Part shown: piece by piece, positions 1 to 64,000 of the stretch
Numbering within the stretch: position 1 is the first letter of the stretch
Layout: the number at the start of each line of letters is the position of its first letter
Origin: Fischerella sp. CENA71
GTDB taxonomy: Bacteria > Cyanobacteriota > Cyanobacteriia > Cyanobacteriales > Nostocaceae
DNA length: 64,000 nucleotides
Direction: 5' to 3'
NCBI GenBank assembly: GCA_024239075.1
Contig: JANBVI010000076.1
Span: forward strand, 1-64,000
Program-made: the position numbers and the translations under genes
Notes under the pieces: generated by a model
Databases searched by the model: none
Seen by the model: only the letters and a program-made list of their open reading frames with translations
What the model was told of the DNA's origin: nothing

Positions 1-204
1 TTTCAAAGAAAGAGGGTTTATTTCTCTGATGAAGAACATCTAAAACCTTAATTTTTATGCAAATTTAACTTTGATTATATTCTATCAGTTGTTTGTGTAA
101 TTAATTCTGCTTAGTTACTTACAATCATCCCAAAACCCAACACCTATAGTTACAACCAAGGTAAGTTAATTAGTTAGTTCGTTACTATTCAATCTAACTT
201 TGTT

Positions 205-240
205 TGATACTCCCACTGGGCTTTAGCACGTGGGATTCTT
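205..240. repeat. Solo hairpin resembling an IS200/IS605 end
   Basis: TCCCAC (211-216) and GTGGGA (230-235) form a short stem around GGGCTTTAGCAC. The arrangement resembles the end hairpins of IS200/IS605 elements, but no tnpA or tnpB lies nearby, so it would be a solo remnant. It could equally be the terminator of a gene left of the window. The rest of 1-506 shows no gene; the lytic transglycosylase promoter must lie in it. Confidence 0.25.
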
Positions 241-506
241 ATTTCATTCAGCCAACTTACGAGCGAGGAGTTTCCCTACCGTTCGCAGACAAATAGCAAG
301 TTCAAACATGAAAATATACCTATTGGATGATGCTGAATCTCAAATTAGGTTGATAATTTTTTATTAACAAAAGTATAAAAATGGCGATCGCAATCGACTG
401 AAAATTTTTCGTGTTCAATAAAAAATTGCAAGGCAAAAATGGTTCCCTACAGCATTAGTAATGCTAAAGTGGCAAGAAATTCATGTGAAACTTTCAGCGG
501 GTATCA

Positions 507-2699
507 ATGCTGAAGAAGCTACAGAAAAAACAAATTTCTCTAATTGTGGGTGCAGGACTATGTGCCTTTCTAGCTGGGGCTATGGTTTCCGCCCCTCAAA
601 TGGGAAGATATCTTGGACAATGGCTCAAGCAATTTAACAATCAGTCAGAACAACTGACAGAAGCAACTAAAGCTGAGTCAGCTGTTTTCTCTTTGGTACT
701 CCAATCTCCTAGCCAAAGAGCAGAAAAACTTGAGGAATTAGCCAAAGGGTTTCCATCACGAGATCGGAACCGCGCTCGTTATTTGCTAGCCAGTGATTTA
801 GTTGAACGCAATGAAGGTAAACAGGCGTTAAGTCTCTTGGAAGGGCTGGAGAAAGACTATCCACAGCTGGCGCCTTATATTTTGCTGAAAAGGGCCCAGG
901 CCTATGACATTTTAGGAGAAGCAGGTAAAGCTTCTGATGATAGACAGGCTGTTGTCAAAAATTATCCTATACATCCAGCCAGTGTGAAAGCCCTTTATTT
1001 AATAGCGTTACCCGAATATCAAGAAAAAGCGATCGCCTCTTTTCCTTCTCATCCCCTCACCTGGGATATTATTCGCAAGCGCTTGGCAGAAAATCCCAAT
1101 CAGCCACAATTACAATTAATTTTGGCAAAACATGCTTATGACCAACCAGAAATTGTACCCGTCTTAGATGAGCTAGTTAAAAATGCGACTTTGAAGCCAG
1201 AAGAATGGGAAATTGTTGCTCACGCCTATTGGGAAAATAATCAGTTTGCCAAAGCAGCAGAAGTTTACTCCAAATCAGCCAAAACACCTCGTAACCTCTA
1301 TCGTCTGGCGCGGGGATTACAAATAGATGATAAACGAGATCAAGCGATCGCCATCTACAAACAACTAATCAGTGCTTTCCCAGACGCCCAAGAAACAGGT
1401 ACAGCTTTGCTGCGTTTGGCAGAAATGAGCAAACCACGTCAAAATGCTCTACCTTATCTTGACCAAATCATCAGTAAATTTCCTGAGCTAGCAGGAGAAG
1501 CATTGGTAGCAAAAGTCAAAATTTTACAAGGTCAAAATGACACCAACGGAGCAAATACAGCGCTGCAATTACTGATGAGTAAGTACGGGAATACTGAAGA
1601 AGCAGCACAATACCGTTGGAAAATGGCATTAGAAAAGGCTGAAGCCAAAGATTACCAAGCAGCATGGCAATGGGCAGAACCAATTCCTAGCACTAACCCT
1701 GATAGTATTTTGGCTCCAAGAGCGGGTTTTTGGATCGGGAGATGGGCCACAAATTTAGGGAAAATGCAGGAAGCGACACAAGCTTATGAGTATGTAATTA
1801 GCAATTTTCCTCAGTCTTATTATGCGTGGCGATCGGCAGTGACTCTGGGATTAAATGTTGGCAACTTTAACAATGTTCGTCAGTTGACACCAGAAGTAGT
1901 TCCCCTTGTGCGTCCTGTACCCACAGCAGGTTCTGAAACCTTCAAAGAATTATATCTGCTTGGTCAAGACCGTGATGCTTGGTTGCAATGGGAAGCTGAA
2001 TTCAACAACAAAGCCCAACCTACAGTAGCACAACAATTTACTGAAGGTTTGATGCTTTTGACTCAAGGAGAAAATTTACGTGGAATTGACACAATCTCTA
2101 AATTGGAAGACCGAGAAAAACCAGAAGAAAAAGCTGAATATGAAACTTTAAGTAAACAGATCACTTACTGGCAAGCTCGTTATCCTTTTCCTTATCTTAA
2201 AGAAATAGAATATTGGTCAAAACAACGCCAGCTAAATCCTTTATTGGTGACAGCATTGATTCGCCAAGAGTCACGATTTCAACCAAAAATTAAATCAGTT
2301 GCTAATGCGACTGGCTTAATGCAGGTATTACCAGATACAGCTAAGTGGATTGCTCCTCAAATTAAAGAGGATAGTAAAAAAATTAACCTTGAAGACCCTA
2401 ACGACAATATCATGTTGGGTACTTGGTATTTAGATCATACTCATCAGCAATATGGTAATAACTCGTTGCTGGCGATCGCGAGTTATAATGCTGGCCCCGG
2501 TAACGTCGCTAAGTGGTTGCAAACTATACCAACACAAGATCCAGATGAGTTTGTTGAAGAAATACCGTTTGATGAAACTAAAAATTATGTACGTCAAGTT
2601 TTTGGAAATTACTGGAATTATTTGCGACTTTATAACCCAGAAATTTCTCGGTTAGTCCAACAATACTCAGCCAAACATCCACCATTACCACAACAGTAA
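507..2699 (+). CDS. Soluble lytic murein transglycosylase, Slt70-like, membrane-anchored
   Basis: Predicted to cleave the beta-1,4 MurNAc-GlcNAc bond of peptidoglycan to give 1,6-anhydro ends. Residues about 11-31 are a hydrophobic anchor or uncleaved signal, followed by some 450 residues of TPR-like helical repeats (the Slt70 superhelix) and a C-terminal SLT domain. The catalytic glutamate is in RQESRF (about residue 588), followed by ATGLMQVLPDTA and SYNAGPGNV, all family signatures. The 730-aa length fits the Slt70 type. The start is the ATG after an AGCGGG stretch. It converges with the VOC gene across a perfect palindrome. Family call is firm; exact substrate role is inferred. Confidence 0.93.
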   Translation: MLKKLQKKQISLIVGAGLCAFLAGAMVSAPQMGRYLGQWLKQFNNQSEQLTEATKAESAVFSLVLQSPSQRAEKLEELAKGFPSRDRNRARYLLASDLVERNEGKQALSLLEGLEKDYPQLAPYILLKRAQAYDILGEAGKASDDRQAVVKNYPIHPASVKALYLIALPEYQEKAIASFPSHPLTWDIIRKRLAENPNQPQLQLILAKHAYDQPEIVPVLDELVKNATLKPEEWEIVAHAYWENNQFAKAAEVYSKSAKTPRNLYRLARGLQIDDKRDQAIAIYKQLISAFPDAQETGTALLRLAEMSKPRQNALPYLDQIISKFPELAGEALVAKVKILQGQNDTNGANTALQLLMSKYGNTEEAAQYRWKMALEKAEAKDYQAAWQWAEPIPSTNPDSILAPRAGFWIGRWATNLGKMQEATQAYEYVISNFPQSYYAWRSAVTLGLNVGNFNNVRQLTPEVVPLVRPVPTAGSETFKELYLLGQDRDAWLQWEAEFNNKAQPTVAQQFTEGLMLLTQGENLRGIDTISKLEDREKPEEKAEYETLSKQITYWQARYPFPYLKEIEYWSKQRQLNPLLVTALIRQESRFQPKIKSVANATGLMQVLPDTAKWIAPQIKEDSKKINLEDPNDNIMLGTWYLDHTHQQYGNNSLLAIASYNAGPGNVAKWLQTIPTQDPDEFVEEIPFDETKNYVRQVFGNYWNYLRLYNPEISRLVQQYSAKHPPLPQQ

Positions 2700-2702
2700 C
2701 GA

Positions 2703-2730
2703 GAGTGTGCGTTATCGATAACGCACACTC
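2703..2730. terminator. Perfect 28-bp palindrome between convergent genes
   Basis: GAGTGTGCGTTATC is followed immediately by its own reverse complement, so each strand can fold into a very stable hairpin with a minimal loop. It lies 4 bp past the transglycosylase stop and 10 bp from the VOC stop. It lacks a T-tract, so a bidirectional terminator or mRNA 3'-end stabiliser is inferred from position only. Confidence 0.5.
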
Positions 2731-2739
2731 AATAGAGAA

Positions 2740-3135
2740 TTATTTCAAAGCATAGTCTTGGTTATATTCCACTAGCTCAATTTCGTTACCATCAGGGTCA
2801 TTAACATAAATTCTATGCTTTGTTTCTAGTGCTGACATTGTGTAATATTCAATGCCTTTATCCTCCAGCAACTTTTTCATGGTTTCGCCATCTTTAATCA
2901 CAAAACCAACGTGGTTGATGCCAATGTTTTCATAGGAAGTATGTACACGTTCTTGCTCATGCTCATCATTTAATGCTAGATAAAATTGGCGATCGCCAAA
3001 ATGTATCCAACGCCGACCATTAAATACACCTTCTGCGCGTACATACCAATCAGGAAATAAAGTTTGGTAAAAATTCTGACTGGCGTCTATATCTTTACAA
3101 GAAAGGTTAATGTGTTCAAAGCGAATCAAGTTCAT
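2740..3135 (-). CDS. VOC-superfamily (glyoxalase/dioxygenase-fold) protein
   Basis: 131-aa single-domain protein of the vicinal oxygen chelate fold. It opens with FEHINLSCKDIDASQNFYQT, the usual first beta-alpha module with a metal-ligand-type His, carries NHVGFVIKD in the second module and ends with DPDGNEIELVEY, whose Glu is the usual last metal ligand. VOC proteins include glyoxalase I, ring-cleavage dioxygenases and resistance proteins; nothing in the sequence picks one, so the substrate is unknown. It is transcribed convergently with the upstream transglycosylase and divergently from the FAD oxidoreductase. Confidence 0.8.
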   Translation of the reverse strand: MNLIRFEHINLSCKDIDASQNFYQTLFPDWYVRAEGVFNGRRWIHFGDRQFYLALNDEHEQERVHTSYENIGINHVGFVIKDGETMKKLLEDKGIEYYTMSALETKHRIYVNDPDGNEIELVEYNQDYALK

Positions 3136-3284
3136 ATTTAAGCACCGATAAAAAGGTTTTCCATACCTGGGATTTTCGATCTAGCTCTTTATATTAAATC
3201 ATAATCGTTATGAGTTTATATTGCAAGTGTCTGATTCCCAAGCAATTGGTGAAAATATATTCGGAAAGCCAGTGAGGTTAAAAG

Positions 3285-5060
3285 ATGGTGAATCAGACAT
3301 ATCAAGCCGATGTCTTAGTTGTCGGTGGTGGAACAGGTGGAACCGCAGCTGCTATCCAAGCAGCGCGACGGGGAGTAAAAACTATCCTCGTCAGCAAATT
3401 TCCTTGGTTAGGAGGAATGCTGACATCTGCGGGTGTATCTGCACCGGATGGGAATGAATTAGAAGCTTTTCAAACAGGTTTATGGGGGGCGTTTTTACGA
3501 GAATTGCAGCAGCGACAACCAGGAGGATTGAATAATAGTTGGGTCAGCTTTTTTAGTTATGACCCGCGTATAGGTGCGGAGATTTTTGCAGATTGGGTGC
3601 GAGAATTACCAAATCTGCTTTGGATTCCTGGATATCTGCCTTTGGAGATTTTTCGAGAAGGAGATTGTATAACTGGGGTTAGGTTTACAGATTTTACTGT
3701 TAAAGCCAAGGTGACTCTCGATGCCACAGAATTAGGAGATTTATTGGCTTTGGCTGAAATATCTCATCGCTGGGGTTGGGAGTTGCAGTCGGAGTTTGGA
3801 GAAACTAGCGCCCCAGCTGATTTTAATTCTCTCACAGCAAAATATCCTGTGCAAGCCCCAACCTGGGTGGTGGTGATGCAAGATTACGGTGAAGCCGTTG
3901 CCCCAGAAATTCCATCTGCACCAAACTACGACCCATCAATGTTTACTGGTGCTTGGGATGACTATGGCGCTGAGAATTTTTTGAACTACGGGCGCTTACC
4001 AGGAAATAGATTCATGATCAATTGGCCGATTCACGGTAACGATTATGGTGAAGGTGTGGGTAGATTGATCCAGTCTGAAGCAGCAAAGCAAGAATTTCAC
4101 CAAGAATGCCTTTGGCATAGTCAAAATTTTGCCCATTTTATTCAAAATCAGCTTGGTCGTCGTTATGGTTTAGCAGATGGTATCTTTCCCCAAATCCAAA
4201 ATTGCACAGGTGCTTATGCGTTACATCCTTATTACCGAGAAAGTCGCCGTTTAGTAGGGCTAACTACTGTTAGAGAACAGGATATTTTGCCAGTAGCAGG
4301 AGGTACGGTAGCAGCATTAAATATAGATGCGATCGCCATTGGCAATTACGCCAACGATCATCATTATCCTGGTGTCAAGTTTGACTTACAACCAAAATCA
4401 ATCCGTTGGGGAGGTCGCTGGACGGGAACTCCCTTCACTATTCCTTACCGTTGTCTGATTCCGATAGAGACAGATGGTTTATTAGTGTGTGAAAAGAATA
4501 TTTCTGTGTCTCATATAGCCAATGGTGCAACTAGATTGCAACCTGTTGTTATGGGTATTGGTCAAGCAGCAGGGATGGCTGCTGCTATTTGCGTAGAGTT
4601 GAATTGTCAGCCCAAAGAATTACCTGTTAGAGTCTTGCAAACAGCTTTACTACTAGATCAAATAGCACCGACAGCAGTAATTCCGTTATTCAATGTCTCG
4701 CATACTAGTATCAATTGGCTACATTGGCAACAATATTACTTAGATAATCCAGAACTATATCCATGTAACGGCTATTGTCCTGATGACTCTGCTTATCAGT
4801 ACGATCACGGCAGTATAAAAACTAGGCAAGAACAAAATTTTAACCGTTTCCAAGGTATTTTTCACCGCCTTAACCACCAAGATTACAGATTCACAATTAT
4901 GATCCCAGCTTCATACAAAGGCCAAATTTGGCAGCTTGTGACTTTGCGATCGCCAATCAATGAACTGCTGCAAACTTCACCCCATGGGCAACAGCTCAAT
5001 CTTTGGGGTTGTCTCAACCAGGCTGGTCGTTGGTTACTAGTGGAAAATACTCATGACTGA
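3285..5060 (+). CDS. FAD-dependent oxidoreductase
   Basis: 591-aa flavoprotein. The N-terminus has the dinucleotide-binding motif VVGGGTGGTAAA (about residues 11-22) followed by a basic segment ending the second strand (RRGVKTILVSK), typical of the FAD-dependent oxidoreductase family that also includes succinate-dehydrogenase-like proteins. A second conserved block near residues 405-440 (TDGLLVCEKNISVS, then GIGQAAGMAAA) is the C-terminal part of the FAD domain. GAGG lies just upstream of the ATG. Substrate unknown. The patX-type gene follows 109 bp downstream on the same strand but has its own promoter elements, so they are probably not an operon. Confidence 0.82.
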   Translation: MVNQTYQADVLVVGGGTGGTAAAIQAARRGVKTILVSKFPWLGGMLTSAGVSAPDGNELEAFQTGLWGAFLRELQQRQPGGLNNSWVSFFSYDPRIGAEIFADWVRELPNLLWIPGYLPLEIFREGDCITGVRFTDFTVKAKVTLDATELGDLLALAEISHRWGWELQSEFGETSAPADFNSLTAKYPVQAPTWVVVMQDYGEAVAPEIPSAPNYDPSMFTGAWDDYGAENFLNYGRLPGNRFMINWPIHGNDYGEGVGRLIQSEAAKQEFHQECLWHSQNFAHFIQNQLGRRYGLADGIFPQIQNCTGAYALHPYYRESRRLVGLTTVREQDILPVAGGTVAALNIDAIAIGNYANDHHYPGVKFDLQPKSIRWGGRWTGTPFTIPYRCLIPIETDGLLVCEKNISVSHIANGATRLQPVVMGIGQAAGMAAAICVELNCQPKELPVRVLQTALLLDQIAPTAVIPLFNVSHTSINWLHWQQYYLDNPELYPCNGYCPDDSAYQYDHGSIKTRQEQNFNRFQGIFHRLNHQDYRFTIMIPASYKGQIWQLVTLRSPINELLQTSPHGQQLNLWGCLNQAGRWLLVENTHD

Positions 5061-5077
5061 TTCAAATATTTTTTTCA

Positions 5078-5137
5078 GTTAAAAACAATACTTTTTGACG
5101 AAATTGTCCGGAAGCAGTAAAACAAACTCAGTATCAA
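5078..5137 (+). promoter_or_regulatory. patX promoter: NtcA-like site plus TCCGGA (DIF) element
   Basis: An imperfect NtcA site GTT-N8-TAC (5078-5091; consensus GTA-N8-TAC) is followed 15 bp later by TCCGGA (5107-5112) and then a possible -10, TATCAA (5132-5137). TCCGGA near -35 is the DIF element of HetR-dependent promoters induced in developing heterocysts. TCCGGA ends 57 bp before the ATG. A DIF element close upstream, preceded by an NtcA site in heterocyst formers, is the reported arrangement for patX genes. Confidence 0.68.
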
Positions 5138-5169
5138 GGAAATGAAGAGTTCTAAAATAGACACTTGTT

Positions 5170-5475
5170 ATGCGTGCTGCCATTTCACTTTTAGTTACAG
5201 GTTTGTTACTGAGCAGCTTGGCTGTGAACAGCCAAACAGCTACTACTTCCCTATCCGATATGTTGATACCTCACTCTGATTCTCACCTGTTAATCTCGGC
5301 AAAATCTAAACCTCAAAAGTCTTCTCCTTATCGGGGTAGTGGACGCGATCGAGAAAGACAAAGAGTATCTTTTCTTTTGCTATCTGCAAAAACTACTCCC
5401 AGGAACCGTCCTGCTAAGGGTGGTTCACGTAGAGATTTAATCCAACATCCTGGTAACAAGCATGTTGTTGTCTAA
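5170..5475 (+). CDS. patX: PatX-like RGSGR-containing heterocyst-inhibition precursor
   Basis: 101-aa protein with an N-terminal secretion signal (hydrophobic core about residues 4-20, then VNSQ) and the exact pentapeptide RGSGR at residues 55-59 (bases 5332-5346). RGSGR peptides of PatS, HetN and PatX bind HetR and block heterocyst differentiation. Signal peptide plus RGSGR plus upstream TCCGGA is the PatX signature rather than PatS (very short) or HetN (a ketoacyl-reductase-like protein). Unusually, the mature part looks duplicated: LLISAKSKP before the motif reappears as LLLSAKTTP (residues 69-77), followed by a degenerate KGGSRRDLIQ. Only the first copy keeps a usable pentapeptide. The mature part is strongly basic. 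Confidence 0.82.
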   Translation: MRAAISLLVTGLLLSSLAVNSQTATTSLSDMLIPHSDSHLLISAKSKPQKSSPYRGSGRDRERQRVSFLLLSAKTTPRNRPAKGGSRRDLIQHPGNKHVVV

Positions 5476-6162
5476 CAACGACACACTGAAGACAATCTTT
5501 ATAGGCTAGTAGTTTTGTTGGTAGCAAGGAATTCAGATTACACCCCAACACGATGTTTTACGTAAACATCTGTTACACACCTTCTATAGCAAGTATATAA
5601 CAGTTGAGACACAACTAAGTCAGGTAATCGCTCTGTATTAATTCTGTGATTTTCGTGTAAATAAAGGGTCTTCCACCGTTGCGAACAGAAGGCAAAATCA
5701 ATCAAAATCCGTATTGCAAACAGCATCACTCCTCAAACAAGTAACCATATCCCGATCGCAAACCTCAAATAATCAGGAAAAGGGTGTCACTTCGTCTACC
5801 AGTGCAGCGTCAGCACATATGTTTGCCGATATATCTCGATTATTAGGGAAATAGGCAAGAAACCAACTCTCTGATATCTTAATCAGGCTTTTTTCTGTGT
5901 TGAGCTACTGGTATCTTGCATCGGGGAAAAAAAGAACTTTATTGAGGTTGCAAACAACATTAATCTTAGAAAATCAAAGCCTGTGCTTGTTCATAAATAT
6001 ATCAACAAGCGCTAGTCATCTTTGTTTCACTACCATCATTTCGCACAACTATTTTGCTTTTTACCAAAAAATAACACATGGTGGGTGTAGAGAAAAGAAA
6101 ACAGCTAGTTATTCCCCTTACACCCCCACACTCGGAACACCCTTACACCAGTCCTAAAGTTG
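5476..6162. other. Intergenic region, no convincing gene
   Basis: 687 bp between patX and the methyltransferase. It contains a small hairpin (GATGTTT 5552-5558 with AAACATC 5564-5570) and, at 5871-5894, a weak stem CTGAT/ATCAG followed by six T that could end a + strand transcript. The right end holds TACACCC-type low-complexity repeats (about 6115-6150). Short open frames here have no recognisable protein features. Confidence 0.5.
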
Positions 6163-7218
6163 TCAAACTGGTTTGTGAGCAATCAAATACTTGCTCATCA
6201 AATGAACTTGTATTTCAACATTCTCAAAACCTGCTTTTTCCAAACGCTCTACTAAATCATCAGTCATGTAATGTTTATAGTAGGGTTCATGATACATTTG
6301 GTGGAAGTTTTCCATGAATGGTTGCATTTCTGGAGAATCACTCATTTGTACAGAGTCACAAATAATAAACACTCCTCCGGGTTTTGTTACCCGGTAACAT
6401 TGTTCAATAACTCCCTGACGTACTCCCGCAGGTAATTCATGGAAAAGAAACACAGAAGTAACTGCGTGAAAATAATTATCCAGGTAGGGTAACTCCTCAG
6501 CGTTAGCTTGCAATAATTGTGGTAATTCTCCCGGAATTTGGCTTAATAATTCATTTGCTTTTCGCAAGTAAGCTGGTGACAAATCCGTACCAAACAGTGA
6601 TGCTTGTGGGAAAGCTGCGCGAATCATTTTTAAAGTCCGACCGGTTCCACAAGCTACATCTAAAATGCGTATTTGGTGGTGTGGTAAATCAGCAAAAAAT
6701 TTTAGCCCTTTCTTAAGAGGTGCGAGAATTCGCCGTCGCATTGGATCAGCCGTACCACCAAACAGAATTTCCACCTGTAAATCGTAGAGATTGGCTGACC
6801 AGTCGCTCAAATAGCCATCAGTTTGGTGATGAAAGTTTTGTACGTAATAACTCGGATAACCAGAAGTTTCTAAATCTGCGGGAAAGTCTTGATAATTCTT
6901 CTGTTTAGCTCGCTCCCAGGTTTGAAATAAATCTAGGCATACTACTGGATAGTACTGGAAAAAGTCTTGCCAAGGATTATCAAACAGCAAGCTCGTAGGA
7001 TATACACCCTGCTCTGCATCTTGCCAATCAGCTTCTAGTAGATTATCCAGTCTTTGTTGAAGTTTGGGTAAAGCTTCTGTCGGGATGGGTTTGGTTTGCT
7101 GCTCAAAAGGAGAAATTAAATTTAACAACCGTGTGCTTAATGTCTTATGAGCCAAACCAAAATAGTTTTTACCCTGCTGAAATGTTTGATAAGTCAGCTT
7201 TGTTAATGTGTCGGACAT
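6163..7218 (-). CDS. Class I SAM-dependent methyltransferase
   Basis: 351-aa protein with a methyltransferase domain in its C-terminal half. Motif I is ILDVACGTGRTLKMI, the acidic end of strand 2 is FGTDLSP, and the post-I/II block includes NAEELPYLDNYFHAVTSVFLFHEL, typical of the UbiE/Methyltransf_11 group. The first 140 residues are a poorly recognisable helical extension. The substrate cannot be told. It faces patX tail-to-tail and is divergent from gifA, with a repeat-rich spacer between. Confidence 0.8.
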   Translation of the reverse strand: MSDTLTKLTYQTFQQGKNYFGLAHKTLSTRLLNLISPFEQQTKPIPTEALPKLQQRLDNLLEADWQDAEQGVYPTSLLFDNPWQDFFQYYPVVCLDLFQTWERAKQKNYQDFPADLETSGYPSYYVQNFHHQTDGYLSDWSANLYDLQVEILFGGTADPMRRRILAPLKKGLKFFADLPHHQIRILDVACGTGRTLKMIRAAFPQASLFGTDLSPAYLRKANELLSQIPGELPQLLQANAEELPYLDNYFHAVTSVFLFHELPAGVRQGVIEQCYRVTKPGGVFIICDSVQMSDSPEMQPFMENFHQMYHEPYYKHYMTDDLVERLEKAGFENVEIQVHLMSKYLIAHKPV

Positions 7219-7368
7219 GTGAATGGCTTAGGCTTGTCTTTATTTTTATTTATTTAACTTAAATAATTGTAACTCTTACATCATGAATTTTAAGAATGAT
7301 TTGTTGATCAAGCAAGTCAAACCAATGAGGATAACTAAGAAGAAGCAACAAAAATAAAAATTGAGGAG

Positions 7369-7500
7369 TTTGTAGTAAGCACTTTAGTGATGAATTGAGC
7401 GCTTAAGCGTACCCTACCCTACAGGAACGCCTTAAGGCGTATGGGTACACACGCAGTGGGTTCTGTAGGTAGGCGCTACCGCGTCTACACTACAAACCCT
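7369..7500. repeat. Dispersed palindromic intergenic repeats
   Basis: This spacer starts with a GTTTGTAGTAAGCACTTTAGTG unit truncated here to its left arm (compare 13434-13457, 21091-21132 and 30369-30396). It then holds the perfect 14-bp palindrome ACGCCTTAAGGCGT (about 7428-7441) nested inside GCGTACCC...GGGTAC arms, and finally GTAGGTAGGCGCTACCGCGTC. Such palindromes are scattered through Nostocales spacers; no gene lies in 7219-7644. Confidence 0.55.
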
Positions 7501-7558
7501 TCAATGTGACAGAGTACTAGTTCATAAAATATTAAGTTTTATAAAAATGTATCATTCA

Positions 7559-7596
7559 GTAACTTCTGATACAGAATTGTTCTGCTATCTTATTAA
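7559..7596 (+). promoter_or_regulatory. gifA promoter with consensus NtcA box
   Basis: Perfect NtcA site GTA-N8-TAC (7559-7572) followed by a likely -10 TATCTT (7586-7591) or TATTAA (7591-7596). The box would be centred near -32, overlapping the -35 region, which fits repression by NtcA, as known for gif genes in cyanobacteria. A GGGAGG Shine-Dalgarno follows at about 7630-7635. Confidence 0.7.
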
Positions 7597-7644
7597 TGGA
7601 GACAAACAAATCAATCAAATTAAAACTACAGGGAGGACTCTGGT

Positions 7645-7845
7645 ATGTCTACCCAAGACAAAGCTCGTGCTTTAATGATGCGTCATTATCAGCTGATCAA
7701 AAATCGGCAACAATCGATGCTAGAACGTGCAGGGGAAGAATTGGGTCTTCCTGGAGAAATATCTCACTACTGGAACCCGACTCAAGGGAAAATAGACCAC
7801 AATGCTCGTATGAACTATGACCGCAGTAATGCTGCGATGAGTTAG
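7645..7845 (+). CDS. gifA: Glutamine synthetase inactivating factor IF7
   Basis: 66-aa basic protein that binds and inactivates type I glutamine synthetase when ammonium is plentiful; a cyanobacterium-specific mechanism replacing adenylylation. The N-terminus MSTQDKARALMMRHYQLIKN, followed by RQQSMLERA and the C-terminal YDRSNAAMS, closely match the IF7 family. A GGGAGG ribosome site precedes the ATG. It is convergent with glnA, its target, with a shared terminator. An NtcA box upstream suggests repression under nitrogen starvation, so that the inhibitor is made only when nitrogen is sufficient. Confidence 0.92.
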   Translation: MSTQDKARALMMRHYQLIKNRQQSMLERAGEELGLPGEISHYWNPTQGKIDHNARMNYDRSNAAMS

Positions 7846-7880
7846 AACTCCCGTTTATCCGCCACAGTGGTAGAGAAATA

Positions 7881-7908
7881 TAAAAAAAGCCACCCAAACT
7901 GGGTGGCT
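7881..7908 (-). terminator. Terminator between gifA and glnA
   Basis: Perfect 8-bp stem AGCCACCC (7888-7895) / GGGTGGCT (7901-7908) with a 5-nt loop. On the minus strand it is followed by seven T, making a strong intrinsic terminator for glnA; in the other direction the T-rich flank is weaker but may serve gifA. Confidence 0.8.
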
Positions 7909-8005
7909 GTATTTGTGTTTTCAAATAATTACGTCTGGTTTTATGGAAAATCGCTAGTAGTTATTTATAATTCACCACTAACTACCAACCACTAACCCTT
8001 TGAAA

Positions 8006-9421
8006 TTAACAATCGTAGTAAAGAGCAAATTCGTAGGGATGAGGACGTAGACGCATTGGGTTAACTTCGTTGTCTAGCTTGTAAGAAATCCAAGTTTCAA
8101 TGAAGTCTTCGGTGAAGACACCAGGTTCGGTCAAGAAAGCATGATCTTTCTCTAGTGCTTCCAATGCTAATTCTAGAGATCCAGGAGTGGAAGGAACTTT
8201 CGCCAGTTCTTCTGGAGAGAGTTCATAAATATTTTTATCCAGAGGTTCACCAGGATCAATTTTGTTCTTGATGCCATCTAAACCGGCACACAGCATGGCA
8301 GCAAATGCCAAGTAGGGGTTAGAAGTTGCATCAGGACAACGGAACTCTAAGCGCTTGGCTTTGGGGTTAGTACCAGATAGAGGAATCCGAATCGAAGCAG
8401 AACGGTTTCCTTGGGAGTAAGCCAAGTTCACAGGTGCTTCGTAACCAGGTACTAGGCGCTTGTAAGAGTTGGTGGTGGGGTTGGTAATAGCCAATAGTGC
8501 TGGCGCGTGCTTGAGAATGCCACCAATATAATGTAGTGCCATTTCACTCAAACCAGCGTACTTATCGCCAGCAAACAAAGGCTGACCGTCTTTCCAAATA
8601 GACTGGTGGGTGTGCATACCGGAACCGTTGTCTTGGAAGACAGGCTTAGGCATGAAAGTAACGGTTTTGCCGTATTTGTTGGCTACGTTCTTGATGACGT
8701 ATTTGTAAGTCATCAGCCAATCGGCAGCTTCAATCAATTTACCAAAGCGGAAACCGAGTTCGCACTGACCACCTGTAGCTACTTCGTGGTGCTGCTTTTC
8801 AATAGGCACGCCACATTTTGCCATTGTCAGCAGCATTTCTGTACGAATATCTTGGAAAGTATCGGTAGGAGGTACTGGGAAATAACCCTCTTTGTAGCGG
8901 GGTTTGTAACCCAGGTTGGGGCCTTCTTGTTTACCGGAGTTCCAGCGCCCTTCAACTGAGTCTACATGGTAGTAGCCTTCGTGAGAGTTTTGGTCAAAAC
9001 GGACATCATCAAAGATGAAAAACTCAGCTTCAGGACCAAAGAAGGCTGTATCACCAACGCCGGAGGAAACGAGATAATCTAATGCTTTTTGAGCAATTAC
9101 GCGCGGACAACGACTGTACCATTCGCCCGTACGGGGTTCTTTAATGCTACAAATGATACTGAGAGTTGGTTCTTTCATGAATGGGTCGATCCAGGCAGTG
9201 TTTGGATCGAGTACCATTGACATGTCTGACTCGTTGATTGCTTTCCAACCCCGAATACTCGAACCATCGAAGGGTACGCCGTCTGTGAAGCTACTTTCAT
9301 CGATTTGGTTATGAAACACTGTCAGGTGCTGCCATATTCCTGGCGTATCGATGAATTTCAGATCGATCATCTGAATGTTGTTGTCCCGAATGAGATTCAG
9401 GACTTCTTGTGGGGTTGTCAT
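8006..9421 (-). CDS. glnA: Glutamine synthetase, type I
   Basis: 471-aa GlnA, ATP-dependent ligation of ammonium to glutamate, the entry of the GS-GOGAT cycle. Signatures include [11 protein letters not shown] near residue 50, [14 protein letters not shown] (metal-binding Glu), [34 protein letters not shown] and NRSASIRIP. Length equals dodecameric GSI enzymes. The start is ATG preceded by GGAG in the leader. It lies convergent with gifA, its protein inhibitor, and divergent from apcF. The upstream NtcA box points to activation under nitrogen limitation. Confidence 0.98.
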
Positions 9422-9517
9422 GGTTACTCCTTCTCCGCCAATTTAGTACAGTAAACCACTAATGTAATGCACGCTGACCTTGCTTGATGAACCCAAATCA
9501 TTAAAGACACCTGGAAT

Positions 9518-9560
9518 ATCCTAATGATATAAATTTGAGATATTTTGTATTTTTTGTTAC
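9518..9560 (-). promoter_or_regulatory. NtcA-activated-type promoter of glnA
   Basis: Perfect NtcA box GTA-N8-TAC at 9547-9560, then 23 nt, then TAGGAT (9523-9518, minus strand) fitting TAN3T. This is the canonical class II NtcA-activated arrangement (box centred near -41). The transcribed leader to the ATG would be about 90 nt. Confidence 0.7.
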
Positions 9561-9784
9561 AGAATATCATGTTTATAGGTTATGTTCACTTTTGCCGAAC
9601 TAACTCTACAAAACTTGACAGTTCATCTGTTGGGGTCAACTTTGGCATAGAATCCTTTAAGTAGCGCATTTATTGTTTTTGTGCTTGAGCTTCTTTTAAT
9701 ATTCATTGGCACAAAAATTAGCCGCTTGCAAAAGCAGTCAAATAAATATCAAACCATAAATAGCAATGATTGGGAGATAAACGA

Positions 9785-10294
9785 ATGCGGGATGCAGTCA
9801 CAAGTTTAATTAAGAATTATGACGTTGCTGGGCGGTATTTTGATCGGAATGCGATCGACAGTCTCAAGTCCTACTTTGAAAGCGGGACGGCACGAGTACA
9901 AGCCGCAGGAGCTATTAATGCAAATGCGGCGGCAATTGTCAAGCAGGCTGGCTCTCAATTATTTGATGAACAGCCAGAGTTGATTCGTCCTGGCGGCAAT
10001 GCTTATACTACTCGTCGGTATGCGGCTTGTCTACGGGATATGGATTACTACCTGCGCTATGCTACTTATGCGATTGTAGCTGGCAGTATGGATGTGTTGG
10101 ATGAACGTGTGCTGCAAGGTTTGCGGGAAACTTATAATTCTTTGGCTGTTCCCATTGGTCCTACAGTTCGTGGTATCCAACTTATGAAGGATATTGTCAA
10201 GCTGCAATTAGCGGATGCTGGTGTTACTAATACTAGCTTTGTAGATGAGCCGTTTGACTACATGACCAGAGAGTTGAGCGAGAAGGATATTTAA
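9785..10294 (+). CDS. apcF: Allophycocyanin beta-18 subunit
   Basis: 169-aa phycobiliprotein of the phycobilisome core; one copy replaces ApcB in a basal core disc close to the terminal emitter ApcE. The start MRDAVTSLIKNYDVAGRYFD, chromophore-site context RRYAACLRDMDYYLRYATYA (Cys about residue 82) and C-terminal PFDYMTRELSE fit ApcF rather than ApcB (161 aa). The ATG at 9785 is preferred over an in-frame TTG at 9770 because GGGAG sits 8 bp before it and 169 aa is the family length. Two hairpins follow, so it is monocistronic. Confidence 0.92.
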   Translation: MRDAVTSLIKNYDVAGRYFDRNAIDSLKSYFESGTARVQAAGAINANAAAIVKQAGSQLFDEQPELIRPGGNAYTTRRYAACLRDMDYYLRYATYAIVAGSMDVLDERVLQGLRETYNSLAVPIGPTVRGIQLMKDIVKLQLADAGVTNTSFVDEPFDYMTRELSEKDI

Positions 10295-10331
10295 TGTAAT
10301 TCAGCATAAGGCAGAAGGCAAGAGACAGGAA

Positions 10332-10356
10332 ATTGTCATGCTTAGACAATCTGTTT
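10332..10356 (+). terminator. Terminator 1 after apcF
   Basis: Stem ATTGTC (10332-10337) / GACAAT (10345-10350) followed by CTGTTTTTT. It lies inside a longer imperfect pairing of GACAGGAAA with TTTTCCTGTC (10324-10377). Confidence 0.65.
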
Positions 10357-10432
10357 TTTCGTCTGGTTTTCCTGTCTAGATATTTCTGCTATGTTGCACT
10401 AGCCAATTCCATATATCAAAAGCTGTGATTAT

Positions 10433-10471
10433 CGCACTTTGCTTTTTTTGGCAAGGTGCGTTTACTTTTTT
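10433..10471 (+). terminator. Terminator 2 after apcF
   Basis: Ten-pair stem CGCACTTTGC / GCAAGGTGCG (one G-U pair) with a T-rich loop (10433-10460), followed by TTTACTTTTTTT. A second strong stop that also isolates the acquired-looking module that follows. Confidence 0.7.
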
Positions 10472-10542
10472 TAATACTAAAAATTAATTACTTCCCATTG
10501 GAGGAGTACTTAAAAATTTTGTAAAATATATTACCTATATGG

Positions 10543-11028
10543 ATGATTGTTGGCAGTAGTTCCATGAGTATTAATGATCTAGAATTTTTGCACGGTGCGG
10601 CTTTTCTTCGACTTCTCAAAGGAACATCTTGTATATCTATCAGTTATTTATCTTCTATTCATCCATCTCTTTATCTCGTAAAAAATACAAATCAAGACTC
10701 AGCTATCTTATTTAAGATATCAAGAAAACCTACTTCTTCCTGGTCATTTAGCTTTAGTTCACAGGAAGAAATGGCACTAACAATATTTCATCAAACTTAT
10801 CCTGATGTCAAAGTATTTATAGTATTGATTTGTCATCGAGATGGTGTTTGTTGTCTATCAGAAGAACAACTATGGACAATTCTTAATCCTAGTGAAGGTT
10901 TAGCCAAGCAGCGTATTTCTGTAAAGAGAGAACTAAGAGGTAGTTATTATGTTAAAGGTACGGGAAGAGTTCCCTTAGAGCGAACAATACCCCAAAATAA
11001 TTGGCCGGACGTAATTTTATCAGTATGA
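10543..11028 (+). CDS. Unrecognised 161-aa protein paired with a Z1-type ATPase
   Basis: I do not recognise a named domain. The protein has a strand-rich core (AILFKISRK, then VKVFIVLICHRDGVCCLSEE), a basic ISVKRELRGSYYVKG block and ends PQNNWPDVIL. It stops 8 bp before the Z1 gene, so the two are almost certainly co-transcribed. Start is uncertain: ATG 10543 has no good ribosome site and ATG 10564 (MSINDLEF) is equally possible. It is A+T-rich with no HIP1 octamer, as in the Z1 gene. A role as nuclease or specificity partner in a restriction-like system is conjecture from context only. Confidence 0.7.
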   Translation: MIVGSSSMSINDLEFLHGAAFLRLLKGTSCISISYLSSIHPSLYLVKNTNQDSAILFKISRKPTSSWSFSFSSQEEMALTIFHQTYPDVKVFIVLICHRDGVCCLSEEQLWTILNPSEGLAKQRISVKRELRGSYYVKGTGRVPLERTIPQNNWPDVILSV

Positions 11029-11036
11029 AATAATTT

Positions 11037-13229
11037 ATGACACACACTCCTATTAACACTAATGGTTCCTGTATTGATAGATTAATTTCTAAATTAGAGA
11101 AACAAATTGGACTCAAAGAAGCAAATCAACTTAAAGAAACTGCTATTGACATCGTCCAAAACTGTGTCAATGTTTATTCAGAAAACTTTGGTTTTGGTGA
11201 TGTAGGGGAAAACGGTACAGGTTTAGTAAGTCAACCTTATAAGGGACAAGAACCTATTCCCAATGGTACAACTGGATTGATTTATGGTCGAGTTCAAAGT
11301 GGGAAAACTAACACCACTATTGCAACCTTAGCACTGGCTCATGAAAATAATTTTCGTTGTTTTATTATATTAACTTCTGATAATACTTGGTTAGGAAAAC
11401 AAACAGCTAATCGTTTTAATAATCAAGTTAAAGGAGAAAGTGGTCCTGCTTTTTTTGATTGGGAAGCATGGAAACAAGACCCCATTGATTTTGCAGAAAA
11501 TAAAGTTACACCCTATATAAAAGATAGAGGCGTTGTATTAATCTCTACAAAAAATGTTCATCATTTGGATAATTTACTAAAGGTTTTAAAAGCAGCTAAA
11601 GTCAAATATGTTTCTACCTTAATTTTTGATGATGAAGCTGATAATGCTAGTTTAAATACGAATGAATCTAAACAGGCTAAACAAGGAAAAGATATTATTC
11701 CTGATAGCACAATTTTTGAGAAAATAGGTAAAATTCGTCAAGAAGTTGCTAATCATATTTATATTCAAATCACAGCAACTCCCCAAAGTCTATTATTACA
11801 AAATCTCTCTCATCCTTGTAAGCCACAATTTTGTGCAGCACTACCAGAACCGGGAAATAGCTATATGGGAGGAGAACTGTTTTTTTCAGAGAATAGTAAC
11901 TATTGTTGTATTGTAGATGCTGAAGAAATTAACCAATTAAAGAAGCAAAAAGGTGCAATTAATCCGGGTAATACGCATAATAAATGGGTAATTCCTGAAG
12001 GATTAAGGCTTGCGCTGTGTTGCTTTTTTATAGGTTCAACATACAAAATGTTATCTTCGGAACAAGAAGATGCAAGATATTCTTTTCTCGCTCATATTTG
12101 TTATAAACAAGATATTCATAGTGTCTTGGATCAAGTTATTAGTCAATTTGTAATTAATTTAGATAAAGCAATTCGAGAAAAAAGTTCAGAAACGGAAAAT
12201 AAACAAGCCCGAAAATGGCTAGAACAAGCTTACAATGAGTTAAATAAAACTGCGGATAATTTACCGACGTTTAATGAATTAGTAGATGAGTTAAAAATTC
12301 AATTAGGGAGCGTAATCACCCCTAAAATAATTAATGCAAAGAATTCAGATAAAGAGCCTAACTATAATCCTGGAATGAATATATTAATCGGAGGTAATAG
12401 ATTAGGTAGGGGTGTAACTATTGATGGGCTAATGGTAACTTATTATGGGCGTGATGCTAAACAAAAAGTAGTGGATACAGTTCATCAACATGCTCGAATG
12501 TATGGTTATCGACCACATTTAAAAGATGTTACTCGTCTCTTTTTACCAGAACATATACTATACACTTTTCGTTCTATCCACGAAGCGGATGAAGCAATGC
12601 GTCAAGCAATAGGAGATGATATTCATAACATTAAACTTCAGCCTGTTTGGATAGGAGGAGCTCTAAAACCAACTCGCTCTAATGTTTTAGACCCCACAGT
12701 TATTGGTGTACTAGCACCAGGAAAATTGATTTTCCCTCAAAATCCAGCTTATAAGAAAGAAGAAATTAAAGAGAATTTTCACAATATCGAAAATATTTTA
12801 ATTGATTATCAGGATGACGATCGCTATTATGAGGTGGATATAGAGTTTATAATTCAAGTTATCAGTTACACAAAGAGTTATTATATTCCCGGTGAAGAAT
12901 GGGAATCTAAACGTATCGTTAAAGGATTAACAGATATAAAATCAAAGGGTATAACAAAAGGGCGTTTAAATGTTCGTAGAGGTAAAAAGAATAAAAGTAA
13001 AGGATTAGATATGCCAAGAAAAGATCCTTTTCAATGGAGATTTGGCTTTGGTTCAGGTGAGTGGTCAATAGAAGCTAAAAAGAAATATCCTGATGTTCCA
13101 ACTTTGATTATTTGCTATCAAAAAGGTGAGAAAAGTAAAGGATGGGATGAGCATCCTATATATCTACCTATGTTGGTTTTACCTAAACAAAAATTTGTTT
13201 TAATGTTTAATTATGATGAAGATGAATAA
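11037..13229 (+). CDS. Z1-domain superfamily II ATPase/endonuclease-like protein
   Basis: 730-aa protein with helicase-like motifs: Walker A GRVQSGKTNTT (about residue 84), Walker B LIFDDEADNAS (about 198), motif III QITATPQSLLLQ and a motif VI equivalent HQHARMYGYRP (about 480), preceded by GGNRLGRGVTIDGL. This set is diagnostic of the Z1 ATPases found in restriction-modification-like loci together with C5 methylases, MutL-like GHKL ATPases, PD-(D/E)XK nucleases and AIPR proteins. Only a small unknown protein is adjacent here; the other partners are absent, although a C5 methyltransferase lies 6 kb away. A+T-rich composition and lack of HIP1 suggest acquisition. Defence role is inferred. Confidence 0.83.
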   Translation: MTHTPINTNGSCIDRLISKLEKQIGLKEANQLKETAIDIVQNCVNVYSENFGFGDVGENGTGLVSQPYKGQEPIPNGTTGLIYGRVQSGKTNTTIATLALAHENNFRCFIILTSDNTWLGKQTANRFNNQVKGESGPAFFDWEAWKQDPIDFAENKVTPYIKDRGVVLISTKNVHHLDNLLKVLKAAKVKYVSTLIFDDEADNASLNTNESKQAKQGKDIIPDSTIFEKIGKIRQEVANHIYIQITATPQSLLLQNLSHPCKPQFCAALPEPGNSYMGGELFFSENSNYCCIVDAEEINQLKKQKGAINPGNTHNKWVIPEGLRLALCCFFIGSTYKMLSSEQEDARYSFLAHICYKQDIHSVLDQVISQFVINLDKAIREKSSETENKQARKWLEQAYNELNKTADNLPTFNELVDELKIQLGSVITPKIINAKNSDKEPNYNPGMNILIGGNRLGRGVTIDGLMVTYYGRDAKQKVVDTVHQHARMYGYRPHLKDVTRLFLPEHILYTFRSIHEADEAMRQAIGDDIHNIKLQPVWIGGALKPTRSNVLDPTVIGVLAPGKLIFPQNPAYKKEEIKENFHNIENILIDYQDDDRYYEVDIEFIIQVISYTKSYYIPGEEWESKRIVKGLTDIKSKGITKGRLNVRRGKKNKSKGLDMPRKDPFQWRFGFGSGEWSIEAKKKYPDVPTLIICYQKGEKSKGWDEHPIYLPMLVLPKQKFVLMFNYDEDE

Positions 13230-13405
13230 GGTTAAAGAATAAAACTCCAGAAAGATTTTATAAAAGATTTTTTCAACAAAACTAGGTAAGTTGATGCAGG
13301 ATGATTGACTAAGCTAATGTGGAGCATTACGGCGTAAGATGTAATTTATTACTAAAAAGTATATATCACAAACGCTGTTACACACTCTACTGGACTGACA
13401 CAGCT

Positions 13406-13479
13406 AAAATAGTGCATTAGATTTTTAGTTTTTCAGCGCTGAAGCGCTTACTACGAACTTTTTTCTATTGCACTATTTT
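13406..13479. repeat. MITE-like element with 11-bp terminal inverted repeats
   Basis: AAAATAGTGCA (13406-13416) and its perfect complement TGCACTATTTT (13469-13479) bracket 52 bp containing AGCGCTGAAGCGCTTACTAC, a member of the dispersed GTAGTAAG palindrome family. The element could fold as one long hairpin. The rest of 13230-13600 has no gene. Confidence 0.55.
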
Positions 13480-13600
13480 AAGCTTGCCACGCCACTACAA
13501 AATTTATAAAAGTAGATCATTATTGGTAAAAAATTAAATAAAAGTAGCAGGTTGTAAATAGGGTTAGAAAAAAGGTAATAAATAAGGATTTAGAATTTTG

Positions 13601-14434
13601 ATGAAGCAACGATTAGATACTTTGTTAGTAGATTTGGGGTTATGTGTGTCCCGTCAGCAAGCACAACGGCTGATTCAAGCTGGGGAAGTGAGTGTTGATG
13701 GTAAGCTTGTTGATAAGGCGGGGACAGAGGTTGAGGTCGCGGCTGAGGTTAAGATTAAGGAGCGATCGCGTTTTGTTTCTCGTGGGGGTGAAAAACTCGC
13801 GAAGGCGCTACAAGAGTTTGCGATCGCTGTAGAGAATCGTGTTTGTTTGGATGGTGGTATTTCTACAGGTGGTTTTACTGATTGTCTCCTGCAAGCTGGA
13901 GCAAAGTTGGTTTATGGTGTGGATGTTGGTTACGGACAAGTTGACTGGAAGTTACGTAACGATCCACGGGTAATTTTGAAAGAACGCACGAATTTACGCT
14001 ATCTAACCCCTGATGAATTGTATGGTGTATCCCCCCTAGCAGAGATGGGGGGAAATTATGCTGATTTAGCGGTGGTTGATGTTTCGTTTATTTCGCTAAC
14101 GAAAGTTTTACCTGCTTTGTGGCGATTAACTCAACCTCAGCGTGAAGCGGTTTTGTTGGTGAAACCTCAATTTGAAGTCGGGAAAAGTCGTGTTGGGAAA
14201 AAAGGAGTGGTACGTGATCCAAAAGACCATGCTGATGCGATCGCTCAGGTGTTACAAGCAGCTATTGAGTTAGGATGGAATTATAAAGGTCTAACTTGGT
14301 CGCCTGTGACTGGCCCAGCGGGAAATATTGAGTACCTTTTGTGGTTAGGAATGGATAGTGAGATAGCACCGCCAAATTTAGAAACTATTCAACAAATTAC
14401 GAAATCTGCGACTGCTGATTTTAGAGATAATTAA
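13601..14434 (+). CDS. tlyA: TlyA-family rRNA 2'-O-methyltransferase
   Basis: 277-aa protein. An N-terminal S4 RNA-binding domain (QRLDTLLVDLGLCVSRQQAQ, then AGEVSVDG) is followed by an FtsJ/RrmJ-like methyltransferase domain from about residue 60 (RGGEKLAKAL, CLDGGISTGGFTDCLLQAGA, VDVGYGQVDWKLR, VVDVSFISL, LLVKPQFE). Homologues methylate ribosomal RNA riboses; older annotations call them hemolysin A. GGISTGG stands where many have DVGASTGG. ATG 13601 is chosen over TTG 13598. Its last 4 bp overlap the end of the convergent cp12 gene. Confidence 0.9.
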   Translation: MKQRLDTLLVDLGLCVSRQQAQRLIQAGEVSVDGKLVDKAGTEVEVAAEVKIKERSRFVSRGGEKLAKALQEFAIAVENRVCLDGGISTGGFTDCLLQAGAKLVYGVDVGYGQVDWKLRNDPRVILKERTNLRYLTPDELYGVSPLAEMGGNYADLAVVDVSFISLTKVLPALWRLTQPQREAVLLVKPQFEVGKSRVGKKGVVRDPKDHADAIAQVLQAAIELGWNYKGLTWSPVTGPAGNIEYLLWLGMDSEIAPPNLETIQQITKSATADFRDN

Positions 14435-14655
14435 ACGTCATAAATACGACATTCAATTGCTTCTGGATGAATTTCACAATAACGTTCTAAATCTGTTTTA
14501 CGTTTTGTGATTTGCTGTTGTTGAGATTGCTCAACTCGCAGTTTTTCAACTGTTTCCCAGGCTAAAATACATTCATTGGAATTACTGCCTTTTTGAACAC
14601 AAATAGTCCGAGCTTCATCGAGAGCTTGAAATACGTCTAAAGTTTGTGATGTCAT
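14431..14655 (-). CDS. cp12: CP12 regulatory protein of the Calvin cycle
   Basis: 74-aa intrinsically disordered protein that, when oxidised, bridges GAPDH and phosphoribulokinase and shuts down CO2 fixation in the dark. It has the two expected cysteine pairs: CVQKGSNSNEC (about residues 19-29) and C-EIHPEAIE-C near the end, plus the AWETVEKL core equivalent to AWD_VEEL and the YCEIHPEAIECRIYD tail. All four redox cysteines are present. It overlaps the end of tlyA by 4 bp on the other strand. Confidence 0.93.
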   Translation of the reverse strand: MTSQTLDVFQALDEARTICVQKGSNSNECILAWETVEKLRVEQSQQQQITKRKTDLERYCEIHPEAIECRIYDV

Positions 14656-15176
14656 AATTTACCCTTTTTGTACTGCACAAAATTGACTCTAATTTTGATT
14701 GCTTCTTGAGCCTTTATTTATAGCGTAGATAGAAAAAATAAAAAAGTGCAGGGGTAAAAATTTTCACTCTATAAAAAGTTATAGAATTAATTAAAATTCA
14801 TAAACTTTTGACAGATTTATAAATTAATACATTTCAGTTAAGGTTATTGGTATGGTTTTCTGGTTATGTAGAGACGTTCGATTGTAATGTCTCTACAGAC
14901 TTTTTCGGTAGAGAAATTTTATGGTCGTTAGTCATTTATCATTTGTAAGGGTTTGGTGCATATTTACTTTTCGTAACTGGCCGACTTACTTAATCCCTGT
15001 TTTCTCTCAATTATTATGTATGAAATATATTCGGTTGTAATATGGCCTTACTAATACCCACTTTATAAAGAAAAGCTAAAGTTTATTATTGAATCTATCT
15101 TAAGTAAGAAGTGGTTGCTTCATAAATTTTAGAGATTATATAAAAAGCTTAAAAATTTTAGTTACTAAACTTAAAT
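14656..15176. other. Intergenic region with one inverted-repeat element
   Basis: 521 bp. The notable feature is an inverted repeat TGTAGAGAC (14867-14875) / GTCTCTACA (14889-14897), like the short dispersed palindromes of Nostocales. The rest is A+T-rich and must contain the cp12 promoter and that of the next small gene. No coding frame with protein-like character was seen. Confidence 0.5.
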
Positions 15177-15404
15177 ATGTATTCTAAGGAGAAAGAAGAG
15201 TTTTTTCATACAGAACTGGTTAAGTATGGTGTCGATTACCATAGAGCCGCTAAAGTCGCCCAGATGCTAGCGTCTGGAACACCAGATGAACTTTTGAGTG
15301 AAAAAGAAATACAACTCGCTGAGGAGGTTTGTAAAGAATGGTTAAGGCAATACCAGCGTTACAAGCGTTTGACCTCAAATTTCAGAGGATCTAAGGGCTT
15401 TTAA
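15177..15404 (+). CDS. Small hypothetical protein, 75 aa
   Basis: Highly charged, helical protein (MYSKEKEEFFHTELVKYGVD start; GTPDELLSEKEIQLAEEV centre). No signal peptide, membrane segment or known motif. The DYHRAAKVAQMLASGTP segment has the look of a small helix-turn-helix or UBA-like bundle but this is not diagnostic. It ends 11 bp before the stop of the convergent GTPase. The regular codon structure and TAAGGAGAA next to the ATG suggest a real gene of unknown role. Confidence 0.6.
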   Translation: MYSKEKEEFFHTELVKYGVDYHRAAKVAQMLASGTPDELLSEKEIQLAEEVCKEWLRQYQRYKRLTSNFRGSKGF

Positions 15405-15414
15405 TGCTTAAAGT

Positions 15415-16779
15415 TCACTTGCCTGTTATACCCAAATTCTGTTCCAATTCCTGTCGCAAACGATACAAAATTGTGTTTGACTCTACCTCAGCTAGAATTT
15501 CTGTGATTACGGTGCTAGCGCCTAATTGTCCCCAGGTACAGCCTTGTTCAAGGTATACTTGGGCAGCTTTACCGACTGCGTAGGCTCCATAACCTGCTAT
15601 TCCAGCTTGAGCGATCGCACTCCCGGTAAAGGCTGTAATATTACTAGGATTGTCACCACTGGCAATAGCTGCCGTACTTTTACCTAAGCCTAAAATAAAA
15701 CTGCTACCTAATTCTCCTAATAGCAAGCCACCAGAACTGAATAAAATTGTTTTTAATAATCTCCCAGCTTCATAACCCGTCATCGGTAAACCATACAATC
15801 GTGCCAAAGAACGAATCAAGGCTAAGTCGGCGACAGTTCCGCCTAATATATCTAGCAAAGCAATAGGATTTAACCCAACAGCTACGGCTTTATATTTGGT
15901 AAATTGCCAAATTAAGTCTTCTGCTTCTTGTTGACGTACATCAACAGTTTTGGATGCGATCGCTTCTTCCGCATCCCGTGCTTGGATGAGTGCGTTTAAA
16001 GCAATGAGCGATCGCCCTTCCCGATTGAAAATTTTGAGAAGAGTCTGTTTGAGTTCGTCTATTTGTGGCGGTGGTGTCTCCCATTCGTAAGTTATATTAC
16101 CATCGGGCCATTCAACCCGTACTTCCAAGGGTGTTGGTTCCGCCGCAATCATGACAATTTCATCGGGTTGTAGAGGCTTAGTTTGGGTATTTCCCGCACC
16201 CAGTTGTTGCAAATTTTTATAAATTTTCTCCCGGTCTGTATCTGGATACAAATCTATTTTATTAAACACGAGAATCAAAGGCTTTTGAGCCTGTCGCAAT
16301 TCGCACAAAGCTTGATATTCGGTACGGGTAATATCGCCAGCAACGACAAACAAAATTAAATCTGCTTGACGTGCTACATCCTTTGCCATTTGCGATCGCG
16401 CTTCTCCCGCAATTTCATCTAGTCCTGGCGTATCAATTAATTCTACTTGTGCTTTATCGCCAAGATTCCAACGTACAGAACGGGGATACTGAGTTACACC
16501 ATGTAAAGGGCCAGTTTGCAGAATTTTCTGTCCTAACAAAGCATTCAACACCGCTGACTTACCACGACTTACTAAACCAAAAGCAGCAATTACAATCACA
16601 TTATGGTCTAGTTTGTTGAGAGTAGCGGTTAAAACCTCTAATTCTGGTTTTACCAAACCAGCTAATTTTGCATTTGCTGATGCTTGTCCAGGTTTACGGA
16701 AATTGCTATACCAAGACAGCGCTTGTCTGAGACTAGCACGAGCGCGGTTGAGATGAGTTTCTTGTGTGTTTTTTGGCAC
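15415..16779 (-). CDS. Era/YihA-type GTPase with DUF697-like membrane domain
   Basis: 454-aa protein with a dynamin/Era-like G domain: G1 GLVSRGKSAVLNALLG (about residue 67), G3 DTPGLDE and G4 NKID, plus VAAEPTP at the G5 region. After about residue 290 it becomes hydrophobic and Gly/Ala-rich (LNPIALLDILGGTVADLALI; GYGAYAVGKAAQVYLEQG), matching the DUF697 domain of cyanobacterial and chloroplast small GTPases thought to act at membranes. GTG start. Function unknown; ribosome or thylakoid roles are possible. Confidence 0.82.
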   Translation of the reverse strand: MPKNTQETHLNRARASLRQALSWYSNFRKPGQASANAKLAGLVKPELEVLTATLNKLDHNVIVIAAFGLVSRGKSAVLNALLGQKILQTGPLHGVTQYPRSVRWNLGDKAQVELIDTPGLDEIAGEARSQMAKDVARQADLILFVVAGDITRTEYQALCELRQAQKPLILVFNKIDLYPDTDREKIYKNLQQLGAGNTQTKPLQPDEIVMIAAEPTPLEVRVEWPDGNITYEWETPPPQIDELKQTLLKIFNREGRSLIALNALIQARDAEEAIASKTVDVRQQEAEDLIWQFTKYKAVAVGLNPIALLDILGGTVADLALIRSLARLYGLPMTGYEAGRLLKTILFSSGGLLLGELGSSFILGLGKSTAAIASGDNPSNITAFTGSAIAQAGIAGYGAYAVGKAAQVYLEQGCTWGQLGASTVITEILAEVESNTILYRLRQELEQNLGITGK

Positions 16780-16784
16780 TTGCT

Positions 16785-16960
16785 GAGATTGGGGATTGGC
16801 GAATGGGGATCAGGGATCGGGGATTGGGGAAGGTAGGGGTAGGGGTTCCCTCTGACAAGTGTAGATTTTTAATGAAGCAATGAGTGATGAATCTAAAACT
16901 AATTGAGTAATGATCATTTCATAAATTCCTACACTCCTACACTCTTACACCCTTTATACC
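16785..16960. repeat. Low-complexity heptamer repeats (GGGGATT / TACACTC types)
   Basis: GATTGGGGATTGGCGAATGG-type tracts run from about 16790 to 16845 and CTACACTCCTACACTCTTAC-type tracts from about 16928 to 16968, upstream of the GTPase. They are short tandem repeats typical of Nostocales spacers; an open frame (16903-17091) crossing them is not credible as a gene. Confidence 0.55.
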
Positions 16961-17161
16961 CTTATAGTTATGTATTTTTCCTGGAAACAGATACTCTGAA
17001 ATCAATGCCTATTTTATCCAAAAAACTTTCACAAATTGCCAATCAACAAGAATTAATCCAATCAATTAATTTAGATTTGTCTCAACATTAATTTGAATCA
17101 CGAATATGGGAACAATAACTTCAGTTGAATATTTGGTTGATATTACTAAATTCATACAAAT

Positions 17162-19387
17162 ATGAAATTTTCTCATTCCAAGAGCTTTATAAAAGTTCCT
17201 TTACGGCTATTATTAACCGTTCCCTTTATAGTTCAAATTTCTACCTCTGTTGGTTTAGTCGGATATCTATCCTTTAAAAATGGGCAAAAAGCAGTCAACG
17301 AACTTGCTGATCAGGTAATGGATAAAACCAACAACCTAGTGAATCAGCATCTGAATAGCTACCTAGCAATTCCTCATCAAATTAATCAAATGAACGTGGA
17401 TGCTGTGGAGACGGGATTGCTCGATTTACGAGATTTTGAACGCGCAGGAAAATACTTATGGAAACAGATGCAAATCCATAAAAATTTGGGCTACAATGGC
17501 TATGCTTTAGCTACAGGTGAAGGGGCTGGTTCTGGTAATTATCCGGGGAGAAAATCTACCACAATAGAATTCTATCCTTTAGCTGTTAATGGAGTGGCTA
17601 AGGTTTATCCATACGCTACAGATGCTCAAGGAAATCGGACAAAGCCACTTAAAACATATGATTACGATGCTTTCGCACAACCTTGGTATATAAATGCGGT
17701 AAAAGCTGGAAAACCGATTTGGAGTGGTGTGAATCCTTGGGATGGAGATATTGGTTACATCGCTGCTTCTGCTAGCTATCCTATTTATGACAAAAGTGGT
17801 AAATTGCTTGCTGTCTTTGACATTGATTTACTACTGTCGAATATCAGTGATTTTCTCCGCCAAATTTATGTCAGTCAAAATGGCAGTGTTTTTATTATTG
17901 AACGCAATGGATTATTGGTTGCTAATTCCAGTACCCAAAAACCCTATGTGGTAGTTAATTATAAAACTAAACGATTGGCTGCATCTGATAGTGCTGATCC
18001 TCTAATTCAAGCTACTGCTAAGTATTTACAGCAAAAGCTGGGATACTTGCAACGAATTAAAGAAGAGCAGCAGTTAATGTTTGATTTCAAAGGCGATCGC
18101 CAATATGTTAAGGTTACTCCCTGGCGCGATCAGTTTGGTTTGGATTGGCTTGTGGTTGTTACTGTCCCCGAAGCTGATTTTATGGGGGAAATCAACGCCA
18201 ACACTCGCACTACAATAGCTTTGTGCTTGCTGACTTTGGTAGTGGCTTCGATAGTTGGGATTTATACATCTCGTTGGATTACTCAACCCATCTTACAGCT
18301 GAGTCAGGCAAGTCAGGCAATTGCTGATCAAAAATTAGATAGCCCAGTTGACGTCAAAGGAATTTATGAGTTGGAAATTCTGGCGCAATCTTTCAACCAT
18401 ATGGCTAGACAGTTACAAGAATCTTTTACAGTCTTAGAAAAAACAAACACTGAGCTAGAACAACGAGTAGAAACACGCACGACAGAACTACAAAAAACGA
18501 TTGAGGAACTGCATTATACACAAGCACAGATGGTGCAGAGTGAAAAAATGTCAGCTCTTGGTGAAATGGTGGCAGGAGTCGCCCACGAAATCAACAACCC
18601 AGTCAACTTTATTTATGGTAATCTCACTTATGTTGAGGATTACACTCAGGATTTATTGCGTTTGGTGCAACTTTATCAAAAATATTTACCTGAACCACCC
18701 TTAGAAATTCAAGAGGAACTTGTTGCGATAGATTTTGATTTCTTGGATAAAGATTTAATCAAGGTAATCGAATCAATGCAAATGGGGACAAACCGCATTC
18801 GTGAAATTGTGCTGTCATTGCGAAATTTCTCGCGCTTAGATGAAGCAGAAGTGAAAGAAGTCGATATTCATGAAGGTATCGATAGCACATTAGTCATTTT
18901 GAATAACCGTCTCAAGGCTAAATCAGATTGTCCTGAAATCAAAGTTATTAAAGAGTACGGAAAATTACCTTTAGTGGAGTGTTACGCAGGCCAGTTAAAT
19001 CAGGTGTTTATGAATATACTTAGTAATGCGATTGATGCATTGGAAGAACGCGATCGCGATCGGACACTAGAGGAAATTAAAGCTCAACCAAGCAAAATTT
19101 ATATATCAACGTCTGCTCAAGATCAGACTGTAACCATAAGTATTAAAGATAATGGGATTGGTATTAGTGAGACAGTACTTTCCAAGTTATTTAATCCGTT
19201 TTTCACGACTAAACCTGTTGGTAAAGGAACAGGTTTAGGTTTAGCCATTAGCTATCAAGTTGTTACTGAAAAGCATGGTGGTAAGCTTTTGTGTAATTCT
19301 CAACCAGGACAAGGAGCAGAATTTTTGATTGAACTTCCCAGACGCCAAGTATCTGCTCATTCACCAATCTGCACAAGTTTAGTTTAA
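17162..19387 (+). CDS. Membrane sensor histidine kinase (Cache-HAMP-HisKA)
   Basis: 741-aa kinase. TM1 about residues 14-34, a large extracytoplasmic dCache-type sensor (35-345; FAQPWYINAVKAGKPIWSGV resembles ligand-binding Cache domains), TM2 about 348-368 (TTIALCLLTLVVASIVGIYT), HAMP, coiled coil, then a dimerisation helix with phospho-acceptor in VAGVAHEINNPVNF (about residue 480) and an ATPase domain with N box NILSNAIDAL, G1 DNGIGI and G2 GKGTGLGLAI. It is complete for autophosphorylation, has no receiver, and no response regulator is adjacent. The ligand, probably a small organic molecule, cannot be predicted. Confidence 0.9.
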   Translation: MKFSHSKSFIKVPLRLLLTVPFIVQISTSVGLVGYLSFKNGQKAVNELADQVMDKTNNLVNQHLNSYLAIPHQINQMNVDAVETGLLDLRDFERAGKYLWKQMQIHKNLGYNGYALATGEGAGSGNYPGRKSTTIEFYPLAVNGVAKVYPYATDAQGNRTKPLKTYDYDAFAQPWYINAVKAGKPIWSGVNPWDGDIGYIAASASYPIYDKSGKLLAVFDIDLLLSNISDFLRQIYVSQNGSVFIIERNGLLVANSSTQKPYVVVNYKTKRLAASDSADPLIQATAKYLQQKLGYLQRIKEEQQLMFDFKGDRQYVKVTPWRDQFGLDWLVVVTVPEADFMGEINANTRTTIALCLLTLVVASIVGIYTSRWITQPILQLSQASQAIADQKLDSPVDVKGIYELEILAQSFNHMARQLQESFTVLEKTNTELEQRVETRTTELQKTIEELHYTQAQMVQSEKMSALGEMVAGVAHEINNPVNFIYGNLTYVEDYTQDLLRLVQLYQKYLPEPPLEIQEELVAIDFDFLDKDLIKVIESMQMGTNRIREIVLSLRNFSRLDEAEVKEVDIHEGIDSTLVILNNRLKAKSDCPEIKVIKEYGKLPLVECYAGQLNQVFMNILSNAIDALEERDRDRTLEEIKAQPSKIYISTSAQDQTVTISIKDNGIGISETVLSKLFNPFFTTKPVGKGTGLGLAISYQVVTEKHGGKLLCNSQPGQGAEFLIELPRRQVSAHSPICTSLV

Positions 19388-19569
19388 TTAAGTCAGCACA
19401 AGTCAAAGCTTATTAGTTGGGGTCGTCATTTGTCATTTGTCATTCGTAACATAATTATATTTATTCCCGACAATTTACTTAAGTATATAATTCAATTTGC
19501 TTAATAATTTTTATATTTTTGTCAATCTGCTTTCAAAACTTGATCTGCATTTACTAATTGATAGTGTTT

Positions 19570-20928
19570 TTATTGTACTACTCTAACTTCACCTTCTTCT
19601 AATGTCAGTTCAAACATTGCTATTAAATTATTGTTCATTTTTTCTTTGTTACTTTGTCTAGTTCTGGGTTCTATTACACATGGATCAACATTATAATATT
19701 TAGAAGCTTCAGACATATCATACATTAGCAATTGAATATCCCCCAACTCATATGTAATCAGAGGTTTAGTTAAACGTACATTCAACAGTTTGATAATTTC
19801 TGAGGCTACTGCTTTAGCCAACAACGGAGGAACAGAATTTCCTATTTGTCTAAATCCATGCCATTTGGTGACATGAAATCTAAACCAATCAGGATAAGAA
19901 TGTAAACGTGCTGCTTCTCGTACAGTAATACATCTTGGTGTAAATGGATGAATTGGTCTAGGAGAAGTAAAAGCTCCTCTATTACTAGGAGTTCCGGCTC
20001 TGAGTGTATTACATATACCTTCAGGGTCAAGTTTATGGAAGCGACTTATGGGTTCTATTTTACCATTTTGAGTAGATTCAAATCTTTTAATGGATTCTGA
20101 TTTGTGTTTTGTTCTTAAACTAGAGGTAAGAATTCTAGAATCATATTTACGTTCGTATGAATAGTTATTATCTGTAGAGTAAAGATTGCGAAGTTGTCTA
20201 CCATAATCACTAGGCTTACCAAAATCCGCAACTATCCAATCTCTTGTGTATAGTTCTTGGTATTTTTCCACTTCTGGTAGGTCTTTCAGCGCATCCCAAA
20301 CTGTAGGAGTTGCTGGAAGTTTATTATCAAAATTTGATTTATCTTGTCTGGTATATATAGTAATTGGTATTGGATAATTTGGCAAATCTAAATCATTACG
20401 ACAACCTAATAAAAATAACCGCTCTCTGTTTTGAGGAACTCCATAATCAGCAGCATTCAATACTTTATAACTTTGATTAACTTTGTAATTATTTGTCTCA
20501 AATTGTCTGATAATTTTCGAGATGAATTCCTTGTGCTTTCCTACAGTCATTCCTTTTACATTTTCAAACACAAAATATTTTGGTTGTAGCTCCAAAACTA
20601 ATCTAATGAAATGAAATACTAGAGAATTGCGAGGATCGTCAATAAAACGTTTGCCTATCAATGAAAATCCTTGACATGGGGGACCCCCAAAGACAACATC
20701 AATTTCTCTATCCCCAATGGATGACTTTTTTCTAATTTCTTCTCCTGTAATATCTACTACACTTTTACAAAAAATACTCCAAAAGGGAAAATTAAATTCG
20801 TGTGTAGCACAATGAATTGGATCAATTTCAACAGATGTAAGCACATCAAAACCTGCCTGTTCAAATCCTAATGTCATTCCACCAACACCAGCAAATAAAT
20901 CGACAGCAATGGGTCTACAATTCATCAT
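19570..20928 (-). CDS. DNA (cytosine-5) methyltransferase
   Basis: 452-aa C5 DNA methylase. Motif I DLFAGVGGMTLGFEQAG, motif IV GGPPCQGFS with nucleophile Cys85, motif VI ENVKG, motif VIII QNRERLFLLG, motif IX near GRQ..LRAGTP and motif X RQIGNSVPPLL. The target-recognition region spans about residues 190-300. A tail of about 75 residues follows motif X. No cognate nuclease gene adjoins. It may be a solitary methylase, possibly of the type modifying CGATCG within HIP1, or a partner of the Z1 module 6 kb away; the sequence does not decide. A+T-rich flanks and no HIP1 octamer inside suggest transfer. Confidence 0.92.
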   Translation of the reverse strand: MMNCRPIAVDLFAGVGGMTLGFEQAGFDVLTSVEIDPIHCATHEFNFPFWSIFCKSVVDITGEEIRKKSSIGDREIDVVFGGPPCQGFSLIGKRFIDDPRNSLVFHFIRLVLELQPKYFVFENVKGMTVGKHKEFISKIIRQFETNNYKVNQSYKVLNAADYGVPQNRERLFLLGCRNDLDLPNYPIPITIYTRQDKSNFDNKLPATPTVWDALKDLPEVEKYQELYTRDWIVADFGKPSDYGRQLRNLYSTDNNYSYERKYDSRILTSSLRTKHKSESIKRFESTQNGKIEPISRFHKLDPEGICNTLRAGTPSNRGAFTSPRPIHPFTPRCITVREAARLHSYPDWFRFHVTKWHGFRQIGNSVPPLLAKAVASEIIKLLNVRLTKPLITYELGDIQLLMYDMSEASKYYNVDPCVIEPRTRQSNKEKMNNNLIAMFELTLEEGEVRVVQ

Positions 20929-21090
20929 TTTGCTTTATTATTTATTTAATTATTTTTCAATCATTAAATTATACTCGATGAATTAAAAACTACTGATTTT
21001 AATATTAAATCAATATGAAAAAATTGATTCTTTAACTTTTAGAAATCTATTTTTCTGTATAAGTTAAGTAACGTAAAATTATTGAAATAA

Positions 21091-21132
21091 GTTCGTAGTA
21101 AGGACTTTGGGACTTTAGTCCTTACTACGAAC
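21091..21132. repeat. Dispersed palindrome with perfect 16-bp arms
   Basis: GTTCGTAGTAAGGACT (21091-21106) and its exact complement (21117-21132) around a 10-bp loop. It lies 8 bp past the mntC stop and could stop mntC transcription, though it has no T-tract. Related sequences occur at 7371, 13434-13457 and 30369-30396. Confidence 0.7.
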
Positions 21133-21140
21133 CTTTGGTC

Positions 21141-22205
21141 TTACTTATCAGTAGAAAATGGCGTATACTTGCCTCCTAATGCTTCTACAATAGTCCGTGT
21201 ATTTGCTGCCATCATTTTACTGTAGGTATCACCCTCACTTCCGGCTGCACCTATTGAGTCAGAATAGAGTTGACGCGGTGCTAACTTCACTCCTGCTTCT
21301 TGTGCTACTGTTTGAATTAAATTCGGGTTAATTGTCGTTTCCGCAAAAATTGCCGACACACCAATTTTTTTGATTGATTCTACTAGTTGTTTAACAGTTT
21401 GGGCGCTTGGTTGTTCTTCTGTACTAATACCAATTAATGTACCTGCAATGGGTATTTGATAAGCACGTCCGTAATACTGAAATGCATCATGAGTAGTTAC
21501 AAGTTTGCGTTTATTTTGGGGGATAGTTTGAATTTGTTGGGTAATCCAGCTATCTAACTGTTGTAATTCTGTAGTTAGTTGCTGTGCATTCTGGGTAAAT
21601 TCGGCTTTGTCTTCGGGTGATAACTCAATTAAGCTATCTCGAATTGCATTCACCATTGCGATCGCATTTTTTACATCACCCCAAACATGTGGATCTGGTA
21701 CTACTTCACCCTTACCTTTGTCTAGCTGTAACGGTTTCGCTACTTCCCCCACCGCTAACTTCCGCGCCTTTGTTCCAGCAGCATTCATTAACTTAATCAG
21801 TCCAGGCTCTAAATTATACCCGTTATACAAAATCAAGTCTGCTTCCTCTAAAAATCTACTATCTTGTGGTCTAGGTTCATATACATGCGGATCTGTACCC
21901 GGTTGGAGAATTCCCGTTAATTGAATTTCATCTCCTCCAACCTCCTCAGCCAAATCAGCAAGAATCGTGCTAGTTGCGACAACTTGCGGCTTGCCATCCG
22001 CGCCTGAATTAGAATTCGATGGCGCGCAGCCGAATAAAGCAAGTGGTAAAAATATTGCTAAACAAGCATTTTGACAAATACGTCTCCAGGGTGAAGAAGC
22101 AGAGACTAGGAAAAACAAAAGATAAAAATAGCTTCCGTGTCTTCCACGTCTCCCTTCTGCTTCTAGTCCTCTACCCAAGGTATTAGTTTTACTTATAATA
22201 AGCAT
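21141..22205 (-). CDS. mntC: Manganese ABC transporter substrate-binding lipoprotein
   Basis: Binds Mn2+ in the periplasm and delivers it to MntAB. Cluster A-I features: STILADLAEEVGGDEIQL, PGTDPHVYEPRPQD (metal His), PDPHVWGDVKNA (second His), FAETTINPNLIQTVAQEAGV (Glu) and YSDSIGAAGSEGDTYSKMM (Asp). The last block is characteristic of cyanobacterial MntC. A lipobox LFGC follows a hydrophobic stretch. The first 30 or so residues (GRGLEAEGRRGRHG) read like translated intergenic repeat, so the true start is probably downstream, perhaps a TTG near LFFLVSASS; no in-frame ATG remains there. It is divergent from mntA. Confidence 0.88.
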   Translation of the reverse strand: MLIISKTNTLGRGLEAEGRRGRHGSYFYLLFFLVSASSPWRRICQNACLAIFLPLALFGCAPSNSNSGADGKPQVVATSTILADLAEEVGGDEIQLTGILQPGTDPHVYEPRPQDSRFLEEADLILYNGYNLEPGLIKLMNAAGTKARKLAVGEVAKPLQLDKGKGEVVPDPHVWGDVKNAIAMVNAIRDSLIELSPEDKAEFTQNAQQLTTELQQLDSWITQQIQTIPQNKRKLVTTHDAFQYYGRAYQIPIAGTLIGISTEEQPSAQTVKQLVESIKKIGVSAIFAETTINPNLIQTVAQEAGVKLAPRQLYSDSIGAAGSEGDTYSKMMAANTRTIVEALGGKYTPFSTDK

Positions 22206-22281
22206 TATTCCCAGCTATAGATATTTTCATTTTCTTTTCATTTTTATAGTAAGCTGAAGCAAGAACTATAAAAACACAATT

Positions 22282-23100
22282 ATGGAAATGCTCTTTTTAC
22301 ACCCAACCCAATCCCAAAGGAAAACGGTGGAAATGCCTAATGCAGAGATACAAATTAATGAGAATAATCCCAGTAATGCTATTAGCATTACTCATTTAAG
22401 CGTGTATTATCGAGCAGTGGAAGCCCTCACAGATATAAATTGCACTATCAAACCGGGACAACTCACAGGTATTTTTGGCCCTAATGGTGCTGGTAAAAGT
22501 ACGCTGATGAAGGCGATGTTGGGCTTGGTTCCGAGTAACGGCAAAATACTGTATAAAGGTAAACCTTTAATGCAGCAACTAGATCAGGTAGCCTACGTAC
22601 CCCAGCGCAGTCAAATTGATTGGACTTATCCAGCAACAGTTTGGGATGTGGTGATGATGGGAAGGGTGAAAAAAACAGGCTGGTTACGTGGTTTTAGTAC
22701 GGTGAGTCGTCAAGTCGCAAAAACTGCATTAGAGCGAGTAGGGATGAGTGAATACCGTAATCGCCCCATCGGACAGCTTTCTGGTGGACAACAACAAAGA
22801 GTATTTTTAGCACGGGCTTTAACACAGGAAGCAGAAATTTTTTGTTTTGATGAACCTTTTGTAGGAATAGATCAAAAAACTCAGTCAGTAATTTTTGAAG
22901 TTTTCGGCGAACTCACCCAGGCTGGCAAAATAGTTCTTGTTGTCAATCATGACTTGGGTGAGTCAATCTCTCATTTTGATGAATTGATTTTATTAAACCG
23001 TGAATTAATCGCCACAGGTTCTCGACAACAGGTATTAACAGAAGAAAACTTGTCTCGTGCCTACAGTGGTAATGTAATCTTTTGGAAAGAGGCAGCGTAA
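22282..23100 (+). CDS. mntA: Manganese ABC transporter ATP-binding protein
   Basis: 272-aa nucleotide-binding subunit powering Mn2+ import with MntB and MntC. Walker A GPNGAGKST, Q-loop VAYVPQRSQIDW, signature LSGGQQQR, Walker B IFCFDEPFVG and H-loop VVNHD are all intact. VPQRSQIDWTYPATVWDVVM is typical of the Mn/Zn (ZnuC/MntA) family. The first 20 residues are variable; a second ATG (MPNAEIQ, 22336) may be the real start. mntB follows 57 bp downstream in the same direction, and mntC diverges, so the shared 76-bp spacer should hold both promoters. Confidence 0.92.
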   Translation: MEMLFLHPTQSQRKTVEMPNAEIQINENNPSNAISITHLSVYYRAVEALTDINCTIKPGQLTGIFGPNGAGKSTLMKAMLGLVPSNGKILYKGKPLMQQLDQVAYVPQRSQIDWTYPATVWDVVMMGRVKKTGWLRGFSTVSRQVAKTALERVGMSEYRNRPIGQLSGGQQQRVFLARALTQEAEIFCFDEPFVGIDQKTQSVIFEVFGELTQAGKIVLVVNHDLGESISHFDELILLNRELIATGSRQQVLTEENLSRAYSGNVIFWKEAA

Positions 23101-23157
23101 TTTAGTCATTGGTCATTGGTATGACAAAGGACAAATGACAAAGAACAAAGGACAATT

Positions 23158-24012
23158 ATGTTAGAAGCGTTGATTGAGCCTTTACAATATGGCTTTATGC
23201 AGCGATCGCTTGTTATCGCCATTTTGGTAGGGATGTTGTGTGCGGTTGTCGGTAGCTACTTGATGGTGCAACGATTAGCTTTGCTGGGTGATGCAATTAG
23301 TCATTCGGTTTTACCTGGACTCGCGATCGCTTTTTTGTTGGGTGCTAACATTTTTATTGGAGCATTCATTGCTGGTGTTGTGAGTACAATGTGTATCGCT
23401 TTGATCAGGACGCGATCGCCAATCAAAGAAGACGCCGCAATGGGAATAGTATTTTCGGCTTTTTTTGCCCTTGGTGTGACGTTAATTACTGTGATTCAAA
23501 AAGAAAATAAAATTGACCTCAATCATTTTCTTTTTGGTAATATTCTGGGCGTGACGACACAGGATGTCAGAGACACAGCGATCATTGCCGCTATAGTATT
23601 TATAGTCGTCTTTTTACTCTACAAAGAACTGCTATTTTATACTTTTGATCCTTTAGGCGCACAAGCAGCAGGTTTACCAGTCAATCGTCTCAACTTTGGA
23701 CTGATGCTGTTGATTGCGTTAACAATAGTCGCTAGTATGAAAGCCGTTGGTGTCATTTTAGTTTTATCATTATTAATTACACCAGGCGCTACTGCCTATT
23801 TATTAGTTCAACGCTTGCACGAAGTCATGATTTTAGGGGCAGTAATTGGGGTAATTTCTAGTATTAGTGGTATGTATTTAAGTTACTTTTATAACTTGCC
23901 TTCTGGACCTGCGATCGTTTTAGTAGTCTCAGGATTATTTGTGTTGGCGTTGCTATTGAGTCCTAATCATGGTGTTTTTAATCAGAAACAGAAGCTGAAA
24001 AATCAAGAATGA
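23158..24012 (+). CDS. mntB: Manganese ABC transporter permease
   Basis: 284-aa integral membrane permease of the ABC-3 family, with eight or so hydrophobic helices. Family blocks include MVQRLALLGDAISHSVLPGL, the cytoplasmic coupling helix region, then AIAFLLGANIFIGAF, FDPLGAQAAGLPV and KAVGVILVLSLLITPGATAY. It forms the Mn2+ channel with MntA. The 57-bp gap to mntA contains ACAAAGGACAA repeats and no terminator, so an mntAB operon is likely. Confidence 0.92.
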   Translation: MLEALIEPLQYGFMQRSLVIAILVGMLCAVVGSYLMVQRLALLGDAISHSVLPGLAIAFLLGANIFIGAFIAGVVSTMCIALIRTRSPIKEDAAMGIVFSAFFALGVTLITVIQKENKIDLNHFLFGNILGVTTQDVRDTAIIAAIVFIVVFLLYKELLFYTFDPLGAQAAGLPVNRLNFGLMLLIALTIVASMKAVGVILVLSLLITPGATAYLLVQRLHEVMILGAVIGVISSISGMYLSYFYNLPSGPAIVLVVSGLFVLALLLSPNHGVFNQKQKLKNQE

Positions 24013-24025
24013 GAATCGAGAAAGC

Positions 24026-24053
24026 AAAAAAAACCCACGTTTTTAAGCGTGGG
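24026..24053 (-). terminator. Terminator of the RRM-protein gene
   Basis: Stem CCCACG (24034-24039) / CGTGGG (24048-24053) followed on the minus strand by eight T. It lies 73 bp beyond the RRM gene stop, and between it and mntB on the other strand. Confidence 0.75.
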
Positions 24054-24125
24054 ATTGCAAAGCTTTTTTAGTACATCTGCACGGGTTAACTTCAGATGAA
24101 TCCTAAATCTATAAAATATTTAGGA

Positions 24126-24422
24126 TTAGTAGCGGTTACGGAAGTTGTTTCCTCTGTTACCACCATAGGAACCCCTGTTTTCTTTGGGTTTGGCTTTATT
24201 CACTTTCAGGTCGCGTCCCATCCACTCAGCACCATCAAGAGCTTCAATGGCAGCTGACTCTTCAGCTTCTGTACCCATTTCTACAAAACCAAAGCCACGC
24301 AAACGTCCTGTCTCACGATCAGTAGGTAGCTGTACTCGCTTGACAGTACCATATTCTGCAAAGACAGCGTTCAAACTATCTTCTGTAACATCGTAGGAAA
24401 GATTGCCTACATAAATTGACAT
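24126..24422 (-). CDS. Cyanobacterial RRM RNA-binding protein (Rbp family)
   Basis: 98-aa single RRM with a short Gly/Arg/Asn tail. RNP2 is IYVGNLSY (residues 3-10) and RNP1 is RGFGFVEM (about 43-50); the tail runs GSYGGNRGNNFRNRY. Such proteins are mostly cold-induced in cyanobacteria and resemble plant glycine-rich RNA-binding proteins; they bind mRNA and influence message location or stability. GGAGAA precedes the ATG by 5 nt but can be fully paired in a 13-bp leader stem. Monocistronic with its own terminator. Confidence 0.93.
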   Translation of the reverse strand: MSIYVGNLSYDVTEDSLNAVFAEYGTVKRVQLPTDRETGRLRGFGFVEMGTEAEESAAIEALDGAEWMGRDLKVNKAKPKENRGSYGGNRGNNFRNRY

Positions 24423-24472
24423 AGATCTTCTCCAAAATCGTAAAATGTGTAGAGATGAGCGATTTCGGAGAA
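24423..24472 (-). promoter_or_regulatory. RBS-sequestering leader hairpin of the RRM gene
   Basis: On the minus strand TTCTCCGAAATCG (24472-24460) pairs with CGATTTTGGAGAA (24440-24428): 13 pairs with one G-U, around a 19-nt loop. The 3' arm includes the Shine-Dalgarno GGAGAA, 5 nt before the ATG. The G-U partner would be an A-C mismatch in the opposite transcript, so the fold is specific to this mRNA. A translational switch (temperature or protein-dependent) is inferred. The leader continues upstream as A+T-rich sequence without other genes up to 24690. Confidence 0.65.
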
Positions 24473-24690
24473 AAGTCTGTCAATACCAAAAGGAAAAAAC
24501 CTATCAATACTAAGAACAAACACGGTCGCCGAATGAACTCTCACCATACTAGCATGGCATAGCAACCTAAATATCGGCAGCCAAGTTTGAAAAACTGTTA
24601 TAAAAAGTTATGTTAGCAATTGATAACTAAGTATAAGTTTAATTGTAATTAGTTAAATAAATTAAGTTTCCGATAATATTTCATTATAAT

Positions 24691-24990
24691 TCACAACATC
24701 TTAATTAAGTCAGCAAAACCATAAAAACTGACTACTAATAATAGTAATGCTGTCAATTGGGTAACTCGCGTCTGAGGAGAGGGGGCGATCGCTTCTCGGA
24801 CTAAAATAGAAATTGATGCACCAACCACAAAACTTAAACCCAAAACCATATAAGGCACTTCTGTTGGTACAACACTAGAAATAGCCAACATGGTAATTGC
24901 TAACATCAACATTAACAATTCCACAAACCGGGGTGGGTTGTATTGGCTAGATAAAATTAAAGTGTTTAACCAAAAGCGCCAGCTTCTCAT
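24691..24990 (-). CDS. Small membrane protein of unknown function
   Basis: About 99 aa from MRSWRFWLN (24990). Three hydrophobic helices: FVELLMLMLAITMLAISSVV, VPYMVLGLSFVVGASISILV and LTALLLLVVSFYGFADL. I do not recognise the family. The longer open frame (to 25062) is rejected because its first 24 residues read through an intergenic TTGTTTGTTAGTGG repeat. It lies 90 bp downstream of chlI in the same direction and might be co-transcribed. Confidence 0.62.
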   Translation of the reverse strand: MRSWRFWLNTLILSSQYNPPRFVELLMLMLAITMLAISSVVPTEVPYMVLGLSFVVGASISILVREAIAPSPQTRVTQLTALLLLVVSFYGFADLIKML

Positions 24991-25080
24991 CACCAATCGA
25001 CCATATTTAACATTTTTGTTGTTTGTTAGTGGTTGGTGTTTGTTTGTGACAACCAACAACAAACAACCAGTAAAAATAAA

Positions 25081-26190
25081 CTAACGAACACCTGTTTTCA
25101 ATTGACTAGTGCCATTTGTTTGTGCAATGTCTTCTGATAGCTCTACGCCAAAGACACGTGCAAAGGCTTTTTCCACTTTGTAACCAGAATCAATTGACTC
25201 TAGAGGATCTTTTCTGAGTCTATGACGTAGACATAGAACAATCACACGACGGATATCATCAACAGTCACTTCGGTACGCCCTTCAAAGGCTGTTAAAGCT
25301 TTGGCGGCGCGGTTGGTGACAATATCACCTCGTAAACCATCAACATCAAGTTCAGAACAGACTTCTGAAATTTTCACCCGCAGGTCATAGTCAATATTAA
25401 CTGAAGGCAAAAGCTCTTGAGCATTAATAATGCGTTGTTGCAGTTCCTGTTGCTGAGAATGGTACTTTTCCACAAAAACAGGGGGATTTTGGTCAAATTC
25501 AGCCCGTTGCTCCACAATTTGCACCCGCAAAGCTGGCTCTTTGACAGTGTGAATTTCGGCGTGCATTCCGAAGCGATCGAGTAACTGGGGACGTAGTTCA
25601 CCTTCTTCTGGATTCCCAGAACCAACTAGAACAAAACGGGCTGGGTGACGGATAGAAATACCTTCCCGTTCTACTGTGTTCCAACCACTAGCAGCAGAGT
25701 CCAGCAATACATCTACCAGGTGATCATCCAGCAAGTTTACCTCATCCACATAGAGAATGCCCCGGTTGGCTTTTGCCAAAAGTCCTGGTTCAAAGGCTTT
25801 TACACCTTCTGAGAGGGCTTTTTCAATATCGATAGTGCCGCAAACACGATCTTCTGTAGCGCCCAGTGGCAAATCAACCATTTGGACTTTCTTATGATCA
25901 ACGGGAATATCACCGCCAGTTTCGAGTTTTTGGCGGATTTCATCGCTCATCAAATCAGGATCGCTAGGGTGACTGTTGAAGGGATCATTCGCAACCACGG
26001 GAATTTCTGGCAGCAAGTCAGCCAGCGCCCGAATAGTTGTGGATTTGCCTGTACCGCGATCGCCCATTATCATCACACCACCAATTTTCGGGTCAATCAC
26101 GTTCAATATCAGAGCCAGTTTCATTTCTTCCTGGCCTACAATTGCCGTAAACGGAAATACCACACGACGCGCAACAGCTGTTGGACTCAC
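25081..26190 (-). CDS. chlI: Magnesium chelatase subunit ChlI
   Basis: 369-aa AAA+ ATPase that, with ChlD and ChlH, inserts Mg2+ into protoporphyrin IX, the first committed step to chlorophyll. Walker [10 protein letters not shown] (about residue 43), [15 protein letters not shown], the ChlI insert [19 protein letters not shown], Walker [18 protein letters not shown] and sensor block [20 protein letters not shown] are all present. GTG start at 26190 gives [14 protein letters not shown], matching the family. It is nearly always near-identical among cyanobacteria. Confidence 0.97.
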
Positions 26191-26307
26191 TAAACTACCT
26201 TTATCAATATTTTATATTTATTACCGTTTTTTATTGTGCCATAGATGGGGAGTGGGGAGACATGGGAGTATGGGGAGACAAGGCAGACAAGGGAGAATTA
26301 TTTAACA

Positions 26308-26372
26308 AGTCTCTTCCCGATCCTCGATCCCCAATCCTCAATTCCCGATCCCCAATCCCCAACAATCAACAA
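26308..26372. repeat. Heptamer-type repeats (CCCCAAT / CCCGATC)
   Basis: Degenerate units of CCCGATC, CTCAATC and CCCCAATC run through the spacer upstream of the next gene. They make the open frame extend artificially to 26181; the real start is downstream. Confidence 0.5.
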
Positions 26373-26423
26373 CTTAATTTGATGTTAGGATCTTTTTGTT
26401 ACTGCTGTGAATCCTCGTTGTTG

Positions 26424-26888
26424 ATGAATAAATTACTCGATGAAGCGCTGTCTGTTGATATTGCTGCTCGCATCAAAAGTAAAGCTAAGAAACCGTTTGA
26501 TAATGCTTACAAAGCTGCCTTAGCGACTGAGGGATCTGTCTATGTGCAAGGATTTTTAGCTACCAAGGGTAAACCTTACCAACCTATGGAATACGCTTGG
26601 ATTGAGTTGAGCGATCGCATTATTGATCCTACCTTACCCCATCTCCATAAAAATGTCGAAGAACTTTGGTATTTTCCGGCACAATCATTAACAGTAAAAA
26701 AACTGAAAGCGATTCTCGAAGAATCTCAAGAAGATTATCCAGAAGATGACCCATTACCAGTGTATGGCGACGCACCGTATGAGTATTATGGTGATGTGAT
26801 GTTGGGTGGTAAAGAATACTTACAAGCCTTTAAAGCCGCAGAAGCAAAATGTATAGAAGTAAATAAGTCAATTGTTGAGAATAATTAA
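26424..26888 (+). CDS. Hypothetical protein, 154 aa
   Basis: Acidic soluble protein starting MNKLLDEALSVDIAARIKSK. It contains VYVQGFLATKGKPYQPMEYA and WIELSDRIIDPTLPHLH, a pattern of a beta-sheet with WIELxD seen in proteins annotated only as hypothetical. No signal or membrane segment. The ATG at 26424 is chosen because upstream residues are translated repeats. It stops 46 bp before the convergent SnoaL-like gene, with heptamer repeats between. Confidence 0.7.
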   Translation: MNKLLDEALSVDIAARIKSKAKKPFDNAYKAALATEGSVYVQGFLATKGKPYQPMEYAWIELSDRIIDPTLPHLHKNVEELWYFPAQSLTVKKLKAILEESQEDYPEDDPLPVYGDAPYEYYGDVMLGGKEYLQAFKAAEAKCIEVNKSIVENN

Positions 26889-26933
26889 ACTGATAACTGA
26901 ATAACTGATAACTGATAACTGATAACTGATAAA
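26889..26933. repeat. Tandem heptamer ACTGATA
   Basis: About five to six copies of ACTGATA, some imperfect, fill the gap between two convergent stop codons. A short tandemly repeated repetitive (STRR) sequence of the Nostocales kind. Confidence 0.8.
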
Positions 26934-27332
26934 TTAGTTCGACTTACCATCACTACCAAAATACTCCCGGTAGCTGCAAATTTTATCGCCACGTATATCA
27001 AAGGAAACGGCTACCCGATTTTTGTATGGTTCTCCAAATAACATCCCCTCATCTCGAAATTCAAACACAACCGTTGTTTCATTGCTGGTAACGCGGTCTA
27101 ATGAAGTTAGTTTCAGTCCAGGATGAAAAGCCTGTGTAACGTATTGAAAAAACTCTTGCGCTCGTTCTTTACCTACATTTAACCCGTGGAACTTTCCCAT
27201 TGGGAACCAAAAAGTAAAGTCTTCTGTGAGCATATCTAAAAACTGGTTCCAATCACCAGTTTCTAAACCATGTTGAAAGTATACAAATGCTTGACGACCA
27301 ACTTTTAAAGTATTTTCTGACTCTTGTGTCAT
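26934..27332 (-). CDS. SnoaL/NTF2-like fold protein
   Basis: About 132 aa from MTQESENTLK. Pattern of a cone-shaped NTF2-like domain: helical start with FVYFQHGLETGDWNQFLDML, then TEDFTFWFPMGKFHGLNVGK, followed by strands TTVVFEFRDEGMLFGEPYKN and ending ICSYREYFG. Members include ketosteroid-isomerase-like enzymes and binding proteins, so function is open. Upstream ATGs at 27344 and 27338 are possible. The ABM-like gene ends 22 bp upstream on the same strand, so the two probably form an operon. Confidence 0.75.
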   Translation of the reverse strand: MTQESENTLKVGRQAFVYFQHGLETGDWNQFLDMLTEDFTFWFPMGKFHGLNVGKERAQEFFQYVTQAFHPGLKLTSLDRVTSNETTVVFEFRDEGMLFGEPYKNRVAVSFDIRGDKICSYREYFGSDGKSN

Positions 27333-27354
27333 AATCATCACCAACCAAATTTAA

Positions 27355-27819
27355 TTATTTGCGATCGTCAAGCAAAACCTCAAAATGTTTAACATTAGGT
27401 TCTAGTTCCAGAAGATACTCCTTATCTCTGGGAAGAAAGCGAGTCTTTTCAATATCATTACCTGCAAACTTACGAATTGCGTCTAATGACTCCCAGTAAG
27501 AAATTACAGTAAAGTCAGTAATATTACCACTAGTACGGCGAAAAACTTGCGCTCCTAAATTACCCGGAATCGATTCAATTTTCTTGATTCCTGCTTCCTT
27601 AAGATAAGCATAGTACTCGTCAGCCTTAGAACTCAGTGTTCTACCGTGCCAGATTCGTGCGATCGCTCGTTTATTTTGGGAAGAAGTATTATTTATTTGG
27701 GCAATAACTGGCGAATGATTAACCTGTGCGAAACAAGCAAAAGGTAAACTGCATAGCAATATCGCCAATCCAAACAACATACCAAAATATTTATCCCGTC
27801 TCATACTTAGCTTCTCCAT
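27355..27819 (-). CDS. Exported protein with ABM-like ferredoxin-fold domain
   Basis: About 154 aa from MEKLSMRRDKYFG. A signal peptide (FGMLFGLAILLCSLPFACFA) is followed by a single alpha/beta domain of the antibiotic-biosynthesis-monooxygenase type: AIARIWHGRTLSSKADEYYA, GAQVFRRTSGNITDFTVISY, WESLDAIRKFAG, then a C-terminal strand HFEVLLDD. Such domains dimerise and bind small aromatics or haem; here the protein would be periplasmic. It precedes the SnoaL-like gene by 22 bp, suggesting a shared pathway. Start uncertain among 27870, 27819 and 27804. Confidence 0.7.
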   Translation of the reverse strand: MEKLSMRRDKYFGMLFGLAILLCSLPFACFAQVNHSPVIAQINNTSSQNKRAIARIWHGRTLSSKADEYYAYLKEAGIKKIESIPGNLGAQVFRRTSGNITDFTVISYWESLDAIRKFAGNDIEKTRFLPRDKEYLLELEPNVKHFEVLLDDRK

Positions 27820-27956
27820 AAAAACCGTGGAAAAGTGCCTGTGAAACAAGAATATCTCGGTATCCTGCAAATATATACCTAAAATTTCAAAAATTTAAAA
27901 TATTACCACAGAAACTCTGCGTCCCTCCGCGTTTAAAAAAGCTTATTTTGTCACTT

Positions 27957-28193
27957 CTAAATAATATTCAAAACAGCCTTACCAAAAGGATTACACTCAA
28001 TTAAATTTCCTTGGCTAGCAACTTCTACATCGTCTACCCAAACCTGTTGTAGTTCAACTCCGTGTAGATGCAATTGCACACTGTCGTAGGGGAAAGCATA
28101 TTCTCCCTGTTGCTCCCAAGTTATTTCTAAATGATTCTCATCGCGTGTTATTCGTCCGTAAAGTTGCTTATTCCTAATTGAGGCAAGTGTAAT
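27957..28193 (-). pseudogene. C-terminal remnant of a larger enzyme
   Basis: An open frame of 78 codons ending in TAG with no start codon. It reads LASIRNKQLYGRITRDENHL, then TWEQQGEYAFPYDSVQLHLH and ends NLIECNPFGKAVLNII, which is protein-like beta-sandwich sequence. I think it resembles the C-terminal domain of a glycoside hydrolase (GH31-like), but that is a weak recollection. An in-frame TAA closes it upstream, so the body of the gene has been lost. Confidence 0.4.
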
Positions 28194-28291
28194 TTAAAAC
28201 ATATCCAGTTTCTTTATATGAGTAGTAAATTGTCACTTATAATTATTAGTATCCAGATAATCCAGATAATATTTAGTTTTGGCGGTATCGG

Positions 28292-30367
28292 ATGCTGCCA
28301 TATTCAGATAACAACCATCAATCTGTTAACACTACCGAGATAAAATTGGATAAATTTTTGGTGTGTGGATTAGGAAGTTTAGGTCAGCATTGTGTAGCAA
28401 TTTTAAAAGAATATGGTGTTGCTGTCAGTGCGATTGATCAGGTGCGTCCTAAAAACTGGGAAGTACCAAACTTACAGAATTTGTTAGAAGATTTATTTAT
28501 CGGTGATTGCCGTCAAACTAATATTTTAGAAAAAGCACAGATTCGCCAATGTCGGACTGTGCTTTTAGTTACTAGTGACGAACGAGTAAATATAGAAGCT
28601 GCTTTTGCAGCAAGACTTTTAAATCCTCAAGTTCGCTTAGTTGTACGTTCTAATAAACAAAATTTAAATCAAATTTTAAGTCAAAATCTTGGTAATTTTA
28701 TTGCTTTTGAACCAAATCAATTAACGGCTTCTGCTTTTGCACTTGCAGCTCTTAGTAATGAAGATTTGGGATATTTCAACTTGGAAGGACGCCAACTGCG
28801 AGTAGTAAAACGTCAGATTAAACCGGGTGATTTCTGGTGCCATCAATGGCAACTACATCAACTTAATACTTCATATCGGCGAGTATTAAATTACACTAAT
28901 AGCTCATCTGAATTACCCAATCAGTTTTATGAGTGGGAACCAGAAGCAACAATACAGCCAGGAGACACAATCGTTTACATTGAACTTGCAGATATGCAGG
29001 AGCGATCGCCACGCTCTACTGTAAAGTCTAAACGAAACTTGCCCTGGTTATGGCAAAAAGTTTCAGTACATATGTCATGGCAAAACCTCAAGCAGAAGTT
29101 AGCACAATTTTGGCGCTTAGATCATCAATATCAGGCTCTAAAAGTAGCAATTATTTGTGGGTTAACAGTATTATTACTGTGGAGTTTGGGAGCAATTTTA
29201 TATAGCTTGTATTATCCTGGCATCAATATATTAGAAGCTTTCTATGCTGTAGCAGTCTTACTTTTGGGAGGATATGGAGATTTATATGGAGGTGTTGGAT
29301 TTGACAAAGCTATTCCTGCATGGCTGCGCTTATTTAGCTTAGTACTAGCTTTGGCAGGTACAGCATTTGTCGGGGTGTTGTATGCACTACTCACAGAAAA
29401 ACTTTTAAGTTCAAGATTTCAGTTTTTCTTTACTAGCACTCGTCCACCAATACCTCAACAAGATCATATTGTGTTAATTGGGTTAAATACGGTGGGTGAG
29501 CATATTGCTATTTTATTGCAAGAACTCCAGCAACCCCTAGTAGGAATTCACAACACATTCCTTGACGGAAATATAGTACCCCAGATGCCGCTAATTATTG
29601 GTAACTTTACTCAAACCTTCAATAATGCCAATCTTACCGATGCCAAAAGCGTGATTGTGGTTACAGATGATGAGATGGAAAATTTAGAAATTGGTTTGAT
29701 GGCTCATGCTCAAAATCCTAAATGCGGCTTAGTAATTCGTACCTACAATCGCCATTTTAGTGACAAAGTAGCACAGTTATTTCCTTATGCACAGGTTTTG
29801 TGTACCTCTGCTTTATCAGCAGAAGTGTTTGCGGCTGCGGCTTTTGGGGAAAATATTCTTGGTTTATTTCATTTAAATAATCAAGCGATTCAAGTGGTAG
29901 AGTACATGGTTGAAGCAGGTGACACTCTCAACGGTTTAATGCTTAGTGATATCGCCTATGGTTATGGTGCTGTACCGATTCTCTATCAAAAATTTGTGCA
30001 ATCACCTCCTAAATCACCACCCAAATTTATGCCTGCTTACGAAACACGACTTGCAGTAGGCGATCGCATGATAGTATTAGCCAATAGTCACAGTCTCCAG
30101 CGCATTGAAAGAGGTGAATTGTCGCCCCGAATATGGCAAATCAAAGTCGAGAAAGCTTTAACTTCTGATGCAGTGTTTGATGGTGCAAATGTAATTAGTA
30201 TCATTTCTGGTTGTGATATTAGTACAGCCAGACAATTTATGAATAATTTGCCTGCAAATCTACCATTAACAATGTATAAATCACAGGCTCAAAGGTTGGT
30301 ATTTAAGTTAAATAAATTAAGAGTTATGGCTAGTTTGCTACCGATTGATAGCCAGAGAGAAAATTAG
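28292..30367 (+). CDS. RCK-pore-RCK potassium-channel-like protein
   Basis: 691-aa protein. Residues 20-235 form a TrkA-N/RCK domain (FLVCGLGSLGQHC Rossmann motif) with a TrkA-C-like tail. Two membrane helices (about 283-306 and 345-368) flank a pore-like segment containing GGYGD (326-330), close to the K+ selectivity signature TVGYGD. A second RCK unit follows (IVLIGLNTVGEHI, about 393) with another TrkA-C part. Predicted NAD(H)- or nucleotide-gated K+ conductance. The Gly-Gly in place of Thr-Val/Ile-Gly in the filter is unusual, so permeation properties are uncertain. Confidence 0.8.
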   Translation: MLPYSDNNHQSVNTTEIKLDKFLVCGLGSLGQHCVAILKEYGVAVSAIDQVRPKNWEVPNLQNLLEDLFIGDCRQTNILEKAQIRQCRTVLLVTSDERVNIEAAFAARLLNPQVRLVVRSNKQNLNQILSQNLGNFIAFEPNQLTASAFALAALSNEDLGYFNLEGRQLRVVKRQIKPGDFWCHQWQLHQLNTSYRRVLNYTNSSSELPNQFYEWEPEATIQPGDTIVYIELADMQERSPRSTVKSKRNLPWLWQKVSVHMSWQNLKQKLAQFWRLDHQYQALKVAIICGLTVLLLWSLGAILYSLYYPGINILEAFYAVAVLLLGGYGDLYGGVGFDKAIPAWLRLFSLVLALAGTAFVGVLYALLTEKLLSSRFQFFFTSTRPPIPQQDHIVLIGLNTVGEHIAILLQELQQPLVGIHNTFLDGNIVPQMPLIIGNFTQTFNNANLTDAKSVIVVTDDEMENLEIGLMAHAQNPKCGLVIRTYNRHFSDKVAQLFPYAQVLCTSALSAEVFAAAAFGENILGLFHLNNQAIQVVEYMVEAGDTLNGLMLSDIAYGYGAVPILYQKFVQSPPKSPPKFMPAYETRLAVGDRMIVLANSHSLQRIERGELSPRIWQIKVEKALTSDAVFDGANVISIISGCDISTARQFMNNLPANLPLTMYKSQAQRLVFKLNKLRVMASLLPIDSQREN

Positions 30368-30368
30368 G

Positions 30369-30396
30369 CTTCACTAAAGTCCTTACTACAAACCTT
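30369..30396. repeat. Partial copy of the dispersed GTAGTAAG palindrome
   Basis: CACTAAAGTCCTTACTACAA here is the reverse complement of TTGTAGTAAGGACTTTAGTG, one arm of the element complete at 21091-21132. Confidence 0.55.
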
Positions 30397-30485
30397 TAAT
30401 TATTTACGCTGTTCTACTTAACTGTAAACTTGTTGATGAGATTGTTAGTTACAATGCGATCGCTGTTGAGTTAGTATTTGACAAC

Positions 30486-30806
30486 ATGATACTAGAAGTT
30501 GCAATTCTTGATGTTAAACCTGGTTTGGCTACTGAATTTGAAACAACCTTTAAAATAGCTTCAACTATCATTGCTTCTATATCGGGATATATTTCTCATG
30601 AACTGCAACGTTGCGTAGAAAATCCAAACCGCTATATTCTACTGGTGCGTTGGCAAAAATTGGAAGATCACACTGTTGGTTTTCGACAATCGCCAGAGTA
30701 CCAACAGTGGCGTTCCCTACTGCATCACTTTTATCACCCGTTTCCCACGGTGGAACACTATGAAGTTGTTTTACACAACTCCAGTAATTATGAGCAAGAA
30801 AAATAA
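30486..30806 (+). CDS. Antibiotic biosynthesis monooxygenase (ABM) domain protein
   Basis: 106-aa single ABM domain: [20 protein letters not shown], then [37 protein letters not shown] and a C-terminal [15 protein letters not shown]. These small dimeric proteins include quinol monooxygenases (YgiN-like) and haem-degrading enzymes. No Asn/His haem-ligand signature is evident. Independent small gene between the channel-like protein and the M48 peptidase, whose stop lies 23 bp beyond on the other strand. Confidence 0.82.
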
Positions 30807-30828
30807 GGCGATCGCACTCTACCTTAAC

Positions 30829-31668
30829 CTAACGATTATTAGCAATTTTCCTTTCTAAAACAGAAATCCGTTCTCGTGGGTTTGGGTGAGTACTTAAAAA
30901 CGCTGGTGCAGAAGAACGATTCACCAATTTCTTTAAGAAAGTAGGCATAGCATTCGGATCATACCCAGCCTGTTGCAAATACTGCAATCCTTTAGCATCA
31001 GCATTAAACTCAGCCTCACGGCTATTAGGCAAGTCTACAGCCAGCTGATAAGCTACAGAAGCCAATTTACTTCCATTTAAACCAGCAAGTGAAGCTGCAC
31101 CTTGAGCTATTTGTGCTTGTCTGAGTTTACCAATCAAGTCATCATTACAAATGTGAGCAATTTCGTGTGCCATCACCGACGCCAACTGATCTTCATTATC
31201 CGCAGCGTTAATCAAGCCACTGTGGACATAAACATAACCACCTGTGGTAGCAAAAGCATTAATACTTGGATCTTGAACTACATAAAATTTAAAAGGAGTT
31301 TGAGAACAGCTACTTGAACGCACTAATTTTTGACCAATTCTGGTAATATTTGCATTCGTACCAACTCTGTAATTACTGAGTACCTGCTGATGTATATTGC
31401 TGCCTAATTTAACCTTTTCCTTAGTCGATAAATTAGAAAGTTGAAAATATTGAATTCCTGGAATAATTAAATCTTGAAATGGAAGCGCCTCAGCAGGTTT
31501 AGGAGCAGATAAACCGATACTCGCAGCAGTTCCCAATCCCAGGATCAAAGAAAGACCTTTATTTAACTTCTTAGGCAAACGAGAAAAATTTTCCTTCGTT
31601 TGTGTTTTTTGTGTACTTCGTGGCAGCTTGCGGCAAGCCGCTTGCTCGTCTACGTTAAAAAAGTTCAT
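30829..31668 (-). CDS. M48-family zinc metalloprotease
   Basis: 279-aa exported peptidase. Zinc site MAHEIAHICNDD (HExxH), third ligand in SREAEFNADAKGL (Glu), and conserved STHPNPRERI near the C-terminus, as in BepA/YfgC and Oma1-like enzymes that clear misassembled envelope proteins. A hydrophobic segment (LSLILGLGTAASIGLSAP) acts as signal. The first 30 residues encode CRKLPRSTQKTQTKENFSR, which is translated intergenic repeat; a TTG at 31578 (LPKKLNKG) may be the native start. Housekeeping envelope quality control is inferred. Confidence 0.88.
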   Translation of the reverse strand: MNFFNVDEQAACRKLPRSTQKTQTKENFSRLPKKLNKGLSLILGLGTAASIGLSAPKPAEALPFQDLIIPGIQYFQLSNLSTKEKVKLGSNIHQQVLSNYRVGTNANITRIGQKLVRSSSCSQTPFKFYVVQDPSINAFATTGGYVYVHSGLINAADNEDQLASVMAHEIAHICNDDLIGKLRQAQIAQGAASLAGLNGSKLASVAYQLAVDLPNSREAEFNADAKGLQYLQQAGYDPNAMPTFLKKLVNRSSAPAFLSTHPNPRERISVLERKIANNR

Positions 31669-31790
31669 TTTCCTAACTCAAACAAATAATCTGGCTGCTA
31701 TATTATTTTTCTATTATTTACATATTAACTAATTAAAACAGTTAAAACTTCTCTACCTTGGGGTTGGCATTTCCGTATACTGCTGAATTT

Positions 31791-32681
31791 TTATAAAGGA
31801 GTTAACCAATAACTAATACCACCAATTACTTTATTTTCAAACCCAAACTCATCTAATTGATCTAGTGGATGACCAATATAAGTCCAATGAGGTATATCAT
31901 ATTCCACAGTCCGAAACCAACCATTTTGATTTAAAGCTTGTCTTTGAGCTTCACTTGCAACTCTTAAATCAATTGCTAATCCCCACAAATGTTGTGACGC
32001 GCCAGGAGGTGCGACTGTTCCCAAAATTTTTGTCTCTTGACCTTGTTGAACTCTTGCCAATGTTTTATTGTTAGCGTATTTTCTCCAGAATCTGAGATTA
32101 GTAGCAAAAGTACGGGTACAATCACTATCACCATAACCCGATTTTAGAGGGATATTAATTTGTGCTTTAGCCTGATTTAAGGCATCGGCTGCTGCTTTTT
32201 GTAAATAACAGTTGTTAGTTCCATTAACTTTACCCATACTCAAAGTGGATTGAAAATCTTTTGTTTCCTTTTCATCGCCAAATACAACTTTAGATGGAAG
32301 CTGAACCTCTGGATTATGATTGACAAAAACTGCCCCATAGGCACGTAACAAAATATATTCATAAGTACCAGGTTGGGGAATTGTGAATAATTTATCTGTA
32401 ATTGTTGCTAAAAACCGTTCTTTATTAGTCAAGTTGAAATTAGGAGTAGGAATAGGAATAGAAGTAGTTTGGGGAGTAGGGGCGTTTATATGATTGAGTG
32501 TGCTAGTACAAAGTTGATTTAATTGCTTCTGCTTGTTGAGTGAACCAGCAAGAATGCAATTTTCTGGATTACGAATATCTTGACTGAGGATTTTATTTTT
32601 TGTTCCACTACTAGCAACTAAACTAAAAACAATTAAAGCAATAATTGTAAAAAAAGCTGTTTTTTTCCAAAATCGTTTCAT
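31791..32681 (-). CDS. D-alanyl-D-alanine carboxypeptidase-like M15 peptidase (VanY type)
   Basis: 296-aa protein with a signal anchor (FFTIIALIVFSLVASS, residues 10-26). The catalytic region contains PPGASQHLWGLAIDLRV (SxHxxGxAxD, zinc His and Asp) and DIPHWTYIG (Glu/His region), which define M15B peptidases trimming peptidoglycan stem peptides. A degenerate Pro/Thr-rich linker (TPQTTSIPIPTPNF) separates anchor and domain. Predicted periplasmic. It is 122 bp from the M48 gene in the same direction, so they could share a promoter. Confidence 0.82.
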   Translation of the reverse strand: MKRFWKKTAFFTIIALIVFSLVASSGTKNKILSQDIRNPENCILAGSLNKQKQLNQLCTSTLNHINAPTPQTTSIPIPTPNFNLTNKERFLATITDKLFTIPQPGTYEYILLRAYGAVFVNHNPEVQLPSKVVFGDEKETKDFQSTLSMGKVNGTNNCYLQKAAADALNQAKAQINIPLKSGYGDSDCTRTFATNLRFWRKYANNKTLARVQQGQETKILGTVAPPGASQHLWGLAIDLRVASEAQRQALNQNGWFRTVEYDIPHWTYIGHPLDQLDEFGFENKVIGGISYWLTPL

Positions 32682-32729
32682 ATCTCATAATTCTATCGGT
32701 AGATTAATCGCTGTTACCTGTTTTCATTC

Positions 32730-32766
32730 AAAAAAATAATGGAAGAGGTCATCAAACCTCTTCCAT
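32730..32766 (-). terminator. Terminator of ndhD
   Basis: Eleven-bp stem ATGGAAGAGGT (32739-32749) / ACCTCTTCCAT (32756-32766) with a 6-nt loop; on the minus strand it runs into ATTATTTTTTT. It lies 58 bp past the ndhD stop. Confidence 0.82.
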
Positions 32767-32823
32767 ATTTTGGAATATTTTCCCTGTCCTCGGCAAATAT
32801 TAACTATTAAGGCGATCGCAAGG

Positions 32824-34521
32824 TTATTTATCAATTCCTGAAACCGAAGCTATATTAGATTGTGTGAATTTAGGAAATAACAAACCCTTAGCAAATATTT
32901 GAGGATTGGTTTGGGAGATTTGGACGTAAGATTGGCGCACCTCGGCATTGACTGCGACAGTTTTTACATCATAAATCTCAGTAGCCAGTTTTGGATAAAC
33001 ACCAATACCAATGGTTAGCAGCAAAAAGCAAACAGCGATAAATACTTCCCTTGGTTTAGCATCACTAAATTTTGCTTCAGTAGGTAGGATGCAGTTAGTA
33101 CCAAAACAAACTGCTTCATCATTGTCTTGGTTTTGCAAACTTGCATCTGTAATTCCACAGCTAGGAGCAACATCAGAACCGTAAAATATCTGTCGTAGCA
33201 TCGAGAGGAGGTATATGGGTGTGAGGATGATTCCGACTGCTGCTAAGAAAACCATGACGGTACAGAAAGTCGAACTGTAAATGTCGCTAGTGGTAACGCC
33301 AACAAAAACTGCAAGTTCACCAACAAAACCACTCATCCCAGGAAGAGCTAAAGAAGCCATTGCAGCAGCTGTAAACAATGCAAATACTTTTGGCATTGCT
33401 CGACCGATACCGCCCATATCTGACATGATTAACGTGTGAGTGCGATCGTACGTCACGCCTGCAAGGAAGAATAAGGCTGCTGCAATCAAGCCGTGGGAAA
33501 TCATCTGTAGCATCGCCCCACTGATTCCTAAATCTGTAAACGATGCAATACCCAGCAGTACAAAACCCATGTGAGATACCGATGAATACGCGAGGCGACG
33601 CTTCATATTAGGCTGGGCGAAAGAATTCAAGGCACCATAGATAATATTGACAACACCCAAGCAAGCCAGAATCGGCGCAAAATAAACGTGGGCATCAGAT
33701 AACAGCTCTAAATTGAGGCGAATCAAACCGTATCCACCCATTTTCAGGAGTACACCCGCCAAAATCATCGATACAGGTGCAGAAGCCTCACCGTGAGCAT
33801 CAGGTAGCCACGTATGCATGGGGAAAACAGCTAGCTTGACACCAAAAGCAATCAACAATCCCGCATAAAGCAACAGTTCAAGTCCCAATGGGTAATCCTT
33901 CATACCCAATTCGACCATATCAAAGGTCATATGATCACCGTAGAGAGCCATTGCCAGCCCTGCTACTAGAATAAAAATTGAAGCTGCTGCGGTGTACAAC
34001 AAGAATTTTGTAGCTGCGTAGCGACGCTTTTGTCCACCCCAAATGGAAACAAGCAGGTAGACGGGAACCAGTTCTAGTTCCCACATAATAAATAACAGCA
34101 GCATGTCCTGGGCAACAAACACGCCTATCTGTGCAGAATACAGCACCAACATCAGGAAATAGAAAAGGCGAGGTTTGCGATCGACTTGCCATGCTGCAAA
34201 AATCGCTAGCGTCGTTACCAATCCTGCTAGAAGTACTAGTGGAACAGACAAACCATCTACTGAAACAGCCCAGTTCAAGCCCAACTGAGGTATCCAGGTG
34301 TATTTTTCTACAAGTTGCAGAGATGCAGTGGTGGGATCATAATTTTGCCAAAAGGCACAGCACATCAAGAAAAAGTCCACGATACCCACACCCAACGCAT
34401 ACCATCGCAGACGCTTACCATCTTTATCAGGCACGAAGGGAATAGCTAGGGAAGCCACAAGTGGGAATAGGATAATCGTAGTGAGCCAGGGAAATTGATC
34501 GCCTATCATGTTTATGAGCAA
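32824..34521 (-). CDS. ndhD: NAD(P)H-quinone oxidoreductase subunit 4 (NdhD)
   Basis: 565-aa proton-pumping membrane subunit of the NDH-1 complex, with about 14 helices. Signatures: [57 protein letters not shown] (proton-path Lys/His/Asp region) and [19 protein letters not shown]. NdhD1/D2-type complexes serve respiration and cyclic electron flow while NdhD3/D4 serve CO2 uptake; the absence of ndhF3 or cupA neighbours favours D1/D2 but does not prove it. Single-gene unit with a strong terminator; no ndhF adjoins. Confidence 0.93.
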
Positions 34522-34805
34522 AAATACTTATGGAGAGATAATACTATATTATTAAACTTTGTAAATTTTTTTTATAAGTATTTACCACAGATAAGTATTG
34601 ACAAAACTCTAGTTCCTATAGAAGACAATAAGAAATCTCTATGATCAAAGTCAGAAGATTTTAGAATTGGGTTTTCTTGTGATTTCCATAAGTAAAAATT
34701 TATTAAATTTGATCGGAATTACAGCAATACTAATAATTTCACAATAAGTAAGTCGGTGAAAATAAATCAAACTCTGTTTATTAACATAAAATTATTAAAA
34801 TAAGG

Positions 34806-34958
34806 TCAAGAATGGGGAATATTAAGAGTCATTGCAGCAACTTCCCGCACACCAGCCAATTTCTGAACATCATCTGCATCTGCAAGACAAAATGGTCATA
34901 GAATCAGTCTTTGGGTTTGCAAAGTTGCTTGCTCAAGCTGATAAATAGTTTTAGCCAT
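34806..34958 (-). pseudogene. Truncated GNAT acetyltransferase with in-frame stop
   Basis: One frame of 51 codons starts MAKTIYQLEQATLQTQRLIL, hits TGA at codon 21, then continues PFCLADADDVQKLAGVREVA and AMTLNIPHS before a final stop. This is the N-terminal pattern of RimJ/RimL-like GNAT acetyltransferases (LETERLILRPF...DA..). The TGA stands exactly where Arg (CGA) is expected, a single C-to-T change, and the rest of the domain is missing. The rest of 34522-35015 shows no gene. Confidence 0.6.
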
Positions 34959-35015
34959 CAATATTATCTAGAGTTTGTATTGTTAATGTAGTTATATGCT
35001 ACAAAAAAACAAGTT

Positions 35016-36548
35016 CTATTTAGCATTCCTCATACCCTCGAACACAAGCCGAGAAATATCCGGGAAAACATTCGGACTAGCAGCGTAGGCTGGATCTTCT
35101 GCAAAAATAGCAATGATATAACGAGTTTTGCCGTCTTTAGTTGCCACATATGCGACTTCTTGACGAGACGCTGTAGTCCAACCAGCTTTAGAAGCAAAAA
35201 CAAGTTGATCTGCATCTGTGGCTAAAGATTCACCTAAAAAATTCTCTACAGGATTAAACTCACCTGGATTAAGTGGCTGTAATTTCAATGCTTCTGGATG
35301 CAAATCTCTAGTTAATAAATTAATCATTTGTTCACTATATTTAGCCCCAACTGCTTGATGAGTAAAAATTTCGTACATCAATCTGGCAGCGTGGAATGTT
35401 GTAATTTTATTACGCCTGGGATGATTAGAATTTTCACCACGTAACTGTAAATCAGCACCTTTGGGTTCTGTAACTTTTAAATAGAAAATTGGATAAGTTT
35501 TTTGACTAACATTAATATCTTGATATCCAGCATTTTGAAAGAAATAATTTAATAATTGGCGCTGTTGCTTCCATGTTTGGAATTGTTCGTTATTTAATTT
35601 CTTTTCATAAGAATAAGTCCCACTTATCAGGTCTACTATACGACTAGCTGCATCGTTATCTGATTTCAAAATCATTGCCTTTAAATCAGAAATTATAGTG
35701 TAAGTAAATGGAATTAAACCTTGTTTAATTTTGGCTTCAAGGATAGTCATCCAAAATAATTTAACTACACTAGCCGGATATCTAGGTGAGTCTTGCTGAT
35801 AACCGGAAATAGTATTTTTATTTAAATCTATTAATGTAATTGAGAAACTCTGAGTAGGTAAATTTTTCTCTTTGACATAGTCTAATATTCTGTTTATATG
35901 ACTATCTAATTCTTCACTTGCTTGAAATTGAGGAGGTATTTTGACGTTATATGTTAAATCTGAATCTGTTTTTGCGAATTGAGAAGAAGATTCTAATGGT
36001 AAGTTAACTGATTGATTGGATACATCCGGTTGATGGATAAAAGGAATTTGGGTATTAATATTTGTTGGAAAATTAGGTGGATTGGTTTTGTGTAAAATAA
36101 CTTGAGATGGTTGTACAGATGAATTATTAGTAGTTTCATGTTTTTGGTTTTTGACTCTTTGCAAAAATAATAAATAAATGAAAAGCAAACTCACGATTAC
36201 TATTACTGCTAAAGAAATGATTCCATAAAGTTGTAAGGGTGATAATTTTGAAAACTGAAATTTACTTAATTTTATTAATTCTTTTATTTGAGATAGATTT
36301 GATGGCTGTTTAGCTATATTTGGCTTTTTTAGATGATGTAATGTTTGTGGGTAAGAAACATAAATAGAATTTTTAAGAAAATGAGATGCTTGCTTTTCTC
36401 CATGATTCAATTCTTCAAGCTGCCTTTGAAATTCAATATTTTGTTGTTGGAGATTTTCAATAATTTGATAAGCATGTTGTAACTTGGCTTCTAGTTCGAC
36501 AATTTTGCGATCGCGACTATTTAGTTGTCTTTTGAATTGCTGATCCAC
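35016..36548 (-). CDS. Beta-lactamase-like serine hydrolase with coiled-coil and membrane anchor
   Basis: 510-aa protein. Residues about 8-55 form a coiled coil, 109-131 a membrane helix (GIISLAVIVIVSLLFIYLLF), then a linker and a class A beta-lactamase/penicillin-binding fold. Active-site motifs: SVVK within YPASVVKLFWM (SxxK), SDN in LKSDNDAAS, and KAG in SKAGWT at the KTG position. The cytoplasmic coiled coil and extracytoplasmic enzyme suggest a cell-wall enzyme or sensor rather than a resistance enzyme. No mecR-like partner adjoins. Confidence 0.82.
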   Translation of the reverse strand: MDQQFKRQLNSRDRKIVELEAKLQHAYQIIENLQQQNIEFQRQLEELNHGEKQASHFLKNSIYVSYPQTLHHLKKPNIAKQPSNLSQIKELIKLSKFQFSKLSPLQLYGIISLAVIVIVSLLFIYLLFLQRVKNQKHETTNNSSVQPSQVILHKTNPPNFPTNINTQIPFIHQPDVSNQSVNLPLESSSQFAKTDSDLTYNVKIPPQFQASEELDSHINRILDYVKEKNLPTQSFSITLIDLNKNTISGYQQDSPRYPASVVKLFWMTILEAKIKQGLIPFTYTIISDLKAMILKSDNDAASRIVDLISGTYSYEKKLNNEQFQTWKQQRQLLNYFFQNAGYQDINVSQKTYPIFYLKVTEPKGADLQLRGENSNHPRRNKITTFHAARLMYEIFTHQAVGAKYSEQMINLLTRDLHPEALKLQPLNPGEFNPVENFLGESLATDADQLVFASKAGWTTASRQEVAYVATKDGKTRYIIAIFAEDPAYAASPNVFPDISRLVFEGMRNAK

Positions 36549-36889
36549 AAGCTGTACCTTGAATCAATAAAATTTTCAACTGCAAGAATACAGGCATTAT
36601 AAGGGAAAAATTCAAAAATTAACTTTTACATCGCAGCAAAACAGGAAAACAATTCAGCGATTCCTCTACACAAGCTAATTATTGATTTAATTTAAGTCTT
36701 AAAAAACTACCTCTGTGGATTGAATAAAAAGATAGTTCCTATTGAAAATAAATTTTCTTTATCACCCTTTATATCCGCGTCTGGTGTGTCAGTCTCATTT
36801 GTAAAAACTTGCACTAGTACATAAAATTACTGAGCCAATTACTTTTCAGTAGAGGATATATTCAAAATTAATTCTATTCGTTACTGTTC
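36549..36889. other. Intergenic region, nothing distinctive
   Basis: 341 bp between divergently transcribed genes; it must hold both promoters. No hairpin, repeat or coding frame stood out. Confidence 0.5.
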
Positions 36890-38332
36890 ATGAATAACTC
36901 TGCAAAAATATCCTGGAATGACGTCCTGATTGCATTTCAAGAAATTTGGGGTTACGAAAATTTTCGTTCGCCACAGGGAGAAATTATCGAAATTTTATTG
37001 GCAAAAAAAGATGCATTAATTATCATGCCTACAGGTGGAGGAAAATCTATTTGTTTCCAACTGCCGGCGTTGTTACAAACAGGATTAACTTTGGTGGTTT
37101 CACCTTTAGTAGCGCTGATGGAAAACCAAGTTCAAGAACTACGCCAACGCAACTTAAACGCCGCACTTTTACATAACGAATTACCTTCTTGGCAGCGACG
37201 AAAAACTCTGCAAGCTCTAGAACAACAAAAGTTGAGATTATTATATTTATCGCCAGAAACTTTACTCAGTCTACCAGTGTGGCAAAGATTATGTCAGCCA
37301 CAACTGACAATTAATGGTTTGATTTTAGATGAGGCACATTGTTTAGTGCAGTGGGGAGAAACTTTTAGACCAGCTTATCGAAGAATTGGGGCGGTGCGGG
37401 CAGCGTTATTGAAATCAAAACCAGCAGGAACAAAAATAACACTAGCCGCTTTCACCGCCACCGCCGATCCTCTAGCCCAAAAAACAATTCGAGAAACTCT
37501 ACAACTAAATCAACCAGCAGTATTTTTATTAGACCCCTATCGCTCTAATCTTAACCCAAGAGTCCGATTGATTTGGACTCCCCAAGGCAGAAAGCAACAA
37601 TTATTAAAATTTATCAAAGAAAAAGAAAAAACAGCAGGATTAGTTTACGTTCGCAGCAGGCGAGATAGCGAGAATTTAGCTGCATGGCTACAACAGTTGG
37701 GTTACGTTACAGCCAGTTATCACGCGGGACTTGGTGCAGAAGAACGTCGCACGATTGAAACTGCTTGGATAGAAGGAAAAATACCATTTGTGATTTGTAC
37801 TTCTGCTTTTGGTATGGGGATAAACAAGCCAGATGTACGCTGGGTGGTTCACTTTCACGCACCTTTGTTGCTATCAGAATACCTACAGGAAATTGGACGC
37901 GCCGGACGAGATGGTAGAACAGCAGAAGTAATGACTTTGGTAAGCGAACCTACGGGGTGGTTAGATCCAGAAGACAAGCAAAGACAGAAGTTTTTTGCAG
38001 ATAAAATGCGATCGCAACATCTACAAGCACAGCAACTAGTGAAAAAATTGCCCAAAACAGGCGAAGTGGATGCAGTGACAAGACAATTTTCCGATGCTGC
38101 GATCGCTCTTTCTCTGTTGCACAGTAGTGGTAAACTCAACTGGCTTGACCCTTTTCACTACACAATTGTATCTGGTACAAAAAACCAGTCGCTAACACAA
38201 TTACATGCCGCCAAGCAGATGAATCAATATCTTTTTACCAAGCAGTGTCGCTGGCAATTTTTGTTACATGCCTTTGGTTTTAATAAAGAAGCTGCTAACT
38301 GGCGTTGTGGGCATTGTGATAATTGTCAATAG
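36890..38332 (+). CDS. recQ: RecQ-family ATP-dependent DNA helicase
   Basis: 480-aa 3'-5' helicase. Motif 0 and I: FRSPQGEIIEILLAKKDALI, then MPTGGGKSICFQ; motif II DEAH (LDEAHCLVQWG); motif III FTATADPLAQ; motifs V-VI TSAFGMGINKPDVRWVVHF, then QEIGRAGRDGR. A C-terminal cysteine cluster CGHCDNC at the very end with upstream Cys completes the RecQ zinc site, but no HRDC domain is present, so it is a short RecQ. Role in recombination repair and stalled-fork processing is by homology. (TCATTGG)n repeats follow directly. Confidence 0.9.
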   Translation: MNNSAKISWNDVLIAFQEIWGYENFRSPQGEIIEILLAKKDALIIMPTGGGKSICFQLPALLQTGLTLVVSPLVALMENQVQELRQRNLNAALLHNELPSWQRRKTLQALEQQKLRLLYLSPETLLSLPVWQRLCQPQLTINGLILDEAHCLVQWGETFRPAYRRIGAVRAALLKSKPAGTKITLAAFTATADPLAQKTIRETLQLNQPAVFLLDPYRSNLNPRVRLIWTPQGRKQQLLKFIKEKEKTAGLVYVRSRRDSENLAAWLQQLGYVTASYHAGLGAEERRTIETAWIEGKIPFVICTSAFGMGINKPDVRWVVHFHAPLLLSEYLQEIGRAGRDGRTAEVMTLVSEPTGWLDPEDKQRQKFFADKMRSQHLQAQQLVKKLPKTGEVDAVTRQFSDAAIALSLLHSSGKLNWLDPFHYTIVSGTKNQSLTQLHAAKQMNQYLFTKQCRWQFLLHAFGFNKEAANWRCGHCDNCQ

Positions 38333-38371
38333 TCATTGGTCATTGGTCATTGGTCATTGGTCAATAGTCAA
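38332..38371. repeat. Tandem heptamer TCATTGG after recQ
   Basis: About four perfect TCATTGG units, then diverged TCAATAG and TCAATGG units, starting at the recQ stop codon itself. The same heptamer recurs at 39501-39563, on the other side of pheS. Confidence 0.85.
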
Positions 38372-38497
38372 TGGTTATTGGGTATTAGGCATGGTCGTTA
38401 GTTTATCTTCCCATTCTCTGTTCCCCGTTCCCCATCCATTAACAAATGACAAAGGATGAATAACAAATGACTAATGACTAATGACTAATGACCATTT

Positions 38498-39490
38498 TTA
38501 AAACTGTTGCAAAAAGCGCAAATCGCTAGTATACACACGGCGAATGTCATCAAGTTGATGTAGCACCATTGCAAAGCGTTCCACACCAAAACCAGCAGCA
38601 AAGCCAGTGTAAACTTCTGGGTCATATCCTACTGATTTCAACACATTGGGATCGACCATACCGCAGCCCATCACTTCTAACCAGCGTCCATTCCACTGTA
38701 AATCAACTTCCGCCGATGGTTCTGTAAATGGGAAATAACTGGCCCGGAAACGGATAGGCAAATCCCCAAACATTTGTTGTAAAAATATCTTGATTGTGCC
38801 TTTGAGATCAGTAAAAGTTAGTCCCTCATCAATTGCTAAAAGTTCGATCTGATGAAAAACTGCCGCGTGGGTAGCATCTACGTTATCTCTCCGATAAACC
38901 CTCCCTGGTGCAACAATGCGGATGGGGGGTTCCTCAGCTTCCATGTAACGAATTTGTACCGATGAGGTATGAGTCCGCAACAAATTACCATCTGGGAGAT
39001 AGAAAGTATCTTGCATATCGCGGGCGGGGTGATCGGGCGGGGTATTTAGGGCCTCGAAATTGTAGTAGTCTGTTTCCATTTCTGTCCCAGCAGCTACGGT
39101 GTAGCCCATACCGACAAATATATCCAGCGCCTTGTCGATCATACCGTTGATCGGATGAACTCGACCTTGGGGGCGATAAATTCCCGGCATAGTGACATCT
39201 ATAGTTTCTGCCTCTAGCTGTGCCTGGATTTTAGCTGCTTCGAGAGTGGCACGTTGCTGATCAAGGCTTTTTTGCAGTGCTTCTTTAACTGTATTGGCGA
39301 TCGCTCCAATTTTTGGTCTTTCTTCGGCTGGGAGTTTACCCATACCACCGAGAAGCATTGATAAACTACCTTTTTTGCCAAGGTACTTGACTCTCAGTTC
39401 TTCAAGAGTTTCTAAAGTAGCTGCTGCTGCGATCGCTTTTTCTCCTTCCTCTTGCAGTGCCAACAGTTGAGTCTCTAAATTACTTGTCAT
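38498..39490 (-). CDS. pheS: Phenylalanyl-tRNA synthetase alpha subunit
   Basis: 330-aa class II aminoacyl-tRNA synthetase subunit; alpha2beta2 with PheT charges tRNA-Phe. N-terminal coiled coil, then motif 1 region [14 protein letters not shown], motif 2 region [13 protein letters not shown] and [20 protein letters not shown], and motif 3 [20 protein letters not shown]. Length fits bacterial PheS. pheT is not in the window. Heptamer repeats flank both ends. Confidence 0.97.
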
Positions 39491-39500
39491 TAGTTATATA

Positions 39501-39563
39501 GTCATTGGTCATTGGTCATTGGTCATCGGTCATTGGTCATTGGTCATTGGTCATTGGTCATTA
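39501..39563. repeat. Tandem heptamer TCATTGG upstream of pheS
   Basis: Nine or so head-to-tail units (one TCATCGG variant) lie 10 bp upstream of the pheS start codon, so they sit in its promoter or leader. The remaining 39564-39910 holds GACTAATGAC-type decayed repeats and no gene. Confidence 0.88.
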
Positions 39564-39910
39564 ACTTTGGACTAACGAAAAAGGACTAATGACAAAAGAC
39601 TAATCAAATTAATTAATAAGTCAATTGTGCATTAAAGGCAACCAACGGTTACAACCCAACCTTATTACTACCAGTTTAGAATCTCAGGAGTGGAGAATGG
39701 AAAATCAATCATTGTTAAACTCATCCACCCAAAAAAGAAATAGGACAGACGCAGGAAAAAATTCTCCTTTTTCCCCATGTCCCTCTTGTCTTTCCACACT
39801 CGCCAATCCCCACTCCCTTTTCTCCCAATTGTGATTTAAGACATTGACAATTGACCAAAGACTATTGACTAATGACTTAATGACAAATTACACATGCACT
39901 CACTCAACAG

Positions 39911-40705
39911 ATGAAATTGCTTATCAGTAACGATGACGGTATTTATGCCTTGGGTATTCGTACTCTTGCTAATACCTTGGCAGAAGCAGGACATGAAGTC
40001 ACTGTTGTTTGTCCAGATCGCGAACGTTCTGCTACTGGACATGGGCTTACCTTGCATCAACCCATTCGCGCAGAAATTGTCGAGTCTATTTTTCATCCTG
40101 CGGTCAAAGCTTGGGCTTGTGATGGTACTCCCTCTGACTGTGTAAAATTAGCACTATGGGCTTTGCTAGATTCTCCCCCCGATTTAGTCCTTTCTGGTAT
40201 TAATCAAGGTGCGAATCTAGGAACAGAAATTCTTTATTCTGGTACAGTTTCTGCGGCAATGGAGGGCTTAATTGAAGGTATTCCTAGTGTGGCATTTAGT
40301 CTTACTAGTTTCTCTTCTAAAGATTTTCAACCCGCAGCAAAATTCGCAAAAATCTTAGTGGACTATTTAGCGCGAAACCCTCTGTTGGATTTGATGTTGC
40401 TTAACGTTAACATTCCTGCTGTGGAGTGGGAGCAAATTGCCGGAGTCACCATCACTCGCCAAGGAGTGCGACGCTATGTTGATGTTTTTGATAAAAGAAT
40501 TGATCCGCGTGGTAAAACTTACTATTGGTTAACAGGAGAGGTTTTAGAAGACATAGAGCCACCAATAGGGTTAAATTTGCCTCAAGATATACCTATGGAC
40601 GTGCATGTTATCCGTGATAACTACATTAGCGTGACGCCATTACAATACAACCTCACCTACGGCACAGGGTTGCATCAACTATCTCAGTGGGACTTCAAAT
40701 TGTAG
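39911..40705 (+). CDS. surE: 5'/3'-nucleotidase SurE
   Basis: 264-aa metal-dependent phosphatase releasing phosphate from nucleoside 5'- and 3'-monophosphates. Metal site: [16 protein letters not shown] at the N-terminus (Asp8, Asp9), [26 protein letters not shown], and [20 protein letters not shown] (Asn). Length and motif order match SurE. The ATG lies just after repeat-rich DNA. Monocistronic. Confidence 0.95.
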
Positions 40706-41065
40706 TTAATTTTAGGAGTACTGATAATCATAATGTAATGGTTGAATGCATCACGATTAAATATAGACTATAAAGTAGGAGCTAACTTGCATTGCACATA
40801 ACCCTTACAAAAACTCCAAAAATTTTGAAACTGAAGTTATGCTTTACCTAATTTATAGACGTAAAATCACTATCAATAAAAGTATGCTTTTTTACCCAAT
40901 AATCACTCTCCTCAAAAGAAGTGAGACTGCATAAACTTAATACAACTAGTAACATTTTTGATTGACCTATAATTCCTTAATGTTACAAGCACCTCCCCGT
41001 AACCCCATACTGCGGGTTAGGGGAGGGGCTGTGGAACCAGTCTAAAATCTAAAATCTAAAATCGG
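40706..41065. other. Intergenic region with a GC-rich hairpin
   Basis: 360 bp. At 40992-41027, CCTCCCC-GT-AACCC pairs with GGGTT-A-GGGGAGG to give a stable hairpin of the dispersed cyanobacterial type, then AAAATCT repeats (41041-41060) lead to the next start codon. No gene seen. Confidence 0.5.
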
Positions 41066-41995
41066 ATGACCGTCCGTTCAGTCCAGCAAGCAACACCCAT
41101 GTCAAGGATAGACAATCAATTTACCGTGCATTTTTGGGGCGTTCGCGGCAGTATTCCCTGTCCGGGACCAAACACCGTTCGTTACGGAGGTAATACCTCT
41201 TGCGTCGAGATGCAAGTGAATGGCAAACGCTTAATTTTCGATGGTGGCACGGGACTGCATGTTCTAGGGCAATCTTTGTTGCCCAAAATGCCTATAGAAG
41301 CTCACATATTCTTCACTCACTCCCATTGGGATCACATGCAAGGTTTTCCCTTCTTTTCGCCGGGATTTGTGAGGGGAAATACTTTTCATATTTATGGTGC
41401 GATCGCTCCCGATGGTTCAACCGTAGAACAGCGTCTCAATGATCAGATGCTACATCCAAATTTTCCTGTTCCCTTACAGATTATGCAAGCAAACTTGGAT
41501 TTCTACGATGTTATACCAGGGCAAGCCATACACATTGATGATATTACTGTAGAAACCGCTCCCCTTAACCATCCAGGTGAAGCAGTCGGATACCGGGTAA
41601 ACTGGCGTGATGGTGCTGCTGTTTACATCACTGATACTGAACATTTTGCAGACAGGCTGGATGAAAATGTCCTGTGGCTAGCTCGTGATGCTAATATCCT
41701 GATTTATGATTCCACATATACCGATGAAGAATATCATGCACCGAGCAATCCTAAAATTGGTTGGGGACATTCTACATGGCAAGAAGCTGTGAAGGTAGCC
41801 AAAGCCGCTAATGTTAAGACACTAGTAATTTTTCACCACGATCCTGCCCATGATGATGAATTTTTAGATCGTCTTGGGAAAGAAGCACGGCGGAAATTTC
41901 CGACTGCTATAATCGCACGAGAAGGAATGGTGCTTCAGGTTCCTGTTTCTGTTCCCTTATCAGAATCTTTTCCTATTAGTAAGTTTTCTGTGTAG
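41066..41995 (+). CDS. MBL-fold metallohydrolase
   Basis: 309-aa metallo-beta-lactamase-fold protein. Metal motifs: THSHWDHMQGFPFF (HxHxDH), PLNHPGEAVGYR (His), YITDTEH (Asp) and VIFHHDPAHDD. N-terminal FWGVRGSIPCPGPNTVRYGG, then NTSCVEM is typical of a clade of bacterial MBL hydrolases related to class II cyclic-AMP phosphodiesterases and PhnP. ATG 41099 (MSRIDNQF) may be the real start as the first 11 residues are not family-like. Substrate unknown. Confidence 0.85.
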   Translation: MTVRSVQQATPMSRIDNQFTVHFWGVRGSIPCPGPNTVRYGGNTSCVEMQVNGKRLIFDGGTGLHVLGQSLLPKMPIEAHIFFTHSHWDHMQGFPFFSPGFVRGNTFHIYGAIAPDGSTVEQRLNDQMLHPNFPVPLQIMQANLDFYDVIPGQAIHIDDITVETAPLNHPGEAVGYRVNWRDGAAVYITDTEHFADRLDENVLWLARDANILIYDSTYTDEEYHAPSNPKIGWGHSTWQEAVKVAKAANVKTLVIFHHDPAHDDEFLDRLGKEARRKFPTAIIAREGMVLQVPVSVPLSESFPISKFSV

Positions 41996-42220
41996 ATATT
42001 GCCAAGGAAGCAATTCTAGATTTTAGATTAGATTGGTGATCAAGAGCTGATTCTACAGGTAAGCGCCCTTTGGGTATCTGTGGTATGAGTTAGTCACAAG
42101 GCAAAAGTGGATAGTACCAAATGTCTTGCAAGCTTCTACCACAGGCCAAAAACGCCCACAAATGCTATTTGCCTGAGAGTTAGCAAAAAAGCTGAACAAA
42201 CCTAAAATCCCAGAATCGAC

Positions 42221-43333
42221 GTGCCAAATCTGTCTCAAAATGGGTGTTCTGTGTGGGTAACATCTTCAACTGAACTGGCTCTGACGCCAACTACTGTCGC
42301 GCTTGGCAAGTTTGACGGTGTACATCGCGGTCATCAACGAGTGATTCAACCTATATTGAAGGATAGGGGGACACGAGGACACTCTGACGCATCTGAGGAC
42401 ATGGCGGGAGGACACTCTGACACAGAGAATCTCACCACGTCTCCCACTCACCGCGTCACTGCGTCTAGTGAAGCCGCGTTATCCAAAGGCCACATTTACT
42501 CGACCGTCGTCACCTTTGATCCTCATCCCCAAGAGTTTTTTACAGGTCAACCCCGGAGTTTGCTCACACCATTGGATGAAAAAGTCCATCAGTTGCGATC
42601 GCTTGGAGTACAACAACTGGTACTATTACCCTTCGATAAAGAATTATGTGCTTTGACTCCAGAAGAATTTGTAGAAAAAATTCTTGTCCAGCAATTGCAA
42701 GCAGCACAAATTAGCGTGGGGCAAGATTTTCGTTTTGGCTCTAAACGTACTGGTACTGCTCATGATCTAAAAATCATTGCTGCTAAATACAACATTCCTG
42801 TTAGCATCGCCTCTTTAGAAACTTGTGCAGAATCTCCAGAAAATTATCCTGAGGTACACCAACAGACTCGGATTAGCAGCTCACTGATTCGTGAAATTCT
42901 TGCTAGCGGGGACATCGAACAAGCAAACCAATTGTTGGGACGACCTTATACGCTGGTCGGTACTGTGATTCAAGGTCAACAACTTGGCAGAACTATTGGA
43001 TTTCCCACGGCTAACCTCGAATTACCCAAAGACAAGTTTCTGCCTCACACAGGTGTTTATGCTGTCCGTATTTTTACTGTTAGTGAAACATTAGATATTA
43101 CAGGAAATGGCTATTTTGGTGTTATGAATATAGGCAATCGCCCCACAGTCAATGGTGTTCATCTTTCGGTAGAAGCACATCTATTTGATTGGTTTGGTGA
43201 TCTATATGGTAAAAAGCTGGCAGTGCATCTAGAAAAGTTTTTGCGACCAGAACAAAAATTTCCGAACCTAGAAGCCCTAAAAACCCAAATTCACCTAGAC
43301 TGTACTGCTGCTAGAGCATTTTTTAAGTGTTGA
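42221..43333 (+). CDS. ribF: Bifunctional riboflavin kinase/FAD synthetase with an in-frame insertion
   Basis: 370-aa enzyme converting riboflavin to FMN and FAD. FAD synthetase part: ALGKFDGVHRGHQRVI (nucleotidyl-transfer GxFDGxHxGH), VTFDPHPQEFF, and QQTRISSSLIREIL; riboflavin kinase part: GRTIGFPTANLELP (about residue 260) and GVMNIGNRPTVNG. GTG start. Residues about 47-91 (GTRGHSDASEDMAGG and onward) interrupt the usual short link between the GHQRVI helix and the VVTFDPHP strand and are encoded by low-complexity repeat DNA with GGACACTCTGAC twice. Frame is kept, so the enzyme is probably still active. Confidence 0.92.
   Translation: MPNLSQNGCSVWVTSSTELALTPTTVALGKFDGVHRGHQRVIQPILKDRGTRGHSDASEDMAGGHSDTENLTTSPTHRVTASSEAALSKGHIYSTVVTFDPHPQEFFTGQPRSLLTPLDEKVHQLRSLGVQQLVLLPFDKELCALTPEEFVEKILVQQLQAAQISVGQDFRFGSKRTGTAHDLKIIAAKYNIPVSIASLETCAESPENYPEVHQQTRISSSLIREILASGDIEQANQLLGRPYTLVGTVIQGQQLGRTIGFPTANLELPKDKFLPHTGVYAVRIFTVSETLDITGNGYFGVMNIGNRPTVNGVHLSVEAHLFDWFGDLYGKKLAVHLEKFLRPEQKFPNLEALKTQIHLDCTAARAFFKC
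42359..42494. repeat. Low-complexity repeat inserted in ribF
   Basis: About 135 bp inside ribF containing AGGACACTCTGAC twice (from about 42376 and 42409) and ACTCACCGCGTCACTGCGTC. The same kind of sequence (GGGGACGCGGTGACGCGGAG) lies in the spacer just after ribF (about 43397-43420). Confidence 0.6.
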
Positions 43334-43433
43334 GTGTTAATTTTGTCTCGCTAGGGGAACACTAATTGAAGGGACAAGGGATCTCTTTGCAGGGAGACGT
43401 AGGGAGGCGGGGACGCGGTGACGCGGAGAATAA

Positions 43434-43496
43434 GCAATCCCTAATCCCTAATCCCTAATCCCTAATCCCCGATCCCCGATCCCCAATCCCCAATTT
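43434..43496. repeat. Tandem heptamer CCCTAAT / CCCCGAT / CCCCAAT
   Basis: Four CCTAATC units grade into CCCGATC and CCCAATC units, ending 3 bp before the moxR ATG. They replace any visible Shine-Dalgarno for that gene. Confidence 0.85.
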
Positions 43497-43498
43497 CT

Positions 43499-44407
43499 AT
43501 GAGAGACAAAATTGACGCCCTCACACAAAATTTGGCTTACACTATTGTTGGCAAAAATGAAGCAATCCGCTTAGTATTAGTCGCTTTATTAGCTGGTGGT
43601 CATGCTTTACTCGAAGATGTGCCGGGAGTCGGTAAAACTCTCTTAGCAAAAGCACTCGCCCGTTCAATTGATGGCAAGTTTCAAAGACTACAATGTACCC
43701 CTGATTTACTACCAACCGACATCACTGGTACTAATATCTGGAATCCAAAAAGCGGGGAATTTCACTTTCTTCCGGGTCCAGTATTTGCCAATGTCCTGTT
43801 AACTGATGAAATCAATCGCGCCACACCCCGCACCCAGTCGGCTTTACTGGAAGTTATGGAAGAACAGCAGGTAACAGTCGATGGCGTTTCTCGTGTTGTT
43901 CCCACACCATTTTTTGTGATTGCTACTCAAAACCCTATTGAATATCAAGGTACTTTTCCTCTCCCAGAAGCACAGATGGACAGGTTTATGTTGTCCTTGA
44001 GTTTGGGTTATCCTTCTGAAGAAGAAGAACTACAAATGCTGCAACGTCTGCATAAGGGGGTAAATGTTGCTAATTTACAGCCTTGTATTAGCTTGACAGA
44101 AATCCAAGAATTGCAGCAAATCTGCACTCAAATTAAGGTAGATATTTCTTTGCAACAGTATATCCTTGATTTAGTGCGGGCGACCCGATGTGATGAAGAA
44201 ATCACCTTGGGGGTAAGTCCCCGTGGTACAGTAGCGTTACATCGGGCTACTCAAGCACTGGCTTTTTTATTGGGACGTGATTATGCCATTCCCGATGATG
44301 TAAAATTTCTTGCTCCTTACGTGCTTGGTCATCGTCTGATCCCTACAGGCGGACGCAGTGTAAAAGCTGTGATGGAAAGATTATTACGCGCAATACCGAT
44401 TCCTTAA
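43499..44407 (+). CDS. MoxR-type AAA+ ATPase
   Basis: 302-aa ATPase. Walker A LEDVPGVGKTLLAKAL (about residue 40), Walker B NVLLTDEINRATPRTQSALL, sensor 1 FVIATQNPIEYQGTFPLPEA and sensor 2 region GVSPRGTVALHRATQA. MoxR proteins act as chaperones activating complexes, usually next to DUF58 and VWA-domain genes; none follows here. The ATG directly abuts the heptamer array, so expression may rely on leaderless or non-SD translation. Confidence 0.92.
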   Translation: MRDKIDALTQNLAYTIVGKNEAIRLVLVALLAGGHALLEDVPGVGKTLLAKALARSIDGKFQRLQCTPDLLPTDITGTNIWNPKSGEFHFLPGPVFANVLLTDEINRATPRTQSALLEVMEEQQVTVDGVSRVVPTPFFVIATQNPIEYQGTFPLPEAQMDRFMLSLSLGYPSEEEELQMLQRLHKGVNVANLQPCISLTEIQELQQICTQIKVDISLQQYILDLVRATRCDEEITLGVSPRGTVALHRATQALAFLLGRDYAIPDDVKFLAPYVLGHRLIPTGGRSVKAVMERLLRAIPIP

Positions 44408-44556
44408 GTTATTCCTCATTACAACAGCAGAATTTGCAGACTTAGAATATCCGGAACATTCAGATTGCGATCGCCCATAAAGAAGCAGTGCGCGATCGCC
44501 TGATGCAATTAGCTAAATGCAGCCCATTCTTAATATATTCCTACATGATGTCAATT

Positions 44557-44589
44557 AAAAAATCGCCCTGTACTTTTGAGTACAAGGCG
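44557..44589 (-). terminator. Terminator of the EF-G-like gene
   Basis: Minus-strand stem CGCCTTGTACT / AGTACAGGGCG (11 pairs, one G-U) with a CAAA loop, followed by ATTTTTT. It lies 26 bp past the stop codon. Confidence 0.85.
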
Positions 44590-44614
44590 TCGTAAATTCT
44601 ATACTCATTCAAAA

Positions 44615-46663
44615 TTACTTGCTGTTACCATTACCTCCATTACTACCATTAGTAGTCAAAATACGTTCAGCTAGCTTATCGGGAACTTCTTGGAGATGGT
44701 CGAATTCCCAGTGGAAAGAACCGACGCCGAGAGTTTGCGATCGCAATTCAACGATAAAATTATGCATCTCGGCTTGTGGCAAGTAGGCTGTAACACTATC
44801 CCAACCTTGCCAATCATGAATAGCTTCGTAACCTAATATTTGTCCCCGTCTACCAGTCACCAACTGCATAACTTTAGAAGTAAATTCGCTGGGGGCTGTT
44901 ACTTGTACCCGTAAAATTGGTTCTAGCAGAGTGGGTTGGCACTGAGTCATTCCGGTTTGCATTGCTACACGGGCAGCTTGCTTAAATGCCTGTTCGGAAC
45001 TATCAACGGTGTGGTATGAACCGTTTGTTAAAGTTACCGCCACATCTACGACTGGGAAACCTAAAGGCCCATGTGCTAAAAATTCCCGCACACCCGTTTC
45101 TACACCGGGAATATATTGTTTGGGAACTACGCCACCAACAATGGTTTCCTTAAAGTTAAAACCTTCACCACGTGATAGAGGTTGGATGTCGAGGTAAACA
45201 TCACCAAACTGACCGTGACCACCACTTTGGTGTTTGTAGCGTCCGTGAACTGATGAAGCTGGTTTGCGGATGGTTTCTTTATAAGGAATTTGTGGTAAGT
45301 GGGTGGTCATCGGCAGATTATACTTGCGGCGCAGGCGATCTAATGCCACTTGTAAATGAATCTCGCCTTGACCCCAAAGGATAACTTCGTGGGTATCACC
45401 GTGTTGTTCCCAAGCCAGCGATGGATCTTCTTCTAATAATTTGGTGATCGCGCCACTCAGTTTAACTTCATCGTTGCGTTTTTCGGGAATAATCGCCAGA
45501 GCATAAACTGGTTCGAGTTGTCCTGTTTTGGGTAATTCTTTGGCAGCATTGTTAGAGATTGTATCTCCTGTCTTGATACCCTCCATCCGGCTCAAAGCCA
45601 CAATTTCTCCAGCTCCAACTTGATTTATTTGGTGTTGCTGTTGTCCCATCAAATGATAAATACCACCAGCACGAACACCGTTGAGGACAATACCATCAGT
45701 GAGTTTACCTTGCCAAACCCGTACCAAGGAAAGTTTACCGCCTTGGGGAGTGTAATAAGTTTTTAACACCTGGGCAATGGTAGTATCATCTTTTTTGCTG
45801 CTACCTAAGCGACGTTCGGCTGTGGTTTCTGGTTCTGGAGCTTCCCGCACTAAGGCTTCTAGTAGGGGTCTGACTCCGTAATCTTGTTCGGCAACACCAA
45901 AGAATACTGGTACTACCAAATCTGCCCCTAATTCCATTTTTAAATCTTTGAGAATTTCTTCTTGGGGCGGTTCAATGTCTTCTAAAAGTTCTTCTAGTAA
46001 GTGGTCGTCAAAATTTGCTAAAGCTTCAAGCATTTCTGCTCGTGCAATGTGTTCTTCTTCTTTTAATTCTTCAGGAAAAGGAACGGGGTCAGCAGGTGCG
46101 CCGGAATGATAGTGATATGCTTGTTCGGTAACTAAGTCAATAAAACCAATTAGCTGTTCTTCCCGCATAATTGGGTATTGATGGGCAACTAGGGGACGAC
46201 TGGAAACAGCTTTGAGGGCGTGCAATGTTTCCAAAACATGGATGTTTGCCCGATCCATTTTGTTAACAAAGACTAGGTGGGGAATTTCCCAGTCATCCAG
46301 GAATTTAAATAGAGGCGCAAGAGTGAGGACGCGATCATTGATGGGTTCGCAAACTACAATTGCTGCATCGACTCCAATTAGGGCGTTGTAAGTTTCTTGA
46401 GCAAATTCTACACTGCCAGGGCAGTCAATAAAGGTGAAGCGAGTGTCATTGTATTCAGTGTTAGCAGTGCTGACTTCTACGCTCATTTGGCGATCGCGTG
46501 CTTCTTGAGAGCTATCGCCGACTGTGTTACTATCCTTAACGCTGCCTTTGCGAGAAATCGCACCTGTTACAAATAACAAGCTTTCTAGTAAGGTAGTTTT
46601 TCCACTCAAATAAGGGCCAACAATTGCGACGTTTCGCGAACCCGATTTTACTTTTTCGTTCAT
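44615..46663 (-). CDS. Elongation factor G-like protein (EF-G paralogue)
   Basis: 682-aa translation-factor GTPase. G1 IVGPYLSGKTTLLESLLF replaces canonical GHIDHGK/AHVDAGKTT; G3 DCPGSVEF replaces DTPGHVDF, so the usual catalytic His after PG is Ser; G4 NKMDRAN is normal. Domains II-V follow, with domain IV GRYKHQSGGHGQFGDVYLDI and domain V RRGQILGYEA. These changes mark the divergent EF-G2 clade whose role (ribosome recycling, rescue or none in elongation) is unsettled. Ends in NGSNGGNGNSK. It is not the main fusA, which sits with rps12/rps7/tufA. Confidence 0.9.
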   Translation of the reverse strand: MNEKVKSGSRNVAIVGPYLSGKTTLLESLLFVTGAISRKGSVKDSNTVGDSSQEARDRQMSVEVSTANTEYNDTRFTFIDCPGSVEFAQETYNALIGVDAAIVVCEPINDRVLTLAPLFKFLDDWEIPHLVFVNKMDRANIHVLETLHALKAVSSRPLVAHQYPIMREEQLIGFIDLVTEQAYHYHSGAPADPVPFPEELKEEEHIARAEMLEALANFDDHLLEELLEDIEPPQEEILKDLKMELGADLVVPVFFGVAEQDYGVRPLLEALVREAPEPETTAERRLGSSKKDDTTIAQVLKTYYTPQGGKLSLVRVWQGKLTDGIVLNGVRAGGIYHLMGQQQHQINQVGAGEIVALSRMEGIKTGDTISNNAAKELPKTGQLEPVYALAIIPEKRNDEVKLSGAITKLLEEDPSLAWEQHGDTHEVILWGQGEIHLQVALDRLRRKYNLPMTTHLPQIPYKETIRKPASSVHGRYKHQSGGHGQFGDVYLDIQPLSRGEGFNFKETIVGGVVPKQYIPGVETGVREFLAHGPLGFPVVDVAVTLTNGSYHTVDSSEQAFKQAARVAMQTGMTQCQPTLLEPILRVQVTAPSEFTSKVMQLVTGRRGQILGYEAIHDWQGWDSVTAYLPQAEMHNFIVELRSQTLGVGSFHWEFDHLQEVPDKLAERILTTNGSNGGNGNSK

Positions 46664-47030
46664 AAAAACTCCTTTGCGGCCTATTGTTTCTAACCGCCTA
46701 ATAGTTGAGTTATGAAGAGTTCAAAACCGTTATTTAGAAAATTATCCCGTCTTTAATTTGACATTAACTCGCCTTTAACCCAACGGCAAAAAATCGTATT
46801 TTGTTGTAAGATTTCAGTCATTAATAATTACAATTTAAAAATTTATTTATACAAAGTTGTAGTTTAGTAAATATATTGCCATCCTCACCAAATCTTTGTT
46901 AAAAGAACGTAACTAAATGTAGTTACAAGGTAGTGCCAATGAAAAAATTTCACTGCCAAGCATGAAAACAAGACTCCTCCTACACCCCCATACCCTTACA
47001 CCCCTATACCCTTTCAAGTCAGTAAAGCAT
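46664..47030. other. Intergenic region; TACACCC-type repeats at right end
   Basis: 367 bp. The only structure is TACACCCCCATACCCTTACA and similar units at about 46979-47012. The TPR gene frame runs into these repeats, which are unlikely to be translated. Confidence 0.45.
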
Positions 47031-47921
47031 ATGCAGGCATTAGTCTATAAATATCGCCTTCGGACATTGGTGAGTTTGATATTTATAAGTGGAATAATTT
47101 TCTTACCTTGTTCTTTACTGGCACAGAATACTCCCAACAAGGCTACAGACTATTTAAATCAGGGATTGCAAGCTGTGCAAACAGGGAGAATACAAGATGC
47201 GATCGCGTCTTTTCAACAAGCTGCTCAATTAGATCCCAGCCTCGCTCCAGCACATTACAATTTGGGTTTAGCACTACGACAAGCTGGACAGTTACAACCT
47301 GCGGCGGATGCATTTTATCGTGCTACCCAAGCTGATCCCCAGTTTGCTTTAGCTTATGCGAATTTGGGCGGTGCATTGTTAGAAGGCAAGAATTTACAGC
47401 AAGCAAATGATTATTTACAAAGAGCAATAGAACTTGATCCCAAACTGGGGGTAGCTCACTATAACTTGGGGTTGGTGAGAGAAGAACAGCAAAATTGGGA
47501 TAAAGCGATCGCATCTTTTAAAAAAGCAATGGAATATAGCAAAAATGCACCAGAACCAGCCTATCATCTAGGCATATGTTATCTGCAACAAAACAAAATC
47601 GATAAAGCCAAAGATGCTTTTCGTAAAGCAATACAAATAAATCCAAAATATCCAGAAGCTTATTATAGTCTTGGTTCAGTTTTATATAACCAAGGCAAAT
47701 CAAAAGATGCTCTAGAAGCCTTTAGAAAATCTGCGGAAGCTAATTCCAATTATCCCAATGCATATTATGGCGCAGGACTAGCTTTTATACAATTACAGCA
47801 GTACGTAGATGCAGTACAAGTATTGCAATTTGCAAGAGATTTATACAAAATTCAGAATAATCTTGAATGGGCAAATAAAGCAGAACAATTATTACAACAA
47901 GCGCAACAAAGACGGAATTAG
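47031..47921 (+). CDS. Exported tetratricopeptide-repeat protein
   Basis: About 296 aa from MQALVYKYRLR. A signal peptide (LVSLIFISGIIFLPCSLLAQ) precedes seven TPR units of 34 residues with classic pattern, for example DAIASFQQAAQLDPSLAPAH, YNLGLALRQAGQLQPAADAF and KDAFRKAIQINPKYPEAYYS. A periplasmic or outer-membrane scaffold is likely; no partner can be named. The start at 46962 is rejected because residues 2-20 are translated repeat. Confidence 0.85.
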   Translation: MQALVYKYRLRTLVSLIFISGIIFLPCSLLAQNTPNKATDYLNQGLQAVQTGRIQDAIASFQQAAQLDPSLAPAHYNLGLALRQAGQLQPAADAFYRATQADPQFALAYANLGGALLEGKNLQQANDYLQRAIELDPKLGVAHYNLGLVREEQQNWDKAIASFKKAMEYSKNAPEPAYHLGICYLQQNKIDKAKDAFRKAIQINPKYPEAYYSLGSVLYNQGKSKDALEAFRKSAEANSNYPNAYYGAGLAFIQLQQYVDAVQVLQFARDLYKIQNNLEWANKAEQLLQQAQQRRN

Positions 47922-48013
47922 GGAACGAGGATTGAGATGAAAACGCGGAGAGTTAATCAAAAATATTCCCCGTGTCCCCTGTTCCTTTGTCTCTCTGCAA
48001 TTAGATTTTTCTT

Positions 48014-48406
48014 TCATTCTGGCTCAAGGATAGCTTGCACTTGCATCAATAATTCATCAATATTGATCGGTTTGTGCAGAAATCCATTTACTTGTAATTG
48101 TTGCTGCTCAAATGTTGGCAATTCGTCATAGGCTGTCACTATCACAATTGCAACTGAAGGCTGATTCTGTCGAATCCATTTGGCTACTTCATAACCATCG
48201 AGTTCTGGCATCATTAAATCTAATAACACTAATTCTGGTGGATTCGCTTCTATTTTGGCAATTGCTGTATAACCACCAGAAGCAATGTCAACTTGATAAC
48301 CTTCGGACTCTAAAATTGTTGCTAGTAGTAAAGAATTATCGATGACATCGTCAACAACAAGAATTTGTGTTTTCTGCAAATTTTCTTCAGGAAACAAACA
48401 ACTCAT
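48014..48406 (-). CDS. CheY-like response regulator, single receiver domain
   Basis: 130-aa receiver. Acidic pair DD at 19-20 (ILVVDDVIDN), phospho-acceptor Asp63 in LVLLDLMMPELDG, Thr in VIVTAYDELP and Lys in FLHKPINIDEL. No output domain. It must act by protein contact or phosphotransfer; no kinase is adjacent, so its partner is unknown. Confidence 0.9.
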   Translation of the reverse strand: MSCLFPEENLQKTQILVVDDVIDNSLLLATILESEGYQVDIASGGYTAIAKIEANPPELVLLDLMMPELDGYEVAKWIRQNQPSVAIVIVTAYDELPTFEQQQLQVNGFLHKPINIDELLMQVQAILEPE

Positions 48407-49138
48407 ACAATAAGATATTTATTAAATGTGTGATTTTATGAGAAGATACTCAAAAATGAGGATCTTCCGAAACAAAACCTTTTTATTCTATATTTCCTCT
48501 CACTTTGATGTTATCTACCTCTGACTGTAGTAGGAATATAAACATATCTAAAGAAAGATTAAGAATTATTAAGAAAAAGTTAAATTGACTAATTATAGTG
48601 TCTAACTATGTTAGCAGTAAAATAAATAATATAGTTTAAATTACTTTTTATTTGTGTTAAAAAATAACTGTAATTTGAGAAACTGAAAAACTCAAACAAT
48701 GCGATCGCCCACATGTCAAAGTATAGCTAATAGCAATTTCCTTCTAAATTTCAATACATAATTACTATAGAAGCAAGGGCTTGCCATATGCCTTTACTGT
48801 GTGGTCTATTGTACTTAGAAAATGCTGTAACAATTTTGGTATCAGCAGAAGTGGCTTATTACTGAAAGTTTTATCGGTTCTGGGTAAACTGAGATATTGC
48901 ATCTAGCCCTGGCGGTTAGAAATCGCAGGAGCAGCCCAATAAAAAAATACCTGGCAATGTTCGTAATCACAGGTACACAAACCAAGTCCGCCTGGTATTG
49001 TGAAGACAAACACAATATGAGGCGGACTCATTATAGCTTGCATAGGCAGGCTTTATCTGTGCAGCCCTAAATTCTAGTCTGAGGGGATTTTAAACATTTG
49101 GGATGCTTCCGTACTGCTAGATTTGACTCACGACATCA
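48407..49138. other. Long intergenic region with structured repeat element
   Basis: 732 bp. The left half is A+T-rich and must hold the response-regulator promoter. The right half (about 48905-49030) is a decayed dispersed element: CCTGGCGGTTAGAAATCGC, then TACCTG/CAGGTA pairing, then a strong inverted repeat AGTCCGCCT (48986-48994) / AGGCGGACT (49021-49029) with an inner ATTGTG/CACAAT stem. I recall similar sequences as common in Nostocales spacers. No gene seen. Confidence 0.5.
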
Positions 49139-50332
49139 TTAATTTCCATCTATTTTAATGGCATCTTTAACTTTCCGTTTTTGTAAGAAGCCAGACATAA
49201 ATGGACGCTCAAAGATTAAATAGAAAATATAGGCAGTCAATAACGATAGTGACAAACCAGTTGTATAGAAGATAATCTCTCTTGTGAGGGGAGTAAATTG
49301 TAAGGTATGTAGATATTGATTGAGTACGGTTAAGACTATAGAGTGTAGTAGATATAAGCTGTAAGAAAATGTTCCTAGTGCGATCGCTCCAGGCGATTGC
49401 AAGATTTTTAATACTAAAGGTGGTGTTTTCTGTTCTACTATACAGTTAGTACAATAGACTAACAAACACGCAGCAGCTAAACCAACACACAATTCATTTA
49501 CCCATATTTCTAAGCCAAATTTTTGGGACATATCAGCGAATAAAGCCATCCCAAAAAATATTGCGGCTAGTAAACCCCACGGTAGTGATTTTCTGATTTT
49601 TTGCAAATAGTGTTTTTGAGAAAATCCGATATCTGCTGCCATCATCCCTAAAGCAAACAAACCAAGATACCATGTATGCGCTCTGCCAATTAATCCATGG
49701 GATAAATAATAAGGTAATAATCCTAATAAAAAAGCAAAACTGATCACTACAAACCAGCCTAAACGCCGCCATATAGGTAGTAAAATCAGAGGAAACAAAA
49801 AGTATATTTGCCATTCAGTAGCAACACTCCACATCGGCCCGTTAATTTTATAAATTTCATCATTGGGAATGAGATTGTGAATTAAAAATAGATGGCAAAC
49901 AACATCAAAAATTGAAAAATTATGCTCAAAATGTCCCCAGATGTGATTATTCCAATATAGTAAATGAAGATTAATTAAAATTGTGATTAAGATACCGACT
50001 ATTAATGACAATATGAGTGCCGAATAATATGGTGGCAATATTCGACGCGCTCGCCGCTTAACATAATTCAATAAACCACCGGAAATATAACCTGTTTGAG
50101 AACGAGATACTGGCAGCATTAAACAGTATCCTGAAAGGACAATAAATATAGCTACACTAAAAAGTCCATATCTAAAAAGTTTGCTAAAATTCAGCCATAT
50201 TCCTGGTAAATCATGTCCTTGTAATTCCCATAAATGAGAAAAAACTACATATAAAGCTGCCAAACCACGTAAACCATCTAGATAATGAAGATGTACTCTC
50301 TTCCCCTGGGTATTATCTGTCAATTCACTCAT
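49139..50332 (-). CDS. Acyltransferase family 3 (OafA/YrhL-like) membrane protein
   Basis: 397-aa polytopic protein with about ten helices. It begins with the family block YLDGLRGLAALYVVFSHLWE (His in the active-site helix) and has RARRILPPYY (R-x10-H type motif region), MWSVATEWQIYFLFP and GTFSYSLYLLHS. Such enzymes O-acylate surface polysaccharides or lipids with acetyl or other groups. No polysaccharide cluster surrounds it, so the acceptor is unknown. Confidence 0.88.
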   Translation of the reverse strand: MSELTDNTQGKRVHLHYLDGLRGLAALYVVFSHLWELQGHDLPGIWLNFSKLFRYGLFSVAIFIVLSGYCLMLPVSRSQTGYISGGLLNYVKRRARRILPPYYSALILSLIVGILITILINLHLLYWNNHIWGHFEHNFSIFDVVCHLFLIHNLIPNDEIYKINGPMWSVATEWQIYFLFPLILLPIWRRLGWFVVISFAFLLGLLPYYLSHGLIGRAHTWYLGLFALGMMAADIGFSQKHYLQKIRKSLPWGLLAAIFFGMALFADMSQKFGLEIWVNELCVGLAAACLLVYCTNCIVEQKTPPLVLKILQSPGAIALGTFSYSLYLLHSIVLTVLNQYLHTLQFTPLTREIIFYTTGLSLSLLTAYIFYLIFERPFMSGFLQKRKVKDAIKIDGN

Positions 50333-50531
50333 TTAATCCACTTTATTTTAGTTATTTTGAGATTTACTCAATATTACTCATGTTTGTTCTATTTAGCTCA
50401 TAAAAAATGCTTATATTCAACTAAGAATTGGTTAAAGAGCGATCGCTACATTTAGGATTAAAAGCTTTTAATATTAAAAAGATATAAAAACTTAGATTTT
50501 TTGTTAAAATTTATACATATACAATATTTTT

Positions 50532-51077
50532 ATGACTATTGAACACAGACCCCCACCAAACTATCCCAGAGTTGAATTTGGGCGACGAATAATGGCATTT
50601 GGGATTGATTTTTTGATTGTTTGGTCAGTTAGCTCTTTATTGGGTACTAGTGCGCTTGGGATTCAATTTCTCCAAATACTAGTTTTTGCGATCGCTTGGC
50701 TGGTGTTACGAGTAGTAGTTGTGTATAGCAACCAAGGACAAAGTCTAGGGCGCTATGCTCTGGATATGAGAGTATTGGAAGTTGAACGGGGAAAAGTACC
50801 AGATTTACAAGCTCTTTTGAAACGAGAGGCGATCATTGGTTTGGGTGCGCTTTTACTTGCGATCGCCTTAAGCAATATTATCCGCAATCCCACTGCTATA
50901 CTGCTAATACTTCCCCTAGCCATCGATTGTGGTACAGCTGCATCTGACAGCCAGCTGCGGCAAGCTTTGCATGACCGCTATGCTAAGACTATAATCGTTT
51001 CGGCAAGTCGTGGCTATTCGCTAGATATAAAAGTCAAGCGAATGCTTGAAACTTTGCAGCGAAATATGCGAAGATAG
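50532..51077 (+). CDS. RDD-family membrane protein
   Basis: 181-aa protein with the RDD pattern: PRVEFGRRIMAFGIDFLIVW (Arg and Asp in the first helix), ILVFAIAWLVLRVVVVYSNQ, GQSLGRYALDMRV and a third hydrophobic region LGALLLAIALSNII, then ILLILPLAIDCG and HDRYAKTIIV. Function unknown for the family; some bacterial members are implicated in ion exchange. It lies 43 bp upstream of rpmG and may be co-transcribed with the ribosomal protein genes. Confidence 0.85.
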   Translation: MTIEHRPPPNYPRVEFGRRIMAFGIDFLIVWSVSSLLGTSALGIQFLQILVFAIAWLVLRVVVVYSNQGQSLGRYALDMRVLEVERGKVPDLQALLKREAIIGLGALLLAIALSNIIRNPTAILLILPLAIDCGTAASDSQLRQALHDRYAKTIIVSASRGYSLDIKVKRMLETLQRNMRR

Positions 51078-51120
51078 ATATTTGTGTTAATTATTCTCAG
51101 GCTTAATTGTTTGTAAAATT

Positions 51121-51315
51121 ATGGCTAAGGCTAAAGGTGTCCGAATCATAGTGACACTGGAATGTACGGAGTGCCGTACAAATCCAGATAAACGTTCTCC
51201 AGGTGTTTCGCGTTATACCTCGACTAAGAATCGTCGTAACACCACCAACCGCTTAGAACTCAAAAAGTTCTGCACTCACTGCAACAAACATACCGTTCAT
51301 AAGGAAATTAAATAG
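51121..51315 (+). CDS. rpmG: 50S ribosomal protein L33
   Basis: 64-aa L33 with zinc-ribbon cysteines CTECRTN and CTHCNKHT, and the family start [18 protein letters not shown]. All four cysteines are present (C+ form). It is 6 bp upstream of rpsR, forming the usual cyanobacterial rpmG-rpsR pair. Confidence 0.96.
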
Positions 51316-51321
51316 GCAACC

Positions 51322-51537
51322 ATGAGTTATTACCGTCGTCGTTTGTCTCCGATTAAGCCGGGAGAACCAATTGACTACAAAGATGTAGACCTGCTGCGTA
51401 AATTTATCACCGAGCGCGGTAAAATCCTGCCACGTCGAATCACTGGATTGACATGTCAGCAACAGCGAGAGTTAACATTAGCGATTAAACGCGCTAGAAT
51501 TTTGGCTTTGTTGCCGTTTATCAATGCAGAAGGCTAA
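51322..51537 (+). CDS. rpsR: 30S ribosomal protein S18
   Basis: 71-aa S18: [40 protein letters not shown] and [16 protein letters not shown]. Conserved basic C-terminal helix. Co-transcribed with rpmG; RNase II follows after 227 bp of AAAATCT-type repeats. Confidence 0.96.
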
Positions 51538-51539
51538 GT

Positions 51540-51745
51540 ACAATTTTAGTTTTGGATTTTGGATTGCGGATTTTAGATCAATCAGCTGAGTTTACGTAGC
51601 ATTGCACTTGGCGTTTCTGAGTCCAAAATCTAAAATCTAAGAAAGTTAAGTGTAAAATCAGTTGAGTCAAGCTTAAAATCATTTAGATTTAGGATTTAAT
51701 AGCAATTTATTTCATCCAAAATCTAAAACCGAAAATCTAAAATTT
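51540..51745. repeat. AAAATCT / TTTTGGAT low-complexity repeats
   Basis: Spacer between rpsR and RNase II built largely from TTTTGGATTTTGGATTGCGG and CCAAAATCTAAAATCTAA units, in both orientations, allowing long-range hairpins between about 51550 and 51640. Confidence 0.55.
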
Positions 51746-51764
51746 TAATTAAGATGCGAGGCTT

Positions 51765-53810
51765 GTGGAGAAGGGGACGCTAGTTGAATTTAGACTTCAA
51801 GGCGATCGCCGTTTGGGTGTGGTAGATCGTCCTGACGGTAAAACCCGTTGGTTCGTCATCGATGAACGCGGTCAATCTCACAGTCTCGCGCCTAGACAAA
51901 TCACCTACACAATCAACGGACAAAGCTATAAATCCTCACAAATTCCTAGTTTTTTAGAAGAAGTCAAGCCTTACTTAGATCCATCAAGTTTAGAAGTAGC
52001 TTGGGAAATACTAGTAGAGGATGGGGAAACAGTAACGCCACAAGAAATGGCAAATCTACTGTTTTCAGGATTACAAGCACCTCAGTGTTACGCTGCTCAT
52101 TGCTTGCTGTCAGACGATAAAATCTATTTCAAGCAAAAGGGAGACTCTTACGAACCCCGCACAGCAGCTCAGGTAGCAGAACGCAAACACCAACTAGAAG
52201 TAGAGGCGCTCAAAGCAAAAGGACAACAAGAATTTTTGGCTCGTGTCGAGCAAGCACTCAAAGGTGAAGCAGTCGAGTGGCAAAGACATGACCGCCATCG
52301 CCTAGAAGCTTTAGAAAAATATGCTGCACTGCTTGCCGATATTGTGCGTGTAGGGCTAAATTATGACTCTCTGGCTCGTGCCTATCCGCCGCCAGCACCA
52401 GTCCTGGAAACGATGAACATGCTAGGACGTTCTGCAACACCCCAAGGAGCTTTGCAATTATTGGTAGACTTGGGTTGGTGGAGTCCTCATGAAAATTTAT
52501 TTCTGCGACGTTCCTCAATTCCAGTCCAATTTCCTCTAAAGGTACTAGAAGTGTCGCAACAGCGATTGCAATCACCACCGCCTGATCCAGATTCTAACCG
52601 CTTGGATCTCACCTATCTCAAAGTGTACACAATTGATGATGAAAGTACTACAGAAATAGATGATGGTTTGAGTTGGGAGAAACTTCCAGATGGGCGAGAA
52701 AGATTGTGGGTACATATCGCTGACCCAACACGCTTTTTGATACCGGAAGATGAGTTAGACCTAGAAGCGAGAAAGCGGGGTAGCACAGTTTATTTACCTA
52801 CTGGTATGGTTCCCATGTTTCCAGAAATATTGGCAACTGGGCCCATGAGTTTGGTACAAGGACAGGTTTGTTGTGCTTTGAGCTTTGGAATCATTTTAGA
52901 TACATCGGGGGCAGTAGAAGATTACAACATTCATGCCAGTTTGATTAAACCCACTTATCGCCTCACCTACGAAGATGTAGATGAAGTACTGGACTTAGGC
53001 GTGCAAGCGGAACCAGAAATTGCCGCGATCGCCAAATGGGCTAATCAGCGTAAAGCTTGGAGATATGCCCAAGGAGCCATCAGTATTAACATGCCGGAGG
53101 CGATGATTAAAGTCAAAGAAGACGACATTAATATTTATGTTTTAGACGACTCCCCCTCCAGGCAATTAGTAGCTGAGATGATGATACTTGCTGGTGAGGT
53201 TGCTGCCCGTTATGGTCAAACTCATCAAATTCCTCTGCCTTTTCGTGGTCAACCCCAACCAGAATTACCCCCCGAACAAGAATTACTCCAGCTACCAGCA
53301 GGTTTTGTCCGAGCCTGTGCTATGCGTCGTTGTATGCCCAAAAGTGAAATGAGCATTACACCAGTGCGTCACGCTGGTTTAGGCTTAGATACCTACACTC
53401 AGGCTACCTCTCCTATTCGCCGCTACAGCGACTTACTCACCCATTTTCAACTTAAAGCACATCTGCGCGGAGATATTCTGCCCTTTTCTGCCGAACAGCT
53501 TAAAGAAGTAATGATGACCGTCAGTAACATCACTCAAGAAGTCACAATGGTAGAACGGCAGACTAACAGATATTGGGCATTAGAGTACTTGCGCCGTTGT
53601 ACAGATAGGGTTTGGCAAGCCACAGTATTAATGTGGTTGAGAGAAGATAGCGGTTTAGCACTAATTCTTTTAGAAGATTTGGGTTTGCAGTTGCCAATGT
53701 CCTTTCGGCGTGCTTTAAAGTTGGGAGAACAAGTTGCAGTGAAAGTTTCCCATGCTGATCCCCAAAAAGATGTAATTCAATTTCAGGAAGTAATTTATCA
53801 AGAAGCCTAA
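51765..53810 (+). CDS. RNase II/VacB-family 3'-5' exoribonuclease
   Basis: 681-aa exoribonuclease. The RNB catalytic domain spans about residues 275-600, with DDESTTEIDDGLSWE (catalytic Asp cluster), RLWVHIADPTRFL, GSTVYLPTGMVPMFPEIL, FRGQPQPELPPEQ and ATSPIRRYSDLLTHFQLKA, the family signature. N-terminal VEFRLQGDRRLGVVDRPDGK is a cold-shock/S1-like module. GTG start. The rpmG-rpsR-RNase II order is usual in cyanobacteria, and relatives are annotated Zam (acetazolamide resistance). Role in mRNA and sRNA decay by homology. Confidence 0.92.
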   Translation: MEKGTLVEFRLQGDRRLGVVDRPDGKTRWFVIDERGQSHSLAPRQITYTINGQSYKSSQIPSFLEEVKPYLDPSSLEVAWEILVEDGETVTPQEMANLLFSGLQAPQCYAAHCLLSDDKIYFKQKGDSYEPRTAAQVAERKHQLEVEALKAKGQQEFLARVEQALKGEAVEWQRHDRHRLEALEKYAALLADIVRVGLNYDSLARAYPPPAPVLETMNMLGRSATPQGALQLLVDLGWWSPHENLFLRRSSIPVQFPLKVLEVSQQRLQSPPPDPDSNRLDLTYLKVYTIDDESTTEIDDGLSWEKLPDGRERLWVHIADPTRFLIPEDELDLEARKRGSTVYLPTGMVPMFPEILATGPMSLVQGQVCCALSFGIILDTSGAVEDYNIHASLIKPTYRLTYEDVDEVLDLGVQAEPEIAAIAKWANQRKAWRYAQGAISINMPEAMIKVKEDDINIYVLDDSPSRQLVAEMMILAGEVAARYGQTHQIPLPFRGQPQPELPPEQELLQLPAGFVRACAMRRCMPKSEMSITPVRHAGLGLDTYTQATSPIRRYSDLLTHFQLKAHLRGDILPFSAEQLKEVMMTVSNITQEVTMVERQTNRYWALEYLRRCTDRVWQATVLMWLREDSGLALILLEDLGLQLPMSFRRALKLGEQVAVKVSHADPQKDVIQFQEVIYQEA

Positions 53811-54160
53811 GCAGTAATAATCTCATGTTCGCTTGAATGCTTATACTGTCGCGTAGGCTGGTAATTGGTAATTGAGATACTGATGATTTTCCAATACCCA
53901 ATACCCAATGCCCAATGCTCAGTACCCAAGCTTTACATCGTACGCAATGAGCCGAACTTGATATGACTTGGCATTATATATATTTACATGTGCTTCCACT
54001 TCACAACATAAACTAACGATGTGGCTAAATATAAAAATGATAGAATAAATTAGTTTGCAATTAACAAATACACAAATGTATCTGAAGTGCAAACAAACAA
54101 TAAATTTTTAATACATCTGGGCAATTTTTGCAAAGATGCGTTATCATGTGTTTTTCTTGC
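53811..54160. other. Intergenic left flank of the NsiR1-like array
   Basis: 350 bp between RNase II and the first NsiR1-like unit. CCCAATA-type repeats run at about 53892-53935; otherwise A+T-rich with no gene. Transcripts leaving array unit 1 would end at its own terminator before reaching here. Confidence 0.45.
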
Positions 54161-54217
54161 AAAAAAATCCCCAAGTAGCCGACAGCTATCAAGGGGAGTT
54201 TGTTATCAGGGTGCATC
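54161..54217 (-). ncRNA. nsiR1: NsiR1-like small RNA, copy 1
   Basis: Predicted RNA of about 57 nt starting GATGCACCCTGATAAC at 54217 and ending in a hairpin (CCCC/GGGG outer and TAGC/GCTA inner pairs) followed by seven T. TATTAA (54228-54223) serves as -10 and TCCGGA lies at 54252-54257, 35 nt from the start. Length, tandem arrangement, position before hetF, orientation and DIF element match the heterocyst-specific RNA NsiR1. Confidence 0.8.
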
Positions 54218-54251
54218 TACCATTAATATGTTCTGAGAAAAACCAGTATGC

Positions 54252-54257
54252 TCCGGA
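54252..54257 (-). promoter_or_regulatory. DIF element (TCCGGA) of NsiR1-like copy 1
   Basis: TCCGGA; identical elements sit at the same distance from copies 2 (54391-54396), 3 (54531-54536), 4 (54670-54675) and 7 (55772-55777). Copy 6 has TCCGGT on the + strand (55270-55275) and copy 5 none. Confidence 0.75.
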
Positions 54258-54263
54258 TAATTT

Positions 54264-54299
54264 TGTGCAAGAATTTGGCTACATGTTTGTTTTTGCACA
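54264..54299. repeat. Conserved inverted repeat upstream of NsiR1-like promoters
   Basis: TGTGCAA (54264-54270) / TTGCACA (54293-54299), repeated at 54403-54438 and 54543-54578, so between copies 1-2, 2-3 and 3-4. It lies about 7 bp beyond each TCCGGA on the promoter-distal side and just past the next copy's T-tract. It could be an operator or part of a second hairpin; function unknown. Confidence 0.6.
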
Positions 54300-54300
54300 T

Positions 54301-54356
54301 AAAAAATCCCCTAGCAACCGACAGTTAACTAGGGGAGCGAGTTATCAGGGTGCATC
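54301..54356 (-). ncRNA. nsiR1: NsiR1-like small RNA, copy 2
   Basis: Start GATGCACCC at 54356, TCCGGA at 54391-54396. The terminator stem differs from copy 1: CCCCTAG pairs with CTAGGGG and AAC with GTT, so several bases changed in both arms while pairing was kept. That is covariation supporting an RNA-level role. Confidence 0.8.
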
Positions 54357-54439
54357 TACCACTAATATGTTCTGAGAAAAACCAGTATGCTCCGGATGAT
54401 TTTGTGCAAAAATTTGGCTACATGTTTGTTTTTGCACAT

Positions 54440-54496
54440 AAAAAAATCCCCAAGTAGCCAACAGCTATCAAGGGGAGTTTGTTATCAGGGTGCATC
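54440..54496 (-). ncRNA. nsiR1: NsiR1-like small RNA, copy 3
   Basis: Nearly identical to copy 1 (one base change in the hairpin loop region). Start GATGCACCC at 54496; TCCGGA 54531-54536. Spacing from copy 2 is 140 bp. Confidence 0.8.
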
Positions 54497-54579
54497 TACC
54501 ACTAATATGTTCTGAGAAAAACCAGTATGCTCCGGATGATTTTGTGCAAAAATTTGGCTACATGTTTGTTTTTGCACAT

Positions 54580-54635
54580 AAAAAATCCCCAAGTAGCCGA
54601 CAGCTATCAAGGGGAGTTTGTTATCAGGGTGCATC
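54580..54635 (-). ncRNA. nsiR1: NsiR1-like small RNA, copy 4
   Basis: Hairpin identical to copy 1. Start GATGCACCC at 54635; TCCGGA 54670-54675. The -10 region differs (ACATAGTAGT instead of ACATATTAGT), so promoter strength may differ. Confidence 0.78.
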
Positions 54636-54717
54636 TACCAACTACTATGTTCTGAGAAAACCTGTATGTTCCGGATAATTTTGCGAAAATGGGATGAAAT
54701 AGTTATGAAAAACAACA

Positions 54718-54772
54718 TAAAATCCCTCAGTAGCCGATTTCCAACAAGGGGAGTGAGTTATCAGATTTAATC
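54718..54772 (-). ncRNA. Decayed NsiR1-like copy 5
   Basis: The hairpin part (CCCTCAGTAGCC...GGGG) and GAGTTATCAGATT remain, but the GATGCACC start is replaced by AGATTAAATC, and no TCCGGA is present. Upstream it grades into a 33-bp tandem repeat. Probably not transcribed from its own promoter. Confidence 0.5.
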
Positions 54773-54932
54773 TACCAGTTTTTATTTAGTCATCTACCAG
54801 TCATCTACCAGTTTTATTTAGTCATCTACCAGTCATCTACCAGTTTTTATTTAGTCATCTACCAGTCATCTACCAGTTTTTATTTAGTCATCTACCAGTC
54901 ATCTACCAGTTTTTATTTAGTCATCTACCAAT
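54766..54932. repeat. Tandem 33-bp repeat carrying CATCTACCAGT
   Basis: Four to five head-to-tail copies of a 33-bp unit made of TCTACCAG, TTTTTATTTAG, TCA, TCTACCAG and TCA; one unit lacks a T (32 bp). The core CATCTACCA is the same word as the start-site region of the NsiR1-like units (TGCATCTACCA), so this looks like local expansion from a broken unit. Confidence 0.85.
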
Positions 54933-55168
54933 CTTTTGCTTGAGAGCAAAACCGTTAGTATAAATTTGGATGCAAACGCTAGGAGTATCAAAATATGGGA
55001 CTAAGCGGATAGTAGGGTATGGAAAACAGAGAATGGGAAATTGGACATAACGATTGTGAATTTCTCATTTGGAATTAAGTTGGCTTTTTTACTTTTCTGG
55101 TTTCATATCCAAGATCCGAAAAAATCTCGATTTTTGGCAAGATATGAATTAGAACCATACTTACACCT

Positions 55169-55189
55169 CCTGTTTTTTCCGAAAACAGG
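55169..55189. repeat. Hairpin CCTGTTTT / AAAACAGG
   Basis: Eight-bp perfect stem (55169-55176 with 55182-55189) and 5-nt loop, just before decayed NsiR1-like copy 6. Function unknown. Confidence 0.5.
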
Positions 55190-55198
55190 CTGGTAAAA

Positions 55199-55256
55199 AT
55201 AAAAACCCCTAGTGTTTGATAGTCAACTAGGGAAACAGAGTTACCAAGGTATATTT
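55199..55256 (-). ncRNA. Diverged NsiR1-like copy 6
   Basis: Terminator stem CCCTAG/CTAGGG with a T-tract is intact (compensatory to copy 1), but the 5' part reads TATACCTTGGTAACTC instead of GATGCACCCTGATAAC, and the DIF element has one change. Transcription is doubtful. Confidence 0.45.
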
Positions 55257-55682
55257 ACTAATCAGGAATTCCGGTTGTCTATATTGTCATCAGGATAATT
55301 TTTCTCGCTTTTCACGGTAAGTGGAAAAATTTTTCGCCATTCCATTAAATGTACCAAACATGCTATAACGTCTGGTACAAACTAATTTGTGGGCGAATGA
55401 GGGATCAGATCAAGTCCGCTTAGATATTGATCATTAAGACTGACGCTCAGACACAGTGATGTAGTGATGCGGTGAGTTTTTTTTGATGAATAAATTAGGC
55501 GGACAAGATACCTTACCCAGCATAAGCCAACAGTATTTGAGGAAAGTAGGTTGCAAAAGCACGGTTAAAGAAAAGATTATTTTGAATATCTTTTTCCTTA
55601 CCAGATGCCAGTTTCTAGCCTTTCCGTGAAAAGCAAAGGTAAAATTTTGGTGCATGGGGGACGTTTTTCTGGTAAAGATAGA

Positions 55683-55736
55683 AAAACTCCCCAGCGTGTA
55701 TTAGCCAAACAGGGGAGTTAAAGATCAAGGTGCATC
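55683..55736 (-). ncRNA. NsiR1-like small RNA, hetF-proximal copy 7
   Basis: Start GATGCACCTTGATC at 55736, TCCGGA at 55772-55777 (36 nt away), and a strong stem CTCCCC/GGGGAG followed by T. The loop sequence is quite different from copies 1-4. It begins 196 bp upstream of the hetF start codon, transcribed the opposite way, so it would be antisense to a long hetF leader. Confidence 0.65.
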
Positions 55737-55931
55737 TACCAATAAAAATGTTCTAGGCACAGCCGACAAAATCCGGATTAAAGTTGTAGAAGTTGCAAAA
55801 GCAGCAAAACAACTGCAATCAGAAACATCTCAGTTGCAAGATGCATCTAAATGTATCAGAAACAGCGAAACATCAACTTGAAAATGAATCGCGTGTAAAA
55901 CCGGATCAGTAGGAGGCAAACAGGAGTAATT

Positions 55932-58460
55932 GTGACCCAGGAATTTCAAATTTCCGTAACCCCTGTAGGACAAAACGACTACTTGGTGCGGACGGAAAGA
56001 GTCGCGCAGGGAGTGCCGTTGGCAGAAGAACTGGTGACTTGGCCTGTAGCTGATTGGTTGACAGCTGCTGGACATTTGATGAATGATCCATTGAAATTAG
56101 TGTTACAGGGAGATGCGATCGCCAGAAACTCTGTGAACTTAGCAGCATTGGGTCGGGATTTTTATGAGAAATTGTTTAAAGGCACCCTCAGAGATAGTTG
56201 GATGGCCGCCCAAGGTATCGCCCAAAATCGCCAGGGTGTGTTGCGCTTACGTTTAGGGTTAAAAGATAATCGGTTAGCACGTTTGCCTTGGGAAGTGATG
56301 CACGCAGGCGATCGCCCCATAGCTACAGGGCCGTATATTGCCTTTTCTCGCTTCCAATCTGGAATTAATGCCGCATCTCGTCTACCATCAAATCTGTTGA
56401 CACTGCCAGAAGAAGGTGGGATCAGGGTATTGATGATCATTGCTTCTCCTAATGATCGAACCCGTTTAAATCTCCTGAAGCAAGAAGCCGAAGAACTACA
56501 AGCAGAACTACATCGTCAATCACCACGCTTCTCGGAAACTGGGGCTTATCTGCCAGGAATTGAATTGACTTTGTTAGAACAACCAGGTAGAGAAGAATTA
56601 ACACAAGTCCTTGAACAAAGACGGTATCACATCCTGCACTACTCCGGGCATAGTAACTTAGGCCCTAATGGCGGCGAAATTTATCTTGTCAGTAGTCGAA
56701 CCGGGCTTACGGAAACACTCAGTGGAGACGACTTAGCAGGCTTACTCGTCAACAATAATATTCAAATGGCAGTGTTTAATTCCTGCTTAGGAGCATATGC
56801 AGCTACTTCTGATCCCACACAAGAAACTGGTGAACGCAATCTTACTGAAAGCTTAGTGAAGCGCGGTATCAGGAGTGTTCTGGCAATGTCAGAACGTATT
56901 CCTGATGAAGTCGCACTGACATTAACGCAGTTATTTTATCGCAACCTTGCTCAGGGATATCCTGTGGATCTGTGTGTGAGTCGAGTACGTCAAGGCTTAA
57001 TTTCTGCCTATGGATCACATCAGATGTATTGGGCGTTGCCTATTTTGTATCTTGACAAAGATTTTAATGGTTATCTTGGGCCGGAAACTGATGCACCCCA
57101 AACCACAAAATTACTCAACGATTATGATCAGGCTGTAGGGGGAACACCGGCGTTATACCCAGCCACAGCAGATAATACTAGTCTATCTTTGCCGATTGAT
57201 AATATGATACCTTCCGATCTGGCACAAGAATCTTCGGGGCTAGACTGGCTAGGTGAAGAAACCTGGGGTGATTTGGTAGATGAAATTGAATATGATGATC
57301 CAACCTATGCTCAAGATTCTAATTTCGTTGCCGAGATATTTGGTGAACTAGGCAGTCAAACAGATGCTAACGAGCAAACTTCGATGACAGCCAAACTCAT
57401 AGGAGAAGATGAAGAAGAGCATGAAAATAATATAGATGATAATGAAGATATAGATGCTTTATGGGGAGAATTTGAACCACAATTAGCGCCAAACAGACAA
57501 ATTGCAGCGGGAAGGGATGAAGTAACTGTTGATGACAACTTAGGTGTAGATGCAGATTGGCAAAGTACTTTTGTTTCTTCTTACATTACTCCTTCTCAAA
57601 AAGCTGCCTATAGACGACGGGCTAGACGTCAGTTTTTATCCATAATCAGTGTTGTCGGAGTGAGTGTGATCGCAATATTTGTAGGCATAAATTGGTGGCA
57701 GCAAAATCAACGCACCCCTACTCTATCTGATATACCAGGAATTCCCACACAATCTAAATCTACCCCTAGTCTGTCACCGATTAATCTCAAAACAGAAGCA
57801 ACTGGAATTGTCACCGCTTATGCTACTGATAAACTCAGCAAGGGTGACTTGAAAAATGGACTATTAGCTGTAGAAGCACTGCTTGATCGTAATGCTTTAG
57901 AGAATGCGAAAACAGCCCTTGCTCTGATCCCTAAAGATAAGTCAGACAATCATTTTGTCAAGTTTTTGCAAGGGCGGTTAGCATGGCAATTTACCCAAAT
58001 CAAAGACAATAGATATAGTGTCGATGATGCCCGTCGATATTGGGAAAATGCCGTGAAAACGGAACCAAATTCCGTTTTATATTTAAATGCTTTAGGTTTT
58101 GCTTACTACATAGAAGGCAATCTCAATCGTGCTAATGACTCGTGGTTTAAAGCATTGAAAGCAGCTGGTATACAAAATATATCAGTCAATAATGTTGTAG
58201 ATAAACCCAAACAAGAAACTGAGGATGCTTTAACGGCTTACGCAGGTTTAGCTCTTGGATTATACAAATCTGCACCTAATCAACAACCAAATTCTAAACG
58301 AGATCAATTTATTAGCGAAGCAGTAAAACTGCGGCAAATGGTTATCAAAGTTGATCCTATTAGTTTTCAAAAAAATAAATTGGCTAACAATTGGATGTGG
58401 TCTGAAGCAGCAATTCAAGATTGGGAGTCTCTATTAAAAATAAATAGTAAAACTCAATAA
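55932..58460 (+). CDS. hetF: HetF, CHAT-type protease-like heterocyst regulator
   Basis: 842-aa protein required in Nostoc/Anabaena for heterocyst differentiation and normal HetR turnover. Residues about 60-365 form a CHAT (caspase-like) domain with the dyad region HYSGHSN (His240) and VFNSCLGAYA (Cys285). An acidic, low-complexity linker follows (about 400-540), then a basic stretch and one membrane helix (about 568-589), then TPR-like repeats to the C-terminus. GTG start with AGGAG 7 bp upstream gives MTQEFQISVTPVG, as in other HetF proteins. The upstream NsiR1-like array confirms identity by context. Confidence 0.9.
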   Translation: MTQEFQISVTPVGQNDYLVRTERVAQGVPLAEELVTWPVADWLTAAGHLMNDPLKLVLQGDAIARNSVNLAALGRDFYEKLFKGTLRDSWMAAQGIAQNRQGVLRLRLGLKDNRLARLPWEVMHAGDRPIATGPYIAFSRFQSGINAASRLPSNLLTLPEEGGIRVLMIIASPNDRTRLNLLKQEAEELQAELHRQSPRFSETGAYLPGIELTLLEQPGREELTQVLEQRRYHILHYSGHSNLGPNGGEIYLVSSRTGLTETLSGDDLAGLLVNNNIQMAVFNSCLGAYAATSDPTQETGERNLTESLVKRGIRSVLAMSERIPDEVALTLTQLFYRNLAQGYPVDLCVSRVRQGLISAYGSHQMYWALPILYLDKDFNGYLGPETDAPQTTKLLNDYDQAVGGTPALYPATADNTSLSLPIDNMIPSDLAQESSGLDWLGEETWGDLVDEIEYDDPTYAQDSNFVAEIFGELGSQTDANEQTSMTAKLIGEDEEEHENNIDDNEDIDALWGEFEPQLAPNRQIAAGRDEVTVDDNLGVDADWQSTFVSSYITPSQKAAYRRRARRQFLSIISVVGVSVIAIFVGINWWQQNQRTPTLSDIPGIPTQSKSTPSLSPINLKTEATGIVTAYATDKLSKGDLKNGLLAVEALLDRNALENAKTALALIPKDKSDNHFVKFLQGRLAWQFTQIKDNRYSVDDARRYWENAVKTEPNSVLYLNALGFAYYIEGNLNRANDSWFKALKAAGIQNISVNNVVDKPKQETEDALTAYAGLALGLYKSAPNQQPNSKRDQFISEAVKLRQMVIKVDPISFQKNKLANNWMWSEAAIQDWESLLKINSKTQ

Positions 58461-58756
58461 ATCAATACCCTTGGTGTTAAGTTTTGAGTGCTTGGAACAA
58501 AGGCTTTCTAGGTATGGGGGTGTGAAGTTTAGAGGAAATTAACTGAGATGCAATGCTGTAATTATTCCTCTTATACCCTTATCCCCTTACACCCCTACAC
58601 CCCTTTTTTATGTGCGATCGCTACAAGACTAATCTCATTAAGTATCAGAAGCTTCAAAAGTAATTTTCCATGATGCTCTTTATTTGATATTGATTTTCGC
58701 ACAAAATAAAAGTTGCTTGTATTTACATAAATTTTCCAGAAGAATACAACCAACCT
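58461..58756. other. Intergenic region with TACACCC repeats
   Basis: 296 bp between hetF and the glycosyltransferase. TTATACCCTTATCCCCTTAC-type units at about 58570-58605, otherwise nothing distinctive. Confidence 0.45.
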
Positions 58757-59944
58757 ATGAAGCTTAGTCTGTGCATGATTGTTAAAGACGAAGAAAAAGC
58801 ACTTCCCAAATCTCTGGGCAGCGTCAAAAATGTGGTAGATGAAATAATCGTACTAGATACAGGTTCGAGCGATCGCACCGTGCATATAGCTAAGAAATTT
58901 GGTGCAAAGGTGCATGAGTTTCAATGGTGCAATGATTTCAGTGCAGCCCGCAATGCAGCATTAAAATATGTCACAGGTGATTGGGTTCTGGTTTTAGATG
59001 CAGATGAAAGTCTCACACAAAAAATTGTACCCCAGTTGCAAGAGGTGATCTACAGAGAAGAATATTTACTGATAAATCTAGTTCGTCAAGAAGTCGGGGC
59101 GGTACAATCTCCTTATTCCTTAGTTTCTCGTTTATTTCGTCATCATCCAGATATCTATTTTTCTCGCCCTTACCATGCTTTAGTTGATGATAGCGTCACT
59201 GAAATTTTATCCAAAGAGCCGCAATGGCAAGTAGGTTATTTACAAGGTGTGGCAATTCTGCATTCTGGTTATGAAAAACATACCATCAACCAAAATAACA
59301 AATATGCGAAAGCACAAGCAGCAATGGAAGAGTTTTTAACAACTCATCCTGATGATCCCTATGTTTGCAGTAAACTAGGGGCATTATATGTCGAAACTGG
59401 GAACATTCCTGAAGGTGTAGAGTTATTAGCAAGAGGAGTGACTACCGCAGAAGACAATTATGATATTTTGTATGAACTTTACTATCATTTAGGTATTGCC
59501 TACAGCCGATTACAAAATCTAAAACAGGCTGTTGCTCATTATCAAGCTGCCATTAAATTACCTATTTATCCTATGCTTAAACTAGGTGCTTATAACAATT
59601 TGGGTAATTTACTCAAAGCAGCTGGAGATTTAAATAATGCCAAGATAGCTTATGAAAATGCGTTGAAGATTGACCCTCATTTTGCCACAACTCATTACAA
59701 TTTGGGTATGACTCTCAAAGTAATGGGTTTATACACAGATGCGATCGCTTGTTATCAAAAAGCTATTGGGATCAATCCTAACTACGCAGATGCATATCAA
59801 AATCTCGGCGTTGTATTACTCAAAGTCGGTAATTTACAGGCTAGTTTAGCTGCCTTTAGTAGAGCGATCGCTTTACATGAAAAAAATAATCCCCAAGAAG
59901 CACAGCGATTGCGGCAAGGATTGCAAGAAATGGGCTTAATTTAG
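58757..59944 (+). CDS. Glycosyltransferase family 2 fused to TPR repeats
   Basis: 395-aa protein. The N-terminal 200 residues are a GT-A domain: LSLCMIVKDEEKALPKSLGS, IIVLDTGSSDRTVHIAKKFG, and WVLVLDADESLT (DxD equivalent). The C-terminal half is four or more TPR units (GAYNNLGNLLKAAGDLNNAK, THYNLGMTLKVMGLYTDAIA and AYQNLGVVLLKVGNLQASLA). SunS/WaaE-like transferases with this fusion are common in cyanobacteria; acceptor and sugar are unknown. Confidence 0.88.
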   Translation: MKLSLCMIVKDEEKALPKSLGSVKNVVDEIIVLDTGSSDRTVHIAKKFGAKVHEFQWCNDFSAARNAALKYVTGDWVLVLDADESLTQKIVPQLQEVIYREEYLLINLVRQEVGAVQSPYSLVSRLFRHHPDIYFSRPYHALVDDSVTEILSKEPQWQVGYLQGVAILHSGYEKHTINQNNKYAKAQAAMEEFLTTHPDDPYVCSKLGALYVETGNIPEGVELLARGVTTAEDNYDILYELYYHLGIAYSRLQNLKQAVAHYQAAIKLPIYPMLKLGAYNNLGNLLKAAGDLNNAKIAYENALKIDPHFATTHYNLGMTLKVMGLYTDAIACYQKAIGINPNYADAYQNLGVVLLKVGNLQASLAAFSRAIALHEKNNPQEAQRLRQGLQEMGLI

Positions 59945-60192
59945 GCAACAATTCCACATAATGACTAATAATCAAAAAAAATCCTAAGCTTCTACAGGAA
60001 GCTCAGGACACTCAATAAATGGATTGCTTCTAAAATAGCAAATTTTAATAAATATTTAGATTGTTTTTATTTATGTTTAGTGTTAATCGAGTTCTTTGTT
60101 GGCTAACAACATCCCAACCTTTGCCCCGACACTACACATAGGCTCGTATGATGAAGATATAGAAAAAAGTAGCCAAATTTTAACGGCATCAC

Positions 60193-61059
60193 ATGGGCAG
60201 TATTTGGGAACTTGATTTTTACTCCCGTCCAATTTTGGACGAAAATCAGAAAAAAGTTTGGGAAGTTCTAGTGTGCGAAAGTCCCTTAGATACGCGCACC
60301 AAAATTGATTCTTTGTTTCGCTATGCTCAGTATTGCCCCAGTACCCAGGTAAACTCTGTATGGCTGCGAACTGCTTTGCAGTCAGCAATCGATAAAGCAG
60401 GAGAAGCACCAATTAAAATCCGCTTTTTCCGTCGCCAAATGAATAATATGATTACCAAAGCTTGCGCTGATATTGGTATTCCAGCACAGCCAAGCCGACG
60501 AACTTTGGTGCTTAATCAATGGTTACAGCAGCGGATGGAACAAGTGTATCCACAAGAACCAGGGTATCAAGGCGGAGTAAATCCCTCAGTACGTTTAGAA
60601 GCACCTTTACCTCAACGCTTACCAGATGCTTTGGAATGGCAACAATGGGGATTTGTGACTTTACCAGCATCAGAATTATTTGATATGTCTGAGTGGGAAA
60701 TTGATTTTGGTGAAGGATTTCCCTTGGAGTTAGCACAACTTTCTGTTGAAACTAACATTCCTGGTATCCTGATTTTCTCACCAAGAGCCTTACCTCTGGC
60801 AGGCTGGATGTCTGGATTAGATTTAGCTTGGTTGAGATTTGACGACAGTCCACAAGGAGGAAGATTGCTGTTAGAAACTGGTGCAACAGAAAGTTGGATT
60901 TTAGCGAATCTCAAAAAACCTCAAATTTTGGCAGAAGCCAGAAATTTTGAACAAGCCAAGCAAAAAGCTAATGGGGTACATTTTATCGGAGTGCAGTCCG
61001 ATCCCCAATCTGAATCTTTTGCAGGATTTTGGCTGTTGTGTGAGATCAATCTATCTTAA
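60193..61059 (+). CDS. Tab2/Atab2-family RNA-binding protein
   Basis: 288-aa protein matching the cyanobacterial-chloroplast Tab2 family (DUF1092): WELDFYSRPILDENQKKVWE at the start, IRFFRRQMNNMITKACADIG, then RTLVLNQWLQQR and a C-terminal WILANLKKP. In algae and plants Tab2 binds psaB mRNA and promotes photosystem I translation; a similar role here is plausible but not shown. Single gene. Confidence 0.88.
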   Translation: MGSIWELDFYSRPILDENQKKVWEVLVCESPLDTRTKIDSLFRYAQYCPSTQVNSVWLRTALQSAIDKAGEAPIKIRFFRRQMNNMITKACADIGIPAQPSRRTLVLNQWLQQRMEQVYPQEPGYQGGVNPSVRLEAPLPQRLPDALEWQQWGFVTLPASELFDMSEWEIDFGEGFPLELAQLSVETNIPGILIFSPRALPLAGWMSGLDLAWLRFDDSPQGGRLLLETGATESWILANLKKPQILAEARNFEQAKQKANGVHFIGVQSDPQSESFAGFWLLCEINLS

Positions 61060-61195
61060 AGTGAATTGGGAGAGAAAAATGGACAAAGGCTAAGGGATAA
61101 AGGGTAAGGGGAGAAATTTATCACCTTTACCCTCTGCTGTTACCTTTAACTTTTCCCCCTTTTAACTATTCCCTGATCCACTGCCAGTACAAAAC

Positions 61196-62512
61196 ATGGT
61201 GTCTAAAAAGTTACCAAAAGATACACTAGCAGAACAATTGCTGGAACTAGCTTTAAAAGCCGGGGCCGAAGCTGCTGAAGTTTATCAATCGCGATCGCTT
61301 TCTCGACCGGTATTTTTTGAGGCAAACCGTCTCAAGCAGCTCGAAACTAGCCAAGCTGAGGGTACAGCATTAAGGTTATGGTCTCATGGACGTCCAGGAC
61401 TGGCAGTAGCCTATGGAATTGTGGAACCACAAGCTTTGGTAGAACGTGCCTTGTCTTTAAGTAAGCTAAATCAACCCGAAACCTTGGAGTTAGCCAGTAA
61501 CTTTCAGCCCTCTTACCCTGACTTAGGACAAGACGTACCAGTAGAAAAATTAGTGGAGTGGGGTAAAGAAACAATCGCCCTGATTCGTGACGTTTACTCA
61601 GAAGTTGTTTGCAACGGCGACTGGGAATGTGATGTGGAAACTACTAGACTTGTGAATACTAAAGGTCTCGATTGTTACTACAATGATACTACTCTCAGTT
61701 GCTATATTTCGGCTGAATGGGTACGGGGAGACGATATTTTAAGTGTTTCCGATGGTGAAACCGAACGTGATAATCTCCAACCGAAAAAACTTGCTCACCA
61801 AATTTTACAGCATCTAGATTGGACAAAAGAAAACGTCCCACCGCCCCAAGGTCGTGTCCCAGTTCTGTTTACTTCTAAAGCAGCTGATATGCTTTGGGGA
61901 ACTGTGCAAGCTGCATTAAATGCGAAACGTGTTTTGGAAGGTGCTTCTCCTTGGGCAGAACGTATGGGTAAATTAGTAGTTTCTCCCTCTCTTACCCTTT
62001 ACCAAGATCCCGAAGCAGGGCCTTACAGTTGTCCTTTTGATGATGAAGGTACTCCGACTGAACCTTTGGTATTTATCCAAAACGGAGAATTACAAAATTT
62101 TTACTGCGATCGCACCACCGCTAGTCAACTTAATAGTTTTTCCACTGGTAATGGTTTTCGACCAAGTTTAGGTAGTTATCCCACCCCTGGCTTATTTAAT
62201 TTCCTCATCCAACCTGGTTCAGGATCACTACCAGAATTAATTGAATTACTCAATGACGGTTTAATTGTAGATCAAATATTGGGTAGTGGAAGCGGAATTT
62301 CTGGTGATTTTTCTATCAACGTAGATTTAGGCTATCGTGTCCAAAATGGTGAAGTTATAGGACGTGTAAAAGATACGATGGTGGCAGGTAATGTTTATAC
62401 TGCACTCAAACAAATAACTCAACTAGGCGACGACGCTGATTGGAATGGTTCGTGTTATACCCCTTCTCTCATTGTGGAAGGACTATCTGTAACTGGTAGA
62501 AATCACTGGTAA
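61196..62512 (+). CDS. pmbA: TldD/PmbA-family metallopeptidase subunit (PmbA/TldE)
   Basis: 438-aa protein of the TldE/PmbA type. Signatures include AEQLLELALKAGAEAAEVYQ at the N-terminus, LLNDGLIVDQILGSGSGISG, DFSINVDLGYRVQNGEVIG and VKDTMVAGNVYTALKQI. TldE lacks the HExxxH zinc site of TldD, as seen here; the pair matures modified peptides such as microcins and degrades unfolded peptides. tldD is not adjacent. ATG at 61196 follows a pyrimidine-rich spacer. Confidence 0.88.
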   Translation: MVSKKLPKDTLAEQLLELALKAGAEAAEVYQSRSLSRPVFFEANRLKQLETSQAEGTALRLWSHGRPGLAVAYGIVEPQALVERALSLSKLNQPETLELASNFQPSYPDLGQDVPVEKLVEWGKETIALIRDVYSEVVCNGDWECDVETTRLVNTKGLDCYYNDTTLSCYISAEWVRGDDILSVSDGETERDNLQPKKLAHQILQHLDWTKENVPPPQGRVPVLFTSKAADMLWGTVQAALNAKRVLEGASPWAERMGKLVVSPSLTLYQDPEAGPYSCPFDDEGTPTEPLVFIQNGELQNFYCDRTTASQLNSFSTGNGFRPSLGSYPTPGLFNFLIQPGSGSLPELIELLNDGLIVDQILGSGSGISGDFSINVDLGYRVQNGEVIGRVKDTMVAGNVYTALKQITQLGDDADWNGSCYTPSLIVEGLSVTGRNHW

Positions 62513-62589
62513 TTGGTCATTTGTTGTCATTTGTCATTGCATTGGTTATTCTCCCTTGTCCCCTTGTCCCCGTTTCTCGCTCTCCATTA

Positions 62590-63876
62590 CTACTTCTTAA
62601 GTGTAAAAAAGAATGTAGTACCCACGCCTAACTCTGATTCTACCCAAACTTCTCCGCCATACATTTCTACAATTTTTTTAACTATGGCTAATCCAATACC
62701 AGTACTCTCTAAGTTTTTGTTATCAGATAGTTTTTGAAATATTTTAAATATGCGCTCAAAATGCTCTTTTTCAATACCAGGACCATTGTCTTTAACACTA
62801 ATTTGCCAATACCCATTCTTTTCAGTACAAGCGATTGTAATCTTGCCCTGGGGTTTATCAATGAATTTAATAGCATTACTCAATAAATTTTGAAAAACTT
62901 GTTCTATACGAGTTTTTTCACCAGAAACTATAGGTAATTCATTAGTTATATTTATTTGAATGTTTTCTATTGGTTCAAGTAATTCAGTTACTTCTGTGAC
63001 GACATCATTTAAATTTACTTGCCTGATTTCTTCTTTAATGCGTCCAATTCGTGAGTATTGTAATATTGCATCAATTAAACTATATATTTTTTTAACTCTA
63101 GCAATTAGCAAATTAATTAATTGCTTTCCTTCATCGTCCAACTTGTCTGCATAATCAGATACTAACCATTCTGATAATGAGCTAATTCCCCTGAGTGGTG
63201 CTTTTAAATCATGGGAGACTATATAGGCAAAATCGTTTAATTCTTGATTAGTACTTTCTAATTCTTTTAATAACAATGCCATTTTTTCTTGAGACTGCTG
63301 ACGTTGAATCACTTCTTGCTGGAGTAATTCATTCGTTTTGGCAAGTTCTGCTGTGCGCTGTTCCACTAATTCTTCTAAATTTTCTTTGTATTCGCGTAAC
63401 TCTTGTTCTACTCGTTTACGTTCTATAATTTCTATTTGTAAAGCGTTATTTGCTGTTTCTAGTTGCGCTGGGCTAGGCAGAGCTAGTGCTTGAGGTACTA
63501 AAGGTATTAAGGTTAAAGCAGTATAAAAAGAAACTATAGCCGTGATAGCTTTAATACCGCCTGATAACCAATAGTCAGGATGCCACAGCGTCCATACTTC
63601 CATAATATGGGTAGTGCCACAAGAGATAATAAAAGCTCCAAACAAGAAAAAAACATTCTTGAATGGCACATCTTCTCTTTTACGGACAAAATAAATCAGC
63701 GTCAGTGGAATTGAGTAATAAGACAGGGCAATGAACGAATCTGCTAAGATATGTAGCCATAGTAACTGCGGCATCCATAGGTAACAATGACCATGTGGGA
63801 TAAAATTTCCGCTATAAAAAAAGCTACTCACAAAATCCACAATCAAATCTCCGATACATTTGAATTTCAGTACCAT
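62590..63876 (-). CDS. Ethylene-receptor-like sensor histidine kinase
   Basis: 428-aa kinase. Three N-terminal helices form an ETR1-type ethylene-binding domain: LADSFIALSYYSIPLTLIYF supplies Asp46 and Tyr53, and FIISCGTTHIMEVW supplies the copper ligands Cys86 and His90; the spacing equals Asp25, Tyr32, Cys65 and His69 of plant ETR1. A coiled coil (about 140-200) leads to HisKA with VSHDLKAPLRGI and HATPase with N box LLSNAIKF, DNGPGIEKEH and STGIGLAIVKKIV. No GAF, PAS or phytochrome domain is present, unlike plant ETR1. Probably senses ethylene or related small ligands. Confidence 0.9.
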   Translation of the reverse strand: MVLKFKCIGDLIVDFVSSFFYSGNFIPHGHCYLWMPQLLWLHILADSFIALSYYSIPLTLIYFVRKREDVPFKNVFFLFGAFIISCGTTHIMEVWTLWHPDYWLSGGIKAITAIVSFYTALTLIPLVPQALALPSPAQLETANNALQIEIIERKRVEQELREYKENLEELVEQRTAELAKTNELLQQEVIQRQQSQEKMALLLKELESTNQELNDFAYIVSHDLKAPLRGISSLSEWLVSDYADKLDDEGKQLINLLIARVKKIYSLIDAILQYSRIGRIKEEIRQVNLNDVVTEVTELLEPIENIQINITNELPIVSGEKTRIEQVFQNLLSNAIKFIDKPQGKITIACTEKNGYWQISVKDNGPGIEKEHFERIFKIFQKLSDNKNLESTGIGLAIVKKIVEMYGGEVWVESELGVGTTFFFTLKK

Positions 63877-64000
63877 ATAAAAAGTGATAGCTCATCTATT
63901 TTAGGAAACATTTTTTGTCAAAATAAACAAGTTAATGTGAAAAAATATATTTCGCATAATGACTGTTTGGGTTAGTGGTTAGTAGTAATTGATAACCCTT

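Follow-up and report, generated by a model that had tools for sequence, protein, structure and literature searches.

The window analysed here, a 64,000-nucleotide stretch of the Fischerella sp. CENA71 genome, carries an array of seven short repeated units upstream of hetF (Table 1). An earlier note on this DNA had placed at 54161–55777 an NsiR1-like array of four near-identical units with a period of 139–140 and three diverged copies, each with a terminator hairpin and directed against hetF, and both coordinates and description are correct. The four near-identical units start 139, 140 and 139 nt apart, a tandem-repeat scan recovers them with a period of 139 (score 900), and the three diverged copies were all located (54712–54777, 55198–55260 and 55680–55741). 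All seven units lie on the strand opposite to hetF, and a 3′ hairpin folds in every one, the weakest being those of 54712–54777 (−9.8 kcal/mol) and 55198–55260 (−10.3 kcal/mol). TCCGGA precedes exactly five of the seven, as had been stated, at 35 nt in four cases and at 36 nt for the unit ending at 55741. The neighbouring gene is hetF, as claimed: its product scores 1388.9 bits against the CellDiv_HetF equivalog model (cut-off 1200), and is 92–93% identical to HetF of four named relatives (L009, L010, L011 and L014), which places the organism with Fischerella, Pelatocladus and Westiellopsis.

Table 1. Features of the hetF upstream region, in window coordinates.
Feature	Position	Strand	Basis or remark
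RNase II/R-family exoribonuclease gene, flank upstream of array, outside the system	51765..53810	+	Pfam RNB
NsiR1 unit, hetF-distal array end	54161..54222	-	Rfam RF02399, 50.6 bits, E 4.1e-08; exact 13-nt 5′ block
DIF1 TCCGGA of unit 54161-54222	54252..54257	-	
NsiR1 unit, top family-model match	54300..54361	-	Rfam, 63 bits, E 3.5e-11
DIF1 TCCGGA of unit 54300-54361	54391..54396	-	
NsiR1 unit	54440..54501	-	Rfam, 50.3 bits, E 4.7e-08
DIF1 TCCGGA of unit 54440-54501	54531..54536	-	
NsiR1 unit	54578..54640	-	Rfam, 48.7 bits, E 1.2e-07
DIF1 TCCGGA of unit 54578-54640	54670..54675	-	
Degenerate NsiR1 unit	54712..54777	-	Repeat family D2, 74% to reference copy; no Rfam match at E<=1
33-nt minisatellite, 4.9 copies, reiterated 5′ ends of degenerate unit	54770..54930	.	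Tandem Repeats Finder score 315
Diverged NsiR1 unit	55198..55260	-	Rfam, 31.0 bits, E 0.0029, under cut-off 39; no TCCGGA at -35
hetF-proximal NsiR1 unit, position of nsiR1.1	55680..55741	-	Rfam, 50.5 bits, E 4.4e-08
DIF1 TCCGGA of unit 55680-55741	55772..55777	-	
hetF, CHAT-domain cell-division / differentiation protein, GTG start	55932..58460	+	NCBIfam NF045509 CellDiv_HetF (equivalog), Pfam CHAT

The identification as NsiR1, which the note had tied to a match with a model of the family, is borne out by Rfam RF02399, which passes its gathering cut-off (39 bits) on five of the seven units; besides six NsiR1 matches, the 5-kb neighbourhood yielded two matches to other RNA families, both at chance level. 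The block TGGTAGATGCACC is exact in five units and missing from the weak units 54712–54777 and 55198–55260; in the good units the first 13 nt are common to all, as are most of the next five. The 201-nt copies of the array are 74–94% identical in pairwise comparison. In unit 54712–54777 the 5′ block has decayed to TGGTAGATTAAATCTGATA and TCCGGA is missing at −35.

Next to this degenerate unit lies a minisatellite (Table 1) that the earlier note overlooked. The nonamer CATCTACCA occurs exactly nine times within 54700–54960, and extra CATCTACC sites are found at the same place in the four Fischerella-group relatives: three in L009, 11 in L010, three in L011 and two in L014. A leftward transcript of the tract would give about ten reiterated 5′ ends, and a rightward one about ten perfect 9-nt NsiR1 sites, so that the tract could be imagined as a many-headed NsiR1 or a sponge. 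The nine exact nonamers and the persistence of such sites in the relatives speak for a role of this kind, which we nevertheless regard as very improbable, given that slippage would yield just such a varying number of copies with a regular 11/33-nt period, that TCCGGA is missing at −35 of the tract, and that the likely hetF start site is ~750 bp away. The minisatellite is most likely a slippage product.

Nostoc PCC 7120 carries 12 tandem NsiR1 copies, seven of them identical, with DIF1 promoters and heterocyst-specific, HetR-dependent transcription; NsiR1.1 is antisense to the hetF 5′ UTR and inhibits hetF translation, NsiR1.4 is reported to regulate hetF in part, and footprinting with NsiR1.4 showed the alr3234 leader to be protected in the predicted region (PMC9045159). 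The HetR dependence and the antisense repression of hetF stated in the earlier note agree with this source, in which the repression is reported for NsiR1.1. In PCC 7120 the hetF start site lies at −256, inside nsiR1.2, and nsiR1.1 alone falls fully within the leader (PMC8406250). That distance maps here to ~55676, just past the 3′ edge of unit 55680–55741, so a hetF leader of that length would span just this unit, and it is likely that only the hetF-proximal unit, among the seven, is antisense within the leader. Counted from the hetF start codon, the 5′ end of this unit is 191 nt away, a position kept in relatives.

We read the array as an NsiR1 locus of separately transcribed small RNAs of ~57–60 nt, each of which would start from its own DIF1 promoter and end at its own terminator. 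The hetF-proximal unit would act as a cis-antisense RNA of the hetF leader, and the other good units could base-pair with that leader in trans, because they agree with the proximal unit in the first 13 nt and in most of the five that follow; such trans pairing is reported in part for PCC 7120 and would by extension operate here. In PCC 7120, replacement or removal of the nsiR1.1 −10 box barely changed hetF-gfp fusions (PMC8406250), a result that speaks against a strong cis effect, though the fusions are described as transcription fusions.

Arrays of this kind are general in the family to which the window belongs. NsiR1 was matched in 218 of 218 genomes, and the pattern TCCGGA-N25-33-TGGTAGATGCACC was likewise present in all 218, with no match for the reversed control. 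Copies per named hetF locus have a median of 6 and a range of 0–13 in the 53 loci that have at least 3 kb upstream, a sample in which the L014 array contains a run of N. The copy number here does differ from the 12 of PCC 7120, as the earlier note had remarked, but the difference is ordinary variation across hetF loci, and the array itself is an ordinary example of an already known kind of locus. Less than 3 kb of contig remains upstream of hetF in 27 of 80 named loci, which would fit assemblies breaking at repeats. The pattern detects at least one unit in 79 of the 80 (none in L084), and the proximal unit lies 170–195 nt from the hetF start in 62 loci and 280–380 nt from it in 14 (76 of 79), with three elsewhere. 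At the named hetF loci, 272 distinct TCCGGA sites are followed by a T run; with each site read in whichever of three spacings fitted best, 262 match the 13-nt block exactly or with a single mismatch, and in the 267 sites kept for a conservation profile positions 1–18 are conserved at 0.93–1.00, except position 14 (0.81).

The block is also found away from hetF. The exact 13-nt sequence occurs eight times in the genome, five times at hetF, once on contig C20 and twice on contig C4, and the three copies outside hetF have TCCGGA upstream (CCCGGA in one C4 copy) and a hairpin with a T-rich end downstream. The C20 copy, between lgt and cobM as identified with family models, scores 51.5 bits against Rfam NsiR1, over the cut-off, and combines the same 5′ block, a DIF1 promoter, a terminator and a conserved neighbour. 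In the family its form (TCCGGA, AGTAGA, block) is present as exactly one copy in 165 of 218 genomes, with no match for the reversed control, and variants are visible in some of the remaining 53 (G005–G008, for example). All 31 distinct loci inspected have cobM adjoining the sibling, and the first 20 nt, 13 of them fixed by selection, are identical in 24 distinct sequences.

On contig C63, a block related to this one, TAGATGCACCCTGATGAT, is carried by three units in tandem, which are without TCCGGA and lie between gatB and argJ, both named from their translations and not from a family search. Copies of this type were found in 107 of 127 sampled genomes, with argJ adjoining 18 of the 20 loci fetched. 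The copy in the window's own genome scores 31.2 bits, below the NsiR1 cut-off, and the 60 nt upstream of the argJ-type copies inspected contain no TCCGGA; for both reasons we file these copies as a sibling and not as NsiR1. Their promoter typically contains an inverted repeat like GGGGTNTTGCCCC that starts ~39 nt upstream. GGGN5CCC occurs in 17 of 27 distinct argJ-type upstream sequences, compared with 0.5% after shuffling (the exact motif is missing from the other 10), three of these upstream sequences have 15 of 17 bases as in the HetR site of hetP, and the motif is missing from all 380 distinct DIF1 promoters examined in the family. HetR binding is stated to require GGGN5CCC (PMC4192349, PMC7377430), and DIF1 promoters are described as HetZ-dependent. 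Judged from these promoter sequences, a single RNA block thus appears to answer to two kinds of promoter within one cascade.

Elsewhere in the genome, one-mismatch matches to the 13-nt block occur at 18 places, compared with one for the reversed control. As trans targets none of them stood out: 13 lie at least 217 nt from the start of the longest ORF that covers them and one lies at 90 nt, and four are without an ORF of 60 amino acids. The only HetP-family gene found was likewise rejected as a target: its duplex energies are no better than with shuffled sRNA heads, which equalled or surpassed the real ones in 176, 275 and 78 of 300 shuffles for three copies, so that no trans target is supported.

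Across a class-wide sample of 388 genomes, the block accompanies HetR (Pfam PF03574), which is present in 196. DIF1 plus block was found in 181, and the two features divide the sample into 176 genomes with both, 20 with HetR only, five with the pattern only and 187 with neither, that is, 176 of 196 genomes with HetR vs. five of 192 without. Outside the window's family, in genomes that we take from GTDB taxonomy to be non-heterocystous, the corresponding numbers are 152, 20, five and 187. The 15-nt block GGTAGATGCACCCTG by itself occurs in 198 genomes (the reversed pattern in none), in 191 of 196 with HetR vs. seven of 192 without, leaving 12 exceptions in counts, and in Fisher tests on them, that ignore shared descent; co-occurrence with HetR is in part a matter of shared ancestry. 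When the sample is reduced to its 43 family labels, 21 have both features, one has HetR only, two have the block only and 19 have neither. If the HetR-free genomes are restricted, by eye, to those of 3.5 Mb or more, six of 85 have the block.

The exceptions fall on both sides. The block is present without a HetR match in seven genomes, of which two are 62–70% complete and five 94–99%, and five HetR genomes are without the block; a second HetR model found no match in the five genomes that are positive for DIF1 and negative for HetR, nor in controls. A looser pattern, applied to the 20 HetR genomes that lack the strict DIF1 form, matched 12, in 11 of which the sequence continues CACCCTG, and most of these 11 altered copies have a hairpin and a T run. 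In 20 HetR-free controls the looser pattern matched one genome (G254) twice, neither match continuing CACCCTG, and its reversed version matched once (G274).

Outside the family, 40 loci from 25 genomes, which are the first listed places and not a random draw, yielded 48 copies, and 98% of these fold at the 3′ end with an energy of −8 kcal/mol or lower. Positions 14–18, unused in selection, are conserved at 0.88–1.00, compared with 0.31–0.81 for later positions. The copy adjoins cobM in 15 of the 40 loci and hetF in eight, always divergently, and neither gene in 17; six genomes (G268, G338, G355, G369, G381 and G464) have a copy at both.

We consider it likely, on the whole, that the array belongs to a dispersed family of sibling small RNAs that is tied to the HetR circuit and predates heterocysts. 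NsiR1 would be one branch of this family, whose members combine a near-invariant 5′ block, (G)GTAGATGCACCCTG, with freely varying terminator stems, and whose loci would comprise the hetF array, the single cobM copy, two copies near exoD, and the argJ site with its one or few copies. All siblings appear to be placed under promoters of the HetR cascade, either DIF1 or, at argJ, a HetR-type GGGN5CCC site. Because the block tracks HetR across Cyanobacteria, the most likely origin of the family is together with the HetR circuit, at a time before heterocysts, and NsiR1 itself is probably a conserved RNA output of that circuit which predates heterocysts. Where the earlier note saw an array specific to heterocysts, the evidence from whole genomes points to an older and wider RNA family.

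The simplest history would place one hetF copy and one cobM copy in a HetR-bearing ancestor, with later amplification of the hetF copy into an array in heterocyst formers, where it would provide a higher dose in differentiating cells. We infer from sequence comparison that the RNAs are transcribed in this organism, and likewise the timing of their expression, pairing through the block, repression of hetF and cobM, and the order of evolutionary events. We lean, by a modest degree, towards the most far-reaching form of this proposal, in which the small RNAs with the near-invariant 5′ block would be an ancient RNA arm that serves the HetR/HetZ circuit throughout the filamentous cyanobacteria, with NsiR1 no heterocyst invention, ancestral loci divergent to hetF and cobM, and an argJ branch fired directly by HetR.

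Two more conservative readings were weighed against this proposal. The array might be no more than the known NsiR1 locus: a heterocyst-specific cis-antisense RNA of hetF multiplied by unequal crossing-over, with the other copies being strays spread by descent. Plain tandem homogenisation (74–94% identity between the 201-nt copies), the spread of copy number from 0 to 13 in 53 loci, and published functions that are all heterocyst-related in the parts of the literature covered are consistent with such a history. It is difficult to reconcile with a cobM copy that occurs singly, keeps its synteny and has the same first 20 nt in all 24 distinct sequences, with an argJ copy that has its own conserved promoter element, and with a block that follows HetR outside the family too, over 43 family labels, and we consider it unlikely.

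Improbable, and more so than the reading just discussed, is that the conserved first 16–18 nt are a DNA element, such as a downstream promoter element or a regulator site adjoining the start site, and not an RNA pairing region. The block begins at the presumed +1 at a nearly fixed distance from DIF1, the spacers all being 28–30 nt with 20–40 nt allowed (333 distinct hetF-locus sites and 48 outside the family), which would fit such an element. However, at argJ an almost identical block stands behind a promoter of another type, the NsiR1.4 footprint on the alr3234 leader falls in the predicted region (PMC9045159), and an alignment of 58 DIF+ promoters is reported to be conserved only at −35 and around −10 and the start (PMC6133370).

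The role of HetR and PatX in non-heterocystous species has been called a mystery (PMC11298460). Present in almost every HetR genome sampled, a conserved small RNA under a DIF1 or HetR-type promoter would offer a ready readout of the circuit, since the place and time of its expression along the filament would reveal where the circuit is at work. What is new here, the array being of a known kind and an NsiR1-like RNA of Limnospira providing a precedent (PMC8400943), are the siblings at cobM and argJ, the HetR-type promoter of the latter and the tight link to HetR; no description of them was found in the open-licence literature searched, and an earlier mention elsewhere is possible. The genes adjoining the siblings, cobM (cobalamin synthesis) and argJ (arginine synthesis), are candidate targets, and the hetF array would be explained as the amplification of an older single copy. 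If the proposal is true, these RNAs would mark and reprogram HetR-on cells in filaments without heterocysts, and the role of HetR there would become directly observable.

Sibling small RNAs that are encoded at several loci and combine one pairing block with different terminators are known from LhrC and Qrr, and Yfr1 has an invariant unpaired core; unlike NsiR1, all three have other regulators and other blocks, and LhrC and Qrr come from other phyla. A close likeness is the array of Nostoc/Anabaena PCC 7120, which is also upstream of hetF on the opposite strand and consists of ~60-nt units with DIF1 promoters in tandem copies, some identical and some diverged (PMC9045159, PMC8406250). It differs in having 12 copies, compared with five good and two decayed ones here, where ~420 bp separate the proximal unit from the next and a minisatellite has formed on the decayed unit. 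The 57-nt RNA162 of Limnospira indica PCC 8005 is an NsiR1-resembling small RNA in a HetR-bearing filament without heterocysts, a single annotation for which the available part of the source gives no family-wide distribution, loci or promoters (PMC8400943). PatX, a small protein with an RG(S/T)GR motif, likewise accompanies HetR in filamentous cyanobacteria, has a DIF1 promoter and is held to predate heterocysts, but is a peptide precursor and not an RNA (PMC7761841, PMC11298460).

Single-mismatch matches to the near-invariant 13-nt block that opens NsiR1 units numbered 18 in the Fischerella sp. CENA71 assembly (loci L097-L114), against one match for the reversed pattern; a search among these 18 near-matches for clear targets found none. 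The same assembly carries two tandem groups of units on other contigs, C4 and C63, which are listed below with a repeat tract inside the array upstream of hetF.

Positions of the repeat tract and of the tandem units on C4 and C63
Feature	Position	Description
Minisatellite, 33-nt period	window 54770-54930	repeats of the degenerate NsiR1 unit's 5' end
Two tandem NsiR1-type units	own genome, C4:244806 and C4:244964 (L007)	between PAP_fibrillin gene and ExoD gene
Three tandem sRNA-like units	own genome, C63 (L216), from about 84374, 84610 and 84821	NsiR1-type block

The triplet on C63 is flanked by genes read as gatB and argJ, and has a GGGGTNTTGCCCC-like promoter element in place of DIF1, the TCCGGA motif found upstream of good NsiR1 units. 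A unit with a body near-identical to that of the L007 units also occurs elsewhere in genome G001 (L155), beside different neighbouring genes.

Within the hetF array, four Fischerella-group relatives (L009, L010, L011 and L014) carry 3, 11, 3 and 2 such 5'-end sites, respectively, at the position corresponding to the minisatellite. The hetF-proximal copy is separated from the next by ∼420 bp (window 55262-55676) containing no recognisable NsiR1 unit, and comparable unit-free gaps are present in the arrays of L011 and L014.

NsiR1-type units were also seen in two genomes in which a search for HetR (Pfam PF03574) gave no match. In G238 (2.9 Mb), a unit with its hairpin lies at C53:12524 (L217), with no TCCGGA in the 60 nt upstream. 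G223 (family label f21), 99% complete, carries copies of the DIF1 type and lacks a HetR match; HetR has possibly been lost from this genome. Two further genomes each harbor two distinct sets of NsiR1 units on a single contig, 36 kb apart in G002 (C83) and about 2.95 Mb apart in G003 (C1).
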